Notes under the pieces: model-generated
What the model was told of the DNA's origin: nothing
Database searches by the model: none
What the model saw: only the letters and a program-made list of their open reading frames with translations
NCBI GenBank assembly: GCA_019187405.1
Contig: JABAQZ010000025.1
Span: forward strand, 1-64,000
Direction of reading: 5' to 3'
Source of the DNA: Ignavibacteria bacterium
GTDB taxonomy: Bacteria; Bacteroidota; Ignavibacteria; Tepidaquicellales; Tepidaquicellaceae
Length of the DNA stretch: 64,000 nucleotides
Part shown: piece after piece, positions 1 to 64,000 of the stretch
How the letters are laid out: each line of letters starts with the position of its first letter
Numbering within the stretch: the first letter of the stretch is position 1
Program-made: the position numbers and the translations under genes

Positions 1-1
1 G

Positions 2-2059
2 TTCTGGCTGCAACCTCTGCCGACTGGCGCAACGCTTAACTCGGTTGATTTCTGGGACAGAAATACAGGGTATACCTGCGGCAAAGCCGGAACGGTAACC
101 AAGACAACTAACGGCGGAATGAACTGGGTGTTGCTGGGACAGATAACTTCAAAGGATTTGAATGACATCGAATGCATTGATTTAAATACTTGCATTGTTG
201 TTGGTGACAGCGGATATATAGCAAAGACAACAAATGAAGGATTGAACTGGGTAGTTGTCCCAAGCGGAGTACCGGGTATTTTACTGGATGTTGATTTTCC
301 GACAGCAAATACCGGATATATAAGCGGTGCATCCGGCAAAGTACTAAAATCAACAAACGGTGGAGCTAACTGGATAGCACAAAATGCTGGAGTATCATCA
401 ACATTATTTCATGTATCATTCATAAATCCGTTAAAAGGCGCGATGGCAGGAATAAATAATATTTATACTACAACAAACGGTGGAAATAACTGGACTATAC
501 ATCACTTGGGAACATTCTTTGATTATTTTCCATCAGTACAATATATAAACGATTCTACAATCTATGGATTGTTTGGAACAGTAGCAGAAAGTGAAAAAAT
601 ATTTATTTCTAACAATGGTGGTATAAGTTGGAGTAATTATGTAATTGAAAGTAGTATACCTGATGACATTTCGAGAGCAATGATATTCAAAAACGAATCA
701 ACAGGATTTGTAGTAACACAGATAGGAGATATTCACAAAACTACAAATAGTGGAGTAAACTGGTTCAGAGATACTTCATTTACACCAGAGAATCCGGATT
801 CGGATGTATTTTTAGATATAAATACAACCGAACAGAATTATTTTTATGCAGTTGGTTCAGGGGGAGTAATAGTAAATACGACAAACACGGGTGAACATTG
901 GCAAAGACAGACAGGAGTTCAGGAGACATACAACGACGTATTTTTTATAGGTGAAAATACCGGTTATACAGTTGGAGAAAAAGGAATATTGAAAAAGACG
1001 ACAGATGCCGGGTACAGTTGGAACAGAATAAACCTAAATACAAGTCTTGGAATAAAGAAAATAGTCTTTACCGATTTAAATACGGGATACTTATGCGGAG
1101 ATTCAGGACTTGTGATGAAAACAAATAATGGAGGAATGAATTGGAAAAATCAAAACACACCTGCAGGAGATACGGGATTTACGAGTTTAAACTTTATCGA
1201 TAGCAATCAAGGATTTATTGGAACAAATAATGGATCAATTTATAAAACTACTAATTCAGGAATAAATTGGGTACACAATTTTACTACAAGTTATGGAGGA
1301 GGTGTTTTTCATGATATTGATTTTTATGATGAAACAAATGGAGCAGTTGCCTCAGATATAGCAATTTATTTAACAACAAATTCTGGAGAAAGTTGGAATT
1401 CCACATTATTTCCTTTCAGTGTATTAAATTCAATTGAATATATAGATACTTTAATAATTATATCAGGTGGTTTTAATAGTGAAAGCCCGTTAATAATAAA
1501 ATCAACGAACGGAGGAATAAACTGGTTTAACCAGAGTGTATCACATATAATAACTTCAATTCAGTTTCTGGATAATAACTACGGAATGTTGTGCGGATAT
1601 AATGGAAAAATCTCAAAGACGACAAACGGAGGATTAAACTGGATACTTCTTCCTGGAACAGCCACAGAAAGACTTAATTCTATATATTTTGTCAATTCCA
1701 ATACAGGATATTCTGTCGGCATAGCAGGACAAATAATAAAGACAACCAATGGGGGGTTGTCTTTTATAAACAATAATCAAACAATTAAGACCGATGATTA
1801 TAGATTATATCAGAATTATCCAAATCCTTTTAATCCATCTACACAAATTAAGTATTCATTAAATAAATCGTCAACAGTTATGATAAAAGTACATGACATA
1901 TCAGGAAGAGAAGTGAACACAATACTAAATCAATACAAACAGCCCGGAGTGTACATTGAAACATTTAACGCCATTAATCTTTCAAGCGGAATATATTTCT
2001 ACACTTTATACACAGACGGATTGCAAGTTAGTACAAAGAAGTTTATACTGTTGAAGTAA
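2..2059 (+). CDS. Secreted Ycf48/BNR-repeat protein with T9SS type A sorting domain (5'-truncated)
   Basis: The reading frame is open from base 2, so the gene starts before the window; an internal Met at 119 is not the true start. The visible 685 or so residues are a run of repeats of roughly 40-50 residues, each ending in a motif such as TTNGGMNW or STNGGANW. This is the signature of Ycf48-like/BNR (Asp-box) beta-propeller repeats. The last 80 or so residues begin YQNYPNPFNPSTQIKYSL and end KKFILLK, a typical T9SS C-terminal sorting domain, so the protein is probably exported through the SprA-containing channel encoded at 20582-27178 and either released or anchored at the surface. The propeller suggests a binding or adhesion role, but no enzyme motif is visible. 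The signal peptide is outside the window. The family call is firm; the substrate is unknown. Confidence 0.85.
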   Translation, partial: FWLQPLPTGATLNSVDFWDRNTGYTCGKAGTVTKTTNGGMNWVLLGQITSKDLNDIECIDLNTCIVVGDSGYIAKTTNEGLNWVVVPSGVPGILLDVDFPTANTGYISGASGKVLKSTNGGANWIAQNAGVSSTLFHVSFINPLKGAMAGINNIYTTTNGGNNWTIHHLGTFFDYFPSVQYINDSTIYGLFGTVAESEKIFISNNGGISWSNYVIESSIPDDISRAMIFKNESTGFVVTQIGDIHKTTNSGVNWFRDTSFTPENPDSDVFLDINTTEQNYFYAVGSGGVIVNTTNTGEHWQRQTGVQETYNDVFFIGENTGYTVGEKGILKKTTDAGYSWNRINLNTSLGIKKIVFTDLNTGYLCGDSGLVMKTNNGGMNWKNQNTPAGDTGFTSLNFIDSNQGFIGTNNGSIYKTTNSGINWVHNFTTSYGGGVFHDIDFYDETNGAVASDIAIYLTTNSGESWNSTLFPFSVLNSIEYIDTLIIISGGFNSESPLIIKSTNGGINWFNQSVSHIITSIQFLDNNYGMLCGYNGKISKTTNGGLNWILLPGTATERLNSIYFVNSNTGYSVGIAGQIIKTTNGGLSFINNNQTIKTDDYRLYQNYPNPFNPSTQIKYSLNKSSTVMIKVHDISGREVNTILNQYKQPGVYIETFNAINLSSGIYFYTLYTDGLQVSTKKFILLK

Positions 2060-2069
2060 ATTAAGTCTA

Positions 2070-2238
2070 AATCACGGATTAAACCGATTACACCGATTAT
2101 ACTGATTAAATAAGATTAATACAAAAAATTTCTAAACTGAGATCATATACGTTACTAACCTGAAGTTTCAAAGGAATAGAATAGTATAGTTTAGACAACC
2201 AATCCGTGCAATCACTTAATCCGTGCAAATCCGTGATT
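2070..2238. repeat. Short inverted-repeat (MITE-like) element, copy A
   Basis: The left end AATCACGGATT (2070-2080) and right end AATCCGTGATT (2228-2238) are perfect 11-bp inverted repeats. The outer flanks also partly match as inverted repeats (GTCT outside the left end, AGAC outside the right end). The roughly 150-bp interior has no ORF. Copy A has four extra bases near 2190 compared with copies B and C. No transposase is encoded. This could be a non-autonomous mobile element or a structured intergenic repeat. Confidence 0.55.
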
Positions 2239-2367
2239 CAGACAATTAAACAGAAAAATCAAGTAATCAATAAATACAACATCAACAGTCATGAAAAAAA
2301 CATGACATATAAGGAAGCGTAATCAATATTTTTCTAAATCAGATCAGACAATCCGGTGCGATGTCTG

Positions 2368-2540
2368 AATCACTGATTAAACGGATTACACCGATTACAC
2401 CGATTAAACTGATTAAATAAGATTAATATAAAAAATTTCTAAACTGAGATCATATACGTTACTAACCTGAAGTTTCAAAGGAATAGAATAGTATAGACAA
2501 CCAATCCGTGCAATCACTTAATCCATGCAAATCCGTGATT
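2368..2540. repeat. Short inverted-repeat (MITE-like) element, copy B
   Basis: Left end AATCACTGATT (2368-2378), right end AATCCGTGATT (2530-2540), 173 bp. It is nearly identical to copy C at 3119-3291. It is preceded by a perfect 7-bp inverted repeat, TCAGACA (2344-2350) and TGTCTGA (2362-2368), which looks like the abutting outer flanks of two neighbouring elements. Confidence 0.55.
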
Positions 2541-3118
2541 CAGACAATTAAACAACCAAAGCAAAGTTCAAACAACCAATCCGTGTAATCACTTAATCCG
2601 TGCAAATCCGTGATTCAGACAAATAAACAGAAAAATCAAATTCCAGACAACCAATCCGTGTAATCACTTAATCGGTGCAAATCCGTGATTCAGACAATTA
2701 AACAGCCAAATCAAATTCCGGACTACAATCCGTGTAATCATATAATCCATGCAAATCCGTGATTCAGACAATTAAACAACCAAAGCAAAGTTCAAACAAC
2801 CAATCCGTGTAATCACTTAATCCGTGCAAATCCGTGATTCAGACAAATAAACAGAAAAATCAAATTCCAGACAACCAATCCGTGTAATCACTTAATCCGT
2901 GCAAATCCGTGATTCAGACAATTAAACAGCCAAATCAAATTCCGGACTCCAATCCGTGCAATCACTTAATCCGTGCAAATCCGTGATTCAGACAAATAAA
3001 CAGAAAAAGCAAGTAATCAATAAATACAACATCAACAGTCATGAAAAAATGCATGACATATAAGGAAGCGAAATCAATATTTTTCTAAATCAGCTCAGAC
3101 AATCCGGTGCGATGTCTG

Positions 3119-3291
3119 AATCACTGATTAAACGGATTACACCGATTACACCGATTAAACTGATTAAATAAGATTAATATAAAAAATTTCTAAACTGAGA
3201 TCATATACGTTACTAACCTGAAGTTTCAAAGGAATAGAATAGTATAGACAACCAATCCGTGTAATCACTTAATCCGTGCAAATCCGTGATT
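3119..3291. repeat. Short inverted-repeat (MITE-like) element, copy C
   Basis: Left end AATCACTGATT (3119-3129), right end AATCCGTGATT (3281-3291), 173 bp. With its upstream flank, including the hairpin with stem GTCATG/CATGAC near 3039, it repeats the block around copy B almost base for base. A segment of about 300 bp has therefore been duplicated. Confidence 0.55.
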
Positions 3292-3749
3292 CAGACAATA
3301 AACAGCCAAAGCAAATTCCGGACTCTAATCCGTGTAATCACTTAATCCGTGCAAATCCGTGATTCAGACAAATAAACAGCCAAATCAAATTCCAGACAAC
3401 TAATCCGTGTAATCACTTAATTCATGCAAATCCGTGATTCAGACAATAAACAGCCAAATCAAATTCCGGACTCCAATCCGTGCAATCACTTAATCCGTAC
3501 AAATCCGTGATTCAGACAATTAATCATGATTCCTTGTCTGAAATGTGGTTATTGCGATTAACATGATTTTTATGAATTAAAAAATAGGCTAATGAAATTT
3601 TCATTAAGAATCGGAAAATTAGTAACAAGAAAAAATCAACCGAGCAACCATTTTTTATGCAGTTCATTTCAATTTAGTATTTCATAATTTTAAGTGTTAT
3701 AAAATCAAAAATACTTTTTACTATTCTATATATTTAATTTAAATACATC

Positions 3750-6128
3750 ATGGAAAATATTGATTACACTTTAGTTGCTCCTGTAATACCTGGATTTTCG
3801 CAAAGGAGAGGAAAGTATTATGAAATATCCGAAATTCTGAAAACCGGTCTTCAAGCTGAAGAAAAGACTGTAGCACTTTTTGAAAGAGCTGATATTTTAT
3901 ACAGAACTTTGTGCGCTGTACTTTATAATTTTGTTCCGACCAGCGGACATCCGGGAGGTTCGATTTCGTCGGGGAGATTTGTCTCATCATTAATTTATAA
4001 TTATCTGGATTTTGATATTGCAAAACCTTTTGCTGATGAAAATGATCTTGTGGTTTATGCTGCAGGTCATAAAGCGCTGGGACTTTATGCAATGTGGGCT
4101 TTGAGAAATGAATTTGTGCGAACATTCAAACCGGAACTACTTCCTGATGAAAAGTATCAACTGAGATTTGAAGACCTGCTGGGATTCAGAAAAAATCCTA
4201 CTAATACTCTGCCTCTTTTTAAAAAATTTGTTTCAAAAGCTCTCGACGGTCATCCGACTCCGGCAACACCGCACGTTAAAGTTGCCACCGGAGCAAGTGG
4301 AGTAGGCATACCTTCTTCATTTGGAGTTGCACTCGGCGCTCTTGATTATTTCGGCGAGAATGCTCCGTATATAAACGTTGTCGAAGGCGAAGGAGGCATG
4401 ACCCCGGGAAGAGTGGCCGAAGCATTTGCTGCCGCTTCAGCAATGAGATTATACAATATCATTCTGCACATTGATTACAATCAAGCTTCGATTGATTCAA
4501 ACAGAGTCTGCAGAGATGGCGATCTAAAAGGAGATTATGTACAATGGAATCCAATGGAATTGTGTTATCTTCATGATTTTAATGTAATTCATGTGGATGA
4601 CGGCAAAGACTTCAGGCAGATTATGGCTGCTCAGTCTTTTGCAAAATCATTAAACAATAAAATGCCTACAGCTATAGTTTACAGAACAGTAAAGGGCTGG
4701 AAATACGGTATCGAAGGAAAAGCTTCTCATGGTGCTGGACATAAAATGAATTCGGAAGGTTATTACAACTCATGTAAAGAATTTGAAGATACATTCGGTT
4801 TGAATATTCCGAGATTGAAAGGAGATACTTCGCAGGAAAATATAGAAAGATGTTTTTATGATACGCTGCTTACAATCAGAGAAGCAATTAGCAACGATAA
4901 ATCATTTTCGTTTTTTGCAGATTCGATTTTAAAAGCTAAAAATAGAATTGTCAGTAGAAATAGAATTCCAAAAAAAAATAAACCTGATCTTGATCACATA
5001 TATAAGATAAATATAATTTCATCGGAGAAAATTCCGGATGAACTGAACATAAAGCCCGGAGAAATTACGACGCTGCGATCAGTACTTGGTACATCTCTTG
5101 GCTACATTAACAGAATTTCAAATGGTGCGGTAATCGGAGTTGCAGCTGATCTTCTTGGTTCTACTTCAGTTAATCTGCTTGGAAAAGGTTTTCAAGAAGG
5201 ATTTTATGATGCGGTTGATAATCCTGATTCAAGAATACTTGCTGTAGGAGGAATATGTGAGGATGCAATCGGAGGAATGATGGCCGGATTGTCAGCCTTC
5301 GGAAAGCACATAGGTGTTAGCTCTTCTTATGGAGCTTTTATTTCTGCGATGGAACACACTGCTGCTCGTCTTCACGGAATCGGTGAGCAGAATAAAGTCT
5401 TGCACTACGGCGGACATTTTAATACATGGATACTTATCAATGCGCATGCAGGATTAAAGACGGGTGAAGACGGACCGACTCATGCAGACCCTCAATGTCT
5501 TCAGCTTATTCAGGAAAATTTCCCGCCGGGAATTTTGATTACCATTACTCCATGGGAGCCCGGTGAAATCTGGCCGCTTCTTGTGGAAGGATTGAATAAA
5601 AGACCAGCAGTCTTATCTCCTTTTGTTACAAGACCAAATGAACCTGTGATTGACAGAAAAAAACTAAATCTTGCTCCCGCTACTGATGCAGTAAAAGGCG
5701 TTTATGCATTGAGGAAAGCTGATGAGTCACAGAAATTGGATGGATCAGTGATATTGCAGGAAAGCGGCGTAACTCTGGAATTTATTACAAAAGTATTGCC
5801 GAAATTGGATAAAGCAGGATTTAATATGAATATTTATCATATCTCGAGCGCTGAACTTTATGATGCACATTCAAAAGAAGAAAGAGAAAAACTACTTCCA
5901 TATCAAATTCGAAATACTGCTCTTGGAATTACAGGTTTTACATTGCCTACCATGTATAAATGGATTACGAGTTTTGACGGAAGATATAATATACTTCACC
6001 CATTCAGAAATGGTTATTATCTCGGCAGCGGAACAGCAGAAAGCGTCCTGCTTCAGGCAGGGCTCGATGCTGATTCGATGTATGATGAAGTAGTAAAGTA
6101 TATAGAGCATTCGGTAAAGAAGAAATAA
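3750..6128 (+). CDS. Transketolase-family thiamine-diphosphate enzyme, long form
   Basis: This is a 792-residue ThDP-dependent enzyme of the transketolase family, which transfers two-carbon units between ketose and aldose phosphates. Seen in the sequence: SGHPGGS (about 65-71), AGHKALGLYA (about 105), the GHP...ATGASGVGI segment (about 168-187), the cofactor motif GEGGMTPGR followed by NIILHIDYNQ (about 212-245), and EDGPTHADPQ in the pyrimidine domain. The motif order is N-terminal PP domain, Pyr domain, C-terminal domain, as in single-chain transketolases. It is about 100 residues longer than the usual 650-690, and GDG is GEG. A strong hairpin terminator follows at 6158. Alternatives are a transketolase-like enzyme with another acceptor; the phosphoketolase signature is absent. 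A separate C-terminal-only transketolase subunit lies at 54172. Confidence 0.8.
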   Translation: MENIDYTLVAPVIPGFSQRRGKYYEISEILKTGLQAEEKTVALFERADILYRTLCAVLYNFVPTSGHPGGSISSGRFVSSLIYNYLDFDIAKPFADENDLVVYAAGHKALGLYAMWALRNEFVRTFKPELLPDEKYQLRFEDLLGFRKNPTNTLPLFKKFVSKALDGHPTPATPHVKVATGASGVGIPSSFGVALGALDYFGENAPYINVVEGEGGMTPGRVAEAFAAASAMRLYNIILHIDYNQASIDSNRVCRDGDLKGDYVQWNPMELCYLHDFNVIHVDDGKDFRQIMAAQSFAKSLNNKMPTAIVYRTVKGWKYGIEGKASHGAGHKMNSEGYYNSCKEFEDTFGLNIPRLKGDTSQENIERCFYDTLLTIREAISNDKSFSFFADSILKAKNRIVSRNRIPKKNKPDLDHIYKINIISSEKIPDELNIKPGEITTLRSVLGTSLGYINRISNGAVIGVAADLLGSTSVNLLGKGFQEGFYDAVDNPDSRILAVGGICEDAIGGMMAGLSAFGKHIGVSSSYGAFISAMEHTAARLHGIGEQNKVLHYGGHFNTWILINAHAGLKTGEDGPTHADPQCLQLIQENFPPGILITITPWEPGEIWPLLVEGLNKRPAVLSPFVTRPNEPVIDRKKLNLAPATDAVKGVYALRKADESQKLDGSVILQESGVTLEFITKVLPKLDKAGFNMNIYHISSAELYDAHSKEEREKLLPYQIRNTALGITGFTLPTMYKWITSFDGRYNILHPFRNGYYLGSGTAESVLLQAGLDADSMYDEVVKYIEHSVKKK

Positions 6129-6157
6129 ACAGTAAATAATTTTATTATCAGAAAAAA

Positions 6158-6204
6158 CTTCACTTTCCTAATTTAAATCTGGAAAGTGAAGCAGTTTTAT
6201 TTTT
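6158..6204 (+). terminator. Rho-independent terminator after the long transketolase gene
   Basis: An 11-bp perfect stem, CTTCACTTTCC (6158-6168) and GGAAAGTGAAG (6181-6191), encloses a 12-nt loop and is followed by a T-rich tract. It lies 29 bp after the stop codon at 6128. Confidence 0.85.
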
Positions 6205-6490
6205 AAATTAAATCTTGTAAAAATATTTGTAAAGATTTTCCAATATCCGAATCTCCAAAAATATTTGATACGTTGTTTTCATTTAATGAATTGTTACATT
6301 ATGGAGCAATATTTTTTCCTCTTACTTCGGAAGTAACATATCCGGTTTCAATAACTGCTGCTTCTTTATCCTATTCCAATCCGACAGATATTTGAACAAC
6401 TTCATCATGATTTATTTTGTATTTTTTTAAAAAATACCAGATCATTTTTAAAAAAACATCAGTGGTAATCTTAGTGAGCCTCTTTCTTTA
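6203..6490 (-). pseudogene. Decayed protein-coding gene of unknown family
   Basis: On the minus strand, one frame ending in TAA at 6203-6205 reads as protein-like sequence for about 95 codons but has two internal stops (TAG and TAA). Readable pieces are KITTDVFLKMIWYFLKKYK, NHDEVVQISVGLE, DKEAAVIETGYVTSEVRGKN and FGDSDIGKSLQIFLQDLI. The frame is constant across about 270 bp, which argues for a gene inactivated by point mutation. I do not recognise the family. Confidence 0.5.
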
Positions 6491-6946
6491 TTAAAACTAT
6501 TTTTTTTCAACCTGCGCCTAAGGAAAATTCTCCCCTGATCTATCCCAGAAGCTAATTCCTTATAAAGCTGTTACTAATGGAAAAATGAAAATTATCTATA
6601 TATTGAGTATATGATTTTGATACAACACTCAAAAGTAAAGTAGGTATTGCCGTATAAATTAATTTTGTCTTGATTAATTAATATGAAATCAACTATCTGT
6701 TTTTATGAAAAAGTTTAAATTAAATGTAAAGTAAAATAAATAAATAAATTGAATGAAGAATTCGAAAAGTTTTAAGTTAATTATTCGGCAGTTAGTATAC
6801 TCTTAATTTTAGGTTAATTGCAATTCGCAAACCGAAATTATAAACTTTAATATGTAAAAGCCGCAGGTTATTTTAACTACAAAAATCCCGGAAACAATAT
6901 CAGTAAAACTATATTTTAAAAATTTCTTAAACAAATTTATTAAGTT
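6491..6946. other. AT-rich intergenic stretch with possible remnants of a secreted-protein gene
   Basis: There is no intact gene. From 6754 the plus strand can be read with frame shifts as a Met-Lys start, a hydrophobic stretch, NCNSQTEIINF, and then KAAGYFNYKNPGNNISKTIF before a stop. This is compatible with a degraded lipoprotein or secreted-protein gene, but it is short and speculative. The rest is AT-rich with no repeats or hairpins that stand out. Confidence 0.25.
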
Positions 6947-8449
6947 ATGAAAAAAATAATTTACATTTTAATATTTACCGCCTTGTTTGTGGGTTCGTTG
7001 CAATCACAAACATGGCTGCAGAGATTAAACGGCAGGGGAGTGTGGTCGCTTGCAAAAGATAACAATGGAAATATTTTTGCCGGAGGACTTACGGGAGGAA
7101 ATTCAAGAATTTACAAATCAACTGACGGAGGTGATAACTGGGATACCATCCATATTGGAGCAGGTCAGACGATGTGGGATTTTAGCTTTGACCAGTCAGG
7201 AACTATGTATGTAGCAAATTATTCAACGGGACTTTTGAAATCAACAAATGGCGGAATTAATTTTACGCTTATACCACCTTCAGTTTTCAATTTTAAAAAC
7301 CTGCAAGGTGTGGAATGCGGAAGTAACGGTTACATCTATGTTACAACATCAACGGGATTTATGAGAAGTACTGATAATGGAACTACTTTTACAGAGACAG
7401 GATTAAGCGGATTAAACTGCCTGCCGCTTTTAATTGATATTGACAGCGCAAATATTATTTATGTTGGTGTAACCGGAGCCTCTTCTGTCGGATTTTACAG
7501 ATCCACAGATTATGGACAGACTTTTAGCGTTAATCTTAATCCCGGATTAAACGGATATAATATTGTTCAGGCAAACGACGGAGCAGTGTATATGGTTACT
7601 ACAACTTCCCCTTATTTATTCAGTAAATCACTAAACAAAGGATTGACATGGACATTTCCGAGCAATCTTCCTTCTGCACAACGAGGCATTACTTACAGCA
7701 TTTCAGGAAATATTTTTACTTCGGGAAACGGCGGAGTGCATAGATCAACAAACTCAGGAAGCTCATTTACAAATTATAACTTCAGCACAACTGCTACTCC
7801 TATCTTATCCGTTAAGCGTAATTCAGATTTACTTTTATTTGCAGGAACTACAGGCGCATCAGCAGGAGGTGTTTGGAAATGCATTGAAGGAACTGCTCCT
7901 GTAATTAATCTTGATTTAAAAATGACAGCCGAAGGATTGTATAATGTTCCCTCAAACACTCTTAACAGAAAAGATACAGTTAAGCTCTATTTAAGAGAAT
8001 CAGTACCGCCTTACAGGTTAAGAGATTCCTCTTCTGGTGTGATTGATTCCGTATCATTCAGCAATGTATTTACATTTACAAACACTATTTCCGGAGTTTA
8101 CTATCTTGTTGTCAAACATCACAATACAATTGAAACGTGGTCTAAAAACGGAGGAGAAAATTTAATAACCGACGGCATTATAAACAATTATGATTTTACC
8201 GATGTTCAGTCAAAAGCTTATGGAAATAATCTTATATTAAAAGGTAGCAAGTATTGTATTTACAGCGGAGACGTTACACAGGAAGGAATAATAGATGGTT
8301 CAGATCTTTCACTTATAGACAATGATGCCTCCAATTTTGTAACTGGTTATGTGCCGACTGACATTGACGGTAATTACTTTGTTGATGCCAGTGATGCTTC
8401 CATTACTGACAATAATGCAGCGGCATTTATTCAGACTATAAGACCTTAA
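6947..8449 (+). CDS. Secreted BNR/Ycf48-repeat protein with dockerin-like C-terminus
   Basis: 500 residues. A signal peptide is visible (KK then a hydrophobic stretch, with likely cleavage near LQSQ at about 20). Residues 25-310 carry degenerate repeats with motifs such as KSTDGGDNW, KSTNGGINF, RSTDNGTTF and RSTNSGSSF, consistent with a Ycf48/BNR beta-propeller. The C-terminal 65 or so residues contain two calcium-loop-like segments, GDVTQEGIIDGSDLSLIDN and TDIDGNYFVDASDASITDN. These resemble dockerin type I/EF-hand repeats and are common at the ends of secreted Ignavibacteria proteins. No 'PNPFNPST' T9SS domain is present, so the secretion route may differ from that of the protein at the left edge. 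It is probably extracellular and binding rather than catalytic; the partner is unknown. Confidence 0.75.
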   Translation: MKKIIYILIFTALFVGSLQSQTWLQRLNGRGVWSLAKDNNGNIFAGGLTGGNSRIYKSTDGGDNWDTIHIGAGQTMWDFSFDQSGTMYVANYSTGLLKSTNGGINFTLIPPSVFNFKNLQGVECGSNGYIYVTTSTGFMRSTDNGTTFTETGLSGLNCLPLLIDIDSANIIYVGVTGASSVGFYRSTDYGQTFSVNLNPGLNGYNIVQANDGAVYMVTTTSPYLFSKSLNKGLTWTFPSNLPSAQRGITYSISGNIFTSGNGGVHRSTNSGSSFTNYNFSTTATPILSVKRNSDLLLFAGTTGASAGGVWKCIEGTAPVINLDLKMTAEGLYNVPSNTLNRKDTVKLYLRESVPPYRLRDSSSGVIDSVSFSNVFTFTNTISGVYYLVVKHHNTIETWSKNGGENLITDGIINNYDFTDVQSKAYGNNLILKGSKYCIYSGDVTQEGIIDGSDLSLIDNDASNFVTGYVPTDIDGNYFVDASDASITDNNAAAFIQTIRP

Positions 8450-8680
8450 AATTGACTGATATTAAATGTGATATAATTCTGAGTTTATATTGACAATTTC
8501 ATAAGCCGTTAAATATAAATCCTTTATGTTTATTCGGAATTCAAAACTTTGGTTTAAATTAAAATGAAATCCAGGATGAAATTTTATTTTCATTGAAACG
8601 CTGCCGGTAAATATGAAGATGAGAAAAAATTATGCAGTGAGATTTTTAATCCGTTAGAGAAGTTGTCTTGTCCGATTATT

Positions 8681-9277
8681 TTAATTCATTACAAATTTTT
8701 GCAGGAAGTAAAAAATAATTATTATTGAAGCAACAATAACAATCGCCTGTAGAGACCGCTTTTCGGATTTAATGCCGGACTTCAGATTAAAATCAACTTT
8801 GGATTTTATGTCTTCGGGAAGCGCTTTAATTGAAGGCAGAAATCTCCCGACTGATTTAAAATATTTGCTGAACTCCATAGGAAATTTCATTCCGAGAAAC
8901 TCTTCTTCCTTAAGTATAATGCAGTAATATTGGAATATAAAAAACATTAATGCAAATATCTGAAGATATGGAAACAATGCCATGCTCATTATGCCGAGTC
9001 CCGTATAAATCAAAATATTACCGGCATATAACGGATTTCTAATTATAGAGTATGGTCCCTGAGTAATTAAATAAGTTCCACCGACGCCGCTGGTTGTGCG
9101 TGTTTCGCTGCCGGCATAACTTACAGCCCATATCCTTATCAGTTCTCCCGATAAAGCCAGCAGCAATCCGGCAATAATGCTTTGCATTGTCGGTTCGCTG
9201 AAAATCAACATTACGACGACAAATGGAACGGGAATGTAACTTCTGTATCTGAAAAAAAACTCTCCCAGCTCTTTCAT
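8681..9277 (-). CDS. Isoprenylcysteine carboxyl methyltransferase (ICMT)/phospholipid methyltransferase-family membrane protein
   Basis: 198 residues with about five hydrophobic segments. The conserved C-terminal half is recognisable: TQGPYSIIRNPLYAGN (about 90-105), then EEEFLGMKFPMEFSKYFKSV (about 142-161). This R-[NH]-P-x-Y plus E-E-x-x-L pattern defines the ICMT/PEMT-type integral-membrane SAM methyltransferases. The real substrate in bacteria is usually unknown (lipid or small isoprenoid); prenylated protein is not implied. It is the last gene of the minus-strand run that includes smc and the HAD phosphatase, 37 bp after the latter. It is convergent with the secreted protein at 6947-8449, and the 231-bp gap between them shows no clear terminator. 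Confidence 0.75.
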   Translation of the reverse strand: MKELGEFFFRYRSYIPVPFVVVMLIFSEPTMQSIIAGLLLALSGELIRIWAVSYAGSETRTTSGVGGTYLITQGPYSIIRNPLYAGNILIYTGLGIMSMALFPYLQIFALMFFIFQYYCIILKEEEFLGMKFPMEFSKYFKSVGRFLPSIKALPEDIKSKVDFNLKSGIKSEKRSLQAIVIVASIIIIFYFLQKFVMN

Positions 9278-9314
9278 ACAAGTTGATTAATGAAAAAAGA
9301 AAACAAATACACAT

Positions 9315-10046
9315 TTATCCTCCGGCAAATAAATCTCTCCTTCTAATCTTTGATTCCTGTCTGTGTTTTATACTCCCTGTGTCAATAAGCTTTTTAAGCT
9401 TTTTTGTAATATCAGAAAAATCTCTAAACTCAAAGTAAGTAATGTTATGCTTCCAGCAATATGATGCCAGCGTCCCTTTGGCAAATACAATGTCTGCATA
9501 AGCGCTCACACAGAAATCCGATATTCCATCACCAATGTAAACCGAGATTTCATTATCGTCATCGTTTGTATTGCTCACCAGTATGTTTCTTTTACAGGTC
9601 TCGCATAAAGTGCAATATTCATCAGTGTAAATGTATTCACAGTCAAGAACTTTCGATTTATCATCCCACTTCATTCCGCAGCCATAATATTTCACATCGA
9701 TGCTTTCTCTTTTTAAAATATAATCAATATAATATTCGAGCCCGGCGCTGAGTATTGTAAGTTCGATCCCATTTTCTCTGCAAAAATTCGTAAAGTCCCT
9801 GAAGTGTATGTCAACTTCTTCTTCATCGAGATAATAGTTGAACTTTTCCGGGGAGAATTTTTCTATGAGTTTCAGCTGTTTTGTATTACACTCTCTCGAA
9901 CCTATCCTCAAAGAAAAATAATCATTGCATATCTCCTCAAATGTTTTCCTGTCTGATATGAATTTTCCGAGTGAATTAAACCATACATCTCTTTTGGTTA
10001 TCGTGCCGTCAAAGTCACAGTAAACCTTAAGCCTGAAGTTTTTCAT
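9315..10046 (-). CDS. HAD-superfamily (IB, MtnX/phosphoserine phosphatase-like) phosphatase
   Basis: 243 residues. HAD motif I is DFDGTITK (about 11-18), motif II is the SAG in LTILSAGLEYY (about 100), and motif IV is IGDGISDFCV (about 172-181). The overall pattern matches the MtnX-like/PSPase-like HAD-IB phosphatases that act on small phosphate esters. A Cys-rich segment CTLCETCK (about 145-152) is present and could hold a metal. MtnX proper acts in methionine salvage, but no other salvage gene is nearby, so the substrate is not assigned. The start overlaps the smc stop codon by 20 bp, which implies translational coupling. Confidence 0.72.
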   Translation of the reverse strand: MKNFRLKVYCDFDGTITKRDVWFNSLGKFISDRKTFEEICNDYFSLRIGSRECNTKQLKLIEKFSPEKFNYYLDEEEVDIHFRDFTNFCRENGIELTILSAGLEYYIDYILKRESIDVKYYGCGMKWDDKSKVLDCEYIYTDEYCTLCETCKRNILVSNTNDDDNEISVYIGDGISDFCVSAYADIVFAKGTLASYCWKHNITYFEFRDFSDITKKLKKLIDTGSIKHRQESKIRRRDLFAGG

Positions 10047-13000
10047 CTGATTTAAACTTCGTTTCGACTATTGTCGTAACTCCCGATTCTTGCATTGTAA
10101 CTCCGTATAATCTGTCAACGGTTTCCATCGTCCTTTCGTTGTGAGTGATTAAAATGAATTGTGTGTTTTCCGAAAATTTTCTAATCATCTTGTTAAATCT
10201 TCCGAGATTTGCAACATCGAGAGGAGCATCTACCTCATCAAGCACGCAGAACGGCGACGGCTTTACAAGGTAAATCGCAAATAACAGCGCAATCGCTGTC
10301 AGAGTTTTTTCACCTCCCGAAAGCAGTTCGATAGAAGTCGGTCTTTTACCTCTCGGCTTTGCGATGATTTCTATCTTAGCTTCCAGCGGATCTTCATTTA
10401 CATTCCCTTCTTCGTCTTCATCATAAACGATTCTTAAATTAGCTTCATCACCTTCGGAAAAAAGTTCTTTGAAAATCGAAATAAAATTTTCCCGTATTTT
10501 TTCAAATGTATTGAGAAATCTTTCTCTGGCTTCTTTGTTAATTCTGTCAATGGTTTTTCTAATGTCCTTTTCAGATTCTATCAGGTCTTCTTTCTGCTCG
10601 ATAAGCTTCTGCAGCTCCGCTTTCTCATTCTCAAAATCTTCAAACAATATCTGCTGATAACCTCCGCCGAGTCTTTTCAGCTTTTCATTCAGCTCATCAA
10701 TCTGATTTTTTGAAGCTATAAAGTCAAAGTCTGCAAACTCTTCCTTTAAATTTCCGCTGTCATAAGAAATGTCCTTCTCATATTTTTTGTAAAGATAATC
10801 TTTTATCTGCTCTGACTTTATTTCGTTTTCTTTAATTTTAATCTGAGCATTTATTAGCTTCTGAGATATGCCGTCAAAATCTATTCTAACCTGTCTTTGT
10901 CTGAGATCAGTATCATGCTGCTCATTTCTTTTAATCTCAGTTTCATTTTTAAGTTTATCAATGCCAGATTCCGATTCATCCAATCCTGATTTCAGCTCAG
11001 CAAGCTCCACATCATTTTCTTTCATCACATCATTTAGCATTTTTATGCTGCTTTCATTTTCCTGAATTGTCTTTGTATTGGAATTAATGCGGTTCTTTGC
11101 AAATGAAACAGCCGAAATTATACTCTGAAGATTATTCTCGTCGTTTTTATGCTCATTCTTAACTTTTAAAAATTCAATGTTAAAATTATTATAATCTGCA
11201 GATTCGGCAGAAAACTCTTTCTCAATTTCATTAAACTCATTCGTTAGAAAAATTAACTCTTTATCAAGATTATATTGTTCGTTTTCAGATTTATTCACTT
11301 CTTCTATCAATATATTAATTTTTCCGCTGAGTATTTTATTCGTCTCGGAAACTGATTTATAAGAATCTTCATTTGCCGTGATGGAATTATTTATCTGTTC
11401 AATTTTAAAATCAATCTTGGATACTTCATTCGATGTTTTGTCAAATTCAGATTTTAAGTTTTCATATTCGGCTTTGTATTCATCTATTAAAATTTCTGTC
11501 TGTTTTGACATCAGATTTTCTGATTCCGATTCGAGCTTTGCAATATTTCCCTTTACAATCTCTGCTTCTTCATTTAGCGAATCAATCTTCTGCTGTCTTC
11601 CGAGTTTTACAGTTTCAAGATTAATTGCTCCTCCAGCTCTTATAAATCCGCCGGTATAAATGTCTCCATCAAGCGTAATGAATTTGTAATAATTATCTTC
11701 GGCAAACTTCTTTGCCGTTTTAAGATTGTCAACTATGACAAATTCATCAAGAATGTATTTAATTAGTCTTTGATACTTTTCGTCTTTGCATTTTACAAAT
11801 TTATCCGCAAACCCATAAACACCGGTTTTTCCGATGAATTCAGGTTCGTCGCTTATCAAATAAAACAATTCCTGCGATTTGTAATTTAATAAGTCATTAA
11901 TAATAAATGTAACTTTGCCTTTTTCGTTTTCTTTCAGCAGATCGATTAACCTGTCTGCATTATTATAATTATCTACAATAAGATAATTTGAAATCTCTCC
12001 CAGAGCAGTCTCGATTGCTATTTTAAATTTATCTTCAACTTCCAGCAAATCAAGTACCGTATTGACATTCTTTTCTTTTACATCTTTTACCAAAAACTTT
12101 ACTCCTTCAGCAAAATCATCAAGATTTTCAGTTAGGTTGTTAAGATGTTCGATCTTGCTTAAGATTCCGTTTAACTCTAATTTTTTATCAGACAACTCTT
12201 TGGCGATGCCTGAAATTTGTTTTGAAAGAAATTCTGCCTCATCTTCTTTCTCTTTGAGAAATCTGCTTTTATGTCTGAGCAGATCATCGGTATCTTTCTG
12301 AAGAATTTCAAGATCGTTTTTCTCCTTCATCAGTTCTTCTATTTGCAAAATAAATCCTGCATTTTGCCCCGAAAGTTTTTCAAGCTGCTGGAGATTGTTT
12401 TCGAAGTTGAGTTTGTTTTCCTGATATAGTGATTTCTTTTCTGTTACCTGTTTGTTTATTTCTTTAAGTTTAATGCCGAGCTCCATCAGCTCAGATTTTT
12501 TTTCATTTATGACTTTTATTGTTGCATCCAACTTTGATTTCTTCTCATTAAGCGAGTTTCCCGAAATCAAAATGGTATCACCTAGCACTTTAATCCTGTT
12601 TTCAGTCGATTCTTTTTTCTCCAGATTTCTGTTCATGCCGGCTTCTGATGTTTCATTTTCATTTTTAAGCCGGAGAATGTTATCATTTAAGTTGCTTAAT
12701 TTTTCACCAATAACGAGATTATCTTTTTCTTTTCTGTTAATTTTGTCTTTAAGTATGCCGAGCTTTTCATTTTGAATGTTAAGATTATCTTCAAGCTGTT
12801 TCAGTTCGTTTCTAAGCAGGTCAAGTTTAACATCGTTTGAATTCATTTCTTCGGATAAACTTGCTTTTAAAGTTAGATTGTCACCTTCCTTGCTTTTTAT
12901 GTCGGATATTTCAGATAAAAGCATTTTAAACTCATACTTTCCGGTTTTGAGCTCAAGCGATTTAAGCTCTTCCGATACTAATTTTGCTTCTTCATTTCTT

Positions 13001-13629
13001 TTTGCCTGTCGTTCAAGGGCGTTGACATTTCTTTGCTTTTCCCTGATGATGTCATTTACTCTTAATAGCGTCTCATGTACTGACTCAAGTCTGTTGAATG
13101 TAAGATCTCTGTTATGCTTGTATGATACTACTCCGGCTGCTTCCTCAAACAACTTTCTTCTTTCATGCTTAATGTCGGAAAGAATGGTTTCTACCATTTT
13201 AAGTTCAATTACCGAATAAGCATCTGGTCCTATGCCGGTATCGATAAATAATTCTTTAATGTCTTTCAGTCTGACTCTTGTTCCGTTTAAATAATATTCG
13301 GTGTCGCCGCTGCGAAAAAATCTTCTTGCTATCTGAACTTCGCGGAACTCTGTAGGCAGCTTGCCGCTGTCATTCTGAATGGTAACGGCAACTTCGGCAA
13401 TGCTGAGGGGCTTTCGGAATTTCGTTCCGTTAAATACCACATCTTCGCGTTTTCCGCTTCTCAAAGCCTTATCACCTTGCTCTCCAAGCACCCAACGGAG
13501 CGCATCGACTATGTTGGATTTACCTGAACCGTTTGGTCCGACGATCGCGCATACGCCGCTGTCAAATTCTATTGTCGTTTTTTCGGCAAAAGATTTGAAT
13601 CCGAAAATTTCTAATTTTGATAAGTACAA
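10027..13629 (-). CDS. smc: Chromosome segregation protein SMC
   Basis: 1,200 residues, the usual SMC length. Walker A GPNGSGKS is at 31-38, followed by ALRWVLGEQGDKALRSG. Two long Lys/Glu-rich coiled coils flank a hinge at about 515-680 (GVYGFADKFV, LDGDIYTGGFIRAGG). The C-terminal ABC signature LLSGGEKTLTAIALLFA (about 1105) and Walker B FCVLDEVDAPLD complete the ATPase head. The protein forms the condensin dimer that compacts and segregates the chromosome with ScpA and ScpB, which are not encoded here. The gene starts only 4 bp after the stop of the GH2-like membrane protein upstream and overlaps the phosphatase gene downstream. Confidence 0.96.
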   Translation of the reverse strand: MYLSKLEIFGFKSFAEKTTIEFDSGVCAIVGPNGSGKSNIVDALRWVLGEQGDKALRSGKREDVVFNGTKFRKPLSIAEVAVTIQNDSGKLPTEFREVQIARRFFRSGDTEYYLNGTRVRLKDIKELFIDTGIGPDAYSVIELKMVETILSDIKHERRKLFEEAAGVVSYKHNRDLTFNRLESVHETLLRVNDIIREKQRNVNALERQAKRNEEAKLVSEELKSLELKTGKYEFKMLLSEISDIKSKEGDNLTLKASLSEEMNSNDVKLDLLRNELKQLEDNLNIQNEKLGILKDKINRKEKDNLVIGEKLSNLNDNILRLKNENETSEAGMNRNLEKKESTENRIKVLGDTILISGNSLNEKKSKLDATIKVINEKKSELMELGIKLKEINKQVTEKKSLYQENKLNFENNLQQLEKLSGQNAGFILQIEELMKEKNDLEILQKDTDDLLRHKSRFLKEKEDEAEFLSKQISGIAKELSDKKLELNGILSKIEHLNNLTENLDDFAEGVKFLVKDVKEKNVNTVLDLLEVEDKFKIAIETALGEISNYLIVDNYNNADRLIDLLKENEKGKVTFIINDLLNYKSQELFYLISDEPEFIGKTGVYGFADKFVKCKDEKYQRLIKYILDEFVIVDNLKTAKKFAEDNYYKFITLDGDIYTGGFIRAGGAINLETVKLGRQQKIDSLNEEAEIVKGNIAKLESESENLMSKQTEILIDEYKAEYENLKSEFDKTSNEVSKIDFKIEQINNSITANEDSYKSVSETNKILSGKINILIEEVNKSENEQYNLDKELIFLTNEFNEIEKEFSAESADYNNFNIEFLKVKNEHKNDENNLQSIISAVSFAKNRINSNTKTIQENESSIKMLNDVMKENDVELAELKSGLDESESGIDKLKNETEIKRNEQHDTDLRQRQVRIDFDGISQKLINAQIKIKENEIKSEQIKDYLYKKYEKDISYDSGNLKEEFADFDFIASKNQIDELNEKLKRLGGGYQQILFEDFENEKAELQKLIEQKEDLIESEKDIRKTIDRINKEARERFLNTFEKIRENFISIFKELFSEGDEANLRIVYDEDEEGNVNEDPLEAKIEIIAKPRGKRPTSIELLSGGEKTLTAIALLFAIYLVKPSPFCVLDEVDAPLDVANLGRFNKMIRKFSENTQFILITHNERTMETVDRLYGVTMQESGVTTIVETKFKSDEKLQA

Positions 13630-13633
13630 TTAT

Positions 13634-16252
13634 TCAACCGTTTAATTTATTTACGAGATCAATTATCTCAATTGTTCCCGTAAAGAAAAATAAATAAGAA
13701 TAAACTATTGCAAAAATAACAAATATGATTATGAATCCATATAAATAAACTTTTCCCGTCCTTATGTCAAATAATGTCTTTGCTCCGAGAAAAATCCTGT
13801 TGAGATAAAGTATTACAAAAATTATAAATCCCCAGCATGTGATGGTAATAAACTGCGGATTTGATTCAGAAACTTTATACAAGACCGTTCCAAGAAAAAG
13901 AAACAGCAACATCGGCAGGCTTGACCATACAGATATTGAGATAATGTTTTTAAAATAAGATTTTCCTTTTGTGTAAAATGAAATGAAGTATAAAAAAAAT
14001 GACGTAAAGAACATAAACAAAATGTTAAAAAATGTCAGCAATGAAATCATATACAGCTTGTTGTTAATGATTTCGCTTGCAGTGATTTTAAACGTATCAT
14101 TCGGAAAAAGTTTTGCAAGTATCATGTCGGCAGAATTATCAGCCCTGTAAAAATATAATATTGATGAAAAAAATAATGATAATCCAAGCGAAATCGTGAA
14201 TGCCAGAAGTATATTATAACCAGATGTAACAATCATCTGCTCTTTTACGAGATTGAAAAAATATGTCGGCTTATAAAGGCATCTAATTATACCCGAACGG
14301 AATTTTTTGTCTCTGTTAATGAAGTAAAGTATGATTACAATTGTAATTATTCCTATAATAATAAAAGAATACGGAAAGTCCTGAACAATATTTCCTTCCT
14401 GAATTCTCTGCAAATCTTCTTTATGCAGAATTCTTCTTACAAATTCTGCAGATCTTTTCTGTTCACGGTTAAAAGTAAATAATCCGCTGGTCTTTAAAAA
14501 TTTGTTGTTGTCGAGAGGATAATTTAAAGGATTTTCGGAATTCCAATCTGCATAAGATGAAATAAAATTTCCGAATGCAGGCTGGCTGATGACATTATAA
14601 CTTTCGCTGATAAACTTCATCTGTGCTTCCTGAGATCTTATGTCGCTGAAACCGTTTGTATTGTCGTTTTGAATGCAGATTCCGTAATTGGAGATGAATA
14701 AATTTGAGTTCTTTCTGTTGGGTGAAATGCGGCTTCGCTTAAAAATCTCCGAAGCTGCCTTTTTAATGGTTTCAGCATTGCGCTCATAAAAATTTATTCC
14801 GACAAAATCCACAGTCTCTGAACATATATCCGTAAAGTATGCTCTTGAAGAGTAATATGTAAATCTTCTGTTTAATGAATCAGCTAGATTTGCGGCTGCT
14901 TTTGTATAATTGAGTCCTTCTTCAGATGAGACATCAAAATCATTTCCAATACCCCATGCAAATATGCAAGGCGAGTTTCTGTCTCGTTCGATTATTTCTG
15001 CAAGATTATTTATTCCAAGTCGTATGTATTTTTCATCACCAAGATAATAATCAGACAATTCGTTAAACGGTACATCCTGAAAAAGATAGAGTCCCAGTCT
15101 GTTGCAGAGAGCTACTACATAAGGATGAGCGCTTCTGCCCGGAACCCTGATGGCGTTAAAACCGAGAGATTTTATATTTCGAAGATCATTATATGTTGTG
15201 TTATAATCAAGCGCTGAAGCAAATTTTGGCTGGTCTTCGTAATAATTTATTCCGTTAAGCTTAAACGGTTTACCGCTTTTAAAAATCTGACCGTTGCTGT
15301 ATGTATGATTTGTAAAGCCCGTTTCAGTATAAAGTATGTCAAGAATTTTTTCATTCCCGTTTTCAATCACAGTCTCTATGATATAAATTTCGGGAGATTC
15401 GGATGACCAAAGTACAGGGTTATTCAGCTTAAGTGAATTTTCTGTCTTAACGGTATTATTGTCGCCGATTTCAAATCTTATTTTTTCACTTTTGACAGAT
15501 TCAGAACTGTCTGATTTTCTGTAAATTTTTGTATAAATAAAAAACTGATTCGATTCCGTTGTATCAATGAATTTATATACATTTGAAGATTTTACATCGG
15601 AAATATTTTTGATATTTACGGCAAGCAGATTATCTATTTCATAATTTATAATTGTATTTAATATAAACAGTTTTGGAACTGCAACAAAGTATATATCTTT
15701 ATCTATGCCTCCGTAAATTTTGGAATAATTAATCTGTCCGGATAATGGAACTGTATTTTTGAAATTTATCTCGCTGTTAACGCTGATAAAAATTTCATTG
15801 CTCCCGGTCAATGTACCGTCTATAAGCGGATTAATTATCGGAGTAAAACCTCCTGTATGTGTAGAGATGAAATTATTGTTTATTTTGATTTCACATTCGT
15901 AGTTTATTCCCTCGCATACAAGTATGAAACTGTAATTGTTCAGTAATTCCTGAGGAACATCAAATTTTCTTTTAAACAACACAATACCATCATAATCATA
16001 AGCAAGAGGTACTTTGAATTTACCAAAACTCAATCCATTGTTGAAAGATACATCCCATGTTCCGTTAAGATTAATCTTTGCTCTGTAAGGTGAGTCTGAA
16101 AACAAATTGATATTGCTGACAGTATCAGGCGAAGTTCTTTCAAAGATTTTAATTTGGGAATTTATAAAATCAGTAAAAAATAACAGAATAAATAACGAAA
16201 GAATAATTCTGAATCGGGTTTTTAAACTGATTTTTGGAATCATTAATTTCAA
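13634..16252 (-). CDS. GH2-like (beta-galactosidase fold) protein fused to a multi-pass membrane domain; probable pseudoenzyme
   Basis: 872 residues. It has a signal peptide or membrane anchor at 11-32. A GH2 sugar-binding/jelly-roll domain follows (NLNGTWDVSF at about 61, FKRKFDVP at 93), then an immunoglobulin-like domain, then a TIM barrel (GINYYEDQP at about 334, LGFNAIRVPG at 363, LYLFQDVPFNE at 388). In active GH2 enzymes the acid/base Glu lies in an NE motif; here the segment reads WGIGND, giving Asp438. The nucleophile segment, usually S/T-E-Y/F-G, reads SNYG, giving Asn522. Both catalytic glutamates therefore look replaced. After about residue 630 come roughly six hydrophobic helices (630-645, 680-703, 733-757, 775-790, 800-820, 838-856) resembling Yip1-type membrane domains. 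It lies immediately upstream of smc. Its role may be sugar binding or sensing at the envelope, which is inference. Confidence 0.72.
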   Translation of the reverse strand: MKLMIPKISLKTRFRIILSLFILLFFTDFINSQIKIFERTSPDTVSNINLFSDSPYRAKINLNGTWDVSFNNGLSFGKFKVPLAYDYDGIVLFKRKFDVPQELLNNYSFILVCEGINYECEIKINNNFISTHTGGFTPIINPLIDGTLTGSNEIFISVNSEINFKNTVPLSGQINYSKIYGGIDKDIYFVAVPKLFILNTIINYEIDNLLAVNIKNISDVKSSNVYKFIDTTESNQFFIYTKIYRKSDSSESVKSEKIRFEIGDNNTVKTENSLKLNNPVLWSSESPEIYIIETVIENGNEKILDILYTETGFTNHTYSNGQIFKSGKPFKLNGINYYEDQPKFASALDYNTTYNDLRNIKSLGFNAIRVPGRSAHPYVVALCNRLGLYLFQDVPFNELSDYYLGDEKYIRLGINNLAEIIERDRNSPCIFAWGIGNDFDVSSEEGLNYTKAAANLADSLNRRFTYYSSRAYFTDICSETVDFVGINFYERNAETIKKAASEIFKRSRISPNRKNSNLFISNYGICIQNDNTNGFSDIRSQEAQMKFISESYNVISQPAFGNFISSYADWNSENPLNYPLDNNKFLKTSGLFTFNREQKRSAEFVRRILHKEDLQRIQEGNIVQDFPYSFIIIGIITIVIILYFINRDKKFRSGIIRCLYKPTYFFNLVKEQMIVTSGYNILLAFTISLGLSLFFSSILYFYRADNSADMILAKLFPNDTFKITASEIINNKLYMISLLTFFNILFMFFTSFFLYFISFYTKGKSYFKNIISISVWSSLPMLLFLFLGTVLYKVSESNPQFITITCWGFIIFVILYLNRIFLGAKTLFDIRTGKVYLYGFIIIFVIFAIVYSYLFFFTGTIEIIDLVNKLNG

Positions 16253-16346
16253 TTAAAATAATTGCAAATATAATGATTAATGTATGGAATTTAAAGTTTA
16301 GAATTAAAAGCAGAAATTCTCATTCCGATTTCTGAATTAATCATAA

Positions 16347-17036
16347 CTATTTCTGCGGATTAAGCGGTCTGATTTCGATTTCACTCAGCAATGCTTTCTG
16401 AGGCAGTTCTGCCGATATTAGACAAACTTCGGCTACTTCATCCGCAGATAAAATCGAATCTCTGCTTGAACCCAATTCTGCACTGGGGTCATCAAAAAAG
16501 TTTGTATCAACCGAACCCGGGCAAATTGTTACAACTCTTATGTTGTCTTTCCTTACTTCTGCCATTAACGATGAAGATAATCCCAAGACTGCATGCTTTG
16601 TTGCAGAATAAATGGATGCAGTGGCAATTCCGTTTTTTCCGGCAATCGATGATATGGTAATGATTGTTCCGTCTTTTCTTTTCAACATTGATGGCAAAGC
16701 ATAACGAATGCACAAATAAACGCCTTTGACATTCACGTTAAACATTTCATCGAAATCTTCAGTCCTGCTGTCCGCAAGTTTGGCAAATTTTCCAAATCCG
16801 GCATTGCAGATGAGCACATCTATTTTTTTAAATTCATTTATAACTTTATTGAATAAATTTTTAACTTCATTTTCAATTCCAACATCGGTTTTTATGAAAG
16901 AATAATTTTTATTTTCAATCTTTCCTGAATCGGTGCGGGAAGCATTTATCACATTGTAGTTTTTTTTAAGAAAAAGCTTTGCACAAGAAAGCCCAATTCC
17001 TTTTGAAGCTCCAGTTATAACTACTGTTTTTTTCAT
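16347..17036 (-). CDS. Short-chain dehydrogenase/reductase (SDR) family protein
   Basis: 229 residues with a classical SDR Rossmann fold. The cofactor motif TGASKGIG is at 8-15, NAGFGKF at about 79, the catalytic Ser in TISSIAG at about 130, and the Tyr-Lys pair in YSATKH at about 143-147. The C-terminal PGSVDTNFF follows the usual P-G motif. A basic residue after the glycine motif and Arg34 suggest NADP(H), but this is not certain. The substrate cannot be inferred. It is transcribed leftwards, 94 bp upstream of the GH2-like gene, and may be in the same transcription unit. Confidence 0.85.
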   Translation of the reverse strand: MKKTVVITGASKGIGLSCAKLFLKKNYNVINASRTDSGKIENKNYSFIKTDVGIENEVKNLFNKVINEFKKIDVLICNAGFGKFAKLADSRTEDFDEMFNVNVKGVYLCIRYALPSMLKRKDGTIITISSIAGKNGIATASIYSATKHAVLGLSSSLMAEVRKDNIRVVTICPGSVDTNFFDDPSAELGSSRDSILSADEVAEVCLISAELPQKALLSEIEIRPLNPQK

Positions 17037-17134
17037 GTATGATTAATTAAAAATGAAATGTTTAGAGAAATGAAGGATTAATGCGAACCAAGGAATTTTT
17101 TTATTAATATCAATTTTTCAGAAATTGAACATTT

Positions 17135-17150
17135 ATTCGCTGTGGCGAAT
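17135..17150. other. Small GC-rich hairpin between SDR gene and tRNA-Arg
   Basis: ATTCGC (17135-17140), a TGTG loop, GCGAAT (17145-17150). It is a perfect 6-bp stem in AT-rich surroundings. It lies downstream of the tRNA gene (which is transcribed leftwards) and upstream of the SDR start. No clean T-tract follows on either strand, so its role as terminator is uncertain. Confidence 0.35.
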
Positions 17151-17172
17151 TAATCATTGAAAATTAAATCAG

Positions 17173-17246
17173 TACGCCCGACTGGAATCGAACCAGTAAC
17201 CTACAGCTTAGAAGGCTGTTGCTCTATCCGATTGAGCTACGGGCGC
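17173..17246 (-). tRNA. tRNA-Arg (anticodon TCT)
   Basis: On the minus strand the sequence folds as a cloverleaf. The acceptor arm is GCGCCCG/CGGGCGT with one G-U pair. The D-arm holds AGCTCAATCGGATAGAGC. The anticodon stem ACAGC/GCTGT encloses the loop CTTCTAA with anticodon TCT. The T-arm is ACTGG-TTCGATT-CCAGT. The discriminator is A and CCA is not encoded. It decodes AGA/AGG, frequent arginine codons in this AT-rich DNA. Confidence 0.95.
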
Positions 17247-17291
17247 ATTTTTTAAAGCATCTAAAATAATCATTAATCGGTTTTCTTTCAA

Positions 17292-20200
17292 TCACAAATC
17301 AAAGCCAAAGAGTATTCCGAAATAAAAATTCCATTCCTGTCCGTATGTAACCGTCTGATTTTGATAAACATCCGAAAATTTATCAAATCCATAAGCGGCA
17401 TCGATGAAAATGCTTGTCGGAAAAACATAATATGAGAATGCCTGTAGCCGGAGCTGAAATCCGATATCCTTTTTAAAATCGCTCATTGTTACGTCAGAGC
17501 CTTTCCATGCATTCCCATAATCACCATAAACTGAAAAATACAGTTTATCGAGATAAAGCGGAGACATCCTCGTATCTATTTTTGAAAAAATAGGGAGTCG
17601 GTAGATAAGCTTACCGAATGCCATTCTATTGCCCCCGAGAGAATAAAACGGATAACCTCTCATGCCGGGAAGACCTGCAGCATATAAATTGTAAAAATCA
17701 TCTACAGGCGGACCGAAAATCGTTCCCCCCGTTAACTGAAGAGACAATGAATGACTGTTTTTGAAGAGTCCGAAAGTTTCAATCCATGTTCCCTGCAGCT
17801 TATGAAGATTGTTTCTTTCGTAACTGGTAATAATATTTCCCTGGTCATCACCAGAAAGAGAAGGATTAATATCACTTATCTCATAATCATAACGCACATC
17901 TAATTTTCTGCCAATCGGATTAATGTCGGAATTTCTGTTGGGATATACATAATCATATTTATACTGTAAAGAAAAATCGCTCGCTTTGAAATATGTTTCC
18001 TTAATCGAAGGTACTGAACCCTGTCTTCTTGGAACTGCATACGCGTCGGTTACATAAGCGTAATTTGAATATGAGTAACCAAACTTCACTTCATGATTGA
18101 AGTTTATAATGTTAAAAGCCATGCCGAAATCAAAAGACAAAAGATTGTATGTTAAACCGATGTTTATGGTATCAACGGGAAGTCCGAGCAATGCATCTGA
18201 AACTCTTGTTACGTTATATCCTTCGAGAGTAAAACGCGGAGCGAAATTAAGGGATTTTGTAAAAAAATCTTTGAAAAAAGGAAAACCGTTGTCATAGGCA
18301 AACTGCAGAAACAAATCACGCTCACCCTTTATATTCACCGATGCGCCTCCGAAAATTGAAAACCTGTTCAGCACTTCATTCGAGAAAAAGTAAAGACCGG
18401 GCTTTATTGCTTCGAAAAAATTAAATTTATTTTTTCTCTGATAAGTATCAAATCTCAGAACGGGAACAAATGAAAGTGTAGTGAATTTACTTTTATATGG
18501 AACGCTGTTTAATTTTGGTAACTCCTTATCGTCAAAATTTTTCAGACTTGTCCAGTTGATATAACTTCCAGCGCTTAAAGTATCATTTGAATATTTTGTA
18601 ATCAACTGGTCTGGCTTGATATACGCGCCTACCAAAGCCGGATCTTTTTCGGAATAATTTTCAAGCAAGGCAATTTTATAACCGGTGGAAGTATAGCTGG
18701 AATACGCAAGATTACCTGAGCTGTCAATCGAAGGCATAAAAGCTCCGCCGGTAACATTTGTAATCTGTCTGACTTCCTTATTTTCGAGGTTCAGAGAATA
18801 AATATTAAAAATCCCCGTATTGTTGCTTGAGTAAAAAATCTTTTTACCGTCTTTTGAATAAACCGGATTTCTGTAGTCTATTCCCGGATTATCAAAAACA
18901 AAGCTTATTTCTCCCGTTAGAATATTTATTTCGGCAATTTTTCTATTGTCTTCATAAGAGAAATCGAAAATGATTTTAGTCCCGTCCGGAGAAAATTTTG
19001 GATTATATACTTGTTCTCCGTTTTTAAAATTAGTCAGATTTTTTCTGTTCTTTGCATCGGTATTCGCGGTATATAAGTTTAATGTACCGTCGCCATTAAT
19101 CACGAAGCATATTTTTTTCCCGTCCGGAGAATAAGAAGGAGAAAAAGCCCGAAGGTCATCGGTTAATTTATTTTCTTTTTTACTGCTGAATTCATATTCA
19201 TATAAATCATAAACTGTGGAATGATGGATGGTAGGAGGGGATTTTCTTTTTGCATAAATAACTTTCTTGCCGTCAGGGGACCATGAATAGTTAGTCGTAA
19301 CCGGAGCTTCAATCATTTCAGATTTTTTTGTCGAAAGATTGTAAACAAACAAACCGGTTGATCCGTAATCGAAATCCTGATTTGATAAATATGAAACCTT
19401 TTTACCGTCAGGGGAAAATTGCGGGTAATAATTTGCAAATCCCGTTTTTTCAATTAATTTACCTTCTATTTTATCTTTCTTAACATTTTTCAGTCTGTTT
19501 TCATAATCGTTTCTCAAATAAGCTTTCCATTCATAATAAATATCTTTCCCGTCTTTTCCCAGCGCATCTTTCATGGCTTTATCAACGCTGAAGTTTGTCA
19601 GATCTCCGAGATTTTTGGATATTGCTTTTAACTTTTGTTCGCCGTATTTATCGGCTATATATCTTGTCAGTCCATAACCGAGATTGTAAATTGATTCTGC
19701 TTTAAGACTTGTTATGGAAGAAAACTGACCCATCTCTCCCCAGCTAAGCAAATTATCATCCTGAATATAACTTCGCAATATCATATCCCTATGTGAATCC
19801 CACTTTTCATAATTCAGCTGCTGCCGCTGATATTGCGCTGTGCCTTCAGCAAACCATGCAGGAACTCCAACTCCGGAAATTGGATATGAAACAATTGCAT
19901 TTGGATAACCATACAGGACATCCGGTCTGATTTCGTTTTCATAGCCAAGCCACTGCAGATAAACAGCGGGCATTTTTCTGGAAAATTTCATAGCTGCCTG
20001 TATCTGAATTGCATGTGTAAATTCATGAGTGATGACATTTCTCAGCCAGTTGTGCGTGCCTCTTAAATCATAATCGAGAGCAGTTGCATAAATCTCAATT
20101 CTGTTTCCGTAATAATCTGTTGCTCCGTTTGCAATATCTGAGACATCATTTACGATAAAAGTTACTTTCTCATCTGGTCTATAATCATACAAGTCAGTAA

Positions 20201-20402
20201 TAGGTTTAAATACTTCTTCCGCAATTTTTGCAATTGTATTGGCAGTTCTTTGAGTGCCATCGTGATAATGAATATAAAAATGAGGTGTTTCAATTGTGTA
20301 CCAGTCAAGTTCCGGATGTGAATCAAACTGTGCTTTAACATGGCTTATGTTAAATAAAATAAGACAGATAATTGCAGGAATATGATATTTTTTATTAAAC
20401 AT
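17292..20402 (-). CDS. Outer-membrane fusion: gluzincin metallopeptidase-like domain, TolB/PD40 propeller and C-terminal beta-barrel
   Basis: 1,036 residues. A signal peptide covers 1-25 (ends HVKAQ). Residues 33-290 form a peptidase-MA-like domain with HEFTH at 126-130 and AWFAEGTAQY with Glu186, a complete gluzincin zinc site. Residues 320-610 contain about six PD40/TolB propeller blades with repeated FSPDGKK, WSPDGKK or YSPDGKK motifs. The last 350 or so residues have alternating aromatic strands like an Omp85/surface-antigen barrel (GNRMAFGKLIYRLP, YLDKLYFSVYGDYG) and end in LFGFDL. The domain order suggests an outer-membrane anchored protease or chaperone facing the periplasm or exterior. 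The substrate is unknown. It is transcribed divergently from sprA, with 179 bp between the starts. Confidence 0.8.
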   Translation of the reverse strand: MFNKKYHIPAIICLILFNISHVKAQFDSHPELDWYTIETPHFYIHYHDGTQRTANTIAKIAEEVFKPITDLYDYRPDEKVTFIVNDVSDIANGATDYYGNRIEIYATALDYDLRGTHNWLRNVITHEFTHAIQIQAAMKFSRKMPAVYLQWLGYENEIRPDVLYGYPNAIVSYPISGVGVPAWFAEGTAQYQRQQLNYEKWDSHRDMILRSYIQDDNLLSWGEMGQFSSITSLKAESIYNLGYGLTRYIADKYGEQKLKAISKNLGDLTNFSVDKAMKDALGKDGKDIYYEWKAYLRNDYENRLKNVKKDKIEGKLIEKTGFANYYPQFSPDGKKVSYLSNQDFDYGSTGLFVYNLSTKKSEMIEAPVTTNYSWSPDGKKVIYAKRKSPPTIHHSTVYDLYEYEFSSKKENKLTDDLRAFSPSYSPDGKKICFVINGDGTLNLYTANTDAKNRKNLTNFKNGEQVYNPKFSPDGTKIIFDFSYEDNRKIAEINILTGEISFVFDNPGIDYRNPVYSKDGKKIFYSSNNTGIFNIYSLNLENKEVRQITNVTGGAFMPSIDSSGNLAYSSYTSTGYKIALLENYSEKDPALVGAYIKPDQLITKYSNDTLSAGSYINWTSLKNFDDKELPKLNSVPYKSKFTTLSFVPVLRFDTYQRKNKFNFFEAIKPGLYFFSNEVLNRFSIFGGASVNIKGERDLFLQFAYDNGFPFFKDFFTKSLNFAPRFTLEGYNVTRVSDALLGLPVDTINIGLTYNLLSFDFGMAFNIINFNHEVKFGYSYSNYAYVTDAYAVPRRQGSVPSIKETYFKASDFSLQYKYDYVYPNRNSDINPIGRKLDVRYDYEISDINPSLSGDDQGNIITSYERNNLHKLQGTWIETFGLFKNSHSLSLQLTGGTIFGPPVDDFYNLYAAGLPGMRGYPFYSLGGNRMAFGKLIYRLPIFSKIDTRMSPLYLDKLYFSVYGDYGNAWKGSDVTMSDFKKDIGFQLRLQAFSYYVFPTSIFIDAAYGFDKFSDVYQNQTVTYGQEWNFYFGILFGFDL

Positions 20403-20581
20403 TGAAAATTAAATTGTTAATAATTATAATTGAATCAAAATAAGATAAAAAAAGCTTAACTGTATTAATTAAGAGAGATAATTCGGTAAGAAAAAAATCA
20501 AATAATAGAGAATTTTTATTTTTAAATTAAAAGAATACTTATAGAAAATATATACGATTTTTAAATCAGAAACAAAGAAAG

Positions 20582-23500
20582 TTGAATCAAGTATTTTTAA
20601 TAAACAAGAAAAGAAGTTTTACAACTTCTTCTTTTTTATTAATAATAATAATTTTATTCTCGATTAGCAATGTTTCTTTTTCGCAAGGAAGAAGAGACAG
20701 ATTAAGCGGACCTCCCACATACGTCAAGGTAAAGCAGGATACATCGAATGCATTTTTGGGAGATACTCTTTATACAATCGATTCGACAAGACTGCAGCCA
20801 GTTGATTCTACTGCAAGGATCAAGTATTTTAAATATGTACCTGAATATACATTTGGCACCAAAATCATGGCTCCGTCTTCTCCGCTTCTGCTTGAAAATT
20901 CATCTCAGATTAAAAAAGATATTTCATTTGACACAGATGGTAATGTTATAATTAAAGAGACCTTTGACGGGGACGAAATACGCGCACCTCTTGTAGTGCC
21001 TCTTGATGTTTATCTGAATGAAATTTCAAAAGTTAATGAAAGAAAAATATTTAGCGATCTTGTTGCAGAAAAATTTAAAGGAAACACGCAGGATGATCTT
21101 ACGCAGCTATTTGAAAAATTCACTGACATTACAATTCCGCTTCCATTTAAATCAGAAAGTATATTTGGTCCTCCTACTTTTAATCTTAAGCTAAACGGAG
21201 CTGTTGATATTACTGCTTCATTTCAGAATTCCACAAGCGATGTGCAGAATACATTTGGAACGAGCAACTCAAACAGCGCAATTAATTTCAAGCAGGAAGT
21301 TCAGCTGACTGCCAAAGGTGTTGTCGGAGACAAGCTTACAATAGATGCCGATTATAATACGCAAAGACTTTTTGATTTTGAAAATCAGCTGAAACTGAAA
21401 TATGAGGGCTATGCCGACGAAGTTATAAAAAAGATTGAAGGAGGAAACGTTACTCTCGAGACAAGTTCAGGTCTTATAAGTTCATCTCAAGCGCTTTTCG
21501 GAGTAAGAGGAGATTTTCAGCTCGGCAGTCTTTCTTTGTCAGCGGTTGTATCACAGAAAAAAAGTAAAACGGAAACGAAGGACTATTCAGGCGGCGCACA
21601 GGAGCAAGTATTCAACTTAAAGGTTTGGGATTATTCCGACAATCATTATTTTCTCGATACTATTTACAAAGCAAGATTTTTAAATGTATATAATGACCCT
21701 GCAATTGATACTGCGACGAGCAGGCTTGCCATCAATGATCAGACTTTTGAAGTTTGGGTACAGACTGAAAACACAACATCCGGATACAGAGATGCAAGTT
21801 TGATTGTTGATCTGCCTGTAATGCCTGCCGGCGGTTACACGGATACAAACTTAATCAGACCTCCGACAATTCAAGGTATCAGCACATCGGGTAAAGTAAG
21901 AAAACTAAGTCTCAGCGAATATTCGTTGGATAAGTACGCCGGTTTCTTAGCATTGAAAATTAACATACCTGAAAATTATTTTGTGGGAGTTGCTTACAGC
22001 CGTATAAATACAGGCGAACAGTTTGGAACTATTAGCACTGATTCCAGCATGCAGTCTTTTGATACGCTGATTCTTAAAATGGTAAAGGTGCAGAATCTTC
22101 TTCCGACAAATACACATGCCTGGAATTTAAAAATGAAAAATATTTATAAGCTTCCGGTTACAAGAGTGATTAAGGAAGGGTTTGAATTCGGGATAAATTT
22201 TCTGGTAGATAATGTCCCTTCGCCTAATCTGCCGAACGTTCAGACTCCGCTTATACATATCATGGGACTCGACAAATATACAAACGGCAGAACAGGAGCG
22301 CCGGATAATCTTTTTGATTTTATCCCCGGCGTTACGATTGATCCCGAAGGCGGTTTTGTAATTTTCCCGACACTTCAGCCGTTTTATGAAAACTTCAAGA
22401 ATTTTACCGGCGCTGCAATCGACTCGGCCACTTACTGGTATCCGGAAATTTACTCAAGTCTTAAAACCGATGCAAACAGACTTCCGAATGCAAATAATTA
22501 TTCACTTGTCGGAAAAGCAAGAGGCGAAGCTGGAATCAGTAACACTATCAATCTCGGATTTAACATTGTAGAAGGCAGCGTTGTCATAAGAAACGGCAAT
22601 ATCGAGCTGATACCAAATGTAGATTATACGGTTGATTATTCCACCGGAACGGTAGTAATAAAAAATGCATCGGCTTTGCTGTCAAAAGATCTGAAAATTT
22701 CATTTGAACAAAATGATCTTTTTACTTTAGCATCAAAAACATTTATCGGCTTAAGAGGCAGTTATAAAATTTCTGATAGAAGTTCGTTAGGGTTTACCTA
22801 TGTAAATTTAAAGCAGGAAACTCTTAATGATAAAGTAAGAATAGGTGAAGAGCCGACAAACAATTCAATGTATGGCATTGACTTCTCCGCGGAAATACCA
22901 TCAAAGATGTTAACGGGAATTGTAAACTTGCTTCCCGGATACAATACCAAAGAGATCTCATCAATATCATTCAGAGGGGAACTTGCTGCAATAAGTCCAG
23001 ATCCGAATACTCTTAAAAGTGAAATACCCGGAGACAACAATGAAGCAATAGCATACATTGACGACATGGAAGGCGCAAAAAAGATTATTTCTCTTGGCGG
23101 GACATACAATTCATGGACAATGGCTTCTGTGCCTCTTAGCAATTCGATTGAAAACTGTTCAAGCTGCAGAGATCTGAAAAATTCGAAAAGGGGTAAGATA
23201 AAATGGTTTAACATTTCAAACAGCGAGCTTATTACGAATATTTATCCTGAAAAAGTTGTGCAGGCACAACAGAATACAATCACGCCGTTTTACATTGCTT
23301 ATAATCCCAACAAAAGAGGAACATATAATTACAATGGTCATTACGATACGATTCCCGATAAGAAAACCACATGGAACGGAATTATGAAATATCTTAATAC
23401 CACAAACAATGATCTTGTAAATGAAAATATCAACTTCATTGAATTCAGCATGAAAGTCGAGGGAGGGGAGTCTTCTTTATCGACAGGGAAACTTATTATT

Positions 23501-26500
23501 GATTTGGGCAACATATCTCAGGATGCCATCCCCAACGGCAAACTCGATACCGAAGATTCTTTGAAAAACGGCGAGCTCAGACAAAAAGACGATATCGGGC
23601 TTGACTATCATACAAAAGCGCAGGAAGATTCAATTTGGATTGCGCGTAATCCCGGAGTTACCGTTCCAGAAGATCCTGCTCTCGATAATTTTGTAAGTAC
23701 AAATCTCGATCCGTTATATGAATTTATAAATGGAACGGAAGGAAACTCCATTTCGGATGTAGGAAGAAGACCGGATACTGAAGACTTAAACAGGCAGGGC
23801 AATGAACGAAACGGAGATGATTATTTCCAGTTTGAAGTTGACCTGAATATCATTGATAATCCATATATAGTAGGGCAAGGTCTTAACGGCTGGCGTCAGT
23901 ATAAAATACCTTTGTCTCAATTCACAGAAAAATACGGCAATGCAGTTTTTACAAACATTCAGTTTGCAAGATTATGGATTACCGGTGTAAGCGATAGTGT
24001 CAGACTAACTATGTATGACATGAATCTGACCGGAAACCAATGGGTAAAAAACAACAAGACTGACACAACATATAACATTACGACAGTTAATCTCGAGGAA
24101 AATTCGACTTTTTATTCCAGCCCTGTTCCGGGAGATATTTTGAGGCAGACAGTCAGAGGTCAAAACAACGTCAACACGCTTTCAAATGAGCAGTCTTTGT
24201 CGCTCGTCGTATCAAACCTAACAAACGGAGTAAGGAAAATTGCAAGAAAGGATTTCAGCTCTGCGCCGCTTGATCTTTTTAATTACAGGACAATGAAGCT
24301 TTTTGTAAACGGAGATCCTTCATTTAATTATACAAGCGACAGAATTTATGATGCGACAATGGTGATAAGATTTGGCAATGATTCGAATAATTATTATGAA
24401 TACCGAGCGCCAATACATCCAGATGTGAGAAGACCCGATGCATTATGGAATTCGCAAAATCAGGTTACAATAAATTTTGACGACCTTACGAAAATTAAGC
24501 TTTCAAGAGACAGCTCAAACATCGTTGTCCAGTCATCCGTTCCGAGTACCTATGGTCCACCGGGCGCCGTGTATGAAGTATATGGCAATCCAGATCTTAA
24601 AGCCATCAGAGAAATCATACTTGGAGTAGAAAAAAACCGATCCAGTCTGAACTCTTCAATTTCGGGTAGTGTATGGTTTAATGAGGTGAGACTAATCAAT
24701 GTTATTGACGACAACGGAATTGCATTCAATGCAAGCGCAAACATTAAGCTTGCAGATCTTCTCGATTTCAGATTTGGACTCTCAAAGACGGATCCATTTT
24801 TTCATACTCTTGATGGCAGAATAGGCTCGAGAACTACGGGACTTTCATGGGACTTCAGTACAACGCTTAATCTCCATAAAATAATAAACAATGCTTTTGC
24901 TTCGTTCCTTTCCGATGAATGGAGTAATTTTCTGACTCTGCCCATTACTTATACTCATTCGGAGAATATGATAAATCCGAGATACTTTCCCGGAACCGAT
25001 ATCGCTCTTGACAAAGCAGCCGAAGAAAGATACAATAAAATAATCCGTGAAGGAGGCACTCCCGAAGAAGCTCAGCTTGCAAAAGAAAATCTCCTGCTTG
25101 AAGCGCAGTCATTAAATGTAAGAAATAATCTTAGTATAACGGGATTGAATTTTAACTTCCCGACAAATAATTATTTTATCAAGAATATAATTAATAAGTT
25201 TTTATTCAACTTTAATTTCGATCTTGGAGATTCAAGAGACCTGACTTATGAAAATAAAGATGACAGCCGATATTCAGGCGGTGTAAGCTTTGGCACGGAC
25301 TTCGGACTTGCCGATATTCTGAATCTTAACATTGGCAAGCTTATACCTCTCGGTGAAAATTACAGCAATGCGAAATTATATTTCTGTCTTCCGTTTATTC
25401 CTCTCGCTCCTCTTTTTTCAAATAATTTCAGCGCTTCAATGGATTACAACCGCTTAAACGCGGAATCAAAACAGAGAAGATTTCTTTTTGATGATATACC
25501 CTCCAGAAGCTTTACCGCAAACAGGGGATTCAGGTTTGACTGGAAGTTTCTTGAAAACTGGATATTTGATTTAAACGGTAATTATGAATTCAGAGCAGGA
25601 AGTGATTTGACAAATGTCGAAGTATCAAATGACAGCGTTCAGAAATCAAGCAGTCAGATATTCAACGATATTTTTTTTACTGACAACGGATTGATAAATT
25701 GGGGGAAAGACCTTGATTACATTCAAAATGTTACAATGAATCCGAGACTAAATATTCCATTCATTGATAGATTTCTGACTGTCAGCGGAAGTTATAATGT
25801 TCGTTATGGATGGATAAATCCGAATCAATCCGTCAATGTTGGTTATAATGTCGGTTATACAAATTCTTTTTCATCTACGGGGAATTTAAAACTCAAGGAA
25901 ATATTCAACTTGTTTGGCGGAAGTTCAGATGGAACAGAAGGCAAATTACGCGCTAACGGAATTTCACGCGATTCCGTAGATGATAAGCAAAGCAAAGGTC
26001 AGAGTCTTGCCAATATTCTCAAAATTTTTGGTACTTTCATTCCTAATGATATTAATATTACTTTCACTCAAGATAATTCTGTATCAAATGCCGGTGTTAC
26101 CGGCTTACCCGGATTTGGAAATTTCTGGTTTTATCCGACTACGCAGGATAATCTTGGTCCGTCAAGACTTTATCAACTTGGTCTTAGTCTGTATCCCGGA
26201 CAAAGAGCTCCTAATCTTGCCCAGCTGAATGATTCATATACAACAGGTAATTCTTTGTCATTTCAAACTACCATTAATCCGATCATTCCTGAATTTGTTA
26301 CAATGTCATTAAACTTTAAAACGGGATGGGGATTTTCAAATAATTTGATTTATCAATCTGACGGTATCGGAAATATTGGCAATCCAATTAGTAAAACAAG
26401 TTCGATTACTTCGGGTAACTCAATGTTCTTTGCAGGAAATGCCGAAGATATAAGCTATAGTTATGATGTGAATAATGTTCCGCAAAACAGAAGAAATCTC

Positions 26501-27178
26501 TCGAGCGCATTTCAGGATCAGGTTGCATCTTTTCCATTCCCCAATTGGAGCTTAACAATTTCAGGTTTGGAGAGATTTCCTTTCTTTTCAAACTTTGCAA
26601 CTTCCGTAACTCTTGACAATACTTTCATTTCAGATTACAGAGAAAGCAGACTGATTGATGTTACAAGTTATGACATTCCGAATCAGCTTTCAGTAATTCA
26701 ATCATTCAGTCCTCTGCTTGGTTTGAATATAAATTTCAAAGAAGTGTTGGGAGGCAATTTAACTTCTTCATTCAGACTGAATACAAGCACTTCCAATACG
26801 CTTTCTCCGATTGCCGCGCAGATTCAGACTATTAATACGAGCGAGTGGAGCATTAATGCCAACTTTACAAAAACGGGATTCAGCATTCCTCTTTTCGGAT
26901 TGTCGCTTCAAAATGACATTTCATTTGCGCTGACTTTGTCAAAAACTACCAACGAGCCGATTAACTATGAACTCGGAACGGGTTTTAATCAGGCTGTTTT
27001 CGGTAACGGTTCCTCTGTAACAAACATCAATCCGTCGATACAATATTCACTGAGCTCCAAAGTTTCGATGCAGTTGTTTTATAAATACATCAAGACAGAA
27101 CCAACGGGACAAACACTTACAACAGTTCCGCGGACAAGTAATGAAGGAGGTCTGAACATCAGAATTACGATTCAGTGA
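20582..27178 (+). CDS. sprA: Type IX secretion system outer-membrane translocon SprA
   Basis: 2,198 residues, slightly shorter than the 2,300-2,500 typical of Bacteroidetes SprA/Sov. The start is TTG (no ATG precedes the signal peptide), followed by a signal sequence ending near VSFSQ at about 35. The protein is rich in amphipathic strands throughout, with characteristic segments FGPPTFNLKLNG, LTIDADYNTQRLFDFENQ, NVTLETSSGLISSSQALFGV, AYIDDMEGAKK and SGSVWFNEVRL. SprA is the giant beta-barrel pore that exports proteins bearing C-terminal sorting domains, such as the one encoded at the left edge of the window. Other T9SS parts are not in the window. Its stop codon abuts the stop codon of the convergent gene with no spacer. 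Confidence 0.93.
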   Translation: MNQVFLINKKRSFTTSSFLLIIIILFSISNVSFSQGRRDRLSGPPTYVKVKQDTSNAFLGDTLYTIDSTRLQPVDSTARIKYFKYVPEYTFGTKIMAPSSPLLLENSSQIKKDISFDTDGNVIIKETFDGDEIRAPLVVPLDVYLNEISKVNERKIFSDLVAEKFKGNTQDDLTQLFEKFTDITIPLPFKSESIFGPPTFNLKLNGAVDITASFQNSTSDVQNTFGTSNSNSAINFKQEVQLTAKGVVGDKLTIDADYNTQRLFDFENQLKLKYEGYADEVIKKIEGGNVTLETSSGLISSSQALFGVRGDFQLGSLSLSAVVSQKKSKTETKDYSGGAQEQVFNLKVWDYSDNHYFLDTIYKARFLNVYNDPAIDTATSRLAINDQTFEVWVQTENTTSGYRDASLIVDLPVMPAGGYTDTNLIRPPTIQGISTSGKVRKLSLSEYSLDKYAGFLALKINIPENYFVGVAYSRINTGEQFGTISTDSSMQSFDTLILKMVKVQNLLPTNTHAWNLKMKNIYKLPVTRVIKEGFEFGINFLVDNVPSPNLPNVQTPLIHIMGLDKYTNGRTGAPDNLFDFIPGVTIDPEGGFVIFPTLQPFYENFKNFTGAAIDSATYWYPEIYSSLKTDANRLPNANNYSLVGKARGEAGISNTINLGFNIVEGSVVIRNGNIELIPNVDYTVDYSTGTVVIKNASALLSKDLKISFEQNDLFTLASKTFIGLRGSYKISDRSSLGFTYVNLKQETLNDKVRIGEEPTNNSMYGIDFSAEIPSKMLTGIVNLLPGYNTKEISSISFRGELAAISPDPNTLKSEIPGDNNEAIAYIDDMEGAKKIISLGGTYNSWTMASVPLSNSIENCSSCRDLKNSKRGKIKWFNISNSELITNIYPEKVVQAQQNTITPFYIAYNPNKRGTYNYNGHYDTIPDKKTTWNGIMKYLNTTNNDLVNENINFIEFSMKVEGGESSLSTGKLIIDLGNISQDAIPNGKLDTEDSLKNGELRQKDDIGLDYHTKAQEDSIWIARNPGVTVPEDPALDNFVSTNLDPLYEFINGTEGNSISDVGRRPDTEDLNRQGNERNGDDYFQFEVDLNIIDNPYIVGQGLNGWRQYKIPLSQFTEKYGNAVFTNIQFARLWITGVSDSVRLTMYDMNLTGNQWVKNNKTDTTYNITTVNLEENSTFYSSPVPGDILRQTVRGQNNVNTLSNEQSLSLVVSNLTNGVRKIARKDFSSAPLDLFNYRTMKLFVNGDPSFNYTSDRIYDATMVIRFGNDSNNYYEYRAPIHPDVRRPDALWNSQNQVTINFDDLTKIKLSRDSSNIVVQSSVPSTYGPPGAVYEVYGNPDLKAIREIILGVEKNRSSLNSSISGSVWFNEVRLINVIDDNGIAFNASANIKLADLLDFRFGLSKTDPFFHTLDGRIGSRTTGLSWDFSTTLNLHKIINNAFASFLSDEWSNFLTLPITYTHSENMINPRYFPGTDIALDKAAEERYNKIIREGGTPEEAQLAKENLLLEAQSLNVRNNLSITGLNFNFPTNNYFIKNIINKFLFNFNFDLGDSRDLTYENKDDSRYSGGVSFGTDFGLADILNLNIGKLIPLGENYSNAKLYFCLPFIPLAPLFSNNFSASMDYNRLNAESKQRRFLFDDIPSRSFTANRGFRFDWKFLENWIFDLNGNYEFRAGSDLTNVEVSNDSVQKSSSQIFNDIFFTDNGLINWGKDLDYIQNVTMNPRLNIPFIDRFLTVSGSYNVRYGWINPNQSVNVGYNVGYTNSFSSTGNLKLKEIFNLFGGSSDGTEGKLRANGISRDSVDDKQSKGQSLANILKIFGTFIPNDINITFTQDNSVSNAGVTGLPGFGNFWFYPTTQDNLGPSRLYQLGLSLYPGQRAPNLAQLNDSYTTGNSLSFQTTINPIIPEFVTMSLNFKTGWGFSNNLIYQSDGIGNIGNPISKTSSITSGNSMFFAGNAEDISYSYDVNNVPQNRRNLSSAFQDQVASFPFPNWSLTISGLERFPFFSNFATSVTLDNTFISDYRESRLIDVTSYDIPNQLSVIQSFSPLLGLNINFKEVLGGNLTSSFRLNTSTSNTLSPIAAQIQTINTSEWSINANFTKTGFSIPLFGLSLQNDISFALTLSKTTNEPINYELGTGFNQAVFGNGSSVTNINPSIQYSLSSKVSMQLFYKYIKTEPTGQTLTTVPRTSNEGGLNIRITIQ

Positions 27179-28204
27179 TTACTCCGTCTTTATTGTGATA
27201 GCCCCGGAAATAATTTTGTTTCTGATCTCGTCAAGTTTGGATTTTACATCGGCTGGAATTAACTTCATATTGTTTGAGTCATAAACAAAATCCACTCCCT
27301 TATCTTTCAAACCGAAAGTTTTAATGCCTCCCGTAAATTTATTTTCCTTAAATTCTTTTATTGTCTGAAAAACTGCTTCATCGACTACTTTTACCATGCT
27401 TGTCAGTACAAATCCGGGAGCTTCTTTAAACTGATCCATATCAACACCGATGGAAAGCTTATTGCTCTCTCTTGCAGCTTCAAACAAGCCGAGACCAGAT
27501 AATCCCGAAGCATGATAAATGATGTCTGCTCCGTTTGAATACTGACTTAAAGCTATTTCCTTTGCCTTTCCCGGATTCTTAAAACCATCCGGAGTTACGC
27601 TGACATATCCGCTCAAAACTTTACAGTCAGGATTAATGTATTTTACTCCCTGTATGTAACCTGATTCAAATTTTCTAATTAGCGAAGATTCCATTCCTCC
27701 GATGAATCCGACTGAATTTGTTTTGGTAATTAAAGCAGCAAGAGCTCCGACAAGAAAAGACCCTTCTTCTTCTTTAAATTCTATTGCGGAAATATTCGAG
27801 GGAATCTGTTTTGCAGGATTTACGGAATAGTCAATGCATGCGAATTTTTTGTCAGGGAATTCTTTTGCAATGTTGTTTATGTCATCTGTAAAAATAAATC
27901 CTACTCCAAACACAATTCCGATTTCTTTCTTGCTTGCAAGTTTTCTCAAAGCAGATTCCCTGTCTGAGCCGTCTCCCGGATCTATTACTTCAAAATCGAT
28001 TCCGAGCTCTTGCTTTGCTTTTTCCAGTCCTTTGTAAGCAGCATCGTTAAAAGATTTGTCTCCTCTTCCTCCAATGTCAAATACAAGCCCAGCTTTTAAA
28101 CCGGCAGGTTTGCCGGCGCTTTCGTCATTCCCGTTTTTTTTATTGCATGATAAAAAAATCGTAAACAGTAAAAAGATGTATGCCGGATGAAAATGTTTAA
28201 ACAT
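27179..28204 (-). CDS. BMP/PnrA-family nucleoside-binding lipoprotein
   Basis: 341 residues. A lipobox FLSC (Cys20) follows a hydrophobic leader, so the protein is a lipoprotein. The body matches the basic membrane protein/Med/PnrA family of ABC substrate-binding proteins: GLVFDIGGRGDKSFNDAAYKG (about 38-58, quoted in part), FGVGFIFTDDINNIA, FIGGMESSLIRKFESGY, and IGVDMDQFKEAPG. Members bind nucleosides. Here it is the third gene of a minus-strand run after cdd and tdk, which supports a role in nucleoside capture. No matching permease or ATPase gene is adjacent, so either these lie elsewhere or the protein acts alone as a receptor. It is convergent with sprA, with stop codons abutting exactly. 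Confidence 0.88.
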   Translation of the reverse strand: MFKHFHPAYIFLLFTIFLSCNKKNGNDESAGKPAGLKAGLVFDIGGRGDKSFNDAAYKGLEKAKQELGIDFEVIDPGDGSDRESALRKLASKKEIGIVFGVGFIFTDDINNIAKEFPDKKFACIDYSVNPAKQIPSNISAIEFKEEEGSFLVGALAALITKTNSVGFIGGMESSLIRKFESGYIQGVKYINPDCKVLSGYVSVTPDGFKNPGKAKEIALSQYSNGADIIYHASGLSGLGLFEAARESNKLSIGVDMDQFKEAPGFVLTSMVKVVDEAVFQTIKEFKENKFTGGIKTFGLKDKGVDFVYDSNNMKLIPADVKSKLDEIRNKIISGAITIKTE

Positions 28205-28239
28205 AAAATTAGATGATATATTAAGTATAAGTTTTAAAA

Positions 28240-28827
28240 TCAGTTATTTGATTTGTCGGGAATTACAATGTGATGAAGCCTGCATCTTGCTTCGTAATGA
28301 TTCTTTGCGCCTACAAGAATCTGTTCGCTGCTTTCGGTAATTCTTTGTGTTCTGTTGGCTGGCGCGCCGCATATTACACATACAGCCAGTGTTTTGGTAA
28401 TGTATTCTGCAATGGCAAGCAGCTGCGGCATTGGTTCAAAAGGTATTGACCTGTAATCCTGATCGAGACCGGCTACGATTACTCTTTTTCCCGAATCGGC
28501 AAGCTGCTGACAGATGTCTGTCAGATTATTGTCAAAAAACTGAGCTTCATCTATTCCTATAACTTCGGCATCAAAACATTTTTCGGGAATTTCTTCTGCA
28601 TTTGATACTACTTCCGATGGATAAGCCTGTTCATTATGCGATACGATTTCAAATTCGCTGTATCTGTTGTCAATCTTCGGCTTAAATACTTTTACACGCT
28701 GTTTTGCAATTTCAGCTCTCCTGATTCTTCGTATGAGCTCTTCGGTTTTTCCGGAAAACATGCTGCCGCATATAACTTCAATATGTCCGGTCTTTTTAAA
28801 TGTTCTTATTTGTAAACTTTCATTCAT
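28240..28827 (-). CDS. tdk: Thymidine kinase
   Basis: 195 residues, typical of type II thymidine kinases. P-loop [12 protein letters not shown] is at about 21-32, the DEAQFF motif at about 94-99, and the lasso/zinc region has [13 protein letters not shown] and a later Cys-Arg-Leu-His. It phosphorylates thymidine to dTMP in pyrimidine salvage. Its ATG (complement of 28825-28827) directly follows the cdd stop codon at 28828, so the two are certainly co-transcribed and probably coupled. It fits with the deoxynucleoside kinase at 33015 and the nucleoside-binding lipoprotein downstream. Confidence 0.95.
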
Positions 28828-29235
28828 TTATTTTTTTCCGTGAAGATTTTTTCTGTTGAAACCTTTTGGGAGCAGTTCAGACAGTTTTGTTATAACAAAT
28901 TTTTTTTCAGAATTGACAATAATAATATCAAGGTCATCGCAAAACTCATACATAAATTGTCTGCATGCACCGCAGGGGAATACGGGTTTTGAATTTCCGG
29001 TTGATATTGCAATTGCTTTAAATTTCTTTTCACCCTCGGATATTGCTTTTGAAAAAACTACCCTTTCAGCGCATACGCAAAGTGAAAAGGATGCATTTTC
29101 TATGTTTGCGCCTGTATAAACTTTATTCCCCGCTGTTAACAGCGCTGCTCCGACTTTGAATTTAGAATAAGGCGAATATGATTTTGATTTTGCTGAGATC
29201 GAGAGTTTTATGAGTCTTGAGTACTTGGAATGCAA
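28828..29235 (-). CDS. cdd: Cytidine deaminase
   Basis: 135 residues, the size of the tetrameric cytidine deaminases. Substrate-site motif NIENASF (about 45), zinc/catalytic CAERVVF (about 54-60, with the proton-shuttling Glu), and PCGACRQ (about 89-95) supply the zinc ligands. It converts cytidine/deoxycytidine to uridine/deoxyuridine. It is first gene of the cdd-tdk-lipoprotein run and is divergent from the glycosyltransferase gene at 29317; the 81-bp gap must hold both promoters. Confidence 0.95.
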   Translation of the reverse strand: MHSKYSRLIKLSISAKSKSYSPYSKFKVGAALLTAGNKVYTGANIENASFSLCVCAERVVFSKAISEGEKKFKAIAISTGNSKPVFPCGACRQFMYEFCDDLDIIIVNSEKKFVITKLSELLPKGFNRKNLHGKK

Positions 29236-29316
29236 ATCGTTTATTTTCTTTTTATTGATAATATATTCATTTCTGAGTATATTATCAAATAAATTTATAT
29301 TTCAGCTAAAGACTTA

Positions 29317-30483
29317 ATGAAAAGAAGGGCGATATTCCGGTTCTTTGATAAATTTGCCGGAATTCCGATAGTTGTGTTTCTTGCATTGCTCACCAAAAGA
29401 AAAAGAAGATTACCGATAGAAAACATAAAAAGGATTCTTATAATCAAACTTGCTGCAATCGGTGATTCAATACTTATTATACCACTGCTTAGAACATTAA
29501 AAAAAAATTTTCCTCAATCTGAAATTACATTCGTTTGTTCACAGATAAATATATCAGTAATTAAGAAAATTCCTTATGTTGACAAAGTTATAGACTGTAA
29601 TGTTCATTCATTTTTAAAGAATCCGGTTCTGTTTGTAAAGTTCATTAAAGATCTGAGAAGCGTAAAATATGATGTCATAATCGATGCAGGTCAATGGGAG
29701 AGAATAAATGCCATTTTTTCAATGTTGTCCAAATCTGAATACACAATAGGATTTAAAACTGAAAAACAACTTAAGCATTTTGGCTATGACAGCGTGATAC
29801 CTCACCTCCGGAACAAACATGAGCTTGAAAATTTTCTTGATTTGCTTGTACCGCTCGGCATAAATATTACCGAAGAGGATAAAAAATTAGAATATTTTTT
29901 GAATTCTGAAGATTATAAATTTGCAGAGGGGTTCTGGAAAGAACATGAATTCGAAAACCGGACTGTAATCTGTCTTCATCCGGGATGCGGAGAAAATGGT
30001 TTGCCGAGAGAGTGGGCTGTTCAGAATTACATTGACCTTGGAAAAAGACTTGTTAAGTATGATGAAAATTTAAGGATTCTTATCACAGGAGCTGTCCATG
30101 AAATGGAAAGATGCAAAATGATAGCCGATGGAATTTCCCGAAATGTAATAAATACTGCAGGCAGGTTTGAACTTAATAATGTTGTAGCGCTTGTTCAAAA
30201 AGTAAAGCTAATTGTATGCAGCAATACTGGAATGCTTCATATTGCATCATGCGTGGGAACAAAAACAATGGGACTTCACGGTCCTACAAATCCCGCTAAG
30301 TGGGGTTCTTACAACAAAAATTCAGTTCTTATACAAAGTGATAAATTTTGCAGTCCATGTCTTTATCTTGGACATGATTACGGATGCCAGATGCCTCAGT
30401 GTATGGCACATATTTCGGTGGATGATGTATTCATTTACATAAGAAAAGCCCTTAATCCTGAATTATTTCAGATTACAGATTAA
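29317..30483 (+). CDS. Glycosyltransferase family 9 (heptosyltransferase-like)
   Basis: 388 residues. N-terminal half: IKRILIIKLAAIGDSILIIP (about 37-56), the GT9 acceptor-domain start. C-terminal donor-binding half: VICLHPGCGENGLPREW, KLIVCSNTGMLHIASCVGT and MGLHGPTNPAKWG. The end carries a Cys cluster, CSPCLYLGHDYGCQMPQCM, common in GT9 proteins of this type. GT9 enzymes add heptose or related sugars to lipopolysaccharide core on the cytoplasmic side. A second member lies at 31842-33005. It is 44 bp upstream of the dehydrogenase gene and could be co-transcribed with it. Confidence 0.88.
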   Translation: MKRRAIFRFFDKFAGIPIVVFLALLTKRKRRLPIENIKRILIIKLAAIGDSILIIPLLRTLKKNFPQSEITFVCSQINISVIKKIPYVDKVIDCNVHSFLKNPVLFVKFIKDLRSVKYDVIIDAGQWERINAIFSMLSKSEYTIGFKTEKQLKHFGYDSVIPHLRNKHELENFLDLLVPLGINITEEDKKLEYFLNSEDYKFAEGFWKEHEFENRTVICLHPGCGENGLPREWAVQNYIDLGKRLVKYDENLRILITGAVHEMERCKMIADGISRNVINTAGRFELNNVVALVQKVKLIVCSNTGMLHIASCVGTKTMGLHGPTNPAKWGSYNKNSVLIQSDKFCSPCLYLGHDYGCQMPQCMAHISVDDVFIYIRKALNPELFQITD

Positions 30484-30527
30484 TTTCAAATTCAAATAAT
30501 TATTAATAAAATTTAAATATTACTATT

Positions 30528-31649
30528 ATGCAAAAATTTAGTTTTCCGGCGTTTGACACAATAGAATCTTATGGACACGAGCAGGTGGTTTACTGCTCAA
30601 ACAAAGAGCTTGGCTTAAAGGCAATTATCGGTATTCACAATACTACATTGGGACCTGCTCTTGGTGGAACAAGAATGTGGAATTATGCCAATGATGATGA
30701 AGCTCTAAAAGATGTACTTAGACTTTCCAGAGGTATGACATACAAAGCAGCCGTTGCGGGGCTCAATCTCGGCGGCGGTAAAGCAGTAATCATAGGTGAT
30801 TCCAAAACTCAAAAAACGGAAGGACTTTTCAGGGCATTCGGCAGATTCGTTGAAGGACTTTCCGGCAGATATATCACTGCTGAAGATGTCGGCACAAGCA
30901 TTAAAGACATGGAATATATAATGATGGAGACAAGACATGTTACCGGTGTTCCGATAGAGCTTGGTGGAAGCGGCGATCCTTCGCCTGTTACTGCTTACGG
31001 TACTTATGTCGGAATTAAAGCATGCGTTAACGAAGTTTACGGCAGTGATTCAGTTAAAGGCAAAAAAATAATTGTTCAGGGTGCTGGAGGAAATGTCGGT
31101 AAACATTTATGCAAATATCTTTCCGAAGAAGGCGCTGTTTTATATGTCAATGACATCGATAAAGAAAAACTTAAATATGTTGTAGATAATTACAAAGCAC
31201 AGATTATTTCCGATGATGAAGTATTTTCAAAAGATGCTGACATACTTTCTCCGGCTGCACTTGGAGGAGTTATAAATGATGAAACAATTCCAAAGCTGAA
31301 AGTAAAAATCATTGCCGGAGCTGCCAACAACCAACTTGAAGATGAAGTCAAGCACGGTCAGATGCTGAAAGATAAGGGCATTTTGTATGCTCCTGATTAT
31401 GTAATTAATGCAGGCGGACTTATCAACGTTTATAATGAACTGGAAGGATACAACCGCGAGAGAGCTCTCAAACAGGCTTCCGGCATTTATGACATTGTGA
31501 AAAAAGTAATTGATATTTCAAAAAGGGATAATATCCCGACTGAAGCAGCTTCAAAGAAAATTGCCGAAGAAAGAATAAATGACGTGTCAAATGCCAAAAG
31601 AATTAGAATTTACAGAGATGTAAAGTTATTTAAACAGAGAAATATTTAA
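30528..31649 (+). CDS. Leucine (branched-chain amino acid) dehydrogenase-like enzyme
   Basis: 373 residues of the Glu/Leu/Phe/Val dehydrogenase family. Substrate-site segment GPALGGTRMW (about 43-52), catalytic-lysine region GMTYKAAVAGLNLGGGKAVI (about 67-86), and NAD-binding VQGAGGNVGKHL (about 183-194) followed by an acidic NDID. The length and the short N-terminal domain favour leucine or valine dehydrogenase over glutamate dehydrogenase. It reversibly deaminates branched-chain amino acids to 2-oxo acids. The chain ends FKQRNI. A 47-residue membrane protein gene follows 22 bp downstream. Confidence 0.88.
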   Translation: MQKFSFPAFDTIESYGHEQVVYCSNKELGLKAIIGIHNTTLGPALGGTRMWNYANDDEALKDVLRLSRGMTYKAAVAGLNLGGGKAVIIGDSKTQKTEGLFRAFGRFVEGLSGRYITAEDVGTSIKDMEYIMMETRHVTGVPIELGGSGDPSPVTAYGTYVGIKACVNEVYGSDSVKGKKIIVQGAGGNVGKHLCKYLSEEGAVLYVNDIDKEKLKYVVDNYKAQIISDDEVFSKDADILSPAALGGVINDETIPKLKVKIIAGAANNQLEDEVKHGQMLKDKGILYAPDYVINAGGLINVYNELEGYNRERALKQASGIYDIVKKVIDISKRDNIPTEAASKKIAEERINDVSNAKRIRIYRDVKLFKQRNI

Positions 31650-31671
31650 TGAGTATTAATTTTTCTTTTTG

Positions 31672-31815
31672 ATGGAAACTGCAATCTGGATTATAGCTCT
31701 TATTGCCATTGTGGTGATTCTTGTAATTTATATAATAACTTCTGTCGGCTCTTACAGCAATAAATTTGTTGATAAAATATTTAAAGATAGCGATACTTTT
31801 AAAAACGAAAAATAA
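31672..31815 (+). CDS. 47-residue single-pass membrane protein, unknown function
   Basis: An ATG at 31672 opens a 47-codon frame ending TAA at 31813-31815. The N-terminal 26 or so residues form one clean transmembrane helix (ETAIWIIALIAIVVILVIYI), followed by a polar, Lys/Asp-rich tail (KFVDKIFKDSD). It begins 22 bp after the leucine dehydrogenase stop codon, so it is probably in the same transcript. No family is recognised. The helix followed by a charged tail and the tight spacing support a real small gene over noise. Confidence 0.55.
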   Translation: METAIWIIALIAIVVILVIYIITSVGSYSNKFVDKIFKDSDTFKNEK

Positions 31816-31841
31816 AATTTTGACTTAGGTTAATCGTCAGT

Positions 31842-33005
31842 TTAATTTACGTTTTTCAGATAAGGTTTGGCAATTACAAGTTTTTTTACAATTTCAGTAA
31901 TCCGGCCGATATCAATCATCTTAATACATTCAAGATCGTATGGACATACTTTTTTCCAGCACGGCGCGCATTCGAGACCTTCTGGAATAAGTTTCTCTCC
32001 TTTGTCAAATAAATCAATTTCAGTCCAGCATGATAATCCAAACCAAGCAATCACATATTTTTTCAGTGCAATGGCAAGATGCATTCCAAAGCTGTCGCCG
32101 GTAATGATAATATCGCATATATTCATGAAGCAAGCGCCATATCTGATGCCGAGGTCTGTTGGAGTATAAATGACATTCTTCTTTGCATTATTGTTTATGC
32201 TTTCGTGAATTTTTATGTTTCTCTCTGTATCTTCTTTGCCTCCGAGAAGCACAATTTTCAGATTTTCAAAATTTCCAAGACAATTTATCAAATCGACATG
32301 CTGCTCTATTGTCATTTTTTTATTTGGAAATAAATTTGAACAGCCCGTATTAATTCCTATGTAATTAAATTTCCGGTTGTATTTAATTTTAGATTTGTAA
32401 TTTTCTATGAATTCGGTTTCTTCATGACTAAAGTTAAAATCATATTCGTCCCGTTTATAATCCAGATTAAAAGTTTCGTGAATTATTCGACTTCCTGATT
32501 TTTCATTATGACGGAATTTTAGTTTATCATCTATTCCCATTTCATAATTATACATTGCATATTCATTTGCAGGAATTATTTTCCCGTCTTTGTTTAATAG
32601 AAACCCGTATTTCTCAGAGGCATTTATCTCATTTGCAAAAGCGCATGCATATACGGATTTATCCGAATTAAGCAGAATATCAAACTCAATATTTCTTAGT
32701 ATCATTCTGTCTTCATCATTCCAGGCAAATGTCTTATCAATATACCTGCTGTATTCGAGTATCGGCATCGCATTTTTCATTGTAATCCAGTATATCGTGC
32801 TATCAGAATATTTTACTTTAACAGAAGGGAGAATGGATGTATTCAATAGCACGTTGCCAAGAGCATCGAGAGAAATGACAAGTATTTTTTTACCGGTAGG
32901 GTTCATCTGCCGGCATCCGTCTCTGAGACAATTCTCGTAGGAAAAGCAGGGTTTGTATCCGGAGAAATTTTTACACGCAGGTATTTTAAGTTCGCTGTAT
33001 TTCAA
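31842..33005 (-). CDS. Glycosyltransferase family 9 protein with Cys-rich termini
   Basis: 387 residues. The GT9 core is visible: KKILVISLDALGNVLLNTSI (about 39-58), IGINTGCSNLFPNKKM, LKIVLLGGKEDTE, and DIIITGDSFGMHLAIALKK. Unlike the neighbour at 29317, it has a Cys-rich extension ahead of the Rossmann domain (Cys11, 20, 26, 31), and the C-terminus has four more (Cys346, 349, 354, 360; CAPCWKKVC). The eight cysteines could bind a metal or cluster; this is inference. It is the second gene of a minus-strand pair, starting 9 bp after the deoxynucleoside kinase stop codon. It probably adds a sugar to a surface glycan. Confidence 0.82.
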   Translation of the reverse strand: MKYSELKIPACKNFSGYKPCFSYENCLRDGCRQMNPTGKKILVISLDALGNVLLNTSILPSVKVKYSDSTIYWITMKNAMPILEYSRYIDKTFAWNDEDRMILRNIEFDILLNSDKSVYACAFANEINASEKYGFLLNKDGKIIPANEYAMYNYEMGIDDKLKFRHNEKSGSRIIHETFNLDYKRDEYDFNFSHEETEFIENYKSKIKYNRKFNYIGINTGCSNLFPNKKMTIEQHVDLINCLGNFENLKIVLLGGKEDTERNIKIHESINNNAKKNVIYTPTDLGIRYGACFMNICDIIITGDSFGMHLAIALKKYVIAWFGLSCWTEIDLFDKGEKLIPEGLECAPCWKKVCPYDLECIKMIDIGRITEIVKKLVIAKPYLKNVN

Positions 33006-33014
33006 ATTCTTTAT

Positions 33015-33638
33015 TCAGTTTTTCAGATTTTCATGAATGCTGTTAATTATAAAATCCAGATCGCTTTTCTTATTTACAAAATCCAGTTCGTCTGACTCGA
33101 TAATAATGCGTTTTCCGAAATCATATTTTTTAATCCAGTTGTCGTAGCTCCTGTTGAGTTTCTTCAGATATTTTTCATCAATATTTTTTTCAAACTCCCG
33201 GCCTCTTAGCATTATTTGTTTTTTCAACTTTGGAATGCTTGCTCTCAGGTAAATAAGAAGATCAGGCGGATTCAGGAAATGTGTCATTTCGGCAAAAAGA
33301 TTTTTATAATTTTCAAAATCTCTTTTGTTCATCTTTCCCATCTGGTAAAGATTCTTTGCAAAAATTTCAACATCTTCATAAATGCTTCTGTCCTGAATAA
33401 CGGATTCTTTGCTTTCAATTATTTCTTTGTGGGTTTTGAAACGGTGTGATAGAAAAAAGACCTGCAGATTAAATGACCATCTGCTCATGTCGGCATAAAA
33501 ATCTTTCAGATACGGATTGTCATTTACTCTTTCGTAATATGGTTTCCAGTGCAGCTTATTTGAAATCAGATCGGTGAGTGAAGATTTTCCCGAACCGATA
33601 TTCCCGGCAACGGAAACAAACACTTTTTTATTTTTCAT
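33015..33638 (-). CDS. Deoxynucleoside kinase
   Basis: 207 residues of the dNK/dGK family. P-loop AGNIGSGKSSLT (about 11-22), a YYERVNDNPYL segment (about 34-44) for base recognition, the DRSIYED motif (about 82-88), and LIYLRASIPKL followed by a lid RGREFE. It phosphorylates deoxynucleosides to monophosphates; base preference cannot be read from the sequence. With cdd and tdk at 28.2-29.2 kb it completes a deoxynucleoside salvage set. It is first gene of a pair with the GT9 gene. Confidence 0.88.
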   Translation of the reverse strand: MKNKKVFVSVAGNIGSGKSSLTDLISNKLHWKPYYERVNDNPYLKDFYADMSRWSFNLQVFFLSHRFKTHKEIIESKESVIQDRSIYEDVEIFAKNLYQMGKMNKRDFENYKNLFAEMTHFLNPPDLLIYLRASIPKLKKQIMLRGREFEKNIDEKYLKKLNRSYDNWIKKYDFGKRIIIESDELDFVNKKSDLDFIINSIHENLKN

Positions 33639-33647
33639 TTAAAAAAT

Positions 33648-33682
33648 CCGAATAAAAAAACCGTCAAGCAAAGACGGTTATT
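33648..33682 (-). terminator. Rho-independent terminator of the ffh-rplS operon
   Basis: Read on the minus strand, AACCGTC, a 7-nt loop, and GACGGTT form a 7-bp stem (33659-33679) followed by a run of seven T residues. It lies about 30 bp past the rplS stop codon. Confidence 0.88.
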
Positions 33683-33710
33683 TAATAAAGTTAATATTTA
33701 TTAAACCGTA

Positions 33711-34157
33711 TTAAACGGCATTTTCTTTCACGGTCTCGGCAGTTTCCGATACTCCGTTACCGGAATTATTATTACTTTCGCTCACGATATCTTCAATGAC
33801 TTTTCTAACTCTTTTCTTTTCCTTTATCTTTGAAGCTGCCTTTCCGGTAAGTCCTCTGAGATAGTACAGCTTTGCTCTTCTTACGCTTCCGTGCTTTATA
33901 ACTTCAAGCTTTGCAATCTTGGGAGAGTTGACAGGAAATATTCTTTCTACTCCGACTCCGTTTGAAATCTTTCTGACTCTGAAAGTCTTGCTGATGCCGC
34001 CGCCTTTAATGCCCATCACGATTCCTTTGAAAATCTGAATTCTTTCCTTATCACCTTCAATTACGTTTACTGAAACAGCTACCGTATCTCCGATATGAAA
34101 GTCCGGTATGTCATTCCTTATCTGTGATGCTGTAACTAAATTTATCTTTTTATCCAT
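33711..34157 (-). CDS. rplS: 50S ribosomal protein L19 with C-terminal extension
   Basis: 148 residues against 115-120 usually. The conserved core runs from [12 protein letters not shown] to [15 protein letters not shown], including the hallmark [13 protein letters not shown]. The last 30 or so residues (from [12 protein letters not shown]) are acidic, low-complexity and extra. L19 sits at the 30S-50S interface. A clear Shine-Dalgarno AAGGAG (complement of 34166-34171) lies 8 nt before the start. It is last gene of the ffh-rpsP-khpA-rimM-trmD-rplS operon, before the terminator at 33648. Confidence 0.96.
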
Positions 34158-34182
34158 GATATTTACTCCTTATTGTAAAAAA

Positions 34183-34860
34183 TTAATTCTTATTTGATTT
34201 AAAAACTTTTTTGTATTTGGATTTAGCTTTTGACTCTCTCCACTTTTTAATTTCCTTGTGATTGCCTGACATTAATACTTTCGGGACTTTCATTCTTTTA
34301 AAAATTTCAGGTCGTGTATACTGCGGATAATCAAATCCGGTTTCCACCTGAAATGAATCTGTAATTGCAGATTCACCGTCTCCCAATGCACCCGGTATCA
34401 ATCTTGCAACTGCGTCTATGAACACATAAGCTGCAATGTCTCCGCAAGAAAGCACATAATCTCCGATTGAAATCTCCTTTGTCGCCAGCTTTTTAATGAC
34501 TCTTTCGTCAATTCCCTTGTAATGTCCGCAAATGATCAATACATTTTCCTTAAGAGAAAAATCGTTAGCAGTTTTCTGATCAAACTTTTTTCCCTGAGGC
34601 GAAAAATAAATGACATCTTCATAATCTCTTTCCTTCATCAGTTTTTCAACACATCGAAAGACAGGTTCAGGTTTAAGTATCATCCCGCTTCCGCCTCCAT
34701 AAGGCAGATCGTCTATCTGTTTATACTTTCCTTCTGCATAATCTCTCAGGTTATGAATAACAACATTTATCAATTTCTTTTTAACTACTCTTGATGTCAA
34801 TCCGTTTTTCAAAGAACATTCCAGTATCTTCGGATTAGCGCTTACAATGTCTATTCTCAT
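34183..34860 (-). CDS. trmD: tRNA (guanine-37-N1)-methyltransferase
   Basis: 225 residues, standard for TrmD. LPYGGGSGMILKPEPVF (about 51-67) and the knotted SAM site CGHYKGIDERVI with SIGDYVLSCGDIAAY (about 110-140) are intact, with the downstream GALGDGESA segment. The enzyme methylates G37 next to the anticodon to prevent frameshifting. It lies in the conserved ribosomal operon between rimM and rplS, as in many bacteria. Confidence 0.96.
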   Translation of the reverse strand: MRIDIVSANPKILECSLKNGLTSRVVKKKLINVVIHNLRDYAEGKYKQIDDLPYGGGSGMILKPEPVFRCVEKLMKERDYEDVIYFSPQGKKFDQKTANDFSLKENVLIICGHYKGIDERVIKKLATKEISIGDYVLSCGDIAAYVFIDAVARLIPGALGDGESAITDSFQVETGFDYPQYTRPEIFKRMKVPKVLMSGNHKEIKKWRESKAKSKYKKVFKSNKN

Positions 34861-34878
34861 TTTCTTAATGCACTGTAA

Positions 34879-35406
34879 TTAACAAAATCCTTCAATTAAA
34901 TCCGCATCAATTCTCCTCCCGGCTGTATCAATATTAACAATAAATTCGTCTCTGATCGGAATCAGAATTTCTCCTTTACTACTTTTAATGCTGAGTAAAT
35001 CACCGCTACCATAGTTAACGATATTGTCAACTTTTCCGATTAATTCTCCTCTGTTATATACATCACAACCAATCACTTCATAATAATAAAATTTATCTTC
35101 CGGTAATTTAATCCGTGAATGTTCGGGAATCATGACGAGATAATTTCTGAGATTATCTGCCTGATCTCTGTTGACAATTCCTTCAATCATAATTACTGCA
35201 AAACTCTTATTGAGATTGCAGTTTATAATTCTTAACGCTTCCCGATTCCGATAAAACAAATCCGAAGTTTCGTCAAAGAGAAAAACCTGTTTTAATTCCA
35301 AAAATCTTTCGGGAAAATCCGTCAACAAGTTTACTTTGAGTCCGCCTTTTAAACCGACTGATTTTACAATCTTTCCTATACAGATATAACTTTCTTTTTC
35401 AGGCAA
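34879..35406 (-). CDS. rimM: Ribosome maturation factor RimM
   Basis: 175 residues, typical length. The N-terminal domain begins YICIGKIVKSVGLKGGLKVNLLTDFPERF in a continuous stretch (residues 6-34). The PRC-barrel half carries FYYYEVIGCDVYNRGELIG and ILIPIRDEFIVNID. RimM binds S19 and assists maturation of the 30S head. It sits between khpA (14-bp gap) and trmD (18-bp gap). Confidence 0.94.
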   Translation of the reverse strand: MPEKESYICIGKIVKSVGLKGGLKVNLLTDFPERFLELKQVFLFDETSDLFYRNREALRIINCNLNKSFAVIMIEGIVNRDQADNLRNYLVMIPEHSRIKLPEDKFYYYEVIGCDVYNRGELIGKVDNIVNYGSGDLLSIKSSKGEILIPIRDEFIVNIDTAGRRIDADLIEGFC

Positions 35407-35420
35407 GATTGATTCCGGGT

Positions 35421-35672
35421 TCAGGTTTCCTTTTTGATTTTATCGGGAATTTCCATTGTTACCCTCATTCCTTTTTTTGATGCAACAGCTGAAAGCAGCG
35501 TTCTAATTGCTTTTGCAGTCCGTCCCTGCTTTCCGATTACTTTTCCGGTTTCTGCATCATCCACTTGCAAAATGAATTTAATCTTGTTGTCGGCTTCTTT
35601 TATTTCATCGACATTTACAGCTTCCGGTTTGTCAACAAGATTTTTTGCAATGAATTCAATAAATTCTTTCAT
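35421..35672 (-). CDS. khpA: KH-domain RNA-binding protein KhpA
   Basis: 83 residues with a single KH domain. The GxxG loop is in GKVIGKQGRTAKAIRTLL (about 44-61). KhpA (YlqC) is a small RNA chaperone or partner of KhpB, and in many genomes lies between rpsP and rimM exactly as here. The start has AGGAG (complement of 35680-35684) 7 nt upstream. The 88-bp gap to rpsP carries no obvious gene. Confidence 0.93.
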   Translation of the reverse strand: MKEFIEFIAKNLVDKPEAVNVDEIKEADNKIKFILQVDDAETGKVIGKQGRTAKAIRTLLSAVASKKGMRVTMEIPDKIKKET

Positions 35673-35760
35673 TTGGGGGCTCCTGTTTTAATTAAGAATT
35701 TTGAATATTTGTTAAAAAACTTTTCCGGTGTTAAAGTCTGAGGAATCTTCTGCCAAAAGT

Positions 35761-36216
35761 TTATCCTTCGGCTTTTGATTCCTCTGCCTGAGATTCTGTT
35801 TTCGCCTCTGTTCCGGACTTTTCTGCAGATTCACTCTTCTTAAGCTTTTTTGCAGCTCTTCTCCTTAATTTTCTTTCTCTGGCTCTGGTCAGCTTTGATT
35901 CTCTTTCAGTTAAGAATTTTTGCAATTCTGCTTCGATCTTATCTGCATCTGTACCTTTTTTCAAGAGAGTATATTTCAGCATCAGACCTTCGTACTTGAG
36001 AATATTTCTTACAGTATCCGTGGGTTTTGCTCCAACTTTAAGCCAGTACATAACTCTTGGCTCTTTTATTGTTATCTCAAGCGGATCCATGTTAGGATTA
36101 TAAGTTCCGATTGCTTCAATAAATCTCCCGTCTCTGGGCGATCTTGAATCAGCTGCCACTATCTTATAAATCGGGAAATGTTTCTTTCCGATTCTTTTCA
36201 GTCTTAGTTTTACCAA
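35761..36216 (-). CDS. rpsP: 30S ribosomal protein S16 with charged C-terminal tail
   Basis: 151 residues; the S16 core is about 80-90. The core is clear: [39 protein letters not shown] and [13 protein letters not shown]. From about residue 105 the chain continues as a Lys/Arg-rich then Glu/Ala/Ser-rich tail ([17 protein letters not shown], then EESKAEG). Extended S16 tails are known in this group. It is the second gene of the operon after ffh. Confidence 0.96.
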
Positions 36217-36249
36217 TTTTTATTTCTTTATCTTTATTTTATTAATTAT

Positions 36250-37602
36250 TTAAATTTTAAAATCTTTCATCATTCCTGCAGGGATTTTCATCTTCTTCAT
36301 CAGACCTCTTCCCTGATCTCTGCTGAATTGTCTTATCATTTTCTGCATGTCTTCAAACTGTTTTATTACTCTGTTTACATGCTGAATTGTATTTCCGCTT
36401 CCGTCGGCAATTCTTCTTCTTCTCATGCCGTTAATGATGTGAGGGTTTTCCCTTTCTTTCTTTGTCATTGACTGAATTACCGATTCAATCTTCACAAGTA
36501 CTTTATCGTCTATCTCCTGATTTTTGAGAATCTTGCCGGCTCCGGGTATCATTGAGATCAATCCTGAAAGCGAACCCATTTTCTTTATCTGATTTAAGTA
36601 AGAAAGAAAATCATTGTAATCAAACTTATTTCTTCTAAGCTTTTCTTCAAGCTTGCTGCTCTGGGAAAGATCAAATTCACTTTGCGCTTTTTCCACAAAC
36701 GATACAATGTCACCCATGCCGAGAATTCTCGAAGCCATTCTGTCGGGATGAAACTGCTCGATCGCATCGAGCTTTTCTCCAATACCGGAAAATTTAATCG
36801 GTACATTCACGACAGCTTTGATGGATAGCGCTGCACCGCCTCTTGTATCGCCGTCGAGCTTTGTAAGTACAATTCCGTCGAAGTCAAGCCTGTCATGAAA
36901 TGCTTGTGCTGTATTGACCGCATCCTGTCCTGTCATTGAATCTACCACAAACAAAATCTCTTCTGGTTTAAGAGCTTTCTTTAATGCGGAAACCTCGTTC
37001 ATCATTTCTTCATCAATGGCAAGTCTTCCGGCAGTATCTATAATAAGCGTATCTCTCGCATTTTGCTTTGCAAATTGAACCGCCTCTTCGGAAATCTTCA
37101 AAGCATTTTTTTCTTTTTCATTTGCATAAACCGGAATGCTGATCTGCTTTCCGAGAATCTTCAGCTGCTCAATAGCTGCAGGCCTGTATATATCGCACGC
37201 AGCAAGCAGGGGATTCTTGCCTTTTGATTTAAGATATTTTGCGAGCTTTGCTGAAAATGTAGTTTTACCTGAACCCTGTAAACCGACAAGCATGATCACT
37301 GAAGGTATTCTGTCTGAAAACTTTATTTCGGATTTTTCCGAACCCATCAGCTTTATCAACTCATCGTTGATTATTTTAACTATCAGCTGCCCCGGAGTAA
37401 TGCTGTTTAATACATTCTGCCCAAGTGATCTTTCTTTTACATCAGAAATGAATTTTGAGACGACTTTATAATTTACGTCAGCATCAAACAAAACTCTCCT
37501 TATTTCACGGAGGGATTCATCAATGTTGTTTTCAGTGATTTTTCCCTGTCCGCGAATCTTTTTTAAGACAGTTTCGAGTTTTCCGGTTAAATCTTCAAGC
37601 AT
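36250..37602 (-). CDS. ffh: Signal recognition particle GTPase Ffh
   Basis: 450 residues. The N domain (1-90) is followed by the G domain with GLQGSGKTTFSAKLAKY (about 107), ACDIYRPAAIEQL, DTAGRLAIDEEM and TKLDGDTRGGAA. The C-terminal M domain binds 4.5S RNA and signal peptides (GMRRRRIADGSG, and a Met-rich end MKKMKIPAGMMKDF). It is first gene of the translation operon; the region upstream (37603 onward) is a long gap. Confidence 0.96.
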   Translation of the reverse strand: MLEDLTGKLETVLKKIRGQGKITENNIDESLREIRRVLFDADVNYKVVSKFISDVKERSLGQNVLNSITPGQLIVKIINDELIKLMGSEKSEIKFSDRIPSVIMLVGLQGSGKTTFSAKLAKYLKSKGKNPLLAACDIYRPAAIEQLKILGKQISIPVYANEKEKNALKISEEAVQFAKQNARDTLIIDTAGRLAIDEEMMNEVSALKKALKPEEILFVVDSMTGQDAVNTAQAFHDRLDFDGIVLTKLDGDTRGGAALSIKAVVNVPIKFSGIGEKLDAIEQFHPDRMASRILGMGDIVSFVEKAQSEFDLSQSSKLEEKLRRNKFDYNDFLSYLNQIKKMGSLSGLISMIPGAGKILKNQEIDDKVLVKIESVIQSMTKKERENPHIINGMRRRRIADGSGNTIQHVNRVIKQFEDMQKMIRQFSRDQGRGLMKKMKIPAGMMKDFKI

Positions 37603-37787
37603 TTGTTAAATATAATACACCAATATAGTTTAAAGTGGCATGAAAATACCATTATTATTAAATTTTATCAAGGAATTAAATTTTTGCAAGGTATCAGCGA
37701 ATTGCTTAAAAATTAAATTCCGATAACCCGGTTTATTGATAAATGACGAAAACTCTATTAAAATCTAAAATTAAAACTTATTAAAAT

Positions 37788-38020
37788 TGCCTCTCATTCT
37801 CAATCGCCGATTTGAAATGTTGTCTGCTTATACATTCAATATTCAACTTGACTTTCGTTTTAAGACAAATCTTATTCATTGGTTTGTTAATTAATTCTTT
37901 GTGTTGTAATCAGATGAAAATGATTCTCTATGATAACATATAATGAACAAACAATCCTTCTTTCTCTTCGCCGAATCTATGTATATCTTTCAACATCATA
38001 AAATATATGTCAAGAGTAAA
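37788..38020 (-). pseudogene. Relic of an IS200-like (Y1 HUH) transposase
   Basis: On the minus strand, one frame around 37905-37950 reads SLYVIIENHFHLITTQ. The YVI-x-x-N-H-F-H-L pattern is the HUH histidine motif region of Y1 transposases (IS200/IS605 and RAYT types). Further along, a shifted frame reads RQHFKSAIENERQF before a stop at about 37788, similar to the family's usual end. At least one frame shift and a stop separate the pieces, so it is dead. The match is by eye and short. Confidence 0.45.
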
Positions 38021-38890
38021 ATGATAATCCAATCAAATGTAAAAGATGAAAAAAAATTGTCTCAGGATTCTGCGATTAGAGATAAAGAAGATTGTTATTA
38101 TTAAGTAATTATAGACAAAATTAAAAACTTGTAAACTTTTATAAAAAAAGTTTAAATTAATATAAAAGTTTTAGTAAATAATTCTACATAATCATTTAAA
38201 CTTGCATCATTGGCGGAATCTTTGTTCCAATAATTTTTATCAAGTGCGTTACTGTTACAGCCAATGATAAAGTCATTGAGCATTACCGAAACGACAGGAG
38301 CAGCATTACAAAAATTCATTTAGAGCAAAACTTAAATTGAAAATTATCTTTAATATTAATAACTTTCTTTGGCAGTAATTCAAGAAAGTAATAATTTGAC
38401 ATTCCCCGAATTTAGAGGTTAAGAAAGATTTAGAATTATACCCAATCCGAAAAACGACAGATTCATATCATTTGAATATTAATTGTGAATGAATTGGCGG
38501 AGCTGCAAAAAAAGCAAACTATAATTTGATAAAGAAAATAAACGAAGGATTTAAATCGTTCATTTTCCTGCAAAAAGGTATTTTTGAAAATTAACATTGC
38601 TTAATTAATTCCGAAGCATTTTAAATTTCACAAATTATCCTTCAAAGATTCTCAAACTTCATATTCTGAGAATGAAGAAAAATCAAATGCAGGCAGAAAA
38701 CATTTAAAAAAAGTTTAAGGATAGAAGAAAACCTGAACATCTTTTGTCCTTGATAGCATTGTGTGTAAAAGCAGCAGTTCGTCGCAGCTTTCAACTCAAC
38801 TTTAAACAAAGCTCTAATTTTTTATAAGTTGGTATTGAAGAAATCCGCAATCAATGTGTGCTGATATTTTAACAGTATCTGGTTTAATTT

Positions 38891-39031
38891 ATGCTAAAAC
38901 AGAAATTATTTTTTACCGAATATATACATTTGCCTGAAACTGCAACAACTTACTATTTGGTTTATCTTGATACACACTTTAAAAACGCCGGAAAATTAAG
39001 AATGCAATTACGCGGAAAATATTTTGTTTAA
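38891..39031 (+). pseudogene. 46-codon open frame, possible gene fragment
   Basis: An ATG at 38891 opens a frame of 46 residues ending TAA at 39029-39031, including TTYYLVYLDTHFKNAGK. Composition looks protein-like, but no family is recognised and it lies among other fragments. It is probably part of a decayed gene; a real small protein is possible. Confidence 0.25.
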
Positions 39032-39195
39032 CATTTTTCTAAATTAAACTGCGAACCTTGCAGCTAAAATATTAAAACCGGTAAAGAAAGTTTATCGGTG
39101 CAGTAATAAGGGTTAATTCAAAGTTATAGACGGATTGATTTTTGAAGTTGATAACAATTCGTTTTATAAACTTGACGGAAATTATACATAAAGCT

Positions 39196-39474
39196 ATGAT
39201 GACAGCAAAGCAGACGATAAAATCGCTCACCGTTATTCCGGGAGTTGGAAATTCTATTGCGACAGATTTATACAACATCGGCATTAGACAAATTAATGAT
39301 TTAAAAGGTAAAGACCCGGAAGTTCTTTATGAGAGTTCAAACAATTTCGCAGGCTGCGTTCAGGACAGGTGTTTGCTATATGTTTTCAGGTGTGCAGTTT
39401 ATTTCGCAGAAACACCAAAAGACAAGCAAGACAGCGAAAAACTAAAATGGTGGAATTGGAAAGATAAAAAATAA
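39196..39474 (+). CDS. Helix-hairpin-helix 'pathogenicity locus' (Cdd1) family protein
   Basis: 92 residues from the ATG at 39196; a TTG at 39142 would add 18 residues that do not look conserved. Residues 8-35 form a helix-hairpin-helix (LTVIPGVGNSIATDLYNIGI), then DLKGKDPEVLYE and CVQDRCLLYVFRCAVYFAE. This pattern is the Cdd1/'pathogenicity locus' family, small proteins with an HhH fold that probably bind nucleic acid and carry three conserved cysteines. The function is not established. It is the first intact gene of the accessory region. Confidence 0.8.
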   Translation: MMTAKQTIKSLTVIPGVGNSIATDLYNIGIRQINDLKGKDPEVLYESSNNFAGCVQDRCLLYVFRCAVYFAETPKDKQDSEKLKWWNWKDKK

Positions 39475-39569
39475 TTGCCGTTGTTACGGGTTTTGTATCG
39501 CACGGATTGATGTAATGACAATTTAATCAAGGATGAACAAACCCGGAGTTTTAATCTTCTGTTTAACTT

Positions 39570-39728
39570 TAAAAATAAAATGGAAAGTTGCTTCAGTAAT
39601 TGTCAGCTTGTTAAGTGATGAATCATTTGCACTCGGAAAAGCAAGACACGAAAATATAAAAAGAAATCATGCATGAACTTTATATAGATAACAAACTTGA
39701 TTTCAATAAGAAATATCAGATGAAATAA
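39570..39728 (+). pseudogene. Frame-shifted gene remnant
   Basis: One plus frame reads WKVASVIVSLLSDESFALGK then RHENIKRNHA to a TGA at 39674. The +1-shifted frame continues MHELYIDNKLDFNKKYQMK to TAA at 39726-39728. Together they look like the C-terminus of a protein broken by one inserted or deleted base. Family not recognised. Confidence 0.4.
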
Positions 39729-39773
39729 TTCCTGTGGAAATCTTATTTTACAAATTAATAATATTAAAAAAAG

Positions 39774-40208
39774 ATGGAAAGATTAAATTTATCAAAAGCT
39801 GATCCAAAGGCATTCGAAGCTATGCTGGGGATAGAAAAATATCTTGCCGAAAGCGGATTAGATAAAAAACTGTATGAACTTATCAAAACACGGGCATCTC
39901 AGATAAATGGCTGTGCATATTGTATCAATATGCATACACGTGATGCTATGAAAATCGGAGAAACTGCGCAACGGCTTTTTTTATTGGATGCTTGGAGAGA
40001 AACCAAACTTTTTACGGATAAAGAAAAGTCTGTTTTAGCGCTAACAGAAGCTATGACTTTAATTGCCAACAGATCAATTCCGGATGAAATTTATAATGCA
40101 GCCAAAGAACATCTAACCGACAAAGAATTTGCTGCTGTTATAATGGCAATTGTTGTAATTAACGGATGGAACAGAATTTCAATAACCTTGCAGACACCGG
40201 TAGAATGA
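39774..40208 (+). CDS. Carboxymuconolactone decarboxylase/AhpD-like protein
   Basis: 144 residues. The AhpD core motif is QINGCAYCINMHTRDAMK (about 44-61), with the redox Cys-x-x-Cys pair and the following His. The C-terminal half has the helical KEFAAVIMAIVVINGWNRI segment. Members are alkylhydroperoxidase-like antioxidants or related reductases; the actual substrate is not known. It is 35 bp upstream of the PLP decarboxylase gene, so co-transcription is likely. Confidence 0.88.
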   Translation: MERLNLSKADPKAFEAMLGIEKYLAESGLDKKLYELIKTRASQINGCAYCINMHTRDAMKIGETAQRLFLLDAWRETKLFTDKEKSVLALTEAMTLIANRSIPDEIYNAAKEHLTDKEFAAVIMAIVVINGWNRISITLQTPVE

Positions 40209-40243
40209 AAGTATTTACATTAAATATATTAAATTGAGAACTG

Positions 40244-41689
40244 ATGAATTTGGACGAAATAATTAAAAAACTTGAACATCTCAATATTTCAAGCAGCGAA
40301 CTTGATATTCCCGAAGCCAAAAGATTGGAGATGGTAAATCAGGCGGCTGATTATGCAAATACATTTATAAATGGATTGAACAAATTAAAAGGGTTCAGCG
40401 ATAAGGAAATCGGAACTCTGACAATCCAAAATAAAAAATCTGCTCTAAATGAAATTTTAAATTTGTACCAGAAGGAAGTTGCCGAATCAGGAATTAATGC
40501 AGCCTCACCAAAGCATTTAGGTTATATTCCGGGCGGAGGTATTTTTACTGCTGCGCTTGCCGATTTTATAGCGGCAGTAACAAATCCGTTTGCAAGTGTA
40601 TATTATGCTTCGCCGGGTGCAGCCACAATTGAAAATGAAGTTGTAAATTGGTTGAAATCAATTTTTTCATTTCCCGAAAATTCAGCTGGATGTTTATCTT
40701 CAGGCGGTTCAATATCGACTTTAATTGCTTTTACTGCTGCAAGAGATAAATATAAAATTAAAAATGAAAAAATAAAAAAAAGCGTAGTTTATCTAAGTGA
40801 ACAAGTGCATCATTCTACACAAAAAGCATTACGCATTATAGGGCTTGAAGATGTGATTCTTAGATATATTCCTATCGATAACAATCATAGAATTATAACC
40901 AATGCTTTAATTGAACTTATTGAAAAAGATAAAGCCAAAGATTTGAATCCATTTTTGGTTGTTGCCACAGCCGGAACTACAGATACCGGTTCAATTGATC
41001 CGATAAATAAAATTGCCGACATAGCTGCGCGGTACAAGTTATGGTTTCATATAGATGCTGCTTACGGCGGATTTTTTATATTAACTTCAAAAAAGAATTT
41101 ACTTAATGGAATAGAAAAAGCTGATTCTCTAACTATTGATCCGCACAAAGGTTTGTTTCTGCCTTATGGTGTAGGTGCTGTATTGGTAAAAGATGCCGAA
41201 GCCATTCTTCATTCTAATTATTATACGGCTAATTATATGCAGGATGGATATAACGAAGAGTTGTTGAGTAGTCCGACGAATTTGTCGCCTGAACTCACAA
41301 AACATTTCAGAGGTTTGCGTGTTTGGCTGCCCTTGCAAATTCACGGAATAGAGCCGTTTATTTCATGTCTTGAAGAAAAATTATTACTCGTAACTTACTT
41401 TAGAAAAAAGCTTGCCGAGCTTGGTTTTTGTTTAGGCCCAGATCCGGATTTGTCAATCAGTTATTTTTGGTATCCGTTTGAAACAAATACTGATGAATAT
41501 AACAGGCGACTGATGCACGAAATACATAAAAACGGTTCGGTCTTTTTAAGCTCTTCCATTATCGATAAGCAATTTGTAATCAGAATTGCCATATTAGCAT
41601 TTCGTACTAAAAAAGAAACAATTGATGAAGCAATAGAAATGATTAAATGTTGTTTAAGAATTGTGCTTGAACAATTAAAAAATGAATAA
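40244..41689 (+). CDS. Group II pyridoxal-phosphate-dependent amino acid decarboxylase
   Basis: 481 residues. The PLP fold is complete: SSGGSISTL (about 152-160) for phosphate binding, the stacking His in EQVHHSTQK (190), the Asp in FHIDAAYGG (271), and the Schiff-base Lys302 in DPHKG. The family contains aromatic L-amino acid, glutamate and L-2,4-diaminobutyrate decarboxylases. The sequence alone does not fix the substrate; a tryptophan or aromatic decarboxylase is plausible. It follows the AhpD-like gene by 35 bp. A 459-bp gap follows. Confidence 0.87.
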   Translation: MNLDEIIKKLEHLNISSSELDIPEAKRLEMVNQAADYANTFINGLNKLKGFSDKEIGTLTIQNKKSALNEILNLYQKEVAESGINAASPKHLGYIPGGGIFTAALADFIAAVTNPFASVYYASPGAATIENEVVNWLKSIFSFPENSAGCLSSGGSISTLIAFTAARDKYKIKNEKIKKSVVYLSEQVHHSTQKALRIIGLEDVILRYIPIDNNHRIITNALIELIEKDKAKDLNPFLVVATAGTTDTGSIDPINKIADIAARYKLWFHIDAAYGGFFILTSKKNLLNGIEKADSLTIDPHKGLFLPYGVGAVLVKDAEAILHSNYYTANYMQDGYNEELLSSPTNLSPELTKHFRGLRVWLPLQIHGIEPFISCLEEKLLLVTYFRKKLAELGFCLGPDPDLSISYFWYPFETNTDEYNRRLMHEIHKNGSVFLSSSIIDKQFVIRIAILAFRTKKETIDEAIEMIKCCLRIVLEQLKNE

Positions 41690-42148
41690 GCATTTTCTGC
41701 TTTAAAATATTTGAATTAGAAAAACCGGATTGGCGTTGTTAATATAAATTTGAACTTGAAAAATATTTTAGAGTTTTATATTCCGATTGTAGTAAATCGG
41801 TTAATGCGGCAAATAGGATTTCATAAAGTAGAATTGTAAATTGAATTTGTAAAGAGAGACATCAAAAACAAATGTCGAACAATTTTATAAAACTGCAAGT
41901 GAAGTATTTGTTATTTTTTTATTTCGCATTGAATTTTACTGTGCTTAAAAAGTATGTCTGTAAGGTTTAGACACATTTTCTGTTTGCAGAAATTAAATAA
42001 GTGTGCCTTTATTTTACATCTTGCTTGATAAAATAATAATAGTTTTAAATGTCCGACAGAACAATGCTCCAAATACTTTTGCTGTCAATATTAGAAAACT
42101 CTTTCTAACTCAAATCATTTAAAAAAGTACAATATAAATTTATATAAA
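41690..42148. other. Gap without recognisable gene
   Basis: Very AT-rich. A 32-codon open frame at 41872-41970 (starts MSNNFIKLQ) has a hydrophobic middle but no other support. No hairpin terminator, repeat or RNA gene is visible. Confidence 0.4.
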
Positions 42149-42499
42149 ATGAAAAGTATAATTTTAAAAAGAATTTATGAAGCTCCCTCTCAAGAAGATG
42201 GTTACAGACTATTGGTGGACAGATTATGGCCACGAGGTATTAGTAAGGATAAAGCAAGATTGGACGAGTGGGCAAAAGAACTTGCCCCTTCAACGGAGCT
42301 GCGCAAATGGTTTAATCACAAGGCAGAGCTGTTTACTGAATTTGTCCAAAAGTATAGAGAAGAATTGAAGTTGCAGCATGAAACTTTGCAGCGTATTAAA
42401 AAAAAAGCAGCCAAGCAGCAAATCTGTCTATTATACAGTGCTAAGGATAAAGTGCATAATCAAGCTGTGGTATTAAAATCAGTATTGGAAAGTTTGTAA
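42149..42499 (+). CDS. DUF488 family protein (YeaO-like)
   Basis: 116 residues. The family signature is visible: RLLVDRLWPRGISKDKA (about 20-36), LDEWAKELAPSTELRKWF, then F-x-x-x-Y-R-x-E-L and ICLLYSAKDKVHNQAVVLK. DUF488 is a small fold that often occurs in pairs and near DNA-repair or stress genes; its biochemistry is not established. A second, different DUF488 protein lies at 43388, with a SMUG2-like glycosylase between them. Confidence 0.85.
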   Translation: MKSIILKRIYEAPSQEDGYRLLVDRLWPRGISKDKARLDEWAKELAPSTELRKWFNHKAELFTEFVQKYREELKLQHETLQRIKKKAAKQQICLLYSAKDKVHNQAVVLKSVLESL

Positions 42500-42661
42500 T
42501 TCACATTAAAAATATTTACTGGTGGAATTCAGCGAGCTATGCTTAATTTATTTGTAAAGATGTGATTTCATTGTAATTTTAAAAATGAGTTTTGCTTTTC
42601 AAAAAACCTAAAAATTTTCTGGCTAAAAAAATAACGGATTAACAAACAAAACATAATATCA

Positions 42662-43363
42662 ATGATGCTTAAAACTATTGCAGATAAAATTATTCATTAC
42701 AATCGTAATCTTAGTTTCACCGGGAATCTGCCCAAAGGTTTTATGGTCATGAATCCGTACATAGACAATCCCGAAACCGTCGAAGCGTCAGAAGCATTTT
42801 ACTATAAGTATTACAATGATAACAATTCACGAAAATTTATTATTGGTATCAATCCAAGCCGGCACGGAGCAGGAGTGACGGGTGTACCTTTTACGGATAC
42901 GAAGCGATTAAAATCTGTATGCGGCATTGAAATGAAATCGGTACATACGCACGAAATTTCTTCGGTTTTTATGTACGACATGATTGACGCACTTGGAGGA
43001 GTTGATTTGTTTTTCAAAGATTTTTATATCAACTCTCCTTTTCCGCTTGCTATTGTCCGCCAAACTAAAAAAGGTGAATGGCTGAATGCCAATTATTACG
43101 ATGATTCAAAATTGTTTGAAGCTGTAAAACCATTTATGATAGAATCGATGAAGAAGCATTTACAGCTGGGATTAAACACTAAAGAAGTATATATTCTTGG
43201 CAAGAAAAATTCAGTTTTTATTCAAAGACTTAATAAGGAAGCTAAACTTTTTGACAAGGCTGTAGTATTGGAACACCCGCGATATATTCAGCAATATAAA
43301 TTAAAAGAAAAAAAGTTGTATATTGACAAATATATTCTGGCTTTAAATGATTCAGTGAAATAA
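42662..43363 (+). CDS. SMUG2-like uracil-DNA glycosylase family protein
   Basis: 233 residues. The UDG-fold motifs are visible: FIIGINPSRHGAGVTGVPFT (about 59-78), the motif A/active-site region with GINPSRHGAG, and C-terminal VVLEHPRYIQQY with the HP dipeptide of motif B. This combination matches the SMUG2/DUF4918 family, which excises uracil or related lesions in single-stranded or double-stranded DNA. It is flanked by DUF488 genes (42149 and 43388), and the second starts 25 bp downstream. The link to repair is family knowledge; activity is not shown here. Confidence 0.8.
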   Translation: MMLKTIADKIIHYNRNLSFTGNLPKGFMVMNPYIDNPETVEASEAFYYKYYNDNNSRKFIIGINPSRHGAGVTGVPFTDTKRLKSVCGIEMKSVHTHEISSVFMYDMIDALGGVDLFFKDFYINSPFPLAIVRQTKKGEWLNANYYDDSKLFEAVKPFMIESMKKHLQLGLNTKEVYILGKKNSVFIQRLNKEAKLFDKAVVLEHPRYIQQYKLKEKKLYIDKYILALNDSVK

Positions 43364-43387
43364 TTAAACTGATATAGAAATAGTAAA

Positions 43388-43918
43388 ATGAATACGCTTC
43401 ACAATCATATAATTTATACAATAGGACATTCAACGCATAGCATTGAAGATTTTATTAAAATGCTTCAATCTTTTAAAATAAAAATTCTGATTGACATAAG
43501 AGGACTTCCCGGTTCAAGAAAATATCCGCAGTTTAATAAAGAAAATCTAAAAAAATCACTTCATGAAAAAGATATAGACTATATTCACATCCAAGAATTG
43601 GGAGGCAGAAGAAAAGTGCAGAAGGATTCCAAGAATACACGCTGGCGCAGTGCATCATTTCAAGGATATGCTGATTATATGGAAACCGAAGGATTTAGAA
43701 AGGGTATAGAGGAATTGGAAGCGATAGCATCACAAACCACTGCTGCATATATGTGTGCTGAAGCTGTTTGGTGGCGCTGTCATCGCTCGATGGTCTCCGA
43801 TTACCTGAAAGCAAAAGGATGGACAGTAATGCATATAACGGGAGCAAACAAAGCCGGTGAGCATACTTACACATCACCTGCTGTAGTGACAGGCGATCAA
43901 GTGCATTATAAGGATTAA
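43388..43918 (+). CDS. DUF488 family protein
   Basis: 176 residues. N-terminal YTIGHSTHSIEDFIKML (about 10-26) and IDIRGLPGSRKYPQFNKENL (about 37-56) are the hallmark segments of the longer DUF488 type. C-terminal AYMCAEAVWWRCHRSMV contains conserved Cys, Trp and His that could form a catalytic or metal site. The enzyme activity is unknown. It is probably co-transcribed with the SMUG2-like gene 25 bp upstream. Confidence 0.87.
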   Translation: MNTLHNHIIYTIGHSTHSIEDFIKMLQSFKIKILIDIRGLPGSRKYPQFNKENLKKSLHEKDIDYIHIQELGGRRKVQKDSKNTRWRSASFQGYADYMETEGFRKGIEELEAIASQTTAAYMCAEAVWWRCHRSMVSDYLKAKGWTVMHITGANKAGEHTYTSPAVVTGDQVHYKD

Positions 43919-43949
43919 GGTTTAAATATTCATAAATAAAAAATTTGTG

Positions 43950-44080
43950 CAATAAATTAAAAATAGGCGATAAAGTAACCTGGGATCTGAAGTGCGATGG
44001 GTTTCGGGAACAATAATAAAAGTACATCAGCGCTTACGGTGAAGAAGAAACAAATTTTTCAAAAGTAATTATCGAATAAA
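43950..44080 (+). pseudogene. Probable DUF2945 (Tudor-like) gene relic
   Basis: Frame-shifted pieces read KIGDKVTWDLK, then VRWVSGTIIKVHQR in another frame, then ISAYGEEETNFSKVIIE in the first. The 'GDKV-W...GTI-KVH' arrangement matches small DUF2945/hypervirulence-associated Tudor domain proteins of about 70 residues. Two in-frame stops (TAA TAA) and at least two shifts show it is not functional. Identification is by pattern memory. Confidence 0.45.
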
Positions 44081-44150
44081 ATGAATCATAAAAAGGAAAC
44101 AGCTAAAGTTCTCAAAATGAGAAGAAACCGTTACGCGGTTTAATGATTTT

Positions 44151-44297
44151 ATGTACAACCATCTGAAAGTGATGTATCGCTGCGAATTAATCAGACATTT
44201 TTCCGAATGCGACTCTTGCCTGAACATCTTAGAATTTGAGCAGTTGTTGAAATCTAATAATTTTCATTTGTCAAAGGACGCGATGAGCATCCGGTGA
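44151..44297 (+). pseudogene. 48-codon open frame, probable gene fragment
   Basis: ATG at 44151, TGA at 44295-44297. It reads HLKVMYRCELIRHFSECDSC and then LNILEFEQLLKSNNFHLSKD. The same frame is open for about 9 codons upstream. Composition is protein-like (amphipathic helices), but no family is recognised, and it lies next to the DUF2945-like relic, so it is likely a decayed gene end. Confidence 0.3.
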
Positions 44298-44395
44298 ACA
44301 GAGGGAGTGGAGAAACATTTGATTCGATTTGAAAGATTTTAGATTAGCTTAAAATGGAAGTCAACTGAAGATTAATTAAATTGAGAAATAAGTAT

Positions 44396-45025
44396 ATGCA
44401 AACAGAGGAACGCAAATTTTTTTGGGAAAAAATATATTCCACTAAACAACAAACTGAAGTCAGCTGGTATGAGGAAGTTCCTTCAATTTCACTCGAACTA
44501 ATCAAAGAATTGAATCTTCATTCATCGGCAAGAATTATTGACAACGGGGGAGGCGACAGTTTTCTGGTTGATAATTTATTAAAACTAGGTTTCAATAACA
44601 TCACTGTGCTTGACATTTCTACGGCTGCTTTGGAAAAAGTACGGAAGAGATTGGGAAAAGACAGTGAGAAAGTGAACTGGGTTGTTGACGATGACGTGTA
44701 TTATCATCCCGAAGAACAATATGATGTATGGCATGATCGCGCAGCATTTCATTTTCTAACGGAGGATAAAGAAATAAAGAATTATATAAAAACAATTTCA
44801 AAGTGCATTAAGCCAGGCGGATACCTTATCATTGCGACATTCTCCGAGCAGGGACCAGATAAATGCAGCGGTCTGCCTGTCAAACAATACTCCGAAGCAT
44901 CGATGACAAATCTTTTTCAAGGATTTGAAAAAATAAAATGTTTCACATGCGACCATTGCACACCATCAAAAGCAACACAGAATTTTTTGTTTTGTCTATT
45001 TAGAAAATGCATAGATCAGAATTGA
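44396..45025 (+). CDS. Class I SAM-dependent methyltransferase
   Basis: 209 residues from ATG 44396; the upstream TTG at 44381 is less likely. The SAM motif I region is ARIIDNGGGDSFLVDNLL (about 45-62), with motif II acidic VLDIS, and the post-II HDRAAFHFL (about 113-121) in a 'WHDRAVFHFL' pattern seen in a Bacteroidota methyltransferase family sometimes annotated as thiopurine S-methyltransferase-like. KPGGYLIIATF closes the fold. The substrate is not assigned. In motif I the first acidic residue is Asp, and GGGD replaces the usual GxG. Confidence 0.82.
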   Translation: MQTEERKFFWEKIYSTKQQTEVSWYEEVPSISLELIKELNLHSSARIIDNGGGDSFLVDNLLKLGFNNITVLDISTAALEKVRKRLGKDSEKVNWVVDDDVYYHPEEQYDVWHDRAAFHFLTEDKEIKNYIKTISKCIKPGGYLIIATFSEQGPDKCSGLPVKQYSEASMTNLFQGFEKIKCFTCDHCTPSKATQNFLFCLFRKCIDQN

Positions 45026-45339
45026 ATTGATAAATATCAAAGATGTTTTACATTGACATTGCACAATAACAAAGTCCAATTCAAGAGCAACGCAATTGAA
45101 ATAACAATGGTAAGGAGATGTAATATGGTTAAATCATGTATAAGAACAGAACTACAGCGAAGTAAATAAATAGTGTAACTCAATCTCTTGACAAGCGACA
45201 AACACATTTCAGTATCAGAATTAGGTTTGATTTTTTAGGTTGTCAGAAAAATTCTTGCGAACTAATTTAATATCGGCTGAAACAAAACAGTGAGTTTATG
45301 AATAAATAAGCAGATGAAAAATATGATTAATAGATATAT
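45026..45339. other. Gap without recognisable gene
   Basis: 314 bp, AT-rich, with no open frame, hairpin or repeat that stands out on either strand. Confidence 0.4.
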
Positions 45340-47259
45340 ATGATGTATAAAAACTATAGCTGGTTGATTCAAAGCGTTATTCTTATGCTTATTATATCAA
45401 AACAAAATATTTGTATTTCGCAAACTAACAGCATTGAAAATGCAAGGGTGTATTATAACCAGTTTCAACTCGAGAATTGCAGGTTTTTGCTTCAACAAAT
45501 TGTTTCAGGAAATGAACATCCTTCGTCTGATAAAGCTATCGCACTTCAGACTTTGGCTGAACAAGATTGGCGGTTATATAAAAATTTTAAAGAAGCTAAG
45601 AAAAAAATAAATATTGCCATAAAATTAAATTCTGAACTTCACAGAACTTTTCTGTTATTGGGAGAAATAGAGTTAGACAAAGGAAATTTCCGCAATGCAA
45701 AATTAGCGCAGGAAAAATCAATGCAATATGCCAAATCGAATCTTGAAAACTTCAACAGCAAATTGTTATTTGCAAGAATTGTTTACACCGAAGGCATAAA
45801 ACAATATGCTGAAAAATACAAGGTTGATAAATATGCAATTGGCATAGCTTCAGATTATTTGAAAGATATATTAACACTACAGCCGGGCAATCAAGAAGCT
45901 TCTGATTTACTAATAGGTATTTCCATTTTAAATGCTGACGGGAAAAATTTATTTTATGCATGGAAGTCATATTATTTTATTACCGACGAGACTAAAATTA
46001 ATTCCGTATTAAGTCCTGCATTTAAAACTTTTTTTCTGCTTGGGCAAATCTGGAATAACAACAAATTAAATTTCAGCCAACTTGAATCCTTAAGCAAAGC
46101 ATTAGCTATTTCAAAATTTTACAACTATGCAAATTTTGTTGTAGAATTCTTAATGCGGGATTATAAAAATAAATTTAAAAATAACAAAGAGATTCAGGAC
46201 ATCATCCATTTTAATAATTTTATTGAAGACATTGATAAAGTAAACAAACTGTTTTATCCTAAAATAGCTACAGGGCTAACAGACTATGAGAATAACTATG
46301 ATACTGCTATCGCTAAGGTTTGTAAAAAACTATGGCTTTATTTGAATCCCGGAAAAAATTCCAAAAGTTTTAATATCGATACATTCCTTGAGGCAATAAA
46401 AAATAGATTTGGAGCGGAGGGCTATATTGGAACTACAGTTGGCTATTACAGTTTGCTATTAGGATTAATTATTGAAAATGATATCAAAAGCATCGAGCAA
46501 TATGGTTATAAGGCATCATTCAGCAGCATAATACTTGACAGATTGATATCGCAGGATTTTACGACGTGGTATGGAGCAACAAATGTCGGCGGATGGGGCA
46601 CTGATTCATCAATGATACAAATTAGAGGAGCTTACCTTTCGGCTCCATTTAATCGTCTTTTGTGGGTAACGGATTCAACCGAAAAAGAAAAAATTACGGA
46701 AAGAATTAACTCATTAAAGACGATTGACTTTGAAAAATGTAAAAGCGATCCTTATGCCGAACCTTCATTTATATCATTGCAATTAAGTTATAATGCGTCG
46801 CAAGAGATTTATGCTTCACTAAAAGAAAAATATAAATCGAAAACTGAATTAAGTCTTGCATTTATATCTGAGTGTATTAGATTAAATATAGAATCTGCCG
46901 TATTTGGACATGAAGGCAGACATGCAATTGATCAATTTTTTTTCAAATCCGAATTTGACAGCATATCAAATGTAGAAAGAGAATTAAGAGCAAAGTATTC
47001 GGAAGTTTATTTTTCCACTAATCCGAAATTAGCTTTGACTGGAAGCATATTGGGAGGAAATCTCGATACAACAACCTTTCACGGCGCGGCAAACTTAATT
47101 TTTCGAAAAAATATTTATGATTGGATGAATCAACATCAGGAAGAAATTAGAAACTTTGATAAAAATGTACCTGTCTTAATGCAAATAGACTTATTGACAA
47201 ACGATCAAATCAGATATATCTGTTCTTCAAACGACCCGCTTTACATAAAAAGAAAATAA
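45340..47259 (+). CDS. Exported TPR-like protein with a C-terminal HEGRH metallopeptidase-type motif
   Basis: 639 residues; family not recognised. A signal peptide is likely (hydrophobic 8-20, then CISQ at about 28). Residues 30-250 are alpha-helical and TPR-like (LQTLAEQDWRLYKNFKEAKK, LLLGEIELDKGNFRNAKLAQ, YLKDILTLQPGNQEASDLL). Near the C-terminus, ESAVFGHEGRHAIDQFF contains His524-Glu525-x-x-His528, a zinc-protease HExxH core. ERELRAKYSE at 546-555 offers acidic third-ligand candidates, as in gluzincins. After this, TGSILGGNL and FHGAANLIF resemble substrate-pocket loops. This suggests a periplasmic or surface metallopeptidase or scaffold. Neighbours give no clue, since long gaps flank it. 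The peptidase role is an inference from one motif. Confidence 0.6.
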   Translation: MMYKNYSWLIQSVILMLIISKQNICISQTNSIENARVYYNQFQLENCRFLLQQIVSGNEHPSSDKAIALQTLAEQDWRLYKNFKEAKKKINIAIKLNSELHRTFLLLGEIELDKGNFRNAKLAQEKSMQYAKSNLENFNSKLLFARIVYTEGIKQYAEKYKVDKYAIGIASDYLKDILTLQPGNQEASDLLIGISILNADGKNLFYAWKSYYFITDETKINSVLSPAFKTFFLLGQIWNNNKLNFSQLESLSKALAISKFYNYANFVVEFLMRDYKNKFKNNKEIQDIIHFNNFIEDIDKVNKLFYPKIATGLTDYENNYDTAIAKVCKKLWLYLNPGKNSKSFNIDTFLEAIKNRFGAEGYIGTTVGYYSLLLGLIIENDIKSIEQYGYKASFSSIILDRLISQDFTTWYGATNVGGWGTDSSMIQIRGAYLSAPFNRLLWVTDSTEKEKITERINSLKTIDFEKCKSDPYAEPSFISLQLSYNASQEIYASLKEKYKSKTELSLAFISECIRLNIESAVFGHEGRHAIDQFFFKSEFDSISNVERELRAKYSEVYFSTNPKLALTGSILGGNLDTTTFHGAANLIFRKNIYDWMNQHQEEIRNFDKNVPVLMQIDLLTNDQIRYICSSNDPLYIKRK

Positions 47260-47616
47260 TATCCGAACCAAAGATATGATGAATTATTGTCAGACGGGAT
47301 GAGGATTCAAAATCTGCATAAAGTGCTATCGATAAGGTAAATGTAAAGTTGCAATAAACGGGAGAAGAAATTTTTAATTTAGATAAAAGGATTTGCGGAA
47401 ATGGTTATGTCTTAAAAGCTTGAGTAACTTATCAGAAGAATGAGAATTACTATTTCTATCACATATAGCCAACAGTCGTTGTATGCTTTCTATCTTGACA
47501 TACTGACGCTATCCAAATTAAATTACTCTATTGTCCGCAAATTCAATTAATAAAGAGTTGTCAGATATTTTTAGACAATGTTAAAATTAATAATTTGTAA
47601 TTTTATAAAATCAGCA
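47260..47616. other. Gap without recognisable gene
   Basis: AT-rich, no convincing frame or hairpin. If the next gene starts at 47578 instead of 47617, the gap is 318 bp. Confidence 0.4.
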
Positions 47617-48243
47617 ATGGTAAATAATACAATCAACAAAGTAGGATTTTTATCGGGACTTATTTCTTTTGTTTCGGCAACAGCTTATGTAGCAGTACAA
47701 TTGCTTCAGCTTTTGCGTATTCTTCCTTTCCCGCTTGACGAAATTTTGATTTACGGCACTTCGTTTTGCATCGTTATTCCTTTTCTTCTTGCTATGCTTG
47801 CCCTTCATTATGTGACACCAGAAGAAAAAAAAATATGGAGTCATGCTGCTCTTAATTTCTCTATCATTTATTCAGTGTTTGTTTTAGCAAATTATGTTGT
47901 GCAGCTGGCAACTGTAATTCCGATGAAGCTAAAAGGCGCTGTTGAAGAAATCCGTATTCTTGAGCAGACGCCGCATTCGATGTTTTGGGACTTCGATGCA
48001 TTGGGATATATTTTCATGGGTTTAGCTATGTTTATTGCTTTACCTGCTTTTGATAAAAATGGATTTCAGAAATGGGTAAGAATATCTTTTTTAGCAAACG
48101 CTCTTGTTACTCCTTTTATAACCATTGTTTACTTCTATCCTATCTTCTCAGAAAAATTACTCTTGTTAGGGTTCCCATGGGCAATAACAGCTCCTCTTGC
48201 AATGCTTATGCTTGCATTAATGTTTAAAAAGAATATAAGTTAA
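47617..48243 (+). CDS. Multi-pass membrane protein, unknown function
   Basis: 208 residues from ATG 47617 (an ATG at 47578 would add 13 residues). About six hydrophobic helices are visible: VGFLSGLISFVSATAYVAV, TSFCIVIPFLLAMLALHYV, AALNFSIIYSVFVLANYVV, WDFDALGYIFMGLAMFIAL, FLANALVTPFITIVYFY and PWAITAPLAMLMLALMF. No transporter or enzyme motif is seen. The PHSMFWDFDALGYIFMG stretch between helices 3 and 4 is the most distinctive part. It resembles uncharacterised membrane proteins of soil and sediment Bacteroidota. Confidence 0.65.
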   Translation: MVNNTINKVGFLSGLISFVSATAYVAVQLLQLLRILPFPLDEILIYGTSFCIVIPFLLAMLALHYVTPEEKKIWSHAALNFSIIYSVFVLANYVVQLATVIPMKLKGAVEEIRILEQTPHSMFWDFDALGYIFMGLAMFIALPAFDKNGFQKWVRISFLANALVTPFITIVYFYPIFSEKLLLLGFPWAITAPLAMLMLALMFKKNIS

Positions 48244-48465
48244 ACTGTGTCGTTATTGAATAAACAATTCACCTATATATTGTCAGTATTTCTGCTTTTC
48301 ATTTCTGCAGAAAAATGTCACATGACTCGAGCGTTGGCATTACGGTATCATTATTTTGATTTGGATTACTGTGCTGTCAGCAATTTTGAAAATGTTTCTT
48401 GAATGAGAAAGACTGCAATATTTGTAACTCTAATCATTTTTTTAAAATCAAGAAAATTCTAAATT

Positions 48466-48867
48466 ATGCGCATTAGACACATTTTACTTTGGTTCCCGAT
48501 GATTGCCATTGCTTTTGGTAATGCCACACTTAGAGAATTAGTATTCATAAAACTATTCAGTGAATTTCGAGCAAAACAGTTGTCAAATGTCACCCTGATA
48601 ATTCTTTGTTCAATATATGTGTGGTTTGTGTACAAGGCTCTTGACATACAAAATACTAAAGAAGCTTTTCAAATTGGTTTTGTTTGGATGTTATTAACGG
48701 TTGTGTTTGAATTTTCATTAGGTTTTTTAACAAACAAAACTTGGGAATACTTACTTCAAGACTACAATATTTTTGCGGGTCATCTCTGGCTGGTTTTTCT
48801 TGCTGCTCTTTTTCTATTGCCGTATATATGCCATTCCATAAGAAAATGCAGCGGTCGCAAAAATTGA
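48466..48867 (+). CDS. Small four-helix membrane protein, unknown function
   Basis: 133 residues with about four hydrophobic segments: ILLWFPMIAIAFGNATLREL, VTLIILCSIYVWFVYKALD, FQIGFVWMLLTVVFEFSLGF, and HLWLVFLAALFLLPYICH. The second half contains FEFSLGF and then TNKTWEYLLQDYNIFAG before the last helix, a pattern I have seen in uncharacterised bacterial and archaeal membrane proteins, but no function is known. It stands alone with gaps of 222 and 527 bp on its sides. Confidence 0.6.
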   Translation: MRIRHILLWFPMIAIAFGNATLRELVFIKLFSEFRAKQLSNVTLIILCSIYVWFVYKALDIQNTKEAFQIGFVWMLLTVVFEFSLGFLTNKTWEYLLQDYNIFAGHLWLVFLAALFLLPYICHSIRKCSGRKN

Positions 48868-49394
48868 GATTCACAGTTTATAACATGTAATTATTCTGCA
48901 CACAGATTTTTTTAAAGCTTGCAAAGAGCGGAGATAGTGAATAATTTATTTTCTAAGTCCTCGCTTAAAGATTTTTTATTCCCGTAAATTTGTTAAAGCA
49001 TAGAGTTCATTTGGCGCTAAGAAAGATTTTGAAGGGTTATTCAAAGTGAAGTCAATTTTAATCTTTTAATAAACATTTAAAAAAGTACATTAATTATGGA
49101 TTCTAATAATGCAAATTATCTTTTCGCGATTTTGTTCTTTTGTGACTGAAAATCAAACTTCATTGTTCTGATACTAAGAATTTATTGTAAAAATAAATTG
49201 ATGGCTTTTATAGTAATCAGAATTCGTCGAACCGGAAAACTATTTGTGCATATAATGCAAACATAATGCAAATGATAATACAGCGTTCAAACAATGGAAA
49301 AATAGTATGGAGGAATTTTTACATTCTCTGTTTTTGGCAGTAATCATTTATAATAATTAATATCGAAATCTCAAATATTTATACTTGAAGCGAA
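48868..49394. other. Gap without recognisable gene
   Basis: 527 bp, AT-rich. Short frames such as a 17-codon one at 49096 are not credible. No hairpin or repeat found. Confidence 0.4.
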
Positions 49395-49784
49395 ATGAAA
49401 AAATTTAAACACATAGAGACAATACTTTATGTTAAGGATCAGCAAACAAGTACTGACTTTTATGTAAAACTGCTCAGACAAAATCCAAGTTTGAATGTTC
49501 CCGGTATGACAGAATTTAAACTTGCAGAAAATTTTACTTTGGGCTTAATGCCTAATAAAGGTATTGCTAAAATACTTGCGGACAAAACACCACATCCCGA
49601 TCAAGGCAGCGGAATTCCGAGATGCGAGATTTATTTTAGCGTTGAAGATGTGGATATTGAATTTGATAACGCAATGAAATGCGGTGCATTGCTCATCAGT
49701 CCAATCGAAGATAGAGATTGGGGAGATAAAGTCTGTTATTTTGCCGACATAGACGGACACGTCATTGCATTTGCCGGGAAATAA
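49395..49784 (+). CDS. VOC-family (glyoxalase/bleomycin resistance-like) protein
   Basis: 129 residues, single-module VOC fold as a paired beta-alpha-beta-beta-beta. Visible: HIETILYVKDQQTSTDFYVK (about 6-25), FTLGLMP, RCEIYFSVEDVDIEFDNAM and CYFADIDGHVIAF at the end, with the typical D-x-D-G-H. VOC proteins bind a metal and catalyse isomerisation, epimerisation or ring cleavage, or sequester drugs. The substrate cannot be inferred. Confidence 0.82.
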   Translation: MKKFKHIETILYVKDQQTSTDFYVKLLRQNPSLNVPGMTEFKLAENFTLGLMPNKGIAKILADKTPHPDQGSGIPRCEIYFSVEDVDIEFDNAMKCGALLISPIEDRDWGDKVCYFADIDGHVIAFAGK

Positions 49785-50464
49785 AAACTGATATGCCGCA
49801 GTAATTATATTCTCGAATGAAAATGTCTTGCTGTAATTATTCTGGAAAAATTGATTTAAGTATTTATGTCTGTGGATTATGATGAAATGAACACTTACTT
49901 CAAACGCCGAATCGTTAACAGCCATCAGCGATACTCTTTAATCAAAATTCAATTTATATAAGTCATAAAACTTCACAGGAATAATTTTGAAATTCAAAAT
50001 GGCTGTCAATGAGATATTTATGATAAACCAAATGAATTGTTTGTCAATTAATAAAATGAATTTAAAAGAGCAGAAACTCTTTTATTTCCGGAAGAATACA
50101 TTTAAATAAAAAGGAAATACTATTTTCTTCAAAATAAAAGTTGTCTTTAAATTCTTTAAATATGGGAATGAACTTGTAATAATTAATGATATAAATATTC
50201 ATTGTAACCTTTTTATGATTCACATACTCTAATATATTGTAAGCAAATTAAGAACGAAAAGTTATAAATGAGTATAATTTTTACAATGACGGATAAATCA
50301 TTTCAGTTACGACGGAATAATTAAAAAATAGTAAAGCTGTAGAATAGATGAATTCCATTTGAGTTAATAATTGTTATTAAGATTATTGATGTGCAATTTA
50401 ATAAATATATTTTGTAATTGTAATTTTTCTATTATCAATTTTATCAAAAATTACATCAGCTAAG
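49785..50464. other. Long gap upstream of the ECF sigma gene
   Basis: 680 bp, very AT-rich. A 31-codon frame at 49866-49961 (VDYDEMNTYFKRRIVNSHQR) has no other support. No hairpin terminator or RNA gene is visible. The promoter of the sigma-folE-reductase unit must lie in its right part, but no confident box is read. Confidence 0.4.
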
Positions 50465-51115
50465 ATGAAACAATTTGATCAACTGACGGAAGTTGAAATT
50501 ATAGGCAGGATTTTAAAAGGCGAAATTCAGCTGTATGAACTTATTGTAAGAAGATTTAATCCGTTTCTTTACAAAATAGGAAGGTCATACAATTACAATC
50601 ACGAAGATACGCAGGATTTGATGCAAGATACTTATGTTGACGCATTTAAAAACTTATCACAGTTTGAGCAGCGAGCCAATTTTAAAACCTGGATAATTCG
50701 AATCATGCTGAATAACTGTTACCGGAAAAAGCAAAAAGCCAGTTTTAAAAATGAAAATTTGCAGGAAAATATAAATGAAAACTTAATTCCAATGTTTAAT
50801 AATGCAAACAATGATGCTGAAAGACAAATTCACAGCCGTGAATTAGGATATGTCATAGAGCGTTCATTATCAGAACTTCCGGAAGAATACAGACTTGTAT
50901 TTTCATTGAGAGAAATAAATAGTCTGAGTATATCTGAAACCGCAACTGTGCTTGATATAAGCGAGGCAAATGTGAAAGTACGACTAAGCAGGGCAAAAAA
51001 AATGTTACGCAGCAAATTAGAAAAAACATATTCTGCGTGCGAATTATTTGAATTTAATTTAATCTATTGCAATGCAATAGTAGAAAACGTAATGAGGGAA
51101 ATAAATGAACTCTGA
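50465..51115 (+). CDS. ECF-type RNA polymerase sigma factor with a Cys-bearing C-terminal tail
   Basis: 216 residues. Region 2: YNHEDTQDLMQDTYVDAFKN and FKTWIIRIMLNN (about 38-86). Region 4: LPEEYRLVFSLREINSLSIS, then SEANVKVRLSRAKKMLRSKL (about 138-186), a helix-turn-helix for -35 recognition. After region 4 there is a tail of about 28 residues with Cys192 and Cys202 (CELFEFNLIYCNAIVENV). No anti-sigma gene is adjacent; the next gene, folE, overlaps by 11 bp, so the pair is translationally coupled. The cysteine tail could sense redox state or metal, which is inference. Confidence 0.88.
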   Translation: MKQFDQLTEVEIIGRILKGEIQLYELIVRRFNPFLYKIGRSYNYNHEDTQDLMQDTYVDAFKNLSQFEQRANFKTWIIRIMLNNCYRKKQKASFKNENLQENINENLIPMFNNANNDAERQIHSRELGYVIERSLSELPEEYRLVFSLREINSLSISETATVLDISEANVKVRLSRAKKMLRSKLEKTYSACELFEFNLIYCNAIVENVMREINEL

Positions 51116-51770
51116 ATTATATATCCGTGAAAATATTGAAATTGATATGAATGAAACCATGTCAAATACTTTAACTTGCGAAAACCCATCTGAGTTAAGC
51201 GACAATGAAAAGATAAACATCATAGAATATCATTTTGCGCAAATAATGAGAGCGCTTGGATTAGATCTTTATGACGACAGCTTATGCGGAACGCCGAAGC
51301 GAGTTGCAAAAATGTTTGTAAATGAAATGTTCTGTGGTTTAAATCCCAGCAATAAACCTGAAATAAGTTTGTTCGAAAATAAATACGGCTATACAAAAAT
51401 GCTTGTTGAAAAAGATATCACACTTTATTCAAATTGTGAACATCATTTCGTTCCCATTATTGGTAAAGTTCATGTTGCTTATATTCCGGAGAAGCAGGTT
51501 TTAGGATTATCAAAGATTAACCGATTGGTGCAGTATTATGCCAAACGACCGCAGGTGCAGGAACGTCTTACTATTCAGATAGCTGAAGCTTTAAAAGAAA
51601 TATTACAGCATGATAATGTGGCTGTAGTAATAGAAGCTGATCATTTATGCGTTGCCTCGCGAGGAATCAAAGACACAAACTCTAAAACAATAACGAGCTG
51701 TTTTTCTGGACAGTTTGAGAATGAAATTGTAAAAAAAGAATTTTTATTTCAAATCAACAATATAAAATAA
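51105..51770 (+). CDS. folE: GTP cyclohydrolase I
   Basis: 221 residues. The core starts at about residue 40 (IIEYHFAQIMRALGLDLYDD), with GTPKRVAKMFVNEMF, the zinc-site segment YSNCEHHFVPIIGKVHVAYI, GLSKINRLVQYYAKRPQVQE and VVIEADHLCVASRG (second Cys ligand). All usual FolE motifs are present. It makes dihydroneopterin triphosphate, the entry to folate or tetrahydropterin. The start overlaps the sigma factor gene by 11 bp. The N-terminal 30 residues are extra and polar; an internal Met at residue 15 or 19 could be the start. Confidence 0.93.
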   Translation: MNSELYIRENIEIDMNETMSNTLTCENPSELSDNEKINIIEYHFAQIMRALGLDLYDDSLCGTPKRVAKMFVNEMFCGLNPSNKPEISLFENKYGYTKMLVEKDITLYSNCEHHFVPIIGKVHVAYIPEKQVLGLSKINRLVQYYAKRPQVQERLTIQIAEALKEILQHDNVAVVIEADHLCVASRGIKDTNSKTITSCFSGQFENEIVKKEFLFQINNIK

Positions 51771-51777
51771 TTTACAA

Positions 51778-52443
51778 ATGGAAAGCGTTAAAATAATAAC
51801 AATCGAGCATCTAACACATGATGTTTTAAGAATAGAGACTGAAAAACCTCAAAAGCTGATCTATGACCCAGGACAAGCAGTTGACATTTCAATCAATAAA
51901 AAAGACTGGGAGCAGAAATTAAGATCATTTACATTCACTTCATTACCGGACGATAATCATTTAGAATTTACCATAAAGACATATCCTGACCATTTTGGAG
52001 TTACACAACAATTAAATTCCCTTGTTAAGGGTGATGAATTAATTATTCACGATGTCTTTGGAGCAATAAAATTTAAAGGTGAAGGGATTTTTATTGCAGG
52101 CGGCGCGGGTGTCACGCCTTTTATTGCAATTTTAAAACAACTCGAAAAGAACAAACAAATCGGTAATAACAAATTGATCTTTGCAAATAAAACCAAGGCT
52201 GATATTATTCTTGAAGATAAATTTAAGAATCTACTGGGAGAAAATTTTATTAATATACTTTCTGAAGAAGAACAAACAGGATATGAACACGGCTATATCA
52301 CTGCGCATTTGATTAAATCTCATATCGACAATAATACAAAATACTTTTATCTCTGCGGACCGGATCCAATGATGCAGGCAGTTGAAAAACATTTATCCGC
52401 TTTGGGAATTTCCGACAGCTTAATTATAAAAGAAGTATTTTAA
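51778..52443 (+). CDS. Ferredoxin-NADP+ reductase-family flavoprotein (flavodoxin reductase-like)
   Basis: 221 residues. FAD domain: YDPGQAVDISI (about 29-39) and LRSFTFTSLPDDNHLEF (about 48-64; the usual R-x-[YF]-[ST] flavin motif). NAD(P) domain: IFIAGGAGVTPFIAILK (about 103-119) and FYLCGPDPMMQAVEKHL (about 194-210). It shuttles electrons between NAD(P)H and a flavodoxin or other acceptor; no ferredoxin domain is fused. It is 7 bp after folE and clearly in its operon. Confidence 0.87.
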   Translation: MESVKIITIEHLTHDVLRIETEKPQKLIYDPGQAVDISINKKDWEQKLRSFTFTSLPDDNHLEFTIKTYPDHFGVTQQLNSLVKGDELIIHDVFGAIKFKGEGIFIAGGAGVTPFIAILKQLEKNKQIGNNKLIFANKTKADIILEDKFKNLLGENFINILSEEEQTGYEHGYITAHLIKSHIDNNTKYFYLCGPDPMMQAVEKHLSALGISDSLIIKEVF

Positions 52444-52761
52444 TCAGTTTTACTTTAATGAAATGCAAAACTTCAAATAAGCATCATTTAAAATATTCTC
52501 AAATAATTTTCAGACTCAACATTGAAAATACGAACATTGATAATTAATTTTGCTGTGCATTTTATAATTTGGAAATAGTAAATCGCATTTAAACCAGATT
52601 ACATTTGTCGTTGACAGATATGCAGCATTCGAAAAATTAAATTTGACAAAAAGGTAAGAATAGTTCTACAAAAAAAGATACTTCCATTTCAATTGATCTG
52701 ATAATTTTGGATATGGTAATGCTTGAGTCTAAAATAAATTAATATTTTCTTCTGAGTATTT
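52444..52761. other. Gap without recognisable gene
   Basis: 318 bp, AT-rich. A 29-codon frame at 52458-52547 is not supported by anything else. No hairpin or repeat found. Confidence 0.4.
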
Positions 52762-53649
52762 ATGAATAAATTTTTTAGTAAGTTTACATTTGCGGATCAA
52801 GTATTAAAAGGAATCAGCCAGATAATGCTTCAGGAAAACAGATGGACTGGTTTGCTCTTTGTTGTTGGATTATTATTCGGCAGTTGGCAATGCGGAGCTG
52901 CGGCAATATTAGCTGCAGCATGCGGTGTGATTATTGCTAAAATTTTAAAATATAATCAGGAAGAAATTGATGCCGGATTATATGGGTTCAGTCCTGCCTT
53001 AGTTGGAGTGGCATTAGTTTTCTTGTTTGATGATACTCTTTTGATTTGGGCGTTGGTAATAATTGGTGGAGTCTTGGCTGCAATGCTCCAACATTTTTTC
53101 ATTGTCAAGAAAATTCCTGCATATACTTTCCCGTTTATTGTAGTTGCATGGATATTGGTATTTGTTTTACATCAATTCACCGGCATTCCATCATCTGAAT
53201 TATTTCTGACAAAAGTCGAGCCTGCGAAGTATGATAATTTTTTTGCCATTACCAATGGATATGGTGAAGTAATATTCCAAAGCGGAAAACTTTCCGGGAT
53301 AATTTTTTTTATTGCCGTATTTATTAATAATCCGGTTGCGGCGTTATATGGATTAACTGCTTCTCTATTGGGAGCAGTCCTTTCATTAATGAATGCACAA
53401 CCAATAGATCAAATTCAAATGGGCTTATTCGGATTTAATCCCGTGCTTACTGCGATAGCTTTTGCAGGGAAAAAGATAACAGACGGATTATGGGTGCTGC
53501 TGGGCTGCATTATAACGATTGCTATAAATAATTTCTTAATTGACTATCATGTACTTGACATAGTCGGAGGAGTATTTACATTTCCCTTCGTCGCCGCAAC
53601 ATGGATTACTTTACTCATACAAAAGATTTTTATCAAAAGTAAAGTATGA
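52762..53649 (+). CDS. Urea transporter (UT family)
   Basis: 295 residues with about ten hydrophobic segments in two halves. Repeated signature YGFSPALVGVALVF (about 74-87) and LFGFNPVLTAIAF (about 222-234) are the paired half-repeats of the UT fold, and QENRWTGLLFVVGLLFG (about 24-40) is the usual N-terminal motif. It is an inner-membrane urea channel. No urease or accessory gene lies in this window, so its physiological context is unknown. It stands alone between gaps of 318 and 522 bp. Confidence 0.88.
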   Translation: MNKFFSKFTFADQVLKGISQIMLQENRWTGLLFVVGLLFGSWQCGAAAILAAACGVIIAKILKYNQEEIDAGLYGFSPALVGVALVFLFDDTLLIWALVIIGGVLAAMLQHFFIVKKIPAYTFPFIVVAWILVFVLHQFTGIPSSELFLTKVEPAKYDNFFAITNGYGEVIFQSGKLSGIIFFIAVFINNPVAALYGLTASLLGAVLSLMNAQPIDQIQMGLFGFNPVLTAIAFAGKKITDGLWVLLGCIITIAINNFLIDYHVLDIVGGVFTFPFVAATWITLLIQKIFIKSKV

Positions 53650-54171
53650 AGGCCATTCCTTGAAAATAAATAATTAAGCCGTTACAAAATTTATTTTTTG
53701 TTATACAAAGATTTCATCTATTTAAAACGAAGCAGAGGCAGTTCATTTATTCCATCAAGATTGAAAAAAATTAATTTACTTTAATAACAATGGTGTTATT
53801 GTGGTGATAACTGTTCGCTATATGCAATTAACAATCAAGAAGATATAAAATCAAAAATCATGTTCGAAATGAAAAACATTTTGTAAAAAAGGAATCGATA
53901 TTCAAAGCTGAATGTTAAATTCACTAAACAAAAGAATCTTTAGAATTGATAATGATTAACAGTTTAAACTTTACTTAAATTGTGTTGAGCATATTTAATA
54001 ATTTTTGTCAACTGTCAAAATGTCAGCTGAGACTGGAAAAATAGATTTTGGAGTTGGGTTATGAGGGTATTTTTGATGTGCTGACTTTGGGAAACCAATA
54101 GGATTTATAAATGATTTGAAAAGCAGGTTTAATAAAATTATTTTAGATTTTGCAAAATTAAAAATTTCTTG
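53650..54171. other. Gap closing the accessory region
   Basis: About 520 bp, AT-rich, with no credible frame, hairpin or repeat on either strand. Confidence 0.4.
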
Positions 54172-55128
54172 ATGAAATTCAATTTAGACTCTCCCGAGAT
54201 GAAAGAAACAAGGCAGGGATTTGCCGATGCCTTAATTGATGCGGGAAAAACCAATAAAGATTTAGTTGTACTTGGAGCGGATGTCTCAGGATCGGTTAAA
54301 ACAAATCTGTTTAGAGATGCTTATCCGGATAGATTTATATCCGTAGGAATTGCAGAGCAGGATATGATGGGAACTGCAGCCGGGCTAGCGCTTGCTGGTA
54401 AAATTCCGGTTGCTTCAGCTTACGGCGAATTTGCAACCGGCAGACCATTTGACCAGATAAGGCAGTCGATAGCTTACAGTGAAATGAACGTAAAGATCTG
54501 CGCATCACACTGTGGTATAACCGTAGGTCCCGACGGAGCTACGCATCAATCTTTTGAAGATGTGGCATTGATGAGAGTGCTGCCTAACATGAATGTTATT
54601 ACCCCGTGTGATTACAATCAAACTTACAGAGCGGTAAAGCTTGCTATAGATACGCACGGTCCTTTTTATATCAGATTTTACAGGGAAAATTCTCCTAACT
54701 TTACGGACATTAATGCGCCATTTAAATTTGGAAAAGCCGATACAATAATTGATGGCGATGACATTACTCTTATAGCAAGCGGACTTCTTGTTTGGGAAGC
54801 CATAGTTGCATCAGAGAAATTGAAAAAGGAAGGTATTAATGCAAGAGTGGTAAATATGCACACCATAAAACCTATCGATAAAGAAACAATTATAAAGTGT
54901 GCAGATGAAACGGGAATGATAATCACTTGCGAAGATCATCAGTGGACTTGCGGATTATTCGGAGCGGTTGCTGAAGTTATAGTAATGCACAGACCGACTA
55001 AGATGGATTATATAGCTATTGATGATACATTCGGAGAAAGCGGTATAATTGCTTCTGAGCTGATGAATAAATACAAGATTGACAGGGAGGCAATTTATAA
55101 AAAGGTAAAGAAACATCTTAAGAAATAA
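54172..55128 (+). CDS. Transketolase C-terminal (Pyr plus C-domain) subunit
   Basis: 318 residues from ATG 54172 (a TTG lies one codon earlier). It carries only the Pyr and C-terminal domains: LVVLGADVSGSVKTNLF, the catalytic Glu in SVGIAEQDMMGTAAGLAL (about 57-74), SHCGITVGPDGATHQSFEDVA (about 112; quoted in part) and ITCEDHQWTCGLFGAVAE. It lacks the ThDP pyrophosphate-binding domain, so it needs an N-terminal partner, as in split transketolases. That partner is not adjacent: the preceding 520 bp hold nothing, and the gene after it is HtrA. The single-chain enzyme at 3750 is separate. Either the partner is elsewhere, or this is a DXS/transketolase-like protein with another partner. Confidence 0.88.
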   Translation: MKFNLDSPEMKETRQGFADALIDAGKTNKDLVVLGADVSGSVKTNLFRDAYPDRFISVGIAEQDMMGTAAGLALAGKIPVASAYGEFATGRPFDQIRQSIAYSEMNVKICASHCGITVGPDGATHQSFEDVALMRVLPNMNVITPCDYNQTYRAVKLAIDTHGPFYIRFYRENSPNFTDINAPFKFGKADTIIDGDDITLIASGLLVWEAIVASEKLKKEGINARVVNMHTIKPIDKETIIKCADETGMIITCEDHQWTCGLFGAVAEVIVMHRPTKMDYIAIDDTFGESGIIASELMNKYKIDREAIYKKVKKHLKK

Positions 55129-55160
55129 AACGTAGAGAAATCATAAATGAATTTATTAAA

Positions 55161-56393
55161 ATGAATACTGTAAATATTTCAATTAATCCGGCAGGGGGAA
55201 ATACTAAATCAATCATGAATAAAAAGCTTTTATTCTTTTTTTTATTTGCTTTAATACTTGTGTCAGGAATTGTAATAGGCAAATTTTTCTTTCAGAAAAA
55301 TACTAACAACGAAAATCAAAATTCAAACCTGACGCCAATTCAAAATACTTCACAGGAATTAAACAACAGCATTTCCGATACAAGAGAAAATGCCATTACA
55401 AAAGCCGTAAAAAAAGTCTCACCGGCAATCGTCGGAATTAATGTGGAAGAAGTCAGGGAAGTGCAGGATCCTTTTTCCATGTTTGACAACGATCCTTTTT
55501 TCAGACAGTTTTTTGGAAACAGACCGCCGCAGAAGCAGGTAGTTAAAGGTCTCGGATCGGGATTCATAATTTCATCAGACGGATATATACTTACAAATGA
55601 CCATGTCGCGGGAAATGCTACTAAGATTTCCGTAACGATGACAAACGGGGAAACAATTGATGCAAAGCTAATAGGCTCTGACAGAAACAGCGATGTAGCT
55701 TTGATTAAAATTGAAAAAGACAATTTACCCGTTGCAACTCTTGGCAATTCCGATGAAGTCATAATAGGAGAATGGGTAATAGCGCTTGGAAATCCTTTTG
55801 GTTTATTTGAGATAAATGACAAACCTACCGTAACTGTTGGCGTAGTCAGTGCAACAAATATGAAGGTAAATGCAGACGGCAACAGAGTTTATAAAGACAT
55901 GATACAGACAGATGCATCGATCAATGCAGGTAATTCCGGAGGACCGCTGCTAAACGCTGACGGCAATGTCATCGGAATGAATACGATAATTTTTACAGGA
56001 GGTAATTACAGCTCCGGAAGCATAGGAGTGGGTTTTGCAATTTCTATTAACAGGGTCAAAAAAATTATGGAAGAAATCAAAACCAATGGTAAAATCGACA
56101 GAGCATTTAATGTAGGATTCAGGATACAGGTTGTCGATGAAAGGATTGCAAAGTATCTGAAACTCGAAAAACCGCAGGGTGTAGTGGTAACCGATGTGCA
56201 GAGCGGAAGCCTTTCGGATAAGGCAGGACTTAAACCTGAAGATGTAATTATAATTGCAAACGGGGAGAAAATAAAATCCGAACAGGATCTGATATTTGTA
56301 ATTAATGATCTTAGAAAAGGAGACAATCTTGTTTTAAAAATTCTGAGAGACGGCTCCGAGAAAGAGATTGAAATGAAACTGACCGGCAGTTAA
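55161..56393 (+). CDS. htrA: HtrA/Deg-family serine protease
   Basis: 410 residues. A membrane anchor or signal helix covers 22-42. A trypsin-like domain follows with the catalytic triad His148 (TNDHVAGNA), Asp178 (RNSDVALIKI) and Ser259 (INAGNSGGPLL). One PDZ domain lies at about 300-405 (KPQGVVVTDVQSGSLSDKAG, VIIIANGEKIKSEQDL). It degrades or chaperones misfolded envelope proteins in the periplasm. A second ATG at 55215 could be the start and would shorten the cytoplasmic tail. It is 32 bp downstream of the transketolase subunit gene. The terminator at 56411 serves both it and the convergent bactofilin. Confidence 0.93.
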   Translation: MNTVNISINPAGGNTKSIMNKKLLFFFLFALILVSGIVIGKFFFQKNTNNENQNSNLTPIQNTSQELNNSISDTRENAITKAVKKVSPAIVGINVEEVREVQDPFSMFDNDPFFRQFFGNRPPQKQVVKGLGSGFIISSDGYILTNDHVAGNATKISVTMTNGETIDAKLIGSDRNSDVALIKIEKDNLPVATLGNSDEVIIGEWVIALGNPFGLFEINDKPTVTVGVVSATNMKVNADGNRVYKDMIQTDASINAGNSGGPLLNADGNVIGMNTIIFTGGNYSSGSIGVGFAISINRVKKIMEEIKTNGKIDRAFNVGFRIQVVDERIAKYLKLEKPQGVVVTDVQSGSLSDKAGLKPEDVIIIANGEKIKSEQDLIFVINDLRKGDNLVLKILRDGSEKEIEMKLTGS

Positions 56394-56410
56394 AACCGAT
56401 TTTAAAAAAT

Positions 56411-56446
56411 AAAAACCCCGGAGGTTCTTACCGCCGGGGTTTTTTT
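56411..56446. terminator. Bidirectional rho-independent terminator between htrA and bactofilin
   Basis: AAAAACCCCGG (56411-56421) pairs with CCGGGGTTTTT (56434-56444) around a 12-nt loop. A-runs lie on the left and T-runs on the right, so the hairpin can stop transcription from both sides. Confidence 0.92.
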
Positions 56447-56464
56447 ATTGTAAATCAAATTTTA

Positions 56465-56995
56465 TCAGTTAAATCTTAAAACAGGTTTATCCTTTGGTTT
56501 TGTCTCGGAATGAATTTCAATTTCGCTGTCATTATCTTTCAGGTCAACTTTCATATCGATGATATTGCTCTTGGATTTATCATCACCCATTTTGCAGTTT
56601 CCGTTGAATCTTCCGCCTGATTCAGTAATAAATTCTTCAACAATAATGTCACCTTCAAGCGAACCGGTCTTTTTGATTTCCAGTTTATGAGATTTTATGT
56701 TTCCTTTGACAGTTCCGTAAATGATGACATCAACCGCATTTACATTCCCTTCAATTACACCTTTCTCACCGATTATAATGCCGCTTTCTCCGCGCAGATT
56801 TCCGACAATGTGACCTTCAATCTTGGTTGTAGAAGGAGATGATAAATTGCCTTCGAATTTGCAGCCTTCGCTAATTAAAGTCAGTATCCTTTCGCTTGTT
56901 CCAGATGGAGCAGTCTTTACAACAGGCTTTGTCTCTTCAGCGTATGATGTCTCTTTTAATTTATTACCGAACATATTTTTTATGTTGAAATTCAA
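56465..56995 (-). CDS. Bactofilin-family cytoskeletal protein
   Basis: 176 residues. A polar N-terminus (about 1-35) is followed by a single bactofilin beta-helix, with repeating hydrophobic/Gly turns: ISEGCKFEGNLSSPSTTKIE, GHIVGNLRGESGIIIGEKGV, IEGNVNAVDVIIYGTVKGN, GSLEGDIIVEEFI. The C-terminus is charged and disordered. Bactofilins polymerise without nucleotide and organise envelope or cell-wall machinery. It is convergent with htrA and shares the hairpin at 56411. Confidence 0.92.
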   Translation of the reverse strand: MNFNIKNMFGNKLKETSYAEETKPVVKTAPSGTSERILTLISEGCKFEGNLSSPSTTKIEGHIVGNLRGESGIIIGEKGVIEGNVNAVDVIIYGTVKGNIKSHKLEIKKTGSLEGDIIVEEFITESGGRFNGNCKMGDDKSKSNIIDMKVDLKDNDSEIEIHSETKPKDKPVLRFN

Positions 56996-57524
56996 AAATG
57001 GGGTTAATTAAATTTTTAGTAATTTATTTATTACAAATTTAAGAAAATTAATTTTTAAACTCAACGAATGAAACTAAAAAAAAATCAGCGCATTTTTCCT
57101 GACTTTTACTGAGTAAGGAGCATTCATAAAGTTAAATAAACGGGAAAAATCCTGACCATATTCTTTATCAAGCCGGATTAACGGTATTTAAATCGTTTCT
57201 CATTGAATAATTCTTTTTAAAAATCAGCGATAAATCAAGTTATCTTGATTTCACTGATTCCAAAACTTCTGCAGTAGAGATAATTCCTTACTCCGGTTAA
57301 AAAATATATCAGCATAAAATTATTCACTATTTATGTCTGTGGAGTATATTTAACAACAAAATTAAAACAAGTTTTTTAATTGTAGTGAAATGTTAAATCG
57401 TTAAAATATAATACTGCGGGACTGAAACGAATTGCTTTGTCTAAATATCGGCAGATTGACAATCGAAAATTTAAATTAATGGGAATTAAACTGAAATTGA
57501 AACTTCAAGCATATATGAGTATTT
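56996..57524. other. Divergent intergenic region with a stem-loop
   Basis: 529 bp between bactofilin and the oxidase gene, which are transcribed outwards. An interrupted stem-loop lies at 57222-57259. AT-rich otherwise. The promoters of both genes must be here; none is read with confidence. Confidence 0.4.
57222..57259. other. Interrupted stem-loop, possible regulatory element
   Basis: Inner perfect stem AAATCAAG (57232-57239), loop TTAT, CTTGATTT (57244-57251). Outer arms AATCAG (57222-57227) and CTGATT (57254-57259). It lies 266 bp before the oxidase gene and 227 bp before the bactofilin start. No T-tract, so not an obvious terminator. Confidence 0.35.
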
Positions 57525-58928
57525 TTGACCATGTTTAACAAGATGAATGAAGATTTAATCGGAGAGCTTGAAGAAATATCCTCCAATGAAGCTGTAATCA
57601 GAGATATTGAATCGTTAAAATTATTTTCAAAAGACTACACTGAAAACCTTTCTTTTATTCCTGAAGTAATAGTAAAACCTTCAAACACGAATGAAGTATC
57701 CGCGATTATAAAGTTTGCGAATAAGCATAAAATTCCCATTGTACCGCGAGGAGGTGGAACGGGTTTATCAGGCGGTGCGCTTCCTGTGTATGGCGGAATA
57801 TGCATGTCGATGGAAAAATTTAACAAGATAATAGAAATTGATACGGAAAACTTTCAGGCAATTGTGGAGCCCGGCGTTATTACTCAGGTCTTTCAGGAAG
57901 AATGCGAAAGATTAAATCTTTATTATCCTCCGGATCCGGCATCGAGAGGAAGTTCATTTCTTGGAGGCAATCTTGCAGAGTGCTCTGGCGGACCCCGCGC
58001 AGTAAAATACGGCGTAACAAAGGATTACATATTAGGTCTTGAAATTGTAACTCCGCAAGGCGATATAATCAATACCGGAGCAAGAGTACTTAAGAATGTG
58101 TCAGGATACAATCTGACTCAGCTTATTATTGGAAGCGAGGGAACGCTTGGAGTAATTACAAAAATAATTTTCAGACTTATACCTCTGCCAAAATACAAGA
58201 AAGTAATGTTAGCGGCATTTGGCAGTATAGAGGAAAGTGCGAAAACAGTTGCAAAGATTTTTCAAAACGGAATTACTCCATCTGCGCTTGAGCTAATGGA
58301 GAAGTCGGCGATGCAGGCAGCAGAAAGACAACTCGGGAAAAAATTTCCCAATGGAGATGCAGAAGCACAATTATTAATTGAGGTTGACGGAAATTATGAG
58401 GATTCACTTGACAGAGACATAGAAAAAATTGCGGAGATAGTTACCGAAAACGGAGCCTATGATGTCATACTTGCTGAAGATAACAATAAAATGAACGAGC
58501 TGTGGTCATTGCGAAGATGCATAGGTGAAGCTGTAAAGTCAATTTCTGAATATAAGGAAGAAGATACGGTTGTACCGAGAGCAAGAATTCCCGAATTAAT
58601 AAATGGAGTAAAAAAAATATCGGGCAAGTACGGAATCACTACAATTTGTTATGGTCATGCCGGCGACGGCAATGTCCATGTTAACATTCTGAAAGATAAT
58701 CTTGACGAAAAGACATGGGAAAGCAATCTCGAAACTGCAATTAAGGAAATCTTCAGATTGACTGTTTCTCTCGGTGGTACCATTTCAGGAGAGCATGGTA
58801 TTGGTTATTCTCAAAAAAATTATCTCCCGATAGCATTAAGCGAAACAGAACTTGCATTAATGAAGAGCATAAAGAAAACGTTTGACCCGAATAACATTAT
58901 GAATCCTGGAAAAATTTTTACGGATTGA
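57525..58928 (+). CDS. FAD-binding oxidase (GlcD/D-lactate dehydrogenase-like)
   Basis: 467 residues of the FAD-linked oxidase family. FAD-binding half: VPRGGGTGLSGGALPVYGGI (about 76-95), PPDPASRGSSFLGGNLAECS, and VLKNVSGYNLTQLIIGSEGT (about 188-207). C-terminal substrate half with ICYGHAGDGNVHVNIL (about 371-386) and SGEHGIGYSQK, plus the closing IMNPGKIF. Members oxidise glycolate or D-lactate and feed electrons to the respiratory chain. The substrate cannot be chosen; the usual GlcE/GlcF partners are absent. First gene of a run with the thioesterase and nadC. Confidence 0.87.
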   Translation: MTMFNKMNEDLIGELEEISSNEAVIRDIESLKLFSKDYTENLSFIPEVIVKPSNTNEVSAIIKFANKHKIPIVPRGGGTGLSGGALPVYGGICMSMEKFNKIIEIDTENFQAIVEPGVITQVFQEECERLNLYYPPDPASRGSSFLGGNLAECSGGPRAVKYGVTKDYILGLEIVTPQGDIINTGARVLKNVSGYNLTQLIIGSEGTLGVITKIIFRLIPLPKYKKVMLAAFGSIEESAKTVAKIFQNGITPSALELMEKSAMQAAERQLGKKFPNGDAEAQLLIEVDGNYEDSLDRDIEKIAEIVTENGAYDVILAEDNNKMNELWSLRRCIGEAVKSISEYKEEDTVVPRARIPELINGVKKISGKYGITTICYGHAGDGNVHVNILKDNLDEKTWESNLETAIKEIFRLTVSLGGTISGEHGIGYSQKNYLPIALSETELALMKSIKKTFDPNNIMNPGKIFTD

Positions 58929-59341
58929 TTGTGATAGAGACATTTACCGAAATAAGAATTCTTTATGCCCATACGGATAAAATGGGCGTCGTAAACAATG
59001 TCCGGTATTTCGAATATTTTGAAGCTGGCAGAAATGATTTTCTGAGAAAACTCGGATATCCTTACACGGAGCTTGAAAAGAAAAACTACGGTCTTCCTGT
59101 CATCGAAGCATTCTCAAAATTTTATTCAGGCGCAAAGTATGATGATATAATCACGGTTAATACGTTTCTTGAAAACATTCCGACAGTCAGATTTAGGATA
59201 AACTACAAAGTATTCCTTTCGGAAAAAATAATTGCCGAAGGATATACTGTACATTCATTTGTAAATTTTCAGAAAATGAAAGCATCAAAACCTCCGGAAG
59301 ATTTTATAAAACTTATCAGAGAAAAACTATTAATAAAATAA
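58925..59341 (+). CDS. Acyl-CoA thioesterase, 4HBT/YbgC type
   Basis: 138 residues with a hot-dog fold. The catalytic motif lies in YAHTDKMGVVNNVRYFEYFE (about 14-33), where Asp and the following positions match YbgC/4-hydroxybenzoyl-CoA thioesterases. It hydrolyses short acyl-CoA. The start is TTG at 58925, overlapping the oxidase stop codon by 4 bp; a GTG at 58931 is an alternative. The coupling with the oxidase is strong. NadC follows with a 1-bp gap. Confidence 0.85.
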   Translation: MIVIETFTEIRILYAHTDKMGVVNNVRYFEYFEAGRNDFLRKLGYPYTELEKKNYGLPVIEAFSKFYSGAKYDDIITVNTFLENIPTVRFRINYKVFLSEKIIAEGYTVHSFVNFQKMKASKPPEDFIKLIREKLLIK

Positions 59342-59342
59342 A

Positions 59343-60209
59343 TTGAATTACTACAAAGATTTTGATTTTAATAAAGCCGGAAAACTCATAAAATCGGCAT
59401 TGATTGAAGACATTGGAAGCGGTGATATTACAACAGATTTGTTTATTAATAAAAATTCCATTTCCCATGCCCAACTACTTGTTAAACAAAATGGAATTAT
59501 TGCAGGTCTCAGGATTTTCAAGATGGTATTTGAATTATTGGATAAAAATGTAAAATGTAATTTCTTCATTAAAGACGGTCAGAAGACCAAGAAGGGAGAA
59601 ATTGCCGGAATAATAAAAGGACATACAGCTTCATTGTTAATAGGTGAAAGGACTGCATTAAACATACTCCAGAGAATGAGCGGAATTGCTACCGTAACCA
59701 ACGAATTGGTTAAGCTGCTTGGCAATAAATCAATTAAACTGCTTGATACGAGAAAGACAACTCCTAATTTCAGAATATTTGAAAAGGCTGCAGTGAAAAT
59801 GGGAGGAGGATATAATCATAGGGAAGGATTGTATGACATGTATTTAATAAAAGACAATCATATAGAAGCTTCGGGTGGAATCAATAAAACGCTTGCATAT
59901 CTCCAAAAGCATAAAAAAAAGCTTAAGAGAAAAACTGAAATTGAAGTAAAGAATTTGAATGAGTTGAAGGAAGTTATCGATAATGGGAAAAATGTTATTG
60001 ACAGGATAATGCTGGACAATTTCAGTATTCAACAGATTAAAAAAGCTGTAGAGTTAGCAGGCGGGAAATTCGAAATTGAAATATCCGGCGGTGTTAATAA
60101 AAACAACATCAGCAGTTACGGCAGAATAAGAGGAATTGATTACATATCGGCAGGTTTTCTGACACATTCAGCGAAATCTTTGGATATTTCATTGAATTTT
60201 ATTACTTGA
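59343..60209 (+). CDS. nadC: Quinolinate phosphoribosyltransferase (carboxylating)
   Basis: 288 residues, normal length. Visible: ALIEDIGSGDITTDLF (about 19-34), ERTALNILQRMSGIAT (about 100-115), LLDTRKTTPNFRIFEKAAVK (about 137-156), GGGYNHREGLYDMYLIKDNH, and C-terminal IMLDNFS and EISGGVNKNNISSYG. It converts quinolinate and PRPP to nicotinate mononucleotide in NAD synthesis. The start codon is TTG at 59343, 1 bp after the thioesterase stop codon. Confidence 0.94.
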   Translation: MNYYKDFDFNKAGKLIKSALIEDIGSGDITTDLFINKNSISHAQLLVKQNGIIAGLRIFKMVFELLDKNVKCNFFIKDGQKTKKGEIAGIIKGHTASLLIGERTALNILQRMSGIATVTNELVKLLGNKSIKLLDTRKTTPNFRIFEKAAVKMGGGYNHREGLYDMYLIKDNHIEASGGINKTLAYLQKHKKKLKRKTEIEVKNLNELKEVIDNGKNVIDRIMLDNFSIQQIKKAVELAGGKFEIEISGGVNKNNISSYGRIRGIDYISAGFLTHSAKSLDISLNFIT

Positions 60210-60272
60210 ATATGAGAAATGAAGGATTTACTTTTGCTGAAAAATTAAACATAATTTAAAAATTTATTAACT

Positions 60273-60767
60273 ATGCCAAAATTTACCGACAGTTTCAGGT
60301 TTCTTATTGCTTTTGGAATTTCACTAACTTTATTAATTGCCTGCGGAGACAAAAAAGATTCCGTTGATTCAAAAAAAGAAGAAACAACAAAAGAAGAAAC
60401 CAAAAAAGAAACCACTACATCTTCATCTGCATCAAATCAGCTTTATTTTGTTGAAGAATATACAAAAGACGGACAGGAAGTCGGAAAAAGCGAAAAATTT
60501 TTCATTGGTGAAAAAGGCGGTTACATAACGGCTATGCTTAGGACTTCACAACCAATAGGAGTAGGAGCTGTTGATGTTAGAATAGAAAGAGAATCTCTTG
60601 ACGGCACAGAAATCGTAAGCACAACACCTTTTGACGTATTTCCGGATAAGAGTTATTTCTTTTTTGATAAAATCACTTTTTATAAGTCTGGTGATTACAA
60701 AGTTACGGTATTCAAAAAAGACGGTTCCCCCGTTGCTGCGGGAACAGTGAGAATAGATTATAAATAA
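60273..60767 (+). CDS. Lipoprotein of a small tandem paralogue family (member 1)
   Basis: 164 residues; function unknown. A signal peptide ends in a lipobox LIAC (Cys24). A Lys/Glu/Thr-rich linker of about 28 residues follows (KKEETTKEETKKETTT). The globular part (about 56-164) begins LYFVEEYTKDGQEVGK and ends PVAAGTVRIDYK. It shares its outline with the next two gene products: L-x-F-x-E near the start, a GGY(I/L) strand, the D-x-S-Y-x-F pattern, then F-Y-K-S-G-D-Y-x-V, then A-x-G/S-x-V-x-I at the end. The fold is probably all-beta (Ig-like). Likely periplasmic or surface. Confidence 0.6.
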   Translation: MPKFTDSFRFLIAFGISLTLLIACGDKKDSVDSKKEETTKEETKKETTTSSSASNQLYFVEEYTKDGQEVGKSEKFFIGEKGGYITAMLRTSQPIGVGAVDVRIERESLDGTEIVSTTPFDVFPDKSYFFFDKITFYKSGDYKVTVFKKDGSPVAAGTVRIDYK

Positions 60768-60802
60768 AATTCAATTAAATAATTAAAAGTAAAGGAGAAG
60801 TA

Positions 60803-61225
60803 ATGAGAATTACAAAATTAATCTTCGGGATTGTTACATTTATTTTTCTGTTTATTCTGAAAACAGATTCTTTTGCACAGCAATATCCGGTATTGTATTT
60901 CTGTGAAAGATATGGAGATAATGGGGAAGTCGGAGTTAGCGATAGATTCACAAACGGTTATCTTACTGTAATGGTAAAAGCAGACGGTCCGTTAGGATTA
61001 AGAGATTGCTCGATACAGCTGGATAAATATAACTGCTCGTCGGGATCTTTTGATTATTACAAGAAATTCAATTATTCTGTAACTCCCGACATGAGCTATG
61101 TTTACTTTTCGAAGAATTCGGAAAGCGACATGAATTTTGAAGATCCTGGAATCTATAGAGTTTTTCTGCTCGATCAGAATAATAGAACAGTTGCAAGCGG
61201 GCTTGTTGAAATAATTAGAAAATAA
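60803..61225 (+). CDS. Secreted protein of a small tandem paralogue family (member 2)
   Basis: 140 residues with a signal peptide ending near SFAQ (about 29). A strong Shine-Dalgarno AAAGGAG (60791-60797) lies 5 nt before the ATG. The mature part starts with VLYFCERYGDNGEVGVSD and continues YLTVMVKADGPLGLRDCS, MSYVYFSK, GIYRVFLLDQNN and ASGLVEIIRK. It aligns in order with members 1 and 3. It has three extra cysteines relative to member 1. Function unknown; co-transcribed with neighbours (gaps of 35 and 14 bp). Confidence 0.6.
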   Translation: MRITKLIFGIVTFIFLFILKTDSFAQQYPVLYFCERYGDNGEVGVSDRFTNGYLTVMVKADGPLGLRDCSIQLDKYNCSSGSFDYYKKFNYSVTPDMSYVYFSKNSESDMNFEDPGIYRVFLLDQNNRTVASGLVEIIRK

Positions 61226-61239
61226 AAAGAATTCAAAAA

Positions 61240-61650
61240 ATGAAAACAAAAAATAAATTAATCTGTATTTTATTTGCAGTATTTTCATTTATTGTAATAA
61301 TCAGTCCTTTAAAATCTCAGACACTTCAATTTTGTGAAAATGTAACAGAGTCGGGAGAACCCATTTCGGCAAGTTCAGTCTTCAACATAAGTGAAAAAGG
61401 AGGCTATCTCAAGTTTCTGGTAAACCTTCCATACATAGTAGGGACTTACAGCATCAGTTATGAAATTTACAATGTTGATGCAGACGGATATGAAACCTAC
61501 GACAACACGATTTATCAGGATGTTGAACCAAAATGGGCATGGTTTTGGAAAGAAGTTACTTTTTACAGAGCAGGAAGATATAATGTATATGTTTATGACA
61601 GTGATAGAAACTTTTTGGCTTCTTCATCTGTCCGAATACAATATTACTGA
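61240..61650 (+). CDS. Secreted protein of a small tandem paralogue family (member 3)
   Basis: 136 residues with a signal peptide ending near LKSQ (about 27). The mature part: LQFCENVTESGEPISASS, SEKGGYLKFLVNLPYIVG, VEPKWAWFWKEVTFYRAGRY (quoted 20 residues), NVYVYDSDRN, and ASSSVRIQYY at the end. Shared with members 1 and 2 are the F-C-E start, the GGYL strand and the F-Y-x-[SA]-G-x-Y-x-V stretch. It is the last gene before the 15-bp hairpin terminator at 61670. Function unknown. Confidence 0.6.
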   Translation: MKTKNKLICILFAVFSFIVIISPLKSQTLQFCENVTESGEPISASSVFNISEKGGYLKFLVNLPYIVGTYSISYEIYNVDADGYETYDNTIYQDVEPKWAWFWKEVTFYRAGRYNVYVYDSDRNFLASSSVRIQYY

Positions 61651-61669
61651 AAATAATTTTATTTATCGT

Positions 61670-61706
61670 AAAAGGTTATTCCGGAATCCGGAATAACCTT
61701 TTTTAT
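61670..61706 (+). terminator. Strong hairpin terminator after the paralogue triplet
   Basis: A 15-bp perfect stem, AAAAGGTTATTCCGG (61670-61684) and CCGGAATAACCTTTT (61688-61702), has a 3-nt loop and is followed by more T. It lies 20 bp after the member 3 stop codon and ends the transcript of the triplet. Confidence 0.92.
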
Positions 61707-61721
61707 TAAAACCAGATTAAA

Positions 61722-63167
61722 TTGATTGAAAAAATAAAATCCCTTTCCAGAGATACTTTAATTTACGGAATGAATACCGTTATTGGGAGATTTCTGGGAT
61801 TTTTTCTTGTTCCTTTTTATACAAATAAATTCAGTCCCGATGATTATGGAATAATTACGATAATTTATTCTTACATAGCAATACTAAACGTGTTTTTTTC
61901 CGCGGGACTTGAATCAGGTTTCATGAAATTTTATTCCTCTCCGGAATCGGGCTCTAAGAAGCAGAATTTTTCTAATCCTCTGGAGATAGTTCTGCTGAAT
62001 TCTTTTTTCCTTTCCATTTTGATTTATTTTTTTTCTGATGATCTTACAACTGTATTTCAGGTAAGCGGCAGTTATTCTTATCTAATAAAATACTCTGCGT
62101 TGATTTTGTTTTTTGATACAATTGTGCTAATTCCTTTTGCTTTTTTGAGAATAAACAATAAAGCATTTAAGTTTTCCGGAATAAAAATAGTCAATATTAC
62201 AGTAAATGTGATTTTAAACGTAATACTGATTTCTTTTTTTAATTTCGGTATCGAAGCCGTATTCATAAGCAATTTAATCGCTTCAATAATAACACTCATA
62301 ATGCTTTTTCCAGTGATTAAAGAAAACTTCACGTTTGGTTTTAATAAGGAATTGATCAAAGAGCTGTTGAAATTTTCTATTCCATATATCCCCGCAGGCA
62401 TTTCGGCAAATCTAATTCAGATAATTGACAGACCCGTGCTGAAATATTTGACTGATGATAAAACAGTCGGCATTTATACTGCAAATTATAAACTTGGGAT
62501 TTTCATGCTTCTGATTGTCTCCATGTTTGAATTTGCCTGGCGTCCTTTTTTTCTGAATAATGCAAGAGAGCCGGATGCGAAAGAAATTTTTTCTAAAGTA
62601 ATGACTCTGTTTATATCAGCTGCCGGCTTCATATTTCTTGTTATTTCATTTTTCATAAGTGATATTGTAGAATTAAAACTTCCGTATAATTTTAACTTAA
62701 TCGGAAAAGCATACTGGAGCGGACTTAACATTGTTCCCGTTATTTTATTTTCATATTTGCTTTACGGGATTTATATAAACTTAATGGCAGGAATTCAAAT
62801 TGAGAAAAAGACAAAGTATCTGCCTCTCATTACGGGTACTGCAGCTTTTGTAAACATAACGTCAAATTTTATTCTCATTCCGGAATACTCCTACATGGGC
62901 GCGGCAGTTGCAACTTTGCTTAGTTATTTTGTAATGATGGCAGGTATTTATTACTTTGCGCAAAAGTATTATTACATTAAATACGAGTTTTCAAAAATCG
63001 GATTTGCATTCGTTTATATTATTGGTTTATCGGCAATTGCAATATACTTACACTATTCGGGTAATCTCAATTTTATATTTAAAATTATTCTGATCTCGGC
63101 ATATCTATTACTGATTCATTTTTCCAAAATAATAAATCTCAAGTCTCTCAGAAATATATTCGGTTAG
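61722..63167 (+). CDS. Wzx-like oligosaccharide flippase (MATE/polysaccharide biosynthesis family)
   Basis: 481 residues with about 14 hydrophobic helices spread across the protein. N-terminal SRDTLIYGMNTVIGRFLGFF (about 9-28) and IIDRPVLKYLTDDKTVGIYT are typical of polysaccharide flippases. It moves lipid-linked sugar units across the inner membrane. The start is TTG at 61722. There is no glycosyltransferase cluster next to it; the two GT9 genes are 28 kb away. Preceded by the strong terminator, so it has its own promoter. Confidence 0.85.
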   Translation: MIEKIKSLSRDTLIYGMNTVIGRFLGFFLVPFYTNKFSPDDYGIITIIYSYIAILNVFFSAGLESGFMKFYSSPESGSKKQNFSNPLEIVLLNSFFLSILIYFFSDDLTTVFQVSGSYSYLIKYSALILFFDTIVLIPFAFLRINNKAFKFSGIKIVNITVNVILNVILISFFNFGIEAVFISNLIASIITLIMLFPVIKENFTFGFNKELIKELLKFSIPYIPAGISANLIQIIDRPVLKYLTDDKTVGIYTANYKLGIFMLLIVSMFEFAWRPFFLNNAREPDAKEIFSKVMTLFISAAGFIFLVISFFISDIVELKLPYNFNLIGKAYWSGLNIVPVILFSYLLYGIYINLMAGIQIEKKTKYLPLITGTAAFVNITSNFILIPEYSYMGAAVATLLSYFVMMAGIYYFAQKYYYIKYEFSKIGFAFVYIIGLSAIAIYLHYSGNLNFIFKIILISAYLLLIHFSKIINLKSLRNIFG

Positions 63168-63313
63168 TATTTCGGCTACTCAATTATTTGGATAAAGTAT
63201 TTTAAAATCACATTTAATCCAGTGATTTAAAATAAATTTCATAATAATCCGACTTGTAAAGCTCCGACTAAAATAAACCTTGACACTCTTAATAAAATAT
63301 GCCATATTGATTT

Positions 63314-63940
63314 ATGGATAAGCTCACTGAAAAACAGACAAAGATACTTAACTTTATTGAAAAGCACAGAAGAGAAAATACATATCCGCCTACTCTTAAG
63401 GAAATAGGAGATAAGTTTAACATTACGATCGGAACTGTTCAGGATCATATTTATGCACTTCAAAAAAAAGGTTATCTTGAACGGAAAAAAGACATTGCAC
63501 GAGGTTTCAAGGTAATTAAAAAAACCAGAGAAATTGAAATTGAAAGTATCAGAAGCGACATTAATGTAATTCCTTTATACGGACATGTTGCCGCCGGCGA
63601 GCCGATTTTTGCAAATGATAACATTCAAGGTTACGTTACAATGGAAAAAAACAGAAAAGGACATGAGATTCATTTTGCATTAAAAGTAAGAGGGGACAGC
63701 ATGATAGATTCCGGCATTTACGACGGTGATATTGTAATTGTCAGAAAGCAGGATACGGCAGAAGACGGGGAGATTGTTATTGCTTTGCTGGATGATGAAG
63801 CAACTGTTAAGACTCTGCGAAACAAAAGAATTAAAGCTTATCTCGAGGCTTCAAATTCAAAATACAAATCAATCATAAATAAACCTTTTCAGATAATTGG
63901 TAAGGTTATAGAATTAAGAAGAGGTTATCCGAGGATCTGA
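63314..63940 (+). CDS. lexA: LexA SOS-response repressor/autopeptidase
   Basis: 208 residues. The N-terminal winged helix covers 1-70 (TEKQTKILNFIEKHRRENTY, YPPTLKEIGDKFNITIGTVQ). The self-cleavage site is Ala94-Gly95 in HVAAGEPI. The catalytic dyad is Ser129 in RGDSMID and Lys166 in EATVKTL. It represses DNA-damage genes until RecA-stimulated autocleavage. It stands alone; the stretch upstream (63168-63313) shows no confident operator. Confidence 0.94.
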   Translation: MDKLTEKQTKILNFIEKHRRENTYPPTLKEIGDKFNITIGTVQDHIYALQKKGYLERKKDIARGFKVIKKTREIEIESIRSDINVIPLYGHVAAGEPIFANDNIQGYVTMEKNRKGHEIHFALKVRGDSMIDSGIYDGDIVIVRKQDTAEDGEIVIALLDDEATVKTLRNKRIKAYLEASNSKYKSIINKPFQIIGKVIELRRGYPRI

Positions 63941-64000
63941 TTATTTTATTCCGGCTCTTCTGAAAATGAAATCAACGTTCTTTCGTGATTTAGCATAATC

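Follow-up and report, generated by a model that had tools for sequence, protein, structure and literature searches.

A locally amplified, gene-less repeat in an Ignavibacteria genome probably belongs to a family tied to GxxExxY nuclease cassettes

Introduction

The closest described systems to the repeats that we analyzed are REPINs and RAYTs. The part of PMC3116915 that concerns them describes hairpin units with inverted repeats, gene-less copies, tandem clusters, and a flanked gene whose type matches the repeat. The repeats described here share these features with that description: they are short inverted-repeat hairpin units (folding indicates the hairpin-capable inverted doublet that is typical of REPINs), they include gene-less and clustered copies, and a single gene is matched to the repeat. 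However, the gene is a GxxExxY gene, from the PD-(D/E)XK nucleases, while REPINs go with a Y1/HUH transposase, and the ends are arrays of 9- to 10-bp words that span about 20-50 bp, instead of single palindromes of 20-40 bp. The MITEs of DDE transposons are also similar, with terminal inverted repeats, a non-coding interior, and dispersed copies, but our units (45 complete ones) lack target-site duplications and no DDE transposase is linked to them. Finally, the intervening sequences of 23S rRNA with S23 ORFs carry a small ORF between complementary ends, and their mobility has long been suspected, according to an excerpt of PMC4990558. These have a different protein and mostly 7-bp words.

The gene of the gene-bearing form passes the curated cutoffs for the GxxExxY family (TIGR04256 / PF13366), but those models do not name a function. 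Our literature search, with subscription journals and preprints mostly outside its coverage, found no described function for GxxExxY, no published description of a tie between these genes and a repeat, and nothing relevant on S23 with inverted repeats. One published passage that uses the GxxExxY name does so only as a label for a CRISPR neighbor, and the available part of a paper on heptanucleotide TAACTGA repeats mentions neither S23 nor an endonuclease.

Results

Layout of the array

We analyzed a 64,000-nucleotide stretch of DNA from an Ignavibacteria bacterium (the window). The array, at 2062-3524, lies between a secreted-protein gene with its stop at 2059 and a gene that starts at 3750 (Table 1). 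An earlier reading of this DNA, made from the letters alone (the sequence-only reading), had claimed three units with opposed ends, and direct reading of the sequence confirms them. The three units are 165-173 bp long and share about 100 bp of interior; unit C is 99% identical to unit B over 173 bp, and unit A is 95% identical to it. The left end is AATCACGGATT in unit A and AATCACTGATT in units B and C, and the right end is AATCCGTGATT. The outer ends common to the units are TGTCTGAATCAC.GATT and AATCCGTGATTCAGACA, with the left end of A (AAGTCTAAATCACGG) as the exception. As in MITEs, units B and C have terminal inverted repeats (45 columns, with scores of 34 and 44; that of B is imperfect), and so do 45 complete units elsewhere. 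An Rfam scan of positions 1800-3900 found no family up to an E value of 1.

Table 1. Features of the array and its surroundings, in window coordinates
Feature	Position	Strand	Remarks
Unit A	2070-2238; 2062-2246 with outer TGTCTGA/TCAGACA	.	outer AAGTCTAAATCACGG / AATCCGTGATTCAGACA, interior non-coding
Unit B	2368-2540; 2361-2548 with outer TGTCTGA/TCAGACA	.	TGTCTGAATCACTGATTAAACGGATTACACCGATT .. CAATCCGTGCAATCACTTAATCCATGCAAATCCGTGATTCAGACA
Unit C	3119-3291; 3112-3299 with outer TGTCTGA/TCAGACA	.	inverted repeat score 44
TCAGACA..TGTCTGA hairpin before unit B	2344..2368	.	arms 2344-2350, 2362-2368
Tandem array of right ends and local spacer, period about 75 bp	2495..3523	+	broken by unit C and a gene fragment
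Decayed upstream-gene fragment (3' coding end), before B	2261..2356	+	alignment score 70
Second decayed upstream-gene fragment (3' end), before C	3011..3092	+	alignment score 73
Large secreted-protein gene, 3' part	2..2059	+	also present, nearly identical, on contigs 27 and 7

The units had also been described as embedded in twelve 75-bp copies of their right ends. There are indeed twelve right ends (AATCCGTGATTCAGACA, starting at 2228, 2530, 2605, 2680, 2754, 2829, 2904, 2978, 3281, 3354, 3429, and 3502), but three of them are the units' own. The steps between them are 73-75 bp, except for two steps of 302-303 bp where units B and C sit, and TRF reports a period of 75 with 13.8 copies and a score of 893. 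In form, then, this is a tandem minisatellite: homogeneous copies, head to tail, at one locus. The hairpin before B, which had been read as two element ends meeting, is present, and so is an equivalent before C; its left arm may instead be altered gene sequence, because decayed copies of the upstream gene precede both units.

Growth of the array

These decayed gene ends score far above chance (70 and 73, versus at best 28 among 500 shuffles). The upstream gene encodes a secreted protein, presumably of the type with a C-terminal sorting domain, and its copies on contigs 27 and 7 are 95.5% and 98.9% identical to it across about 2262 bp that include unit A. The same unit directly follows the stop codon in all of the near-identical gene copies (contigs 18, 27, and 7), and the number of right ends beside them is 12 in the window (contig 18), 5 on contig 27, and 2 on contig 7. 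The 73-75 bp spacing, the carried pieces of the upstream gene, and these copy numbers point to local tandem duplication of the array, not to repeated independent insertion. Of the two origins that had been proposed for the cluster, amplification within one intergenic site is therefore supported and repeated insertion is disfavored. Given the decayed gene ends before B and C, the end of the gene and the unit were probably duplicated jointly, and the 75-bp part would have expanded or shrunk later. The assembly may lack further copies, because those of the gene are located close to the ends of contigs.

The repeat in other places and other genomes

The core end AATCCGTGATTCAGACA, with up to two mismatches, has 63 matches in this genome, as compared to 0 for a reversed control pattern. 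These lie at eight places (two on contig 1 and one each on contigs 7, 14, 18, 20, 21, and 27). The period of the arrays is about 75 bp in the window, 127 bp on contig 20, about 90 on contig 21, and about 165 on contig 14, and in the arrays that were read, the spacers differ from place to place. A search with unit B found matches in 9 of 59 genomes, including its own, with no other genome of the window's genus among those listed. Complete units (TGTCTGAATCACGGATT..AATCCGTGATTCAGACA) recur across many phyla. In genomes with names, an exact pattern for the window end matched at least 117 loci, and the titles of 80 listed loci represent at least nine phyla. Grouped by record title, the loci come from Bacteroidota, Ignavibacteria, Desulfobacterota, Cyanobacteria, Poribacteria, Planctomycetota, Chloroflexota, Fibrobacter, Spirochaetes, and others. 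Thus, the copies are dispersed, as is expected of MITEs. The view that the unit is non-coding, has inverted repeats, and is related to copies elsewhere has held up, both in its own genome and in other phyla, and the proposed search for further copies did not leave the array as a purely local one.

Gene-less units are mostly 68-154 bp long, and lengths of 86-91 bp are commonest. Across 45 complete units, conservation extends about three bases past TCTGA (yTG) and fades beyond. As single-stranded DNA, a unit from Desulfamplus folds with -32.9 kcal/mol (z = -10.7), and window unit B folds with -17.6 kcal/mol (z = -2.6).

We also noticed other repeats near these arrays (G and L numbers are our handles for genomes and loci). 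A perfect palindrome, GAAACCGTTTAAACGGTTTC, forms arrays in L031 (348-626), L032 (8446-8530), and L035 (4224-4411); on contig 27 its copies recur every 65 bp or so. Two copies of the duplicated gene have these palindrome arrays upstream, and the array on contig 20 has them at its side. The contig 27 array is closed by a GACAATCCTGAGCGAAGTC hairpin (L031, 3554-3572), which resembles CCTGAGCGAAGTCGAAGG repeats; the latter occur in many environmental genomes. On contig 22, GTTCAATGTTGAATGTTCGAT words in tandem and a GGATTCCCGCTTTCGCGAGGAATGAC hairpin adjoin AATCTGTG-type repeats (L036, 4530-4730). In G012, which belongs to another genus, a duplicated gene likewise ends at such an array: by eye, the repeat flanks two similar coding regions that resemble sensor kinases (contig 94; L073, 1-1200 and 4400-5600).

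A GxxExxY gene beside the repeat

In a relative from the same family but another genus (G011), arrays of the window's repeat enclose a GxxExxY gene, whose protein matches TIGR04256 with 128.4 bits (the cutoff is 35). More broadly, the end TCTGAATCAC.GATT.. flanks GxxExxY genes (PF13366, with an intact PD-(D/E)XK site) in relatives and in distant phyla. We scanned all 117 listed pattern loci for GxxExxY (an earlier pass took 80): 10 have the gene within 130 bp, one more has it at 1.2 kb, and the other 106 have no GxxExxY gene. When ORFs within 250 bp of these 117 loci were clustered, GxxExxY was the largest family, with 10 loci, and the next had 4. At three loci, namely L184 (Algoriphagus chordae), L180, and L248, the GxxExxY gene is bracketed by whole units. 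This partner gene family goes beyond anything in the sequence-only reading.

Seven GxxExxY proteins beside this end average 82% identity per column and represent at least three phyla by title; they include proteins from Bacteroidota isolates and from MAGs of other phyla. In comparison, pairs of GxxExxY proteins within a genome average 42% identity if their word classes differ and 48% if they share one, which suggests that the gene and the repeat probably crossed phyla as a pair. Misbinned contigs in MAGs could be behind some of the cross-phylum cases.

The window's own genome has one GxxExxY gene. Its CGCAGATT words are confined to one side, and its inverted-repeat score is 23 (the threshold is 30). 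No GxxExxY HMM match was found up to an E value of 10 in the window or in nine other stretches of this genome, and because there is no match between the arrays, we call the window units a gene-less derivative. As the words of the genome's own gene are different, any nuclease that moves the units would have been lost since or would act from elsewhere.

Inverted word arrays around GxxExxY genes

For 30 GxxExxY loci of relatives, we read nearly all of the flanking sequence. Most have opposed arrays of 9- to 10-bp words tight against the gene. Read toward the gene, the words include CACAGAG, CACAAAG, CGCAAAG, CGCTAAG, CACGAAG, CACTAAG, CACGGATT, and others, so the words differ between cassettes; a strict pattern of three GATTs had no match in these first 30 loci. 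The grammar CRCNRAK was framed after we saw the first flanks and was then tested on 40 unseen loci. The window units, read inward, have CACGGAT, CACTGAT, and CACCGAT, which fit it.

To quantify the inversion, we aligned each upstream flank to the reverse complement of the downstream flank, with a score of 0, in the set of 72 loci, for flanks of under 30 bases. A score of 30 or more was reached at 48 of 72 loci but in just 43 of 710 mispaired comparisons, and in the hold-out, at 31 of 40 loci versus 26 of 781. The 72 loci comprise the first 30, 40 fetched in list order, and the copies from this genome and G011, all among the matches listed; the hold-out loci likewise followed the order of the list, and G045:C52, whose gene is 38 bp from a contig end, was left out. 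Just 1 of 77 control ORFs reached 30, and this was the GxxExxY gene of G011 itself, caught blind. Two of five Y1_Tnp loci from the window's genome also reached 30. Words are mostly oriented inward: 336 inward versus 90 outward across the 72 loci, and 134 versus 26 in the hold-out, where inward words were the majority at 27 of 40 loci and outward words at 7. The corresponding counts were 30 versus 18 for control ORFs (n = 76) and 8 versus 19 for S23 loci (n = 30).

The S23/IVP loci of relatives (PF05635, L109-L138) have arrays of their own: genes for S23 four-helix-bundle proteins are flanked by inverted arrays of words that are mostly 7 bp, such as GTATTGA, AAGAATC, GTTAAAA, and CTGAGTC. The flank score was at least 30 at 23 of 30 loci versus 23 of 294 mispaired. 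By sequence, the S23 loci appear to be cassettes of a parallel class.

The GxxExxY protein

GxxExxY genes were found in 49 of the 59 genomes searched. Across 112 proteins, the catalytic D, E, and K are conserved at 1.00, 0.99, and 1.00. The predicted structure (pLDDT 88.5) is most similar to SSO0001 (Z = 10.3), and the next matches, including Hjc and type II restriction enzymes, are tied near Z = 7. The model has a nuclease fold like that of restriction enzymes, and these matches speak to the fold only. By sequence, there was no match in PDB up to an E value of 1, and PADLOC and PHROGs gave only weak matches to Cas4b, PDC-M36A, and proteins of unknown function.

Word class and protein phylogeny

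We built a tree of 119 GxxExxY proteins, of which 77 could be assigned to one of three word classes; the other 42, including those from this genome and G011, have too few words. It is built from few columns and leaves many forks open. Word class changes just 11 times on it, while shuffled labels need 33.1 changes (a count as low came up in 0 of 200 shuffles), and the GATT class alone requires 3 changes versus 22.9 (0 of 500). The nearest relative in another genome, at under 60% identity, shares the word class for 60 of 77 proteins, versus a fraction of 0.38 expected from class frequencies. Two or more word classes occur in 14 of 42 genomes. Shared ancestry of neighboring loci could be behind part of this signal.

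One site illustrates how the arms evolve. In three genomes of one genus (G019, G026, and G007), a GxxExxY gene lies between nuoE and nuoF, and a copy in G028 (L099) has the same neighbors by eye. Both arms have CACAAAG in G019 and both have CACAGAG in G007, G026, and G028, so, as far as these sequences go, both arms at this site change together. The other 27 nuoF loci among those listed have no GxxExxY match, and nuoE ends within about 90 bp of nuoF in 20 of 21 loci from the same family (for L347, the sequence read stops short of the nuoE side). The site is best read as an operon that was interrupted when that genus gained the cassette.

Signs of movement

Target-site duplications, which the sequence-only reading had suggested looking for, are absent: none of 45 complete units has flanks that share 6 or more bases, and 18 of 45 share 3 or more, versus about 14.9 expected from shuffles. 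Nor did the sequences that we compared give a direct sign of mobilization by the GxxExxY nuclease.

Many of the units in Desulfamplus are carried within an outer, multicopy MITE (GGCATC..GATGCC, with ends GGCATCNTTCAT; L322-L325 and L299-L306), which also carries a second hairpin interior in the same style of words. Of 13 distinct copies of this outer MITE, 11 have target duplications of at least 8 bp (they are 8-9 bp long). Because these duplications belong to the outer MITE, it was the carrier and not the unit that moved in Desulfamplus. We sought copies of the outer MITE without the unit, but the copies read are split around the unit or around the second word-type interior; one 105-bp copy has a different short interior and is not a clean empty site.

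Discussion

Overall, sequence comparisons support well a tie between the window's array, as a locally amplified and gene-less family member, and GxxExxY cassettes. We propose that the units are non-autonomous and belong to a repeat family in which the form with a gene is the GxxExxY cassette, with the nuclease acting in trans (probability of roughly 0.6). That the GxxExxY nuclease mobilizes the units is the likeliest reading of these sequences. The protein would bind its own word array, with one word per helical turn, which suggests an array of bound subunits. It might then cut at or near the array, perhaps at a cruciform formed by the unit, as the hairpin suggests. Repair after the cut would copy the unit elsewhere; the absence of target duplications suggests such a cut-and-repair route rather than transfer by a DDE enzyme. 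Gene-less units would use the nuclease in trans, and words once seated may promote unequal exchange or slippage, which would yield the 75-bp array along with dragged pieces of the neighboring gene.

We considered whether the repeats might be older and independent of the nuclease, having spread by template switching, recombination, or DDE-type MITEs, with the GxxExxY genes as passengers that insert preferentially in or beside them. This is unlikely, but it has the most in its favor among the alternatives: most units have no gene nearby, units lack target duplications, and the Desulfamplus units ride in an outer MITE that has them. However, word type tracks the protein clade, different GxxExxY genes are flanked by word types that differ but share one inward grammar, and the two arms between nuoE and nuoF have changed jointly (CACAAAG in G019, CACAGAG in three others). 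It is very unlikely that the array is just a local minisatellite, formed by slippage or unequal exchange behind one gene. Homogeneous 73-75 bp spacing, gene fragments in the array, and 12, 5, and 2 copies beside three genes do fit such a process, and it stands as an account of the array's form; as the whole explanation, it is refuted by dispersed copies, since the core end occurs at 8 places in the genome with different spacers and in many phyla.

Repeats that serve the host, as terminators, mRNA stabilizers, protein-binding sites, or elements of chromosome structure, would account for the intergenic positions and the hairpin potential, but hardly for cassettes with a nuclease gene, an insertion between nuoE and nuoF, or closely similar pairs of repeat and protein across phyla, and we consider this explanation highly improbable. 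We give still less credence to REP/REPIN-type elements moved by a RAYT (a Y1 transposase). Hairpin-capable inverted doublets and tandem clusters do resemble REPINs as portrayed in the relevant part of PMC3116915, and the folding z scores (-10.7 for the Desulfamplus unit and -2.6 for window unit B) agree with this. However, the family of genes adjacent to the units is GxxExxY, and none of the seven Y1_Tnp matches in the window's genome has the repeat within 1.5 kb, so we rejected a RAYT origin.

Beyond this array, mobilization of the units by a GxxExxY nuclease would fit a broader proposal, which we make tentatively and with somewhat more doubt than belief: that these are a class of one-gene PD-(D/E)XK cassettes with no described relative, in which the 9- to 10-bp word of the inverted end arrays evolves jointly on the two arms and along with the protein, and in which gene-less units are abundant, with S23 as a parallel class that has 7-bp words. 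The link between repeat and gene gives the GxxExxY protein a testable function and the repeats a source. Because word and protein vary together, the cassettes may amount to a naturally occurring series of codes for protein-DNA recognition. If the proposal is true, the RAYT-REPIN pair would gain an analogue that is based on a nuclease. Environmental genomes commonly contain unexplained repeats that resemble words, and GxxExxY and S23 cassettes would then explain many of those that lie between the genes of environmental bacteria.

What the first reader, a model, noticed from the sequence alone, without database searches (positions are those of the whole stretch)
13634..16252. GH2-like pseudoenzyme fused to a membrane domain, one step upstream of smc
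Both catalytic glutamates of the GH2 TIM barrel appear replaced (Asp438 in WGIGND, Asn522 in SNYG), and the barrel is followed by about six membrane helices. A dead glycosidase in an envelope protein suggests a glycan sensor or lectin. Its stop codon is 4 bp before smc, an odd and tight partnership with chromosome segregation.
Basis: partly seen in the sequence, partly recalled or inferred. Interest (0 to 1): 0.6.

Follow-up and report, generated by a model that had tools for sequence, protein, structure and literature searches.

The report
Dead glycosidase on a membrane domain
A gene just ahead of the chromosome-organising gene smc encodes a sugar-cutting-enzyme fold that has lost its cutting residues and is fused to a Yip1-type membrane domain; nearly every member of this bacterial class keeps it, usually in the same place, but its job is unknown.

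Summary
The gene (minus strand, 16252..13634) encodes a signal anchor, a complete GH2 body of beta-glucuronidase type, one linking helix and a five-helix Yip1 domain. AlphaFold2 gives pLDDT 89; Foldseek matches GH2 enzymes at E about 1e-38. Both catalytic Glu positions are replaced (Asp438, Asn522). Across 89 full-length relatives both columns drift; only two, both Kryptonia-type, keep both Glu. Loss of the active site is thus a family trait. 285 of 294 class genomes have a match, normally full length. The gene lies directly upstream of smc in 19 of 28 family-level groups of the class that could be judged, and in all four groups outside the class that carry it; median gap about 10 bp. The nine exceptions form one clade, so the linkage looks ancestral and broken once. 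The glycan sensor/lectin reading is not supported: the old sugar pocket is not conserved. SMC could touch only short cytoplasmic loops, and ScpA/ScpB are present elsewhere. Most likely an inner-membrane envelope protein whose GH2 body is a periplasmic scaffold or binding module, co-transcribed with smc. Function unproven.

The parts
13634..16252 (-). GH2-pseudoenzyme / Yip1 fusion gene (872 codons from TTG; likely start ATG at 16243)
16160..16225 (-). N-terminal hydrophobic helix (residues 10-31), signal peptide or anchor; directs the GH2 part to the periplasm (inferred)
15734..16084 (-). GH2 N-terminal sugar-binding-like (jelly-roll) domain, residues 57-173
15317..15670 (-). GH2 Ig-like domain, residues 195-312
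14432..15295 (-). GH2 TIM barrel, residues 320-607
14939..14941 (-). Asp438 codon at the acid/base Glu position (UidA E413)
14687..14689 (-). Asn522 codon at the nucleophile Glu position (UidA E504)
14225..14311 (-). basic, conserved loop (residues 648-676), the main predicted cytoplasmic segment
13703..14272 (-). Yip1 (PF04893) membrane domain, residues 661-850
10027..13629 (-). smc, 1200 aa, TTG start 4 bp after the stop of the GH2-Yip1 gene
9315..10046 (-). HAD-IB (MtnX-like) phosphatase, third gene of the run; overlaps smc by 20 bp
8681..9277 (-). PEMT/ICMT-type membrane methyltransferase (best NCBIfam hit LmtA, below its cut-off)

Best explanation
It is an inner-membrane protein of a family characteristic of this class (Ignavibacteria, with Kryptonia) and present in some other classes of the phylum. 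A periplasmic GH2 beta-glucuronidase-type body, derived from an active enzyme and catalytically dead in almost all lineages, is attached to a Yip1 membrane domain. Most likely the GH2 body has been kept as a folded scaffold or binding module for another envelope component, protein or glycan, and the Yip1 domain anchors it and may help assemble membrane complexes, as the Yip1 protein YknW does in Bacillus. It is made together with smc from an old operon, which would tie its dose to growth. Shown: domains, residue loss, class-wide conservation, synteny. Inferred: topology, loss of activity, scaffold role, co-transcription.
For: Fold: pLDDT 89, pTM 0.86, best Foldseek hits all GH2 enzymes, E 2e-38. 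Catalytic columns over 89 relatives: acid/base D33 G21 E17 N8 S4 Q3; nucleophile S16 R16 N14 G8 E8 Y7; both Glu in 2. The nucleophile column is more variable than 84% of well-filled GH2 columns. Kryptonia-type sequences keep GNE...(S/T)EYG and one scores 168 bits to the GH2 barrel against 54 for the window, consistent with an active ancestor. Family monophyletic against 14 other GH2 proteins, SH-aLRT 100. Conservation is concentrated on structural Gly/Pro/Trp/Asn and on parts of the Yip1 domain. Directly upstream of smc in 19 of 28 class groups plus f32, f35, f50, f62. One genus of f11 keeps only the Yip1 part before smc. YknW modulates assembly of YknXYZ (PMC4887032).
Against: No ligand, partner, expression or localisation data. 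No solved structure resembles the Yip1 domain, so its role rests on one distant analogy; the review PMC6682643 reports no function for prokaryotic members. Kryptonia members may be active, so 'scaffold' cannot be assumed everywhere. The Yip1-only copy shows that the GH2 part can be dispensed with.
Confidence: 0.5

Rival explanations
1. Membrane dock for SMC: the conserved basic cytoplasmic loop of the Yip1 part (648-676, consensus RRFRE..RSLFRP.NFF) recruits SMC or the nucleoid to the membrane and couples it to the envelope through the periplasmic GH2 body.
For: Synteny with smc in 23 family-level groups, median gap about 10 bp; a Yip1-only version still sits before smc in G048; the loop averages 6.1 K/R in the family.
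Against: Nine groups keep the gene away from smc; other f11 genomes have smc without it; ScpA and ScpB are present and encoded elsewhere; the loop overlaps the start of an ordinary Yip1 domain.
Confidence: 0.12
2. Glycan sensor or lectin: the dead barrel binds a cell-envelope sugar and the Yip1 domain transmits the signal.
For: Catalytic residues lost with the fold kept; the window keeps some pocket residues (N437, N487, Y489).
Against: Pocket residues are not conserved across the family: the UidA H330 column is Gly, Phe, His and others; W549 is Trp, Asn, Ser, His; D163 is Tyr, Gly, Phe, Asp. No signalling domain in the protein.
Confidence: 0.15
3. Still an enzyme, with Asp438 as acid/base and a displaced nucleophile, or with activity only in some lineages (Kryptonia the best candidate).
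For: Asp is the commonest acid/base state (33 of 89); Kryptonia-type sequences have the canonical set.
Against: No conserved new carboxylate takes the nucleophile's place: the family-conserved acids (D356, D569, E542) have equivalents in UidA, and the nucleophile column holds 16 residue types.
Confidence: 0.1
4. Envelope-lipid or polysaccharide biogenesis factor; smc is the passenger in an envelope operon.
For: Genes after smc include an LmtA/PEMT-like methyltransferase and LpxB; YidC or PAP2 genes lie upstream in some lineages.
Against: Those neighbours vary between lineages while smc is constant; housekeeping genes (tpiA, gatB, sucC, hrcA) also occur as neighbours.
Confidence: 0.13

Closest known systems
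GH2 beta-glucuronidases / beta-galacturonidases / beta-galactosidases (UidA, LacZ, Tannerella forsythia GUS 8dhe)
   Same: Complete three-domain body and TIM barrel; scaffold residues such as W66, N125, G182, W282, D356, N366, D569, G590, R596 conserved
   Different: Acid/base and nucleophile Glu not conserved, both present in only 2 of 89 members; sugar-pocket residues not conserved; fused to a Yip1 membrane domain
Yip1 family PF04893 (bacterial example: B. subtilis YknW; eukaryotic YIPF proteins)
   Same: Profile over the Pfam cut-off in the window, five membrane helices preceded by a basic segment
   Different: Carries a 600-residue periplasmic GH2 body; sits beside smc; only 17 of 44 members reach E 0.01
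HPSE2 (heparanase 2), a catalytically dead glycoside hydrolase homologue
   Same: Glycosidase homologue without activity, as described in PMC12406646 (abstract only)
   Different: A different GH family, animal, not fused to a multi-helix membrane domain (general knowledge)

Membership tests
Glycoside hydrolase family 2 (active enzyme) | GH2 three-domain fold with TIM barrel | tested here: met
Glycoside hydrolase family 2 (active enzyme) | Glu acid/base (UidA E413) | tested here: not met
   Asp438; family D33 G21 E17 N8
Glycoside hydrolase family 2 (active enzyme) | Glu nucleophile (UidA E504) | tested here: not met
   Asn522; family S16 R16 N14 G8 E8
Glycoside hydrolase family 2 (active enzyme) | Hydrolytic activity | not testable with these tools
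   needs purified protein
Yip1 domain family PF04893 | Score over Pfam gathering cut-off | tested here: met
   31.7 vs 28.6 bits in the window; 32.8 in the stand-alone L070 copy; several other members fall below
Yip1 domain family PF04893 | Five membrane helices, N side cytoplasmic | tested here: met
   helices 677-701, 732-758, 779-797, 800-828, 832-858 and positive-inside charge; prediction only
Yip1 domain family PF04893 | Fold match to a solved Yip1 structure | tested here: inconclusive
   no PDB match with E below 0.8; whether any Yip1 structure is in the PDB is not known here
Bacterial SMC (neighbour gene) | TIGR02168 equivalog score | tested here: met
   890 bits vs 567 cut-off
Lectin / glycan sensor built on a dead GH2 | Conserved ligand pocket | tested here: not met
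   pocket columns variable; a new site elsewhere on the surface was not tested
Lectin / glycan sensor built on a dead GH2 | Glycan binding | not testable with these tools
   needs binding assays
SMC-complex subunit (kleisin replacement) | Absence of ScpA/ScpB | tested here: not met
   both present in 8 of 8 genomes

The most novel reading that the evidence does not exclude
An ancient envelope-to-chromosome link: a pseudo-glycosidase in the periplasm, joined through a Yip1 membrane domain to a conserved cytoplasmic loop, positions or regulates SMC in a whole bacterial class and its relatives.
Probability: 0.1. Interest if true: 0.85.

Novelty: new variant of a known kind. Interest (0 to 1): 0.5.

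Why it matters
A near-universal, uncharacterised membrane protein of a whole class is flagged by two separate signals: decay of an enzyme site with the fold kept, and old synteny with smc. Annotation by best GH2 model would call it a beta-galactosidase or glucuronidase, which is probably wrong in nearly all lineages. Kryptonia, which retain the canonical site, give a natural test of how a glycosidase became a non-enzymatic envelope part, and a knock-out would tell whether smc has an envelope partner.

Tried and rejected
1) SMC fusion: open frames of 2066, 2061 and 2016 aa were reported in G007, G231 and G260. In G007 a TGA is followed at once by the in-frame smc TTG; in G260 (L034) the Yip1 part lies in another frame, so it looks like a frameshifted copy. 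The predicted topology also puts the C-terminus in the periplasm, so a fusion would not be workable. Rejected.

2) Kleisin replacement: rejected.

3) Link to SprA (type IX secretion), 4.3 kb away in the window and divergent in f7/f14/f15: not linked in most genomes.

4) Conserved glycan pocket: not found.

5) PDB matches of the Yip1 part to ribonucleotide reductase or cytochrome oxidase subunit 2: weak, short stretches, not borne out by fold; treated as chance.

6) Paper searches found no description of this fusion or of such an smc partner; the library lacks most subscription journals.

7) A first wide alignment had no stretch conserved enough for a collection scan.

8) In the tree row L193 is a wrong ORF (an 841-aa frame downstream of smc); it was left out of the tree, with seven other long or distant rows. 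The second tree (LG+G4, quick search) carries the monophyly claim.

Full report
Observation. The gene lies on the minus strand, 16252..13634, with the smc start 4 bp after its stop. The likely start is the ATG at 16243, because Met4 is nearly invariant.

Structure. AlphaFold2 on the alignment of 44 relatives gives pLDDT 89.1 and pTM 0.86. Foldseek places it among beta-glucuronidases, beta-galacturonidases and beta-galactosidases, with TM-scores up to 0.87 on the target length. The Yip1 part modelled alone has pLDDT 88.7 and no solved relative. Hydropathy and charge support N-terminus in, GH2 out, a basic loop 648-676 in and C-terminus out; this is a prediction.

Catalytic site. In MAFFT alignments the Asp438 and Asn522 columns carry Glu in both UidA and LacZ; the phmmer alignment to 6d8k independently sets Asp438 opposite the Glu of IANE. 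Over 89 family members the acid/base column is D33 G21 E17 N8 S4 Q3 and others, and the nucleophile column S16 R16 N14 G8 E8 Y7 and others; both Glu occur in two, L043 and L123 (Candidatus Chrysopegis kryptomonas). Five further genomes of the same group as L043 also read GNE...TEYG. The Kryptonia-type sequences also have the pocket His, Asn, Tyr and Trp but not the glucuronate-binding R562/K568 of UidA. Sampling is uneven, so the counts are not independent events: unrooted parsimony needs 7 changes at each column. Whether Kryptonia kept the ancestral site or regained it is not proven; the canonical motif and nearly complete pocket favour retention.

Distribution. Orthologues occur in 39 of 40 near relatives, and 285 of 294 class genomes have a match. 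Some weak matches in that count are only partial (f11) or generic GH2. Outside the class, full-length orthologues occur in f32, f35, f50 and f62 and were not found in f37. Most other groups of the phylum that match have only ordinary GH2 proteins, typically over residues of about 87-440. The family is one clade against 14 other GH2 proteins, SH-aLRT 100, no bootstrap.

Neighbourhood. Of 28 family-level groups in the class with a full-length GH2-Yip1 gene and readable downstream sequence, 19 have it directly upstream of smc on the same strand; so do all four groups outside the class. In f11 a Yip1-only gene sits there in one genus. The 52 junctions have gaps of -1 to 377 bp, median about 10. 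The nine groups without the linkage (f7, f14, f15, f19, f24, f25, f28, f29, f30) fall in one supported clade, so one break explains them; f27 could not be judged (contig end) and f9 was not fetched. Downstream of smc, HAD and methyltransferase genes are conserved in fewer groups, and upstream genes vary: tpiA, gatB, sucC, YidC, PAP2. The GH2-Yip1 gene is thus the most constant neighbour of smc in this sample. The sample was chosen from genomes that carry the GH2-Yip1 gene, which favours that statement somewhat.

Meaning. Decay of the catalytic pair with the scaffold retained argues that the GH2 body is no longer used as an enzyme in most lineages. The old pocket is not conserved, so a family-wide lectin using it is unlikely; a scaffold or protein-binding role fits better. 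Bacterial Yip1 proteins are little studied: a 2019 review reports no known function for them (PMC6682643), while YknW is cited as modulating assembly of the YknXYZ transporter (PMC4887032). That analogy is the only experimental hint for the membrane part. ScpA and ScpB are present in all eight genomes tested, so the protein does not replace an SMC subunit. The link to smc is best read as an old operon, with physical contact possible but unproven.

Verdict. Observation confirmed; pseudoenzyme and conserved pairing upheld; glycan-sensor reading not supported; mechanism open.

Noticed in passing
L070:5429-6205 (G048, group f11): A stand-alone 258-aa Yip1 protein sits 134 bp upstream of smc; the GH2 body is missing. 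Other f11 genomes (G057, G092, G099) have smc without either next to it.
   Followed up: yes
L034:36-6068 (= L145, PMCM01000331.1): One 2010-aa frame joins the GH2 body to SMC, with the Yip1 part in another frame; probably a frameshift in a draft assembly.
   Followed up: partly
L071:3830-6557 (G063, group f15): The gene is split into two overlapping frames, a 569-aa GH2 part and a 418-aa part that should include the membrane domain; frameshift or true split not decided.
   Followed up: no
L032:4945-4948; also L033, L042, L048, L081, L089: The stop codon of the GH2-Yip1 gene is immediately followed, in frame, by the smc start codon (gap 0).
   Followed up: partly
window:20582-27178: SprA (type IX secretion) gene 4.3 kb upstream; in groups f7, f14 and f15 SprA lies next to the GH2-Yip1 gene, divergently, but elsewhere it is mostly unlinked.
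   Followed up: yes
window:8681-10046: HAD-IB phosphatase and an LmtA/PEMT-like methyltransferase follow smc; in several lineages LpxB comes next. An uncharacterised envelope-lipid-like run.
   Followed up: partly
L058, L061, L065, L071, L072, downstream of the gene: Where smc is not next door, an hrcA-type gene follows the GH2-Yip1 gene in several groups (f14, f15, f29, f30).
   Followed up: no
window:17292-20402: PD40 beta-propeller plus peptidase MA-like protein of 1036 aa between the SDR gene and SprA.
   Followed up: no
G161 (group f22): A 99% complete genome in which neither smc nor the GH2-Yip1 gene was found at the thresholds used; joint loss or assembly gap.
   Followed up: no
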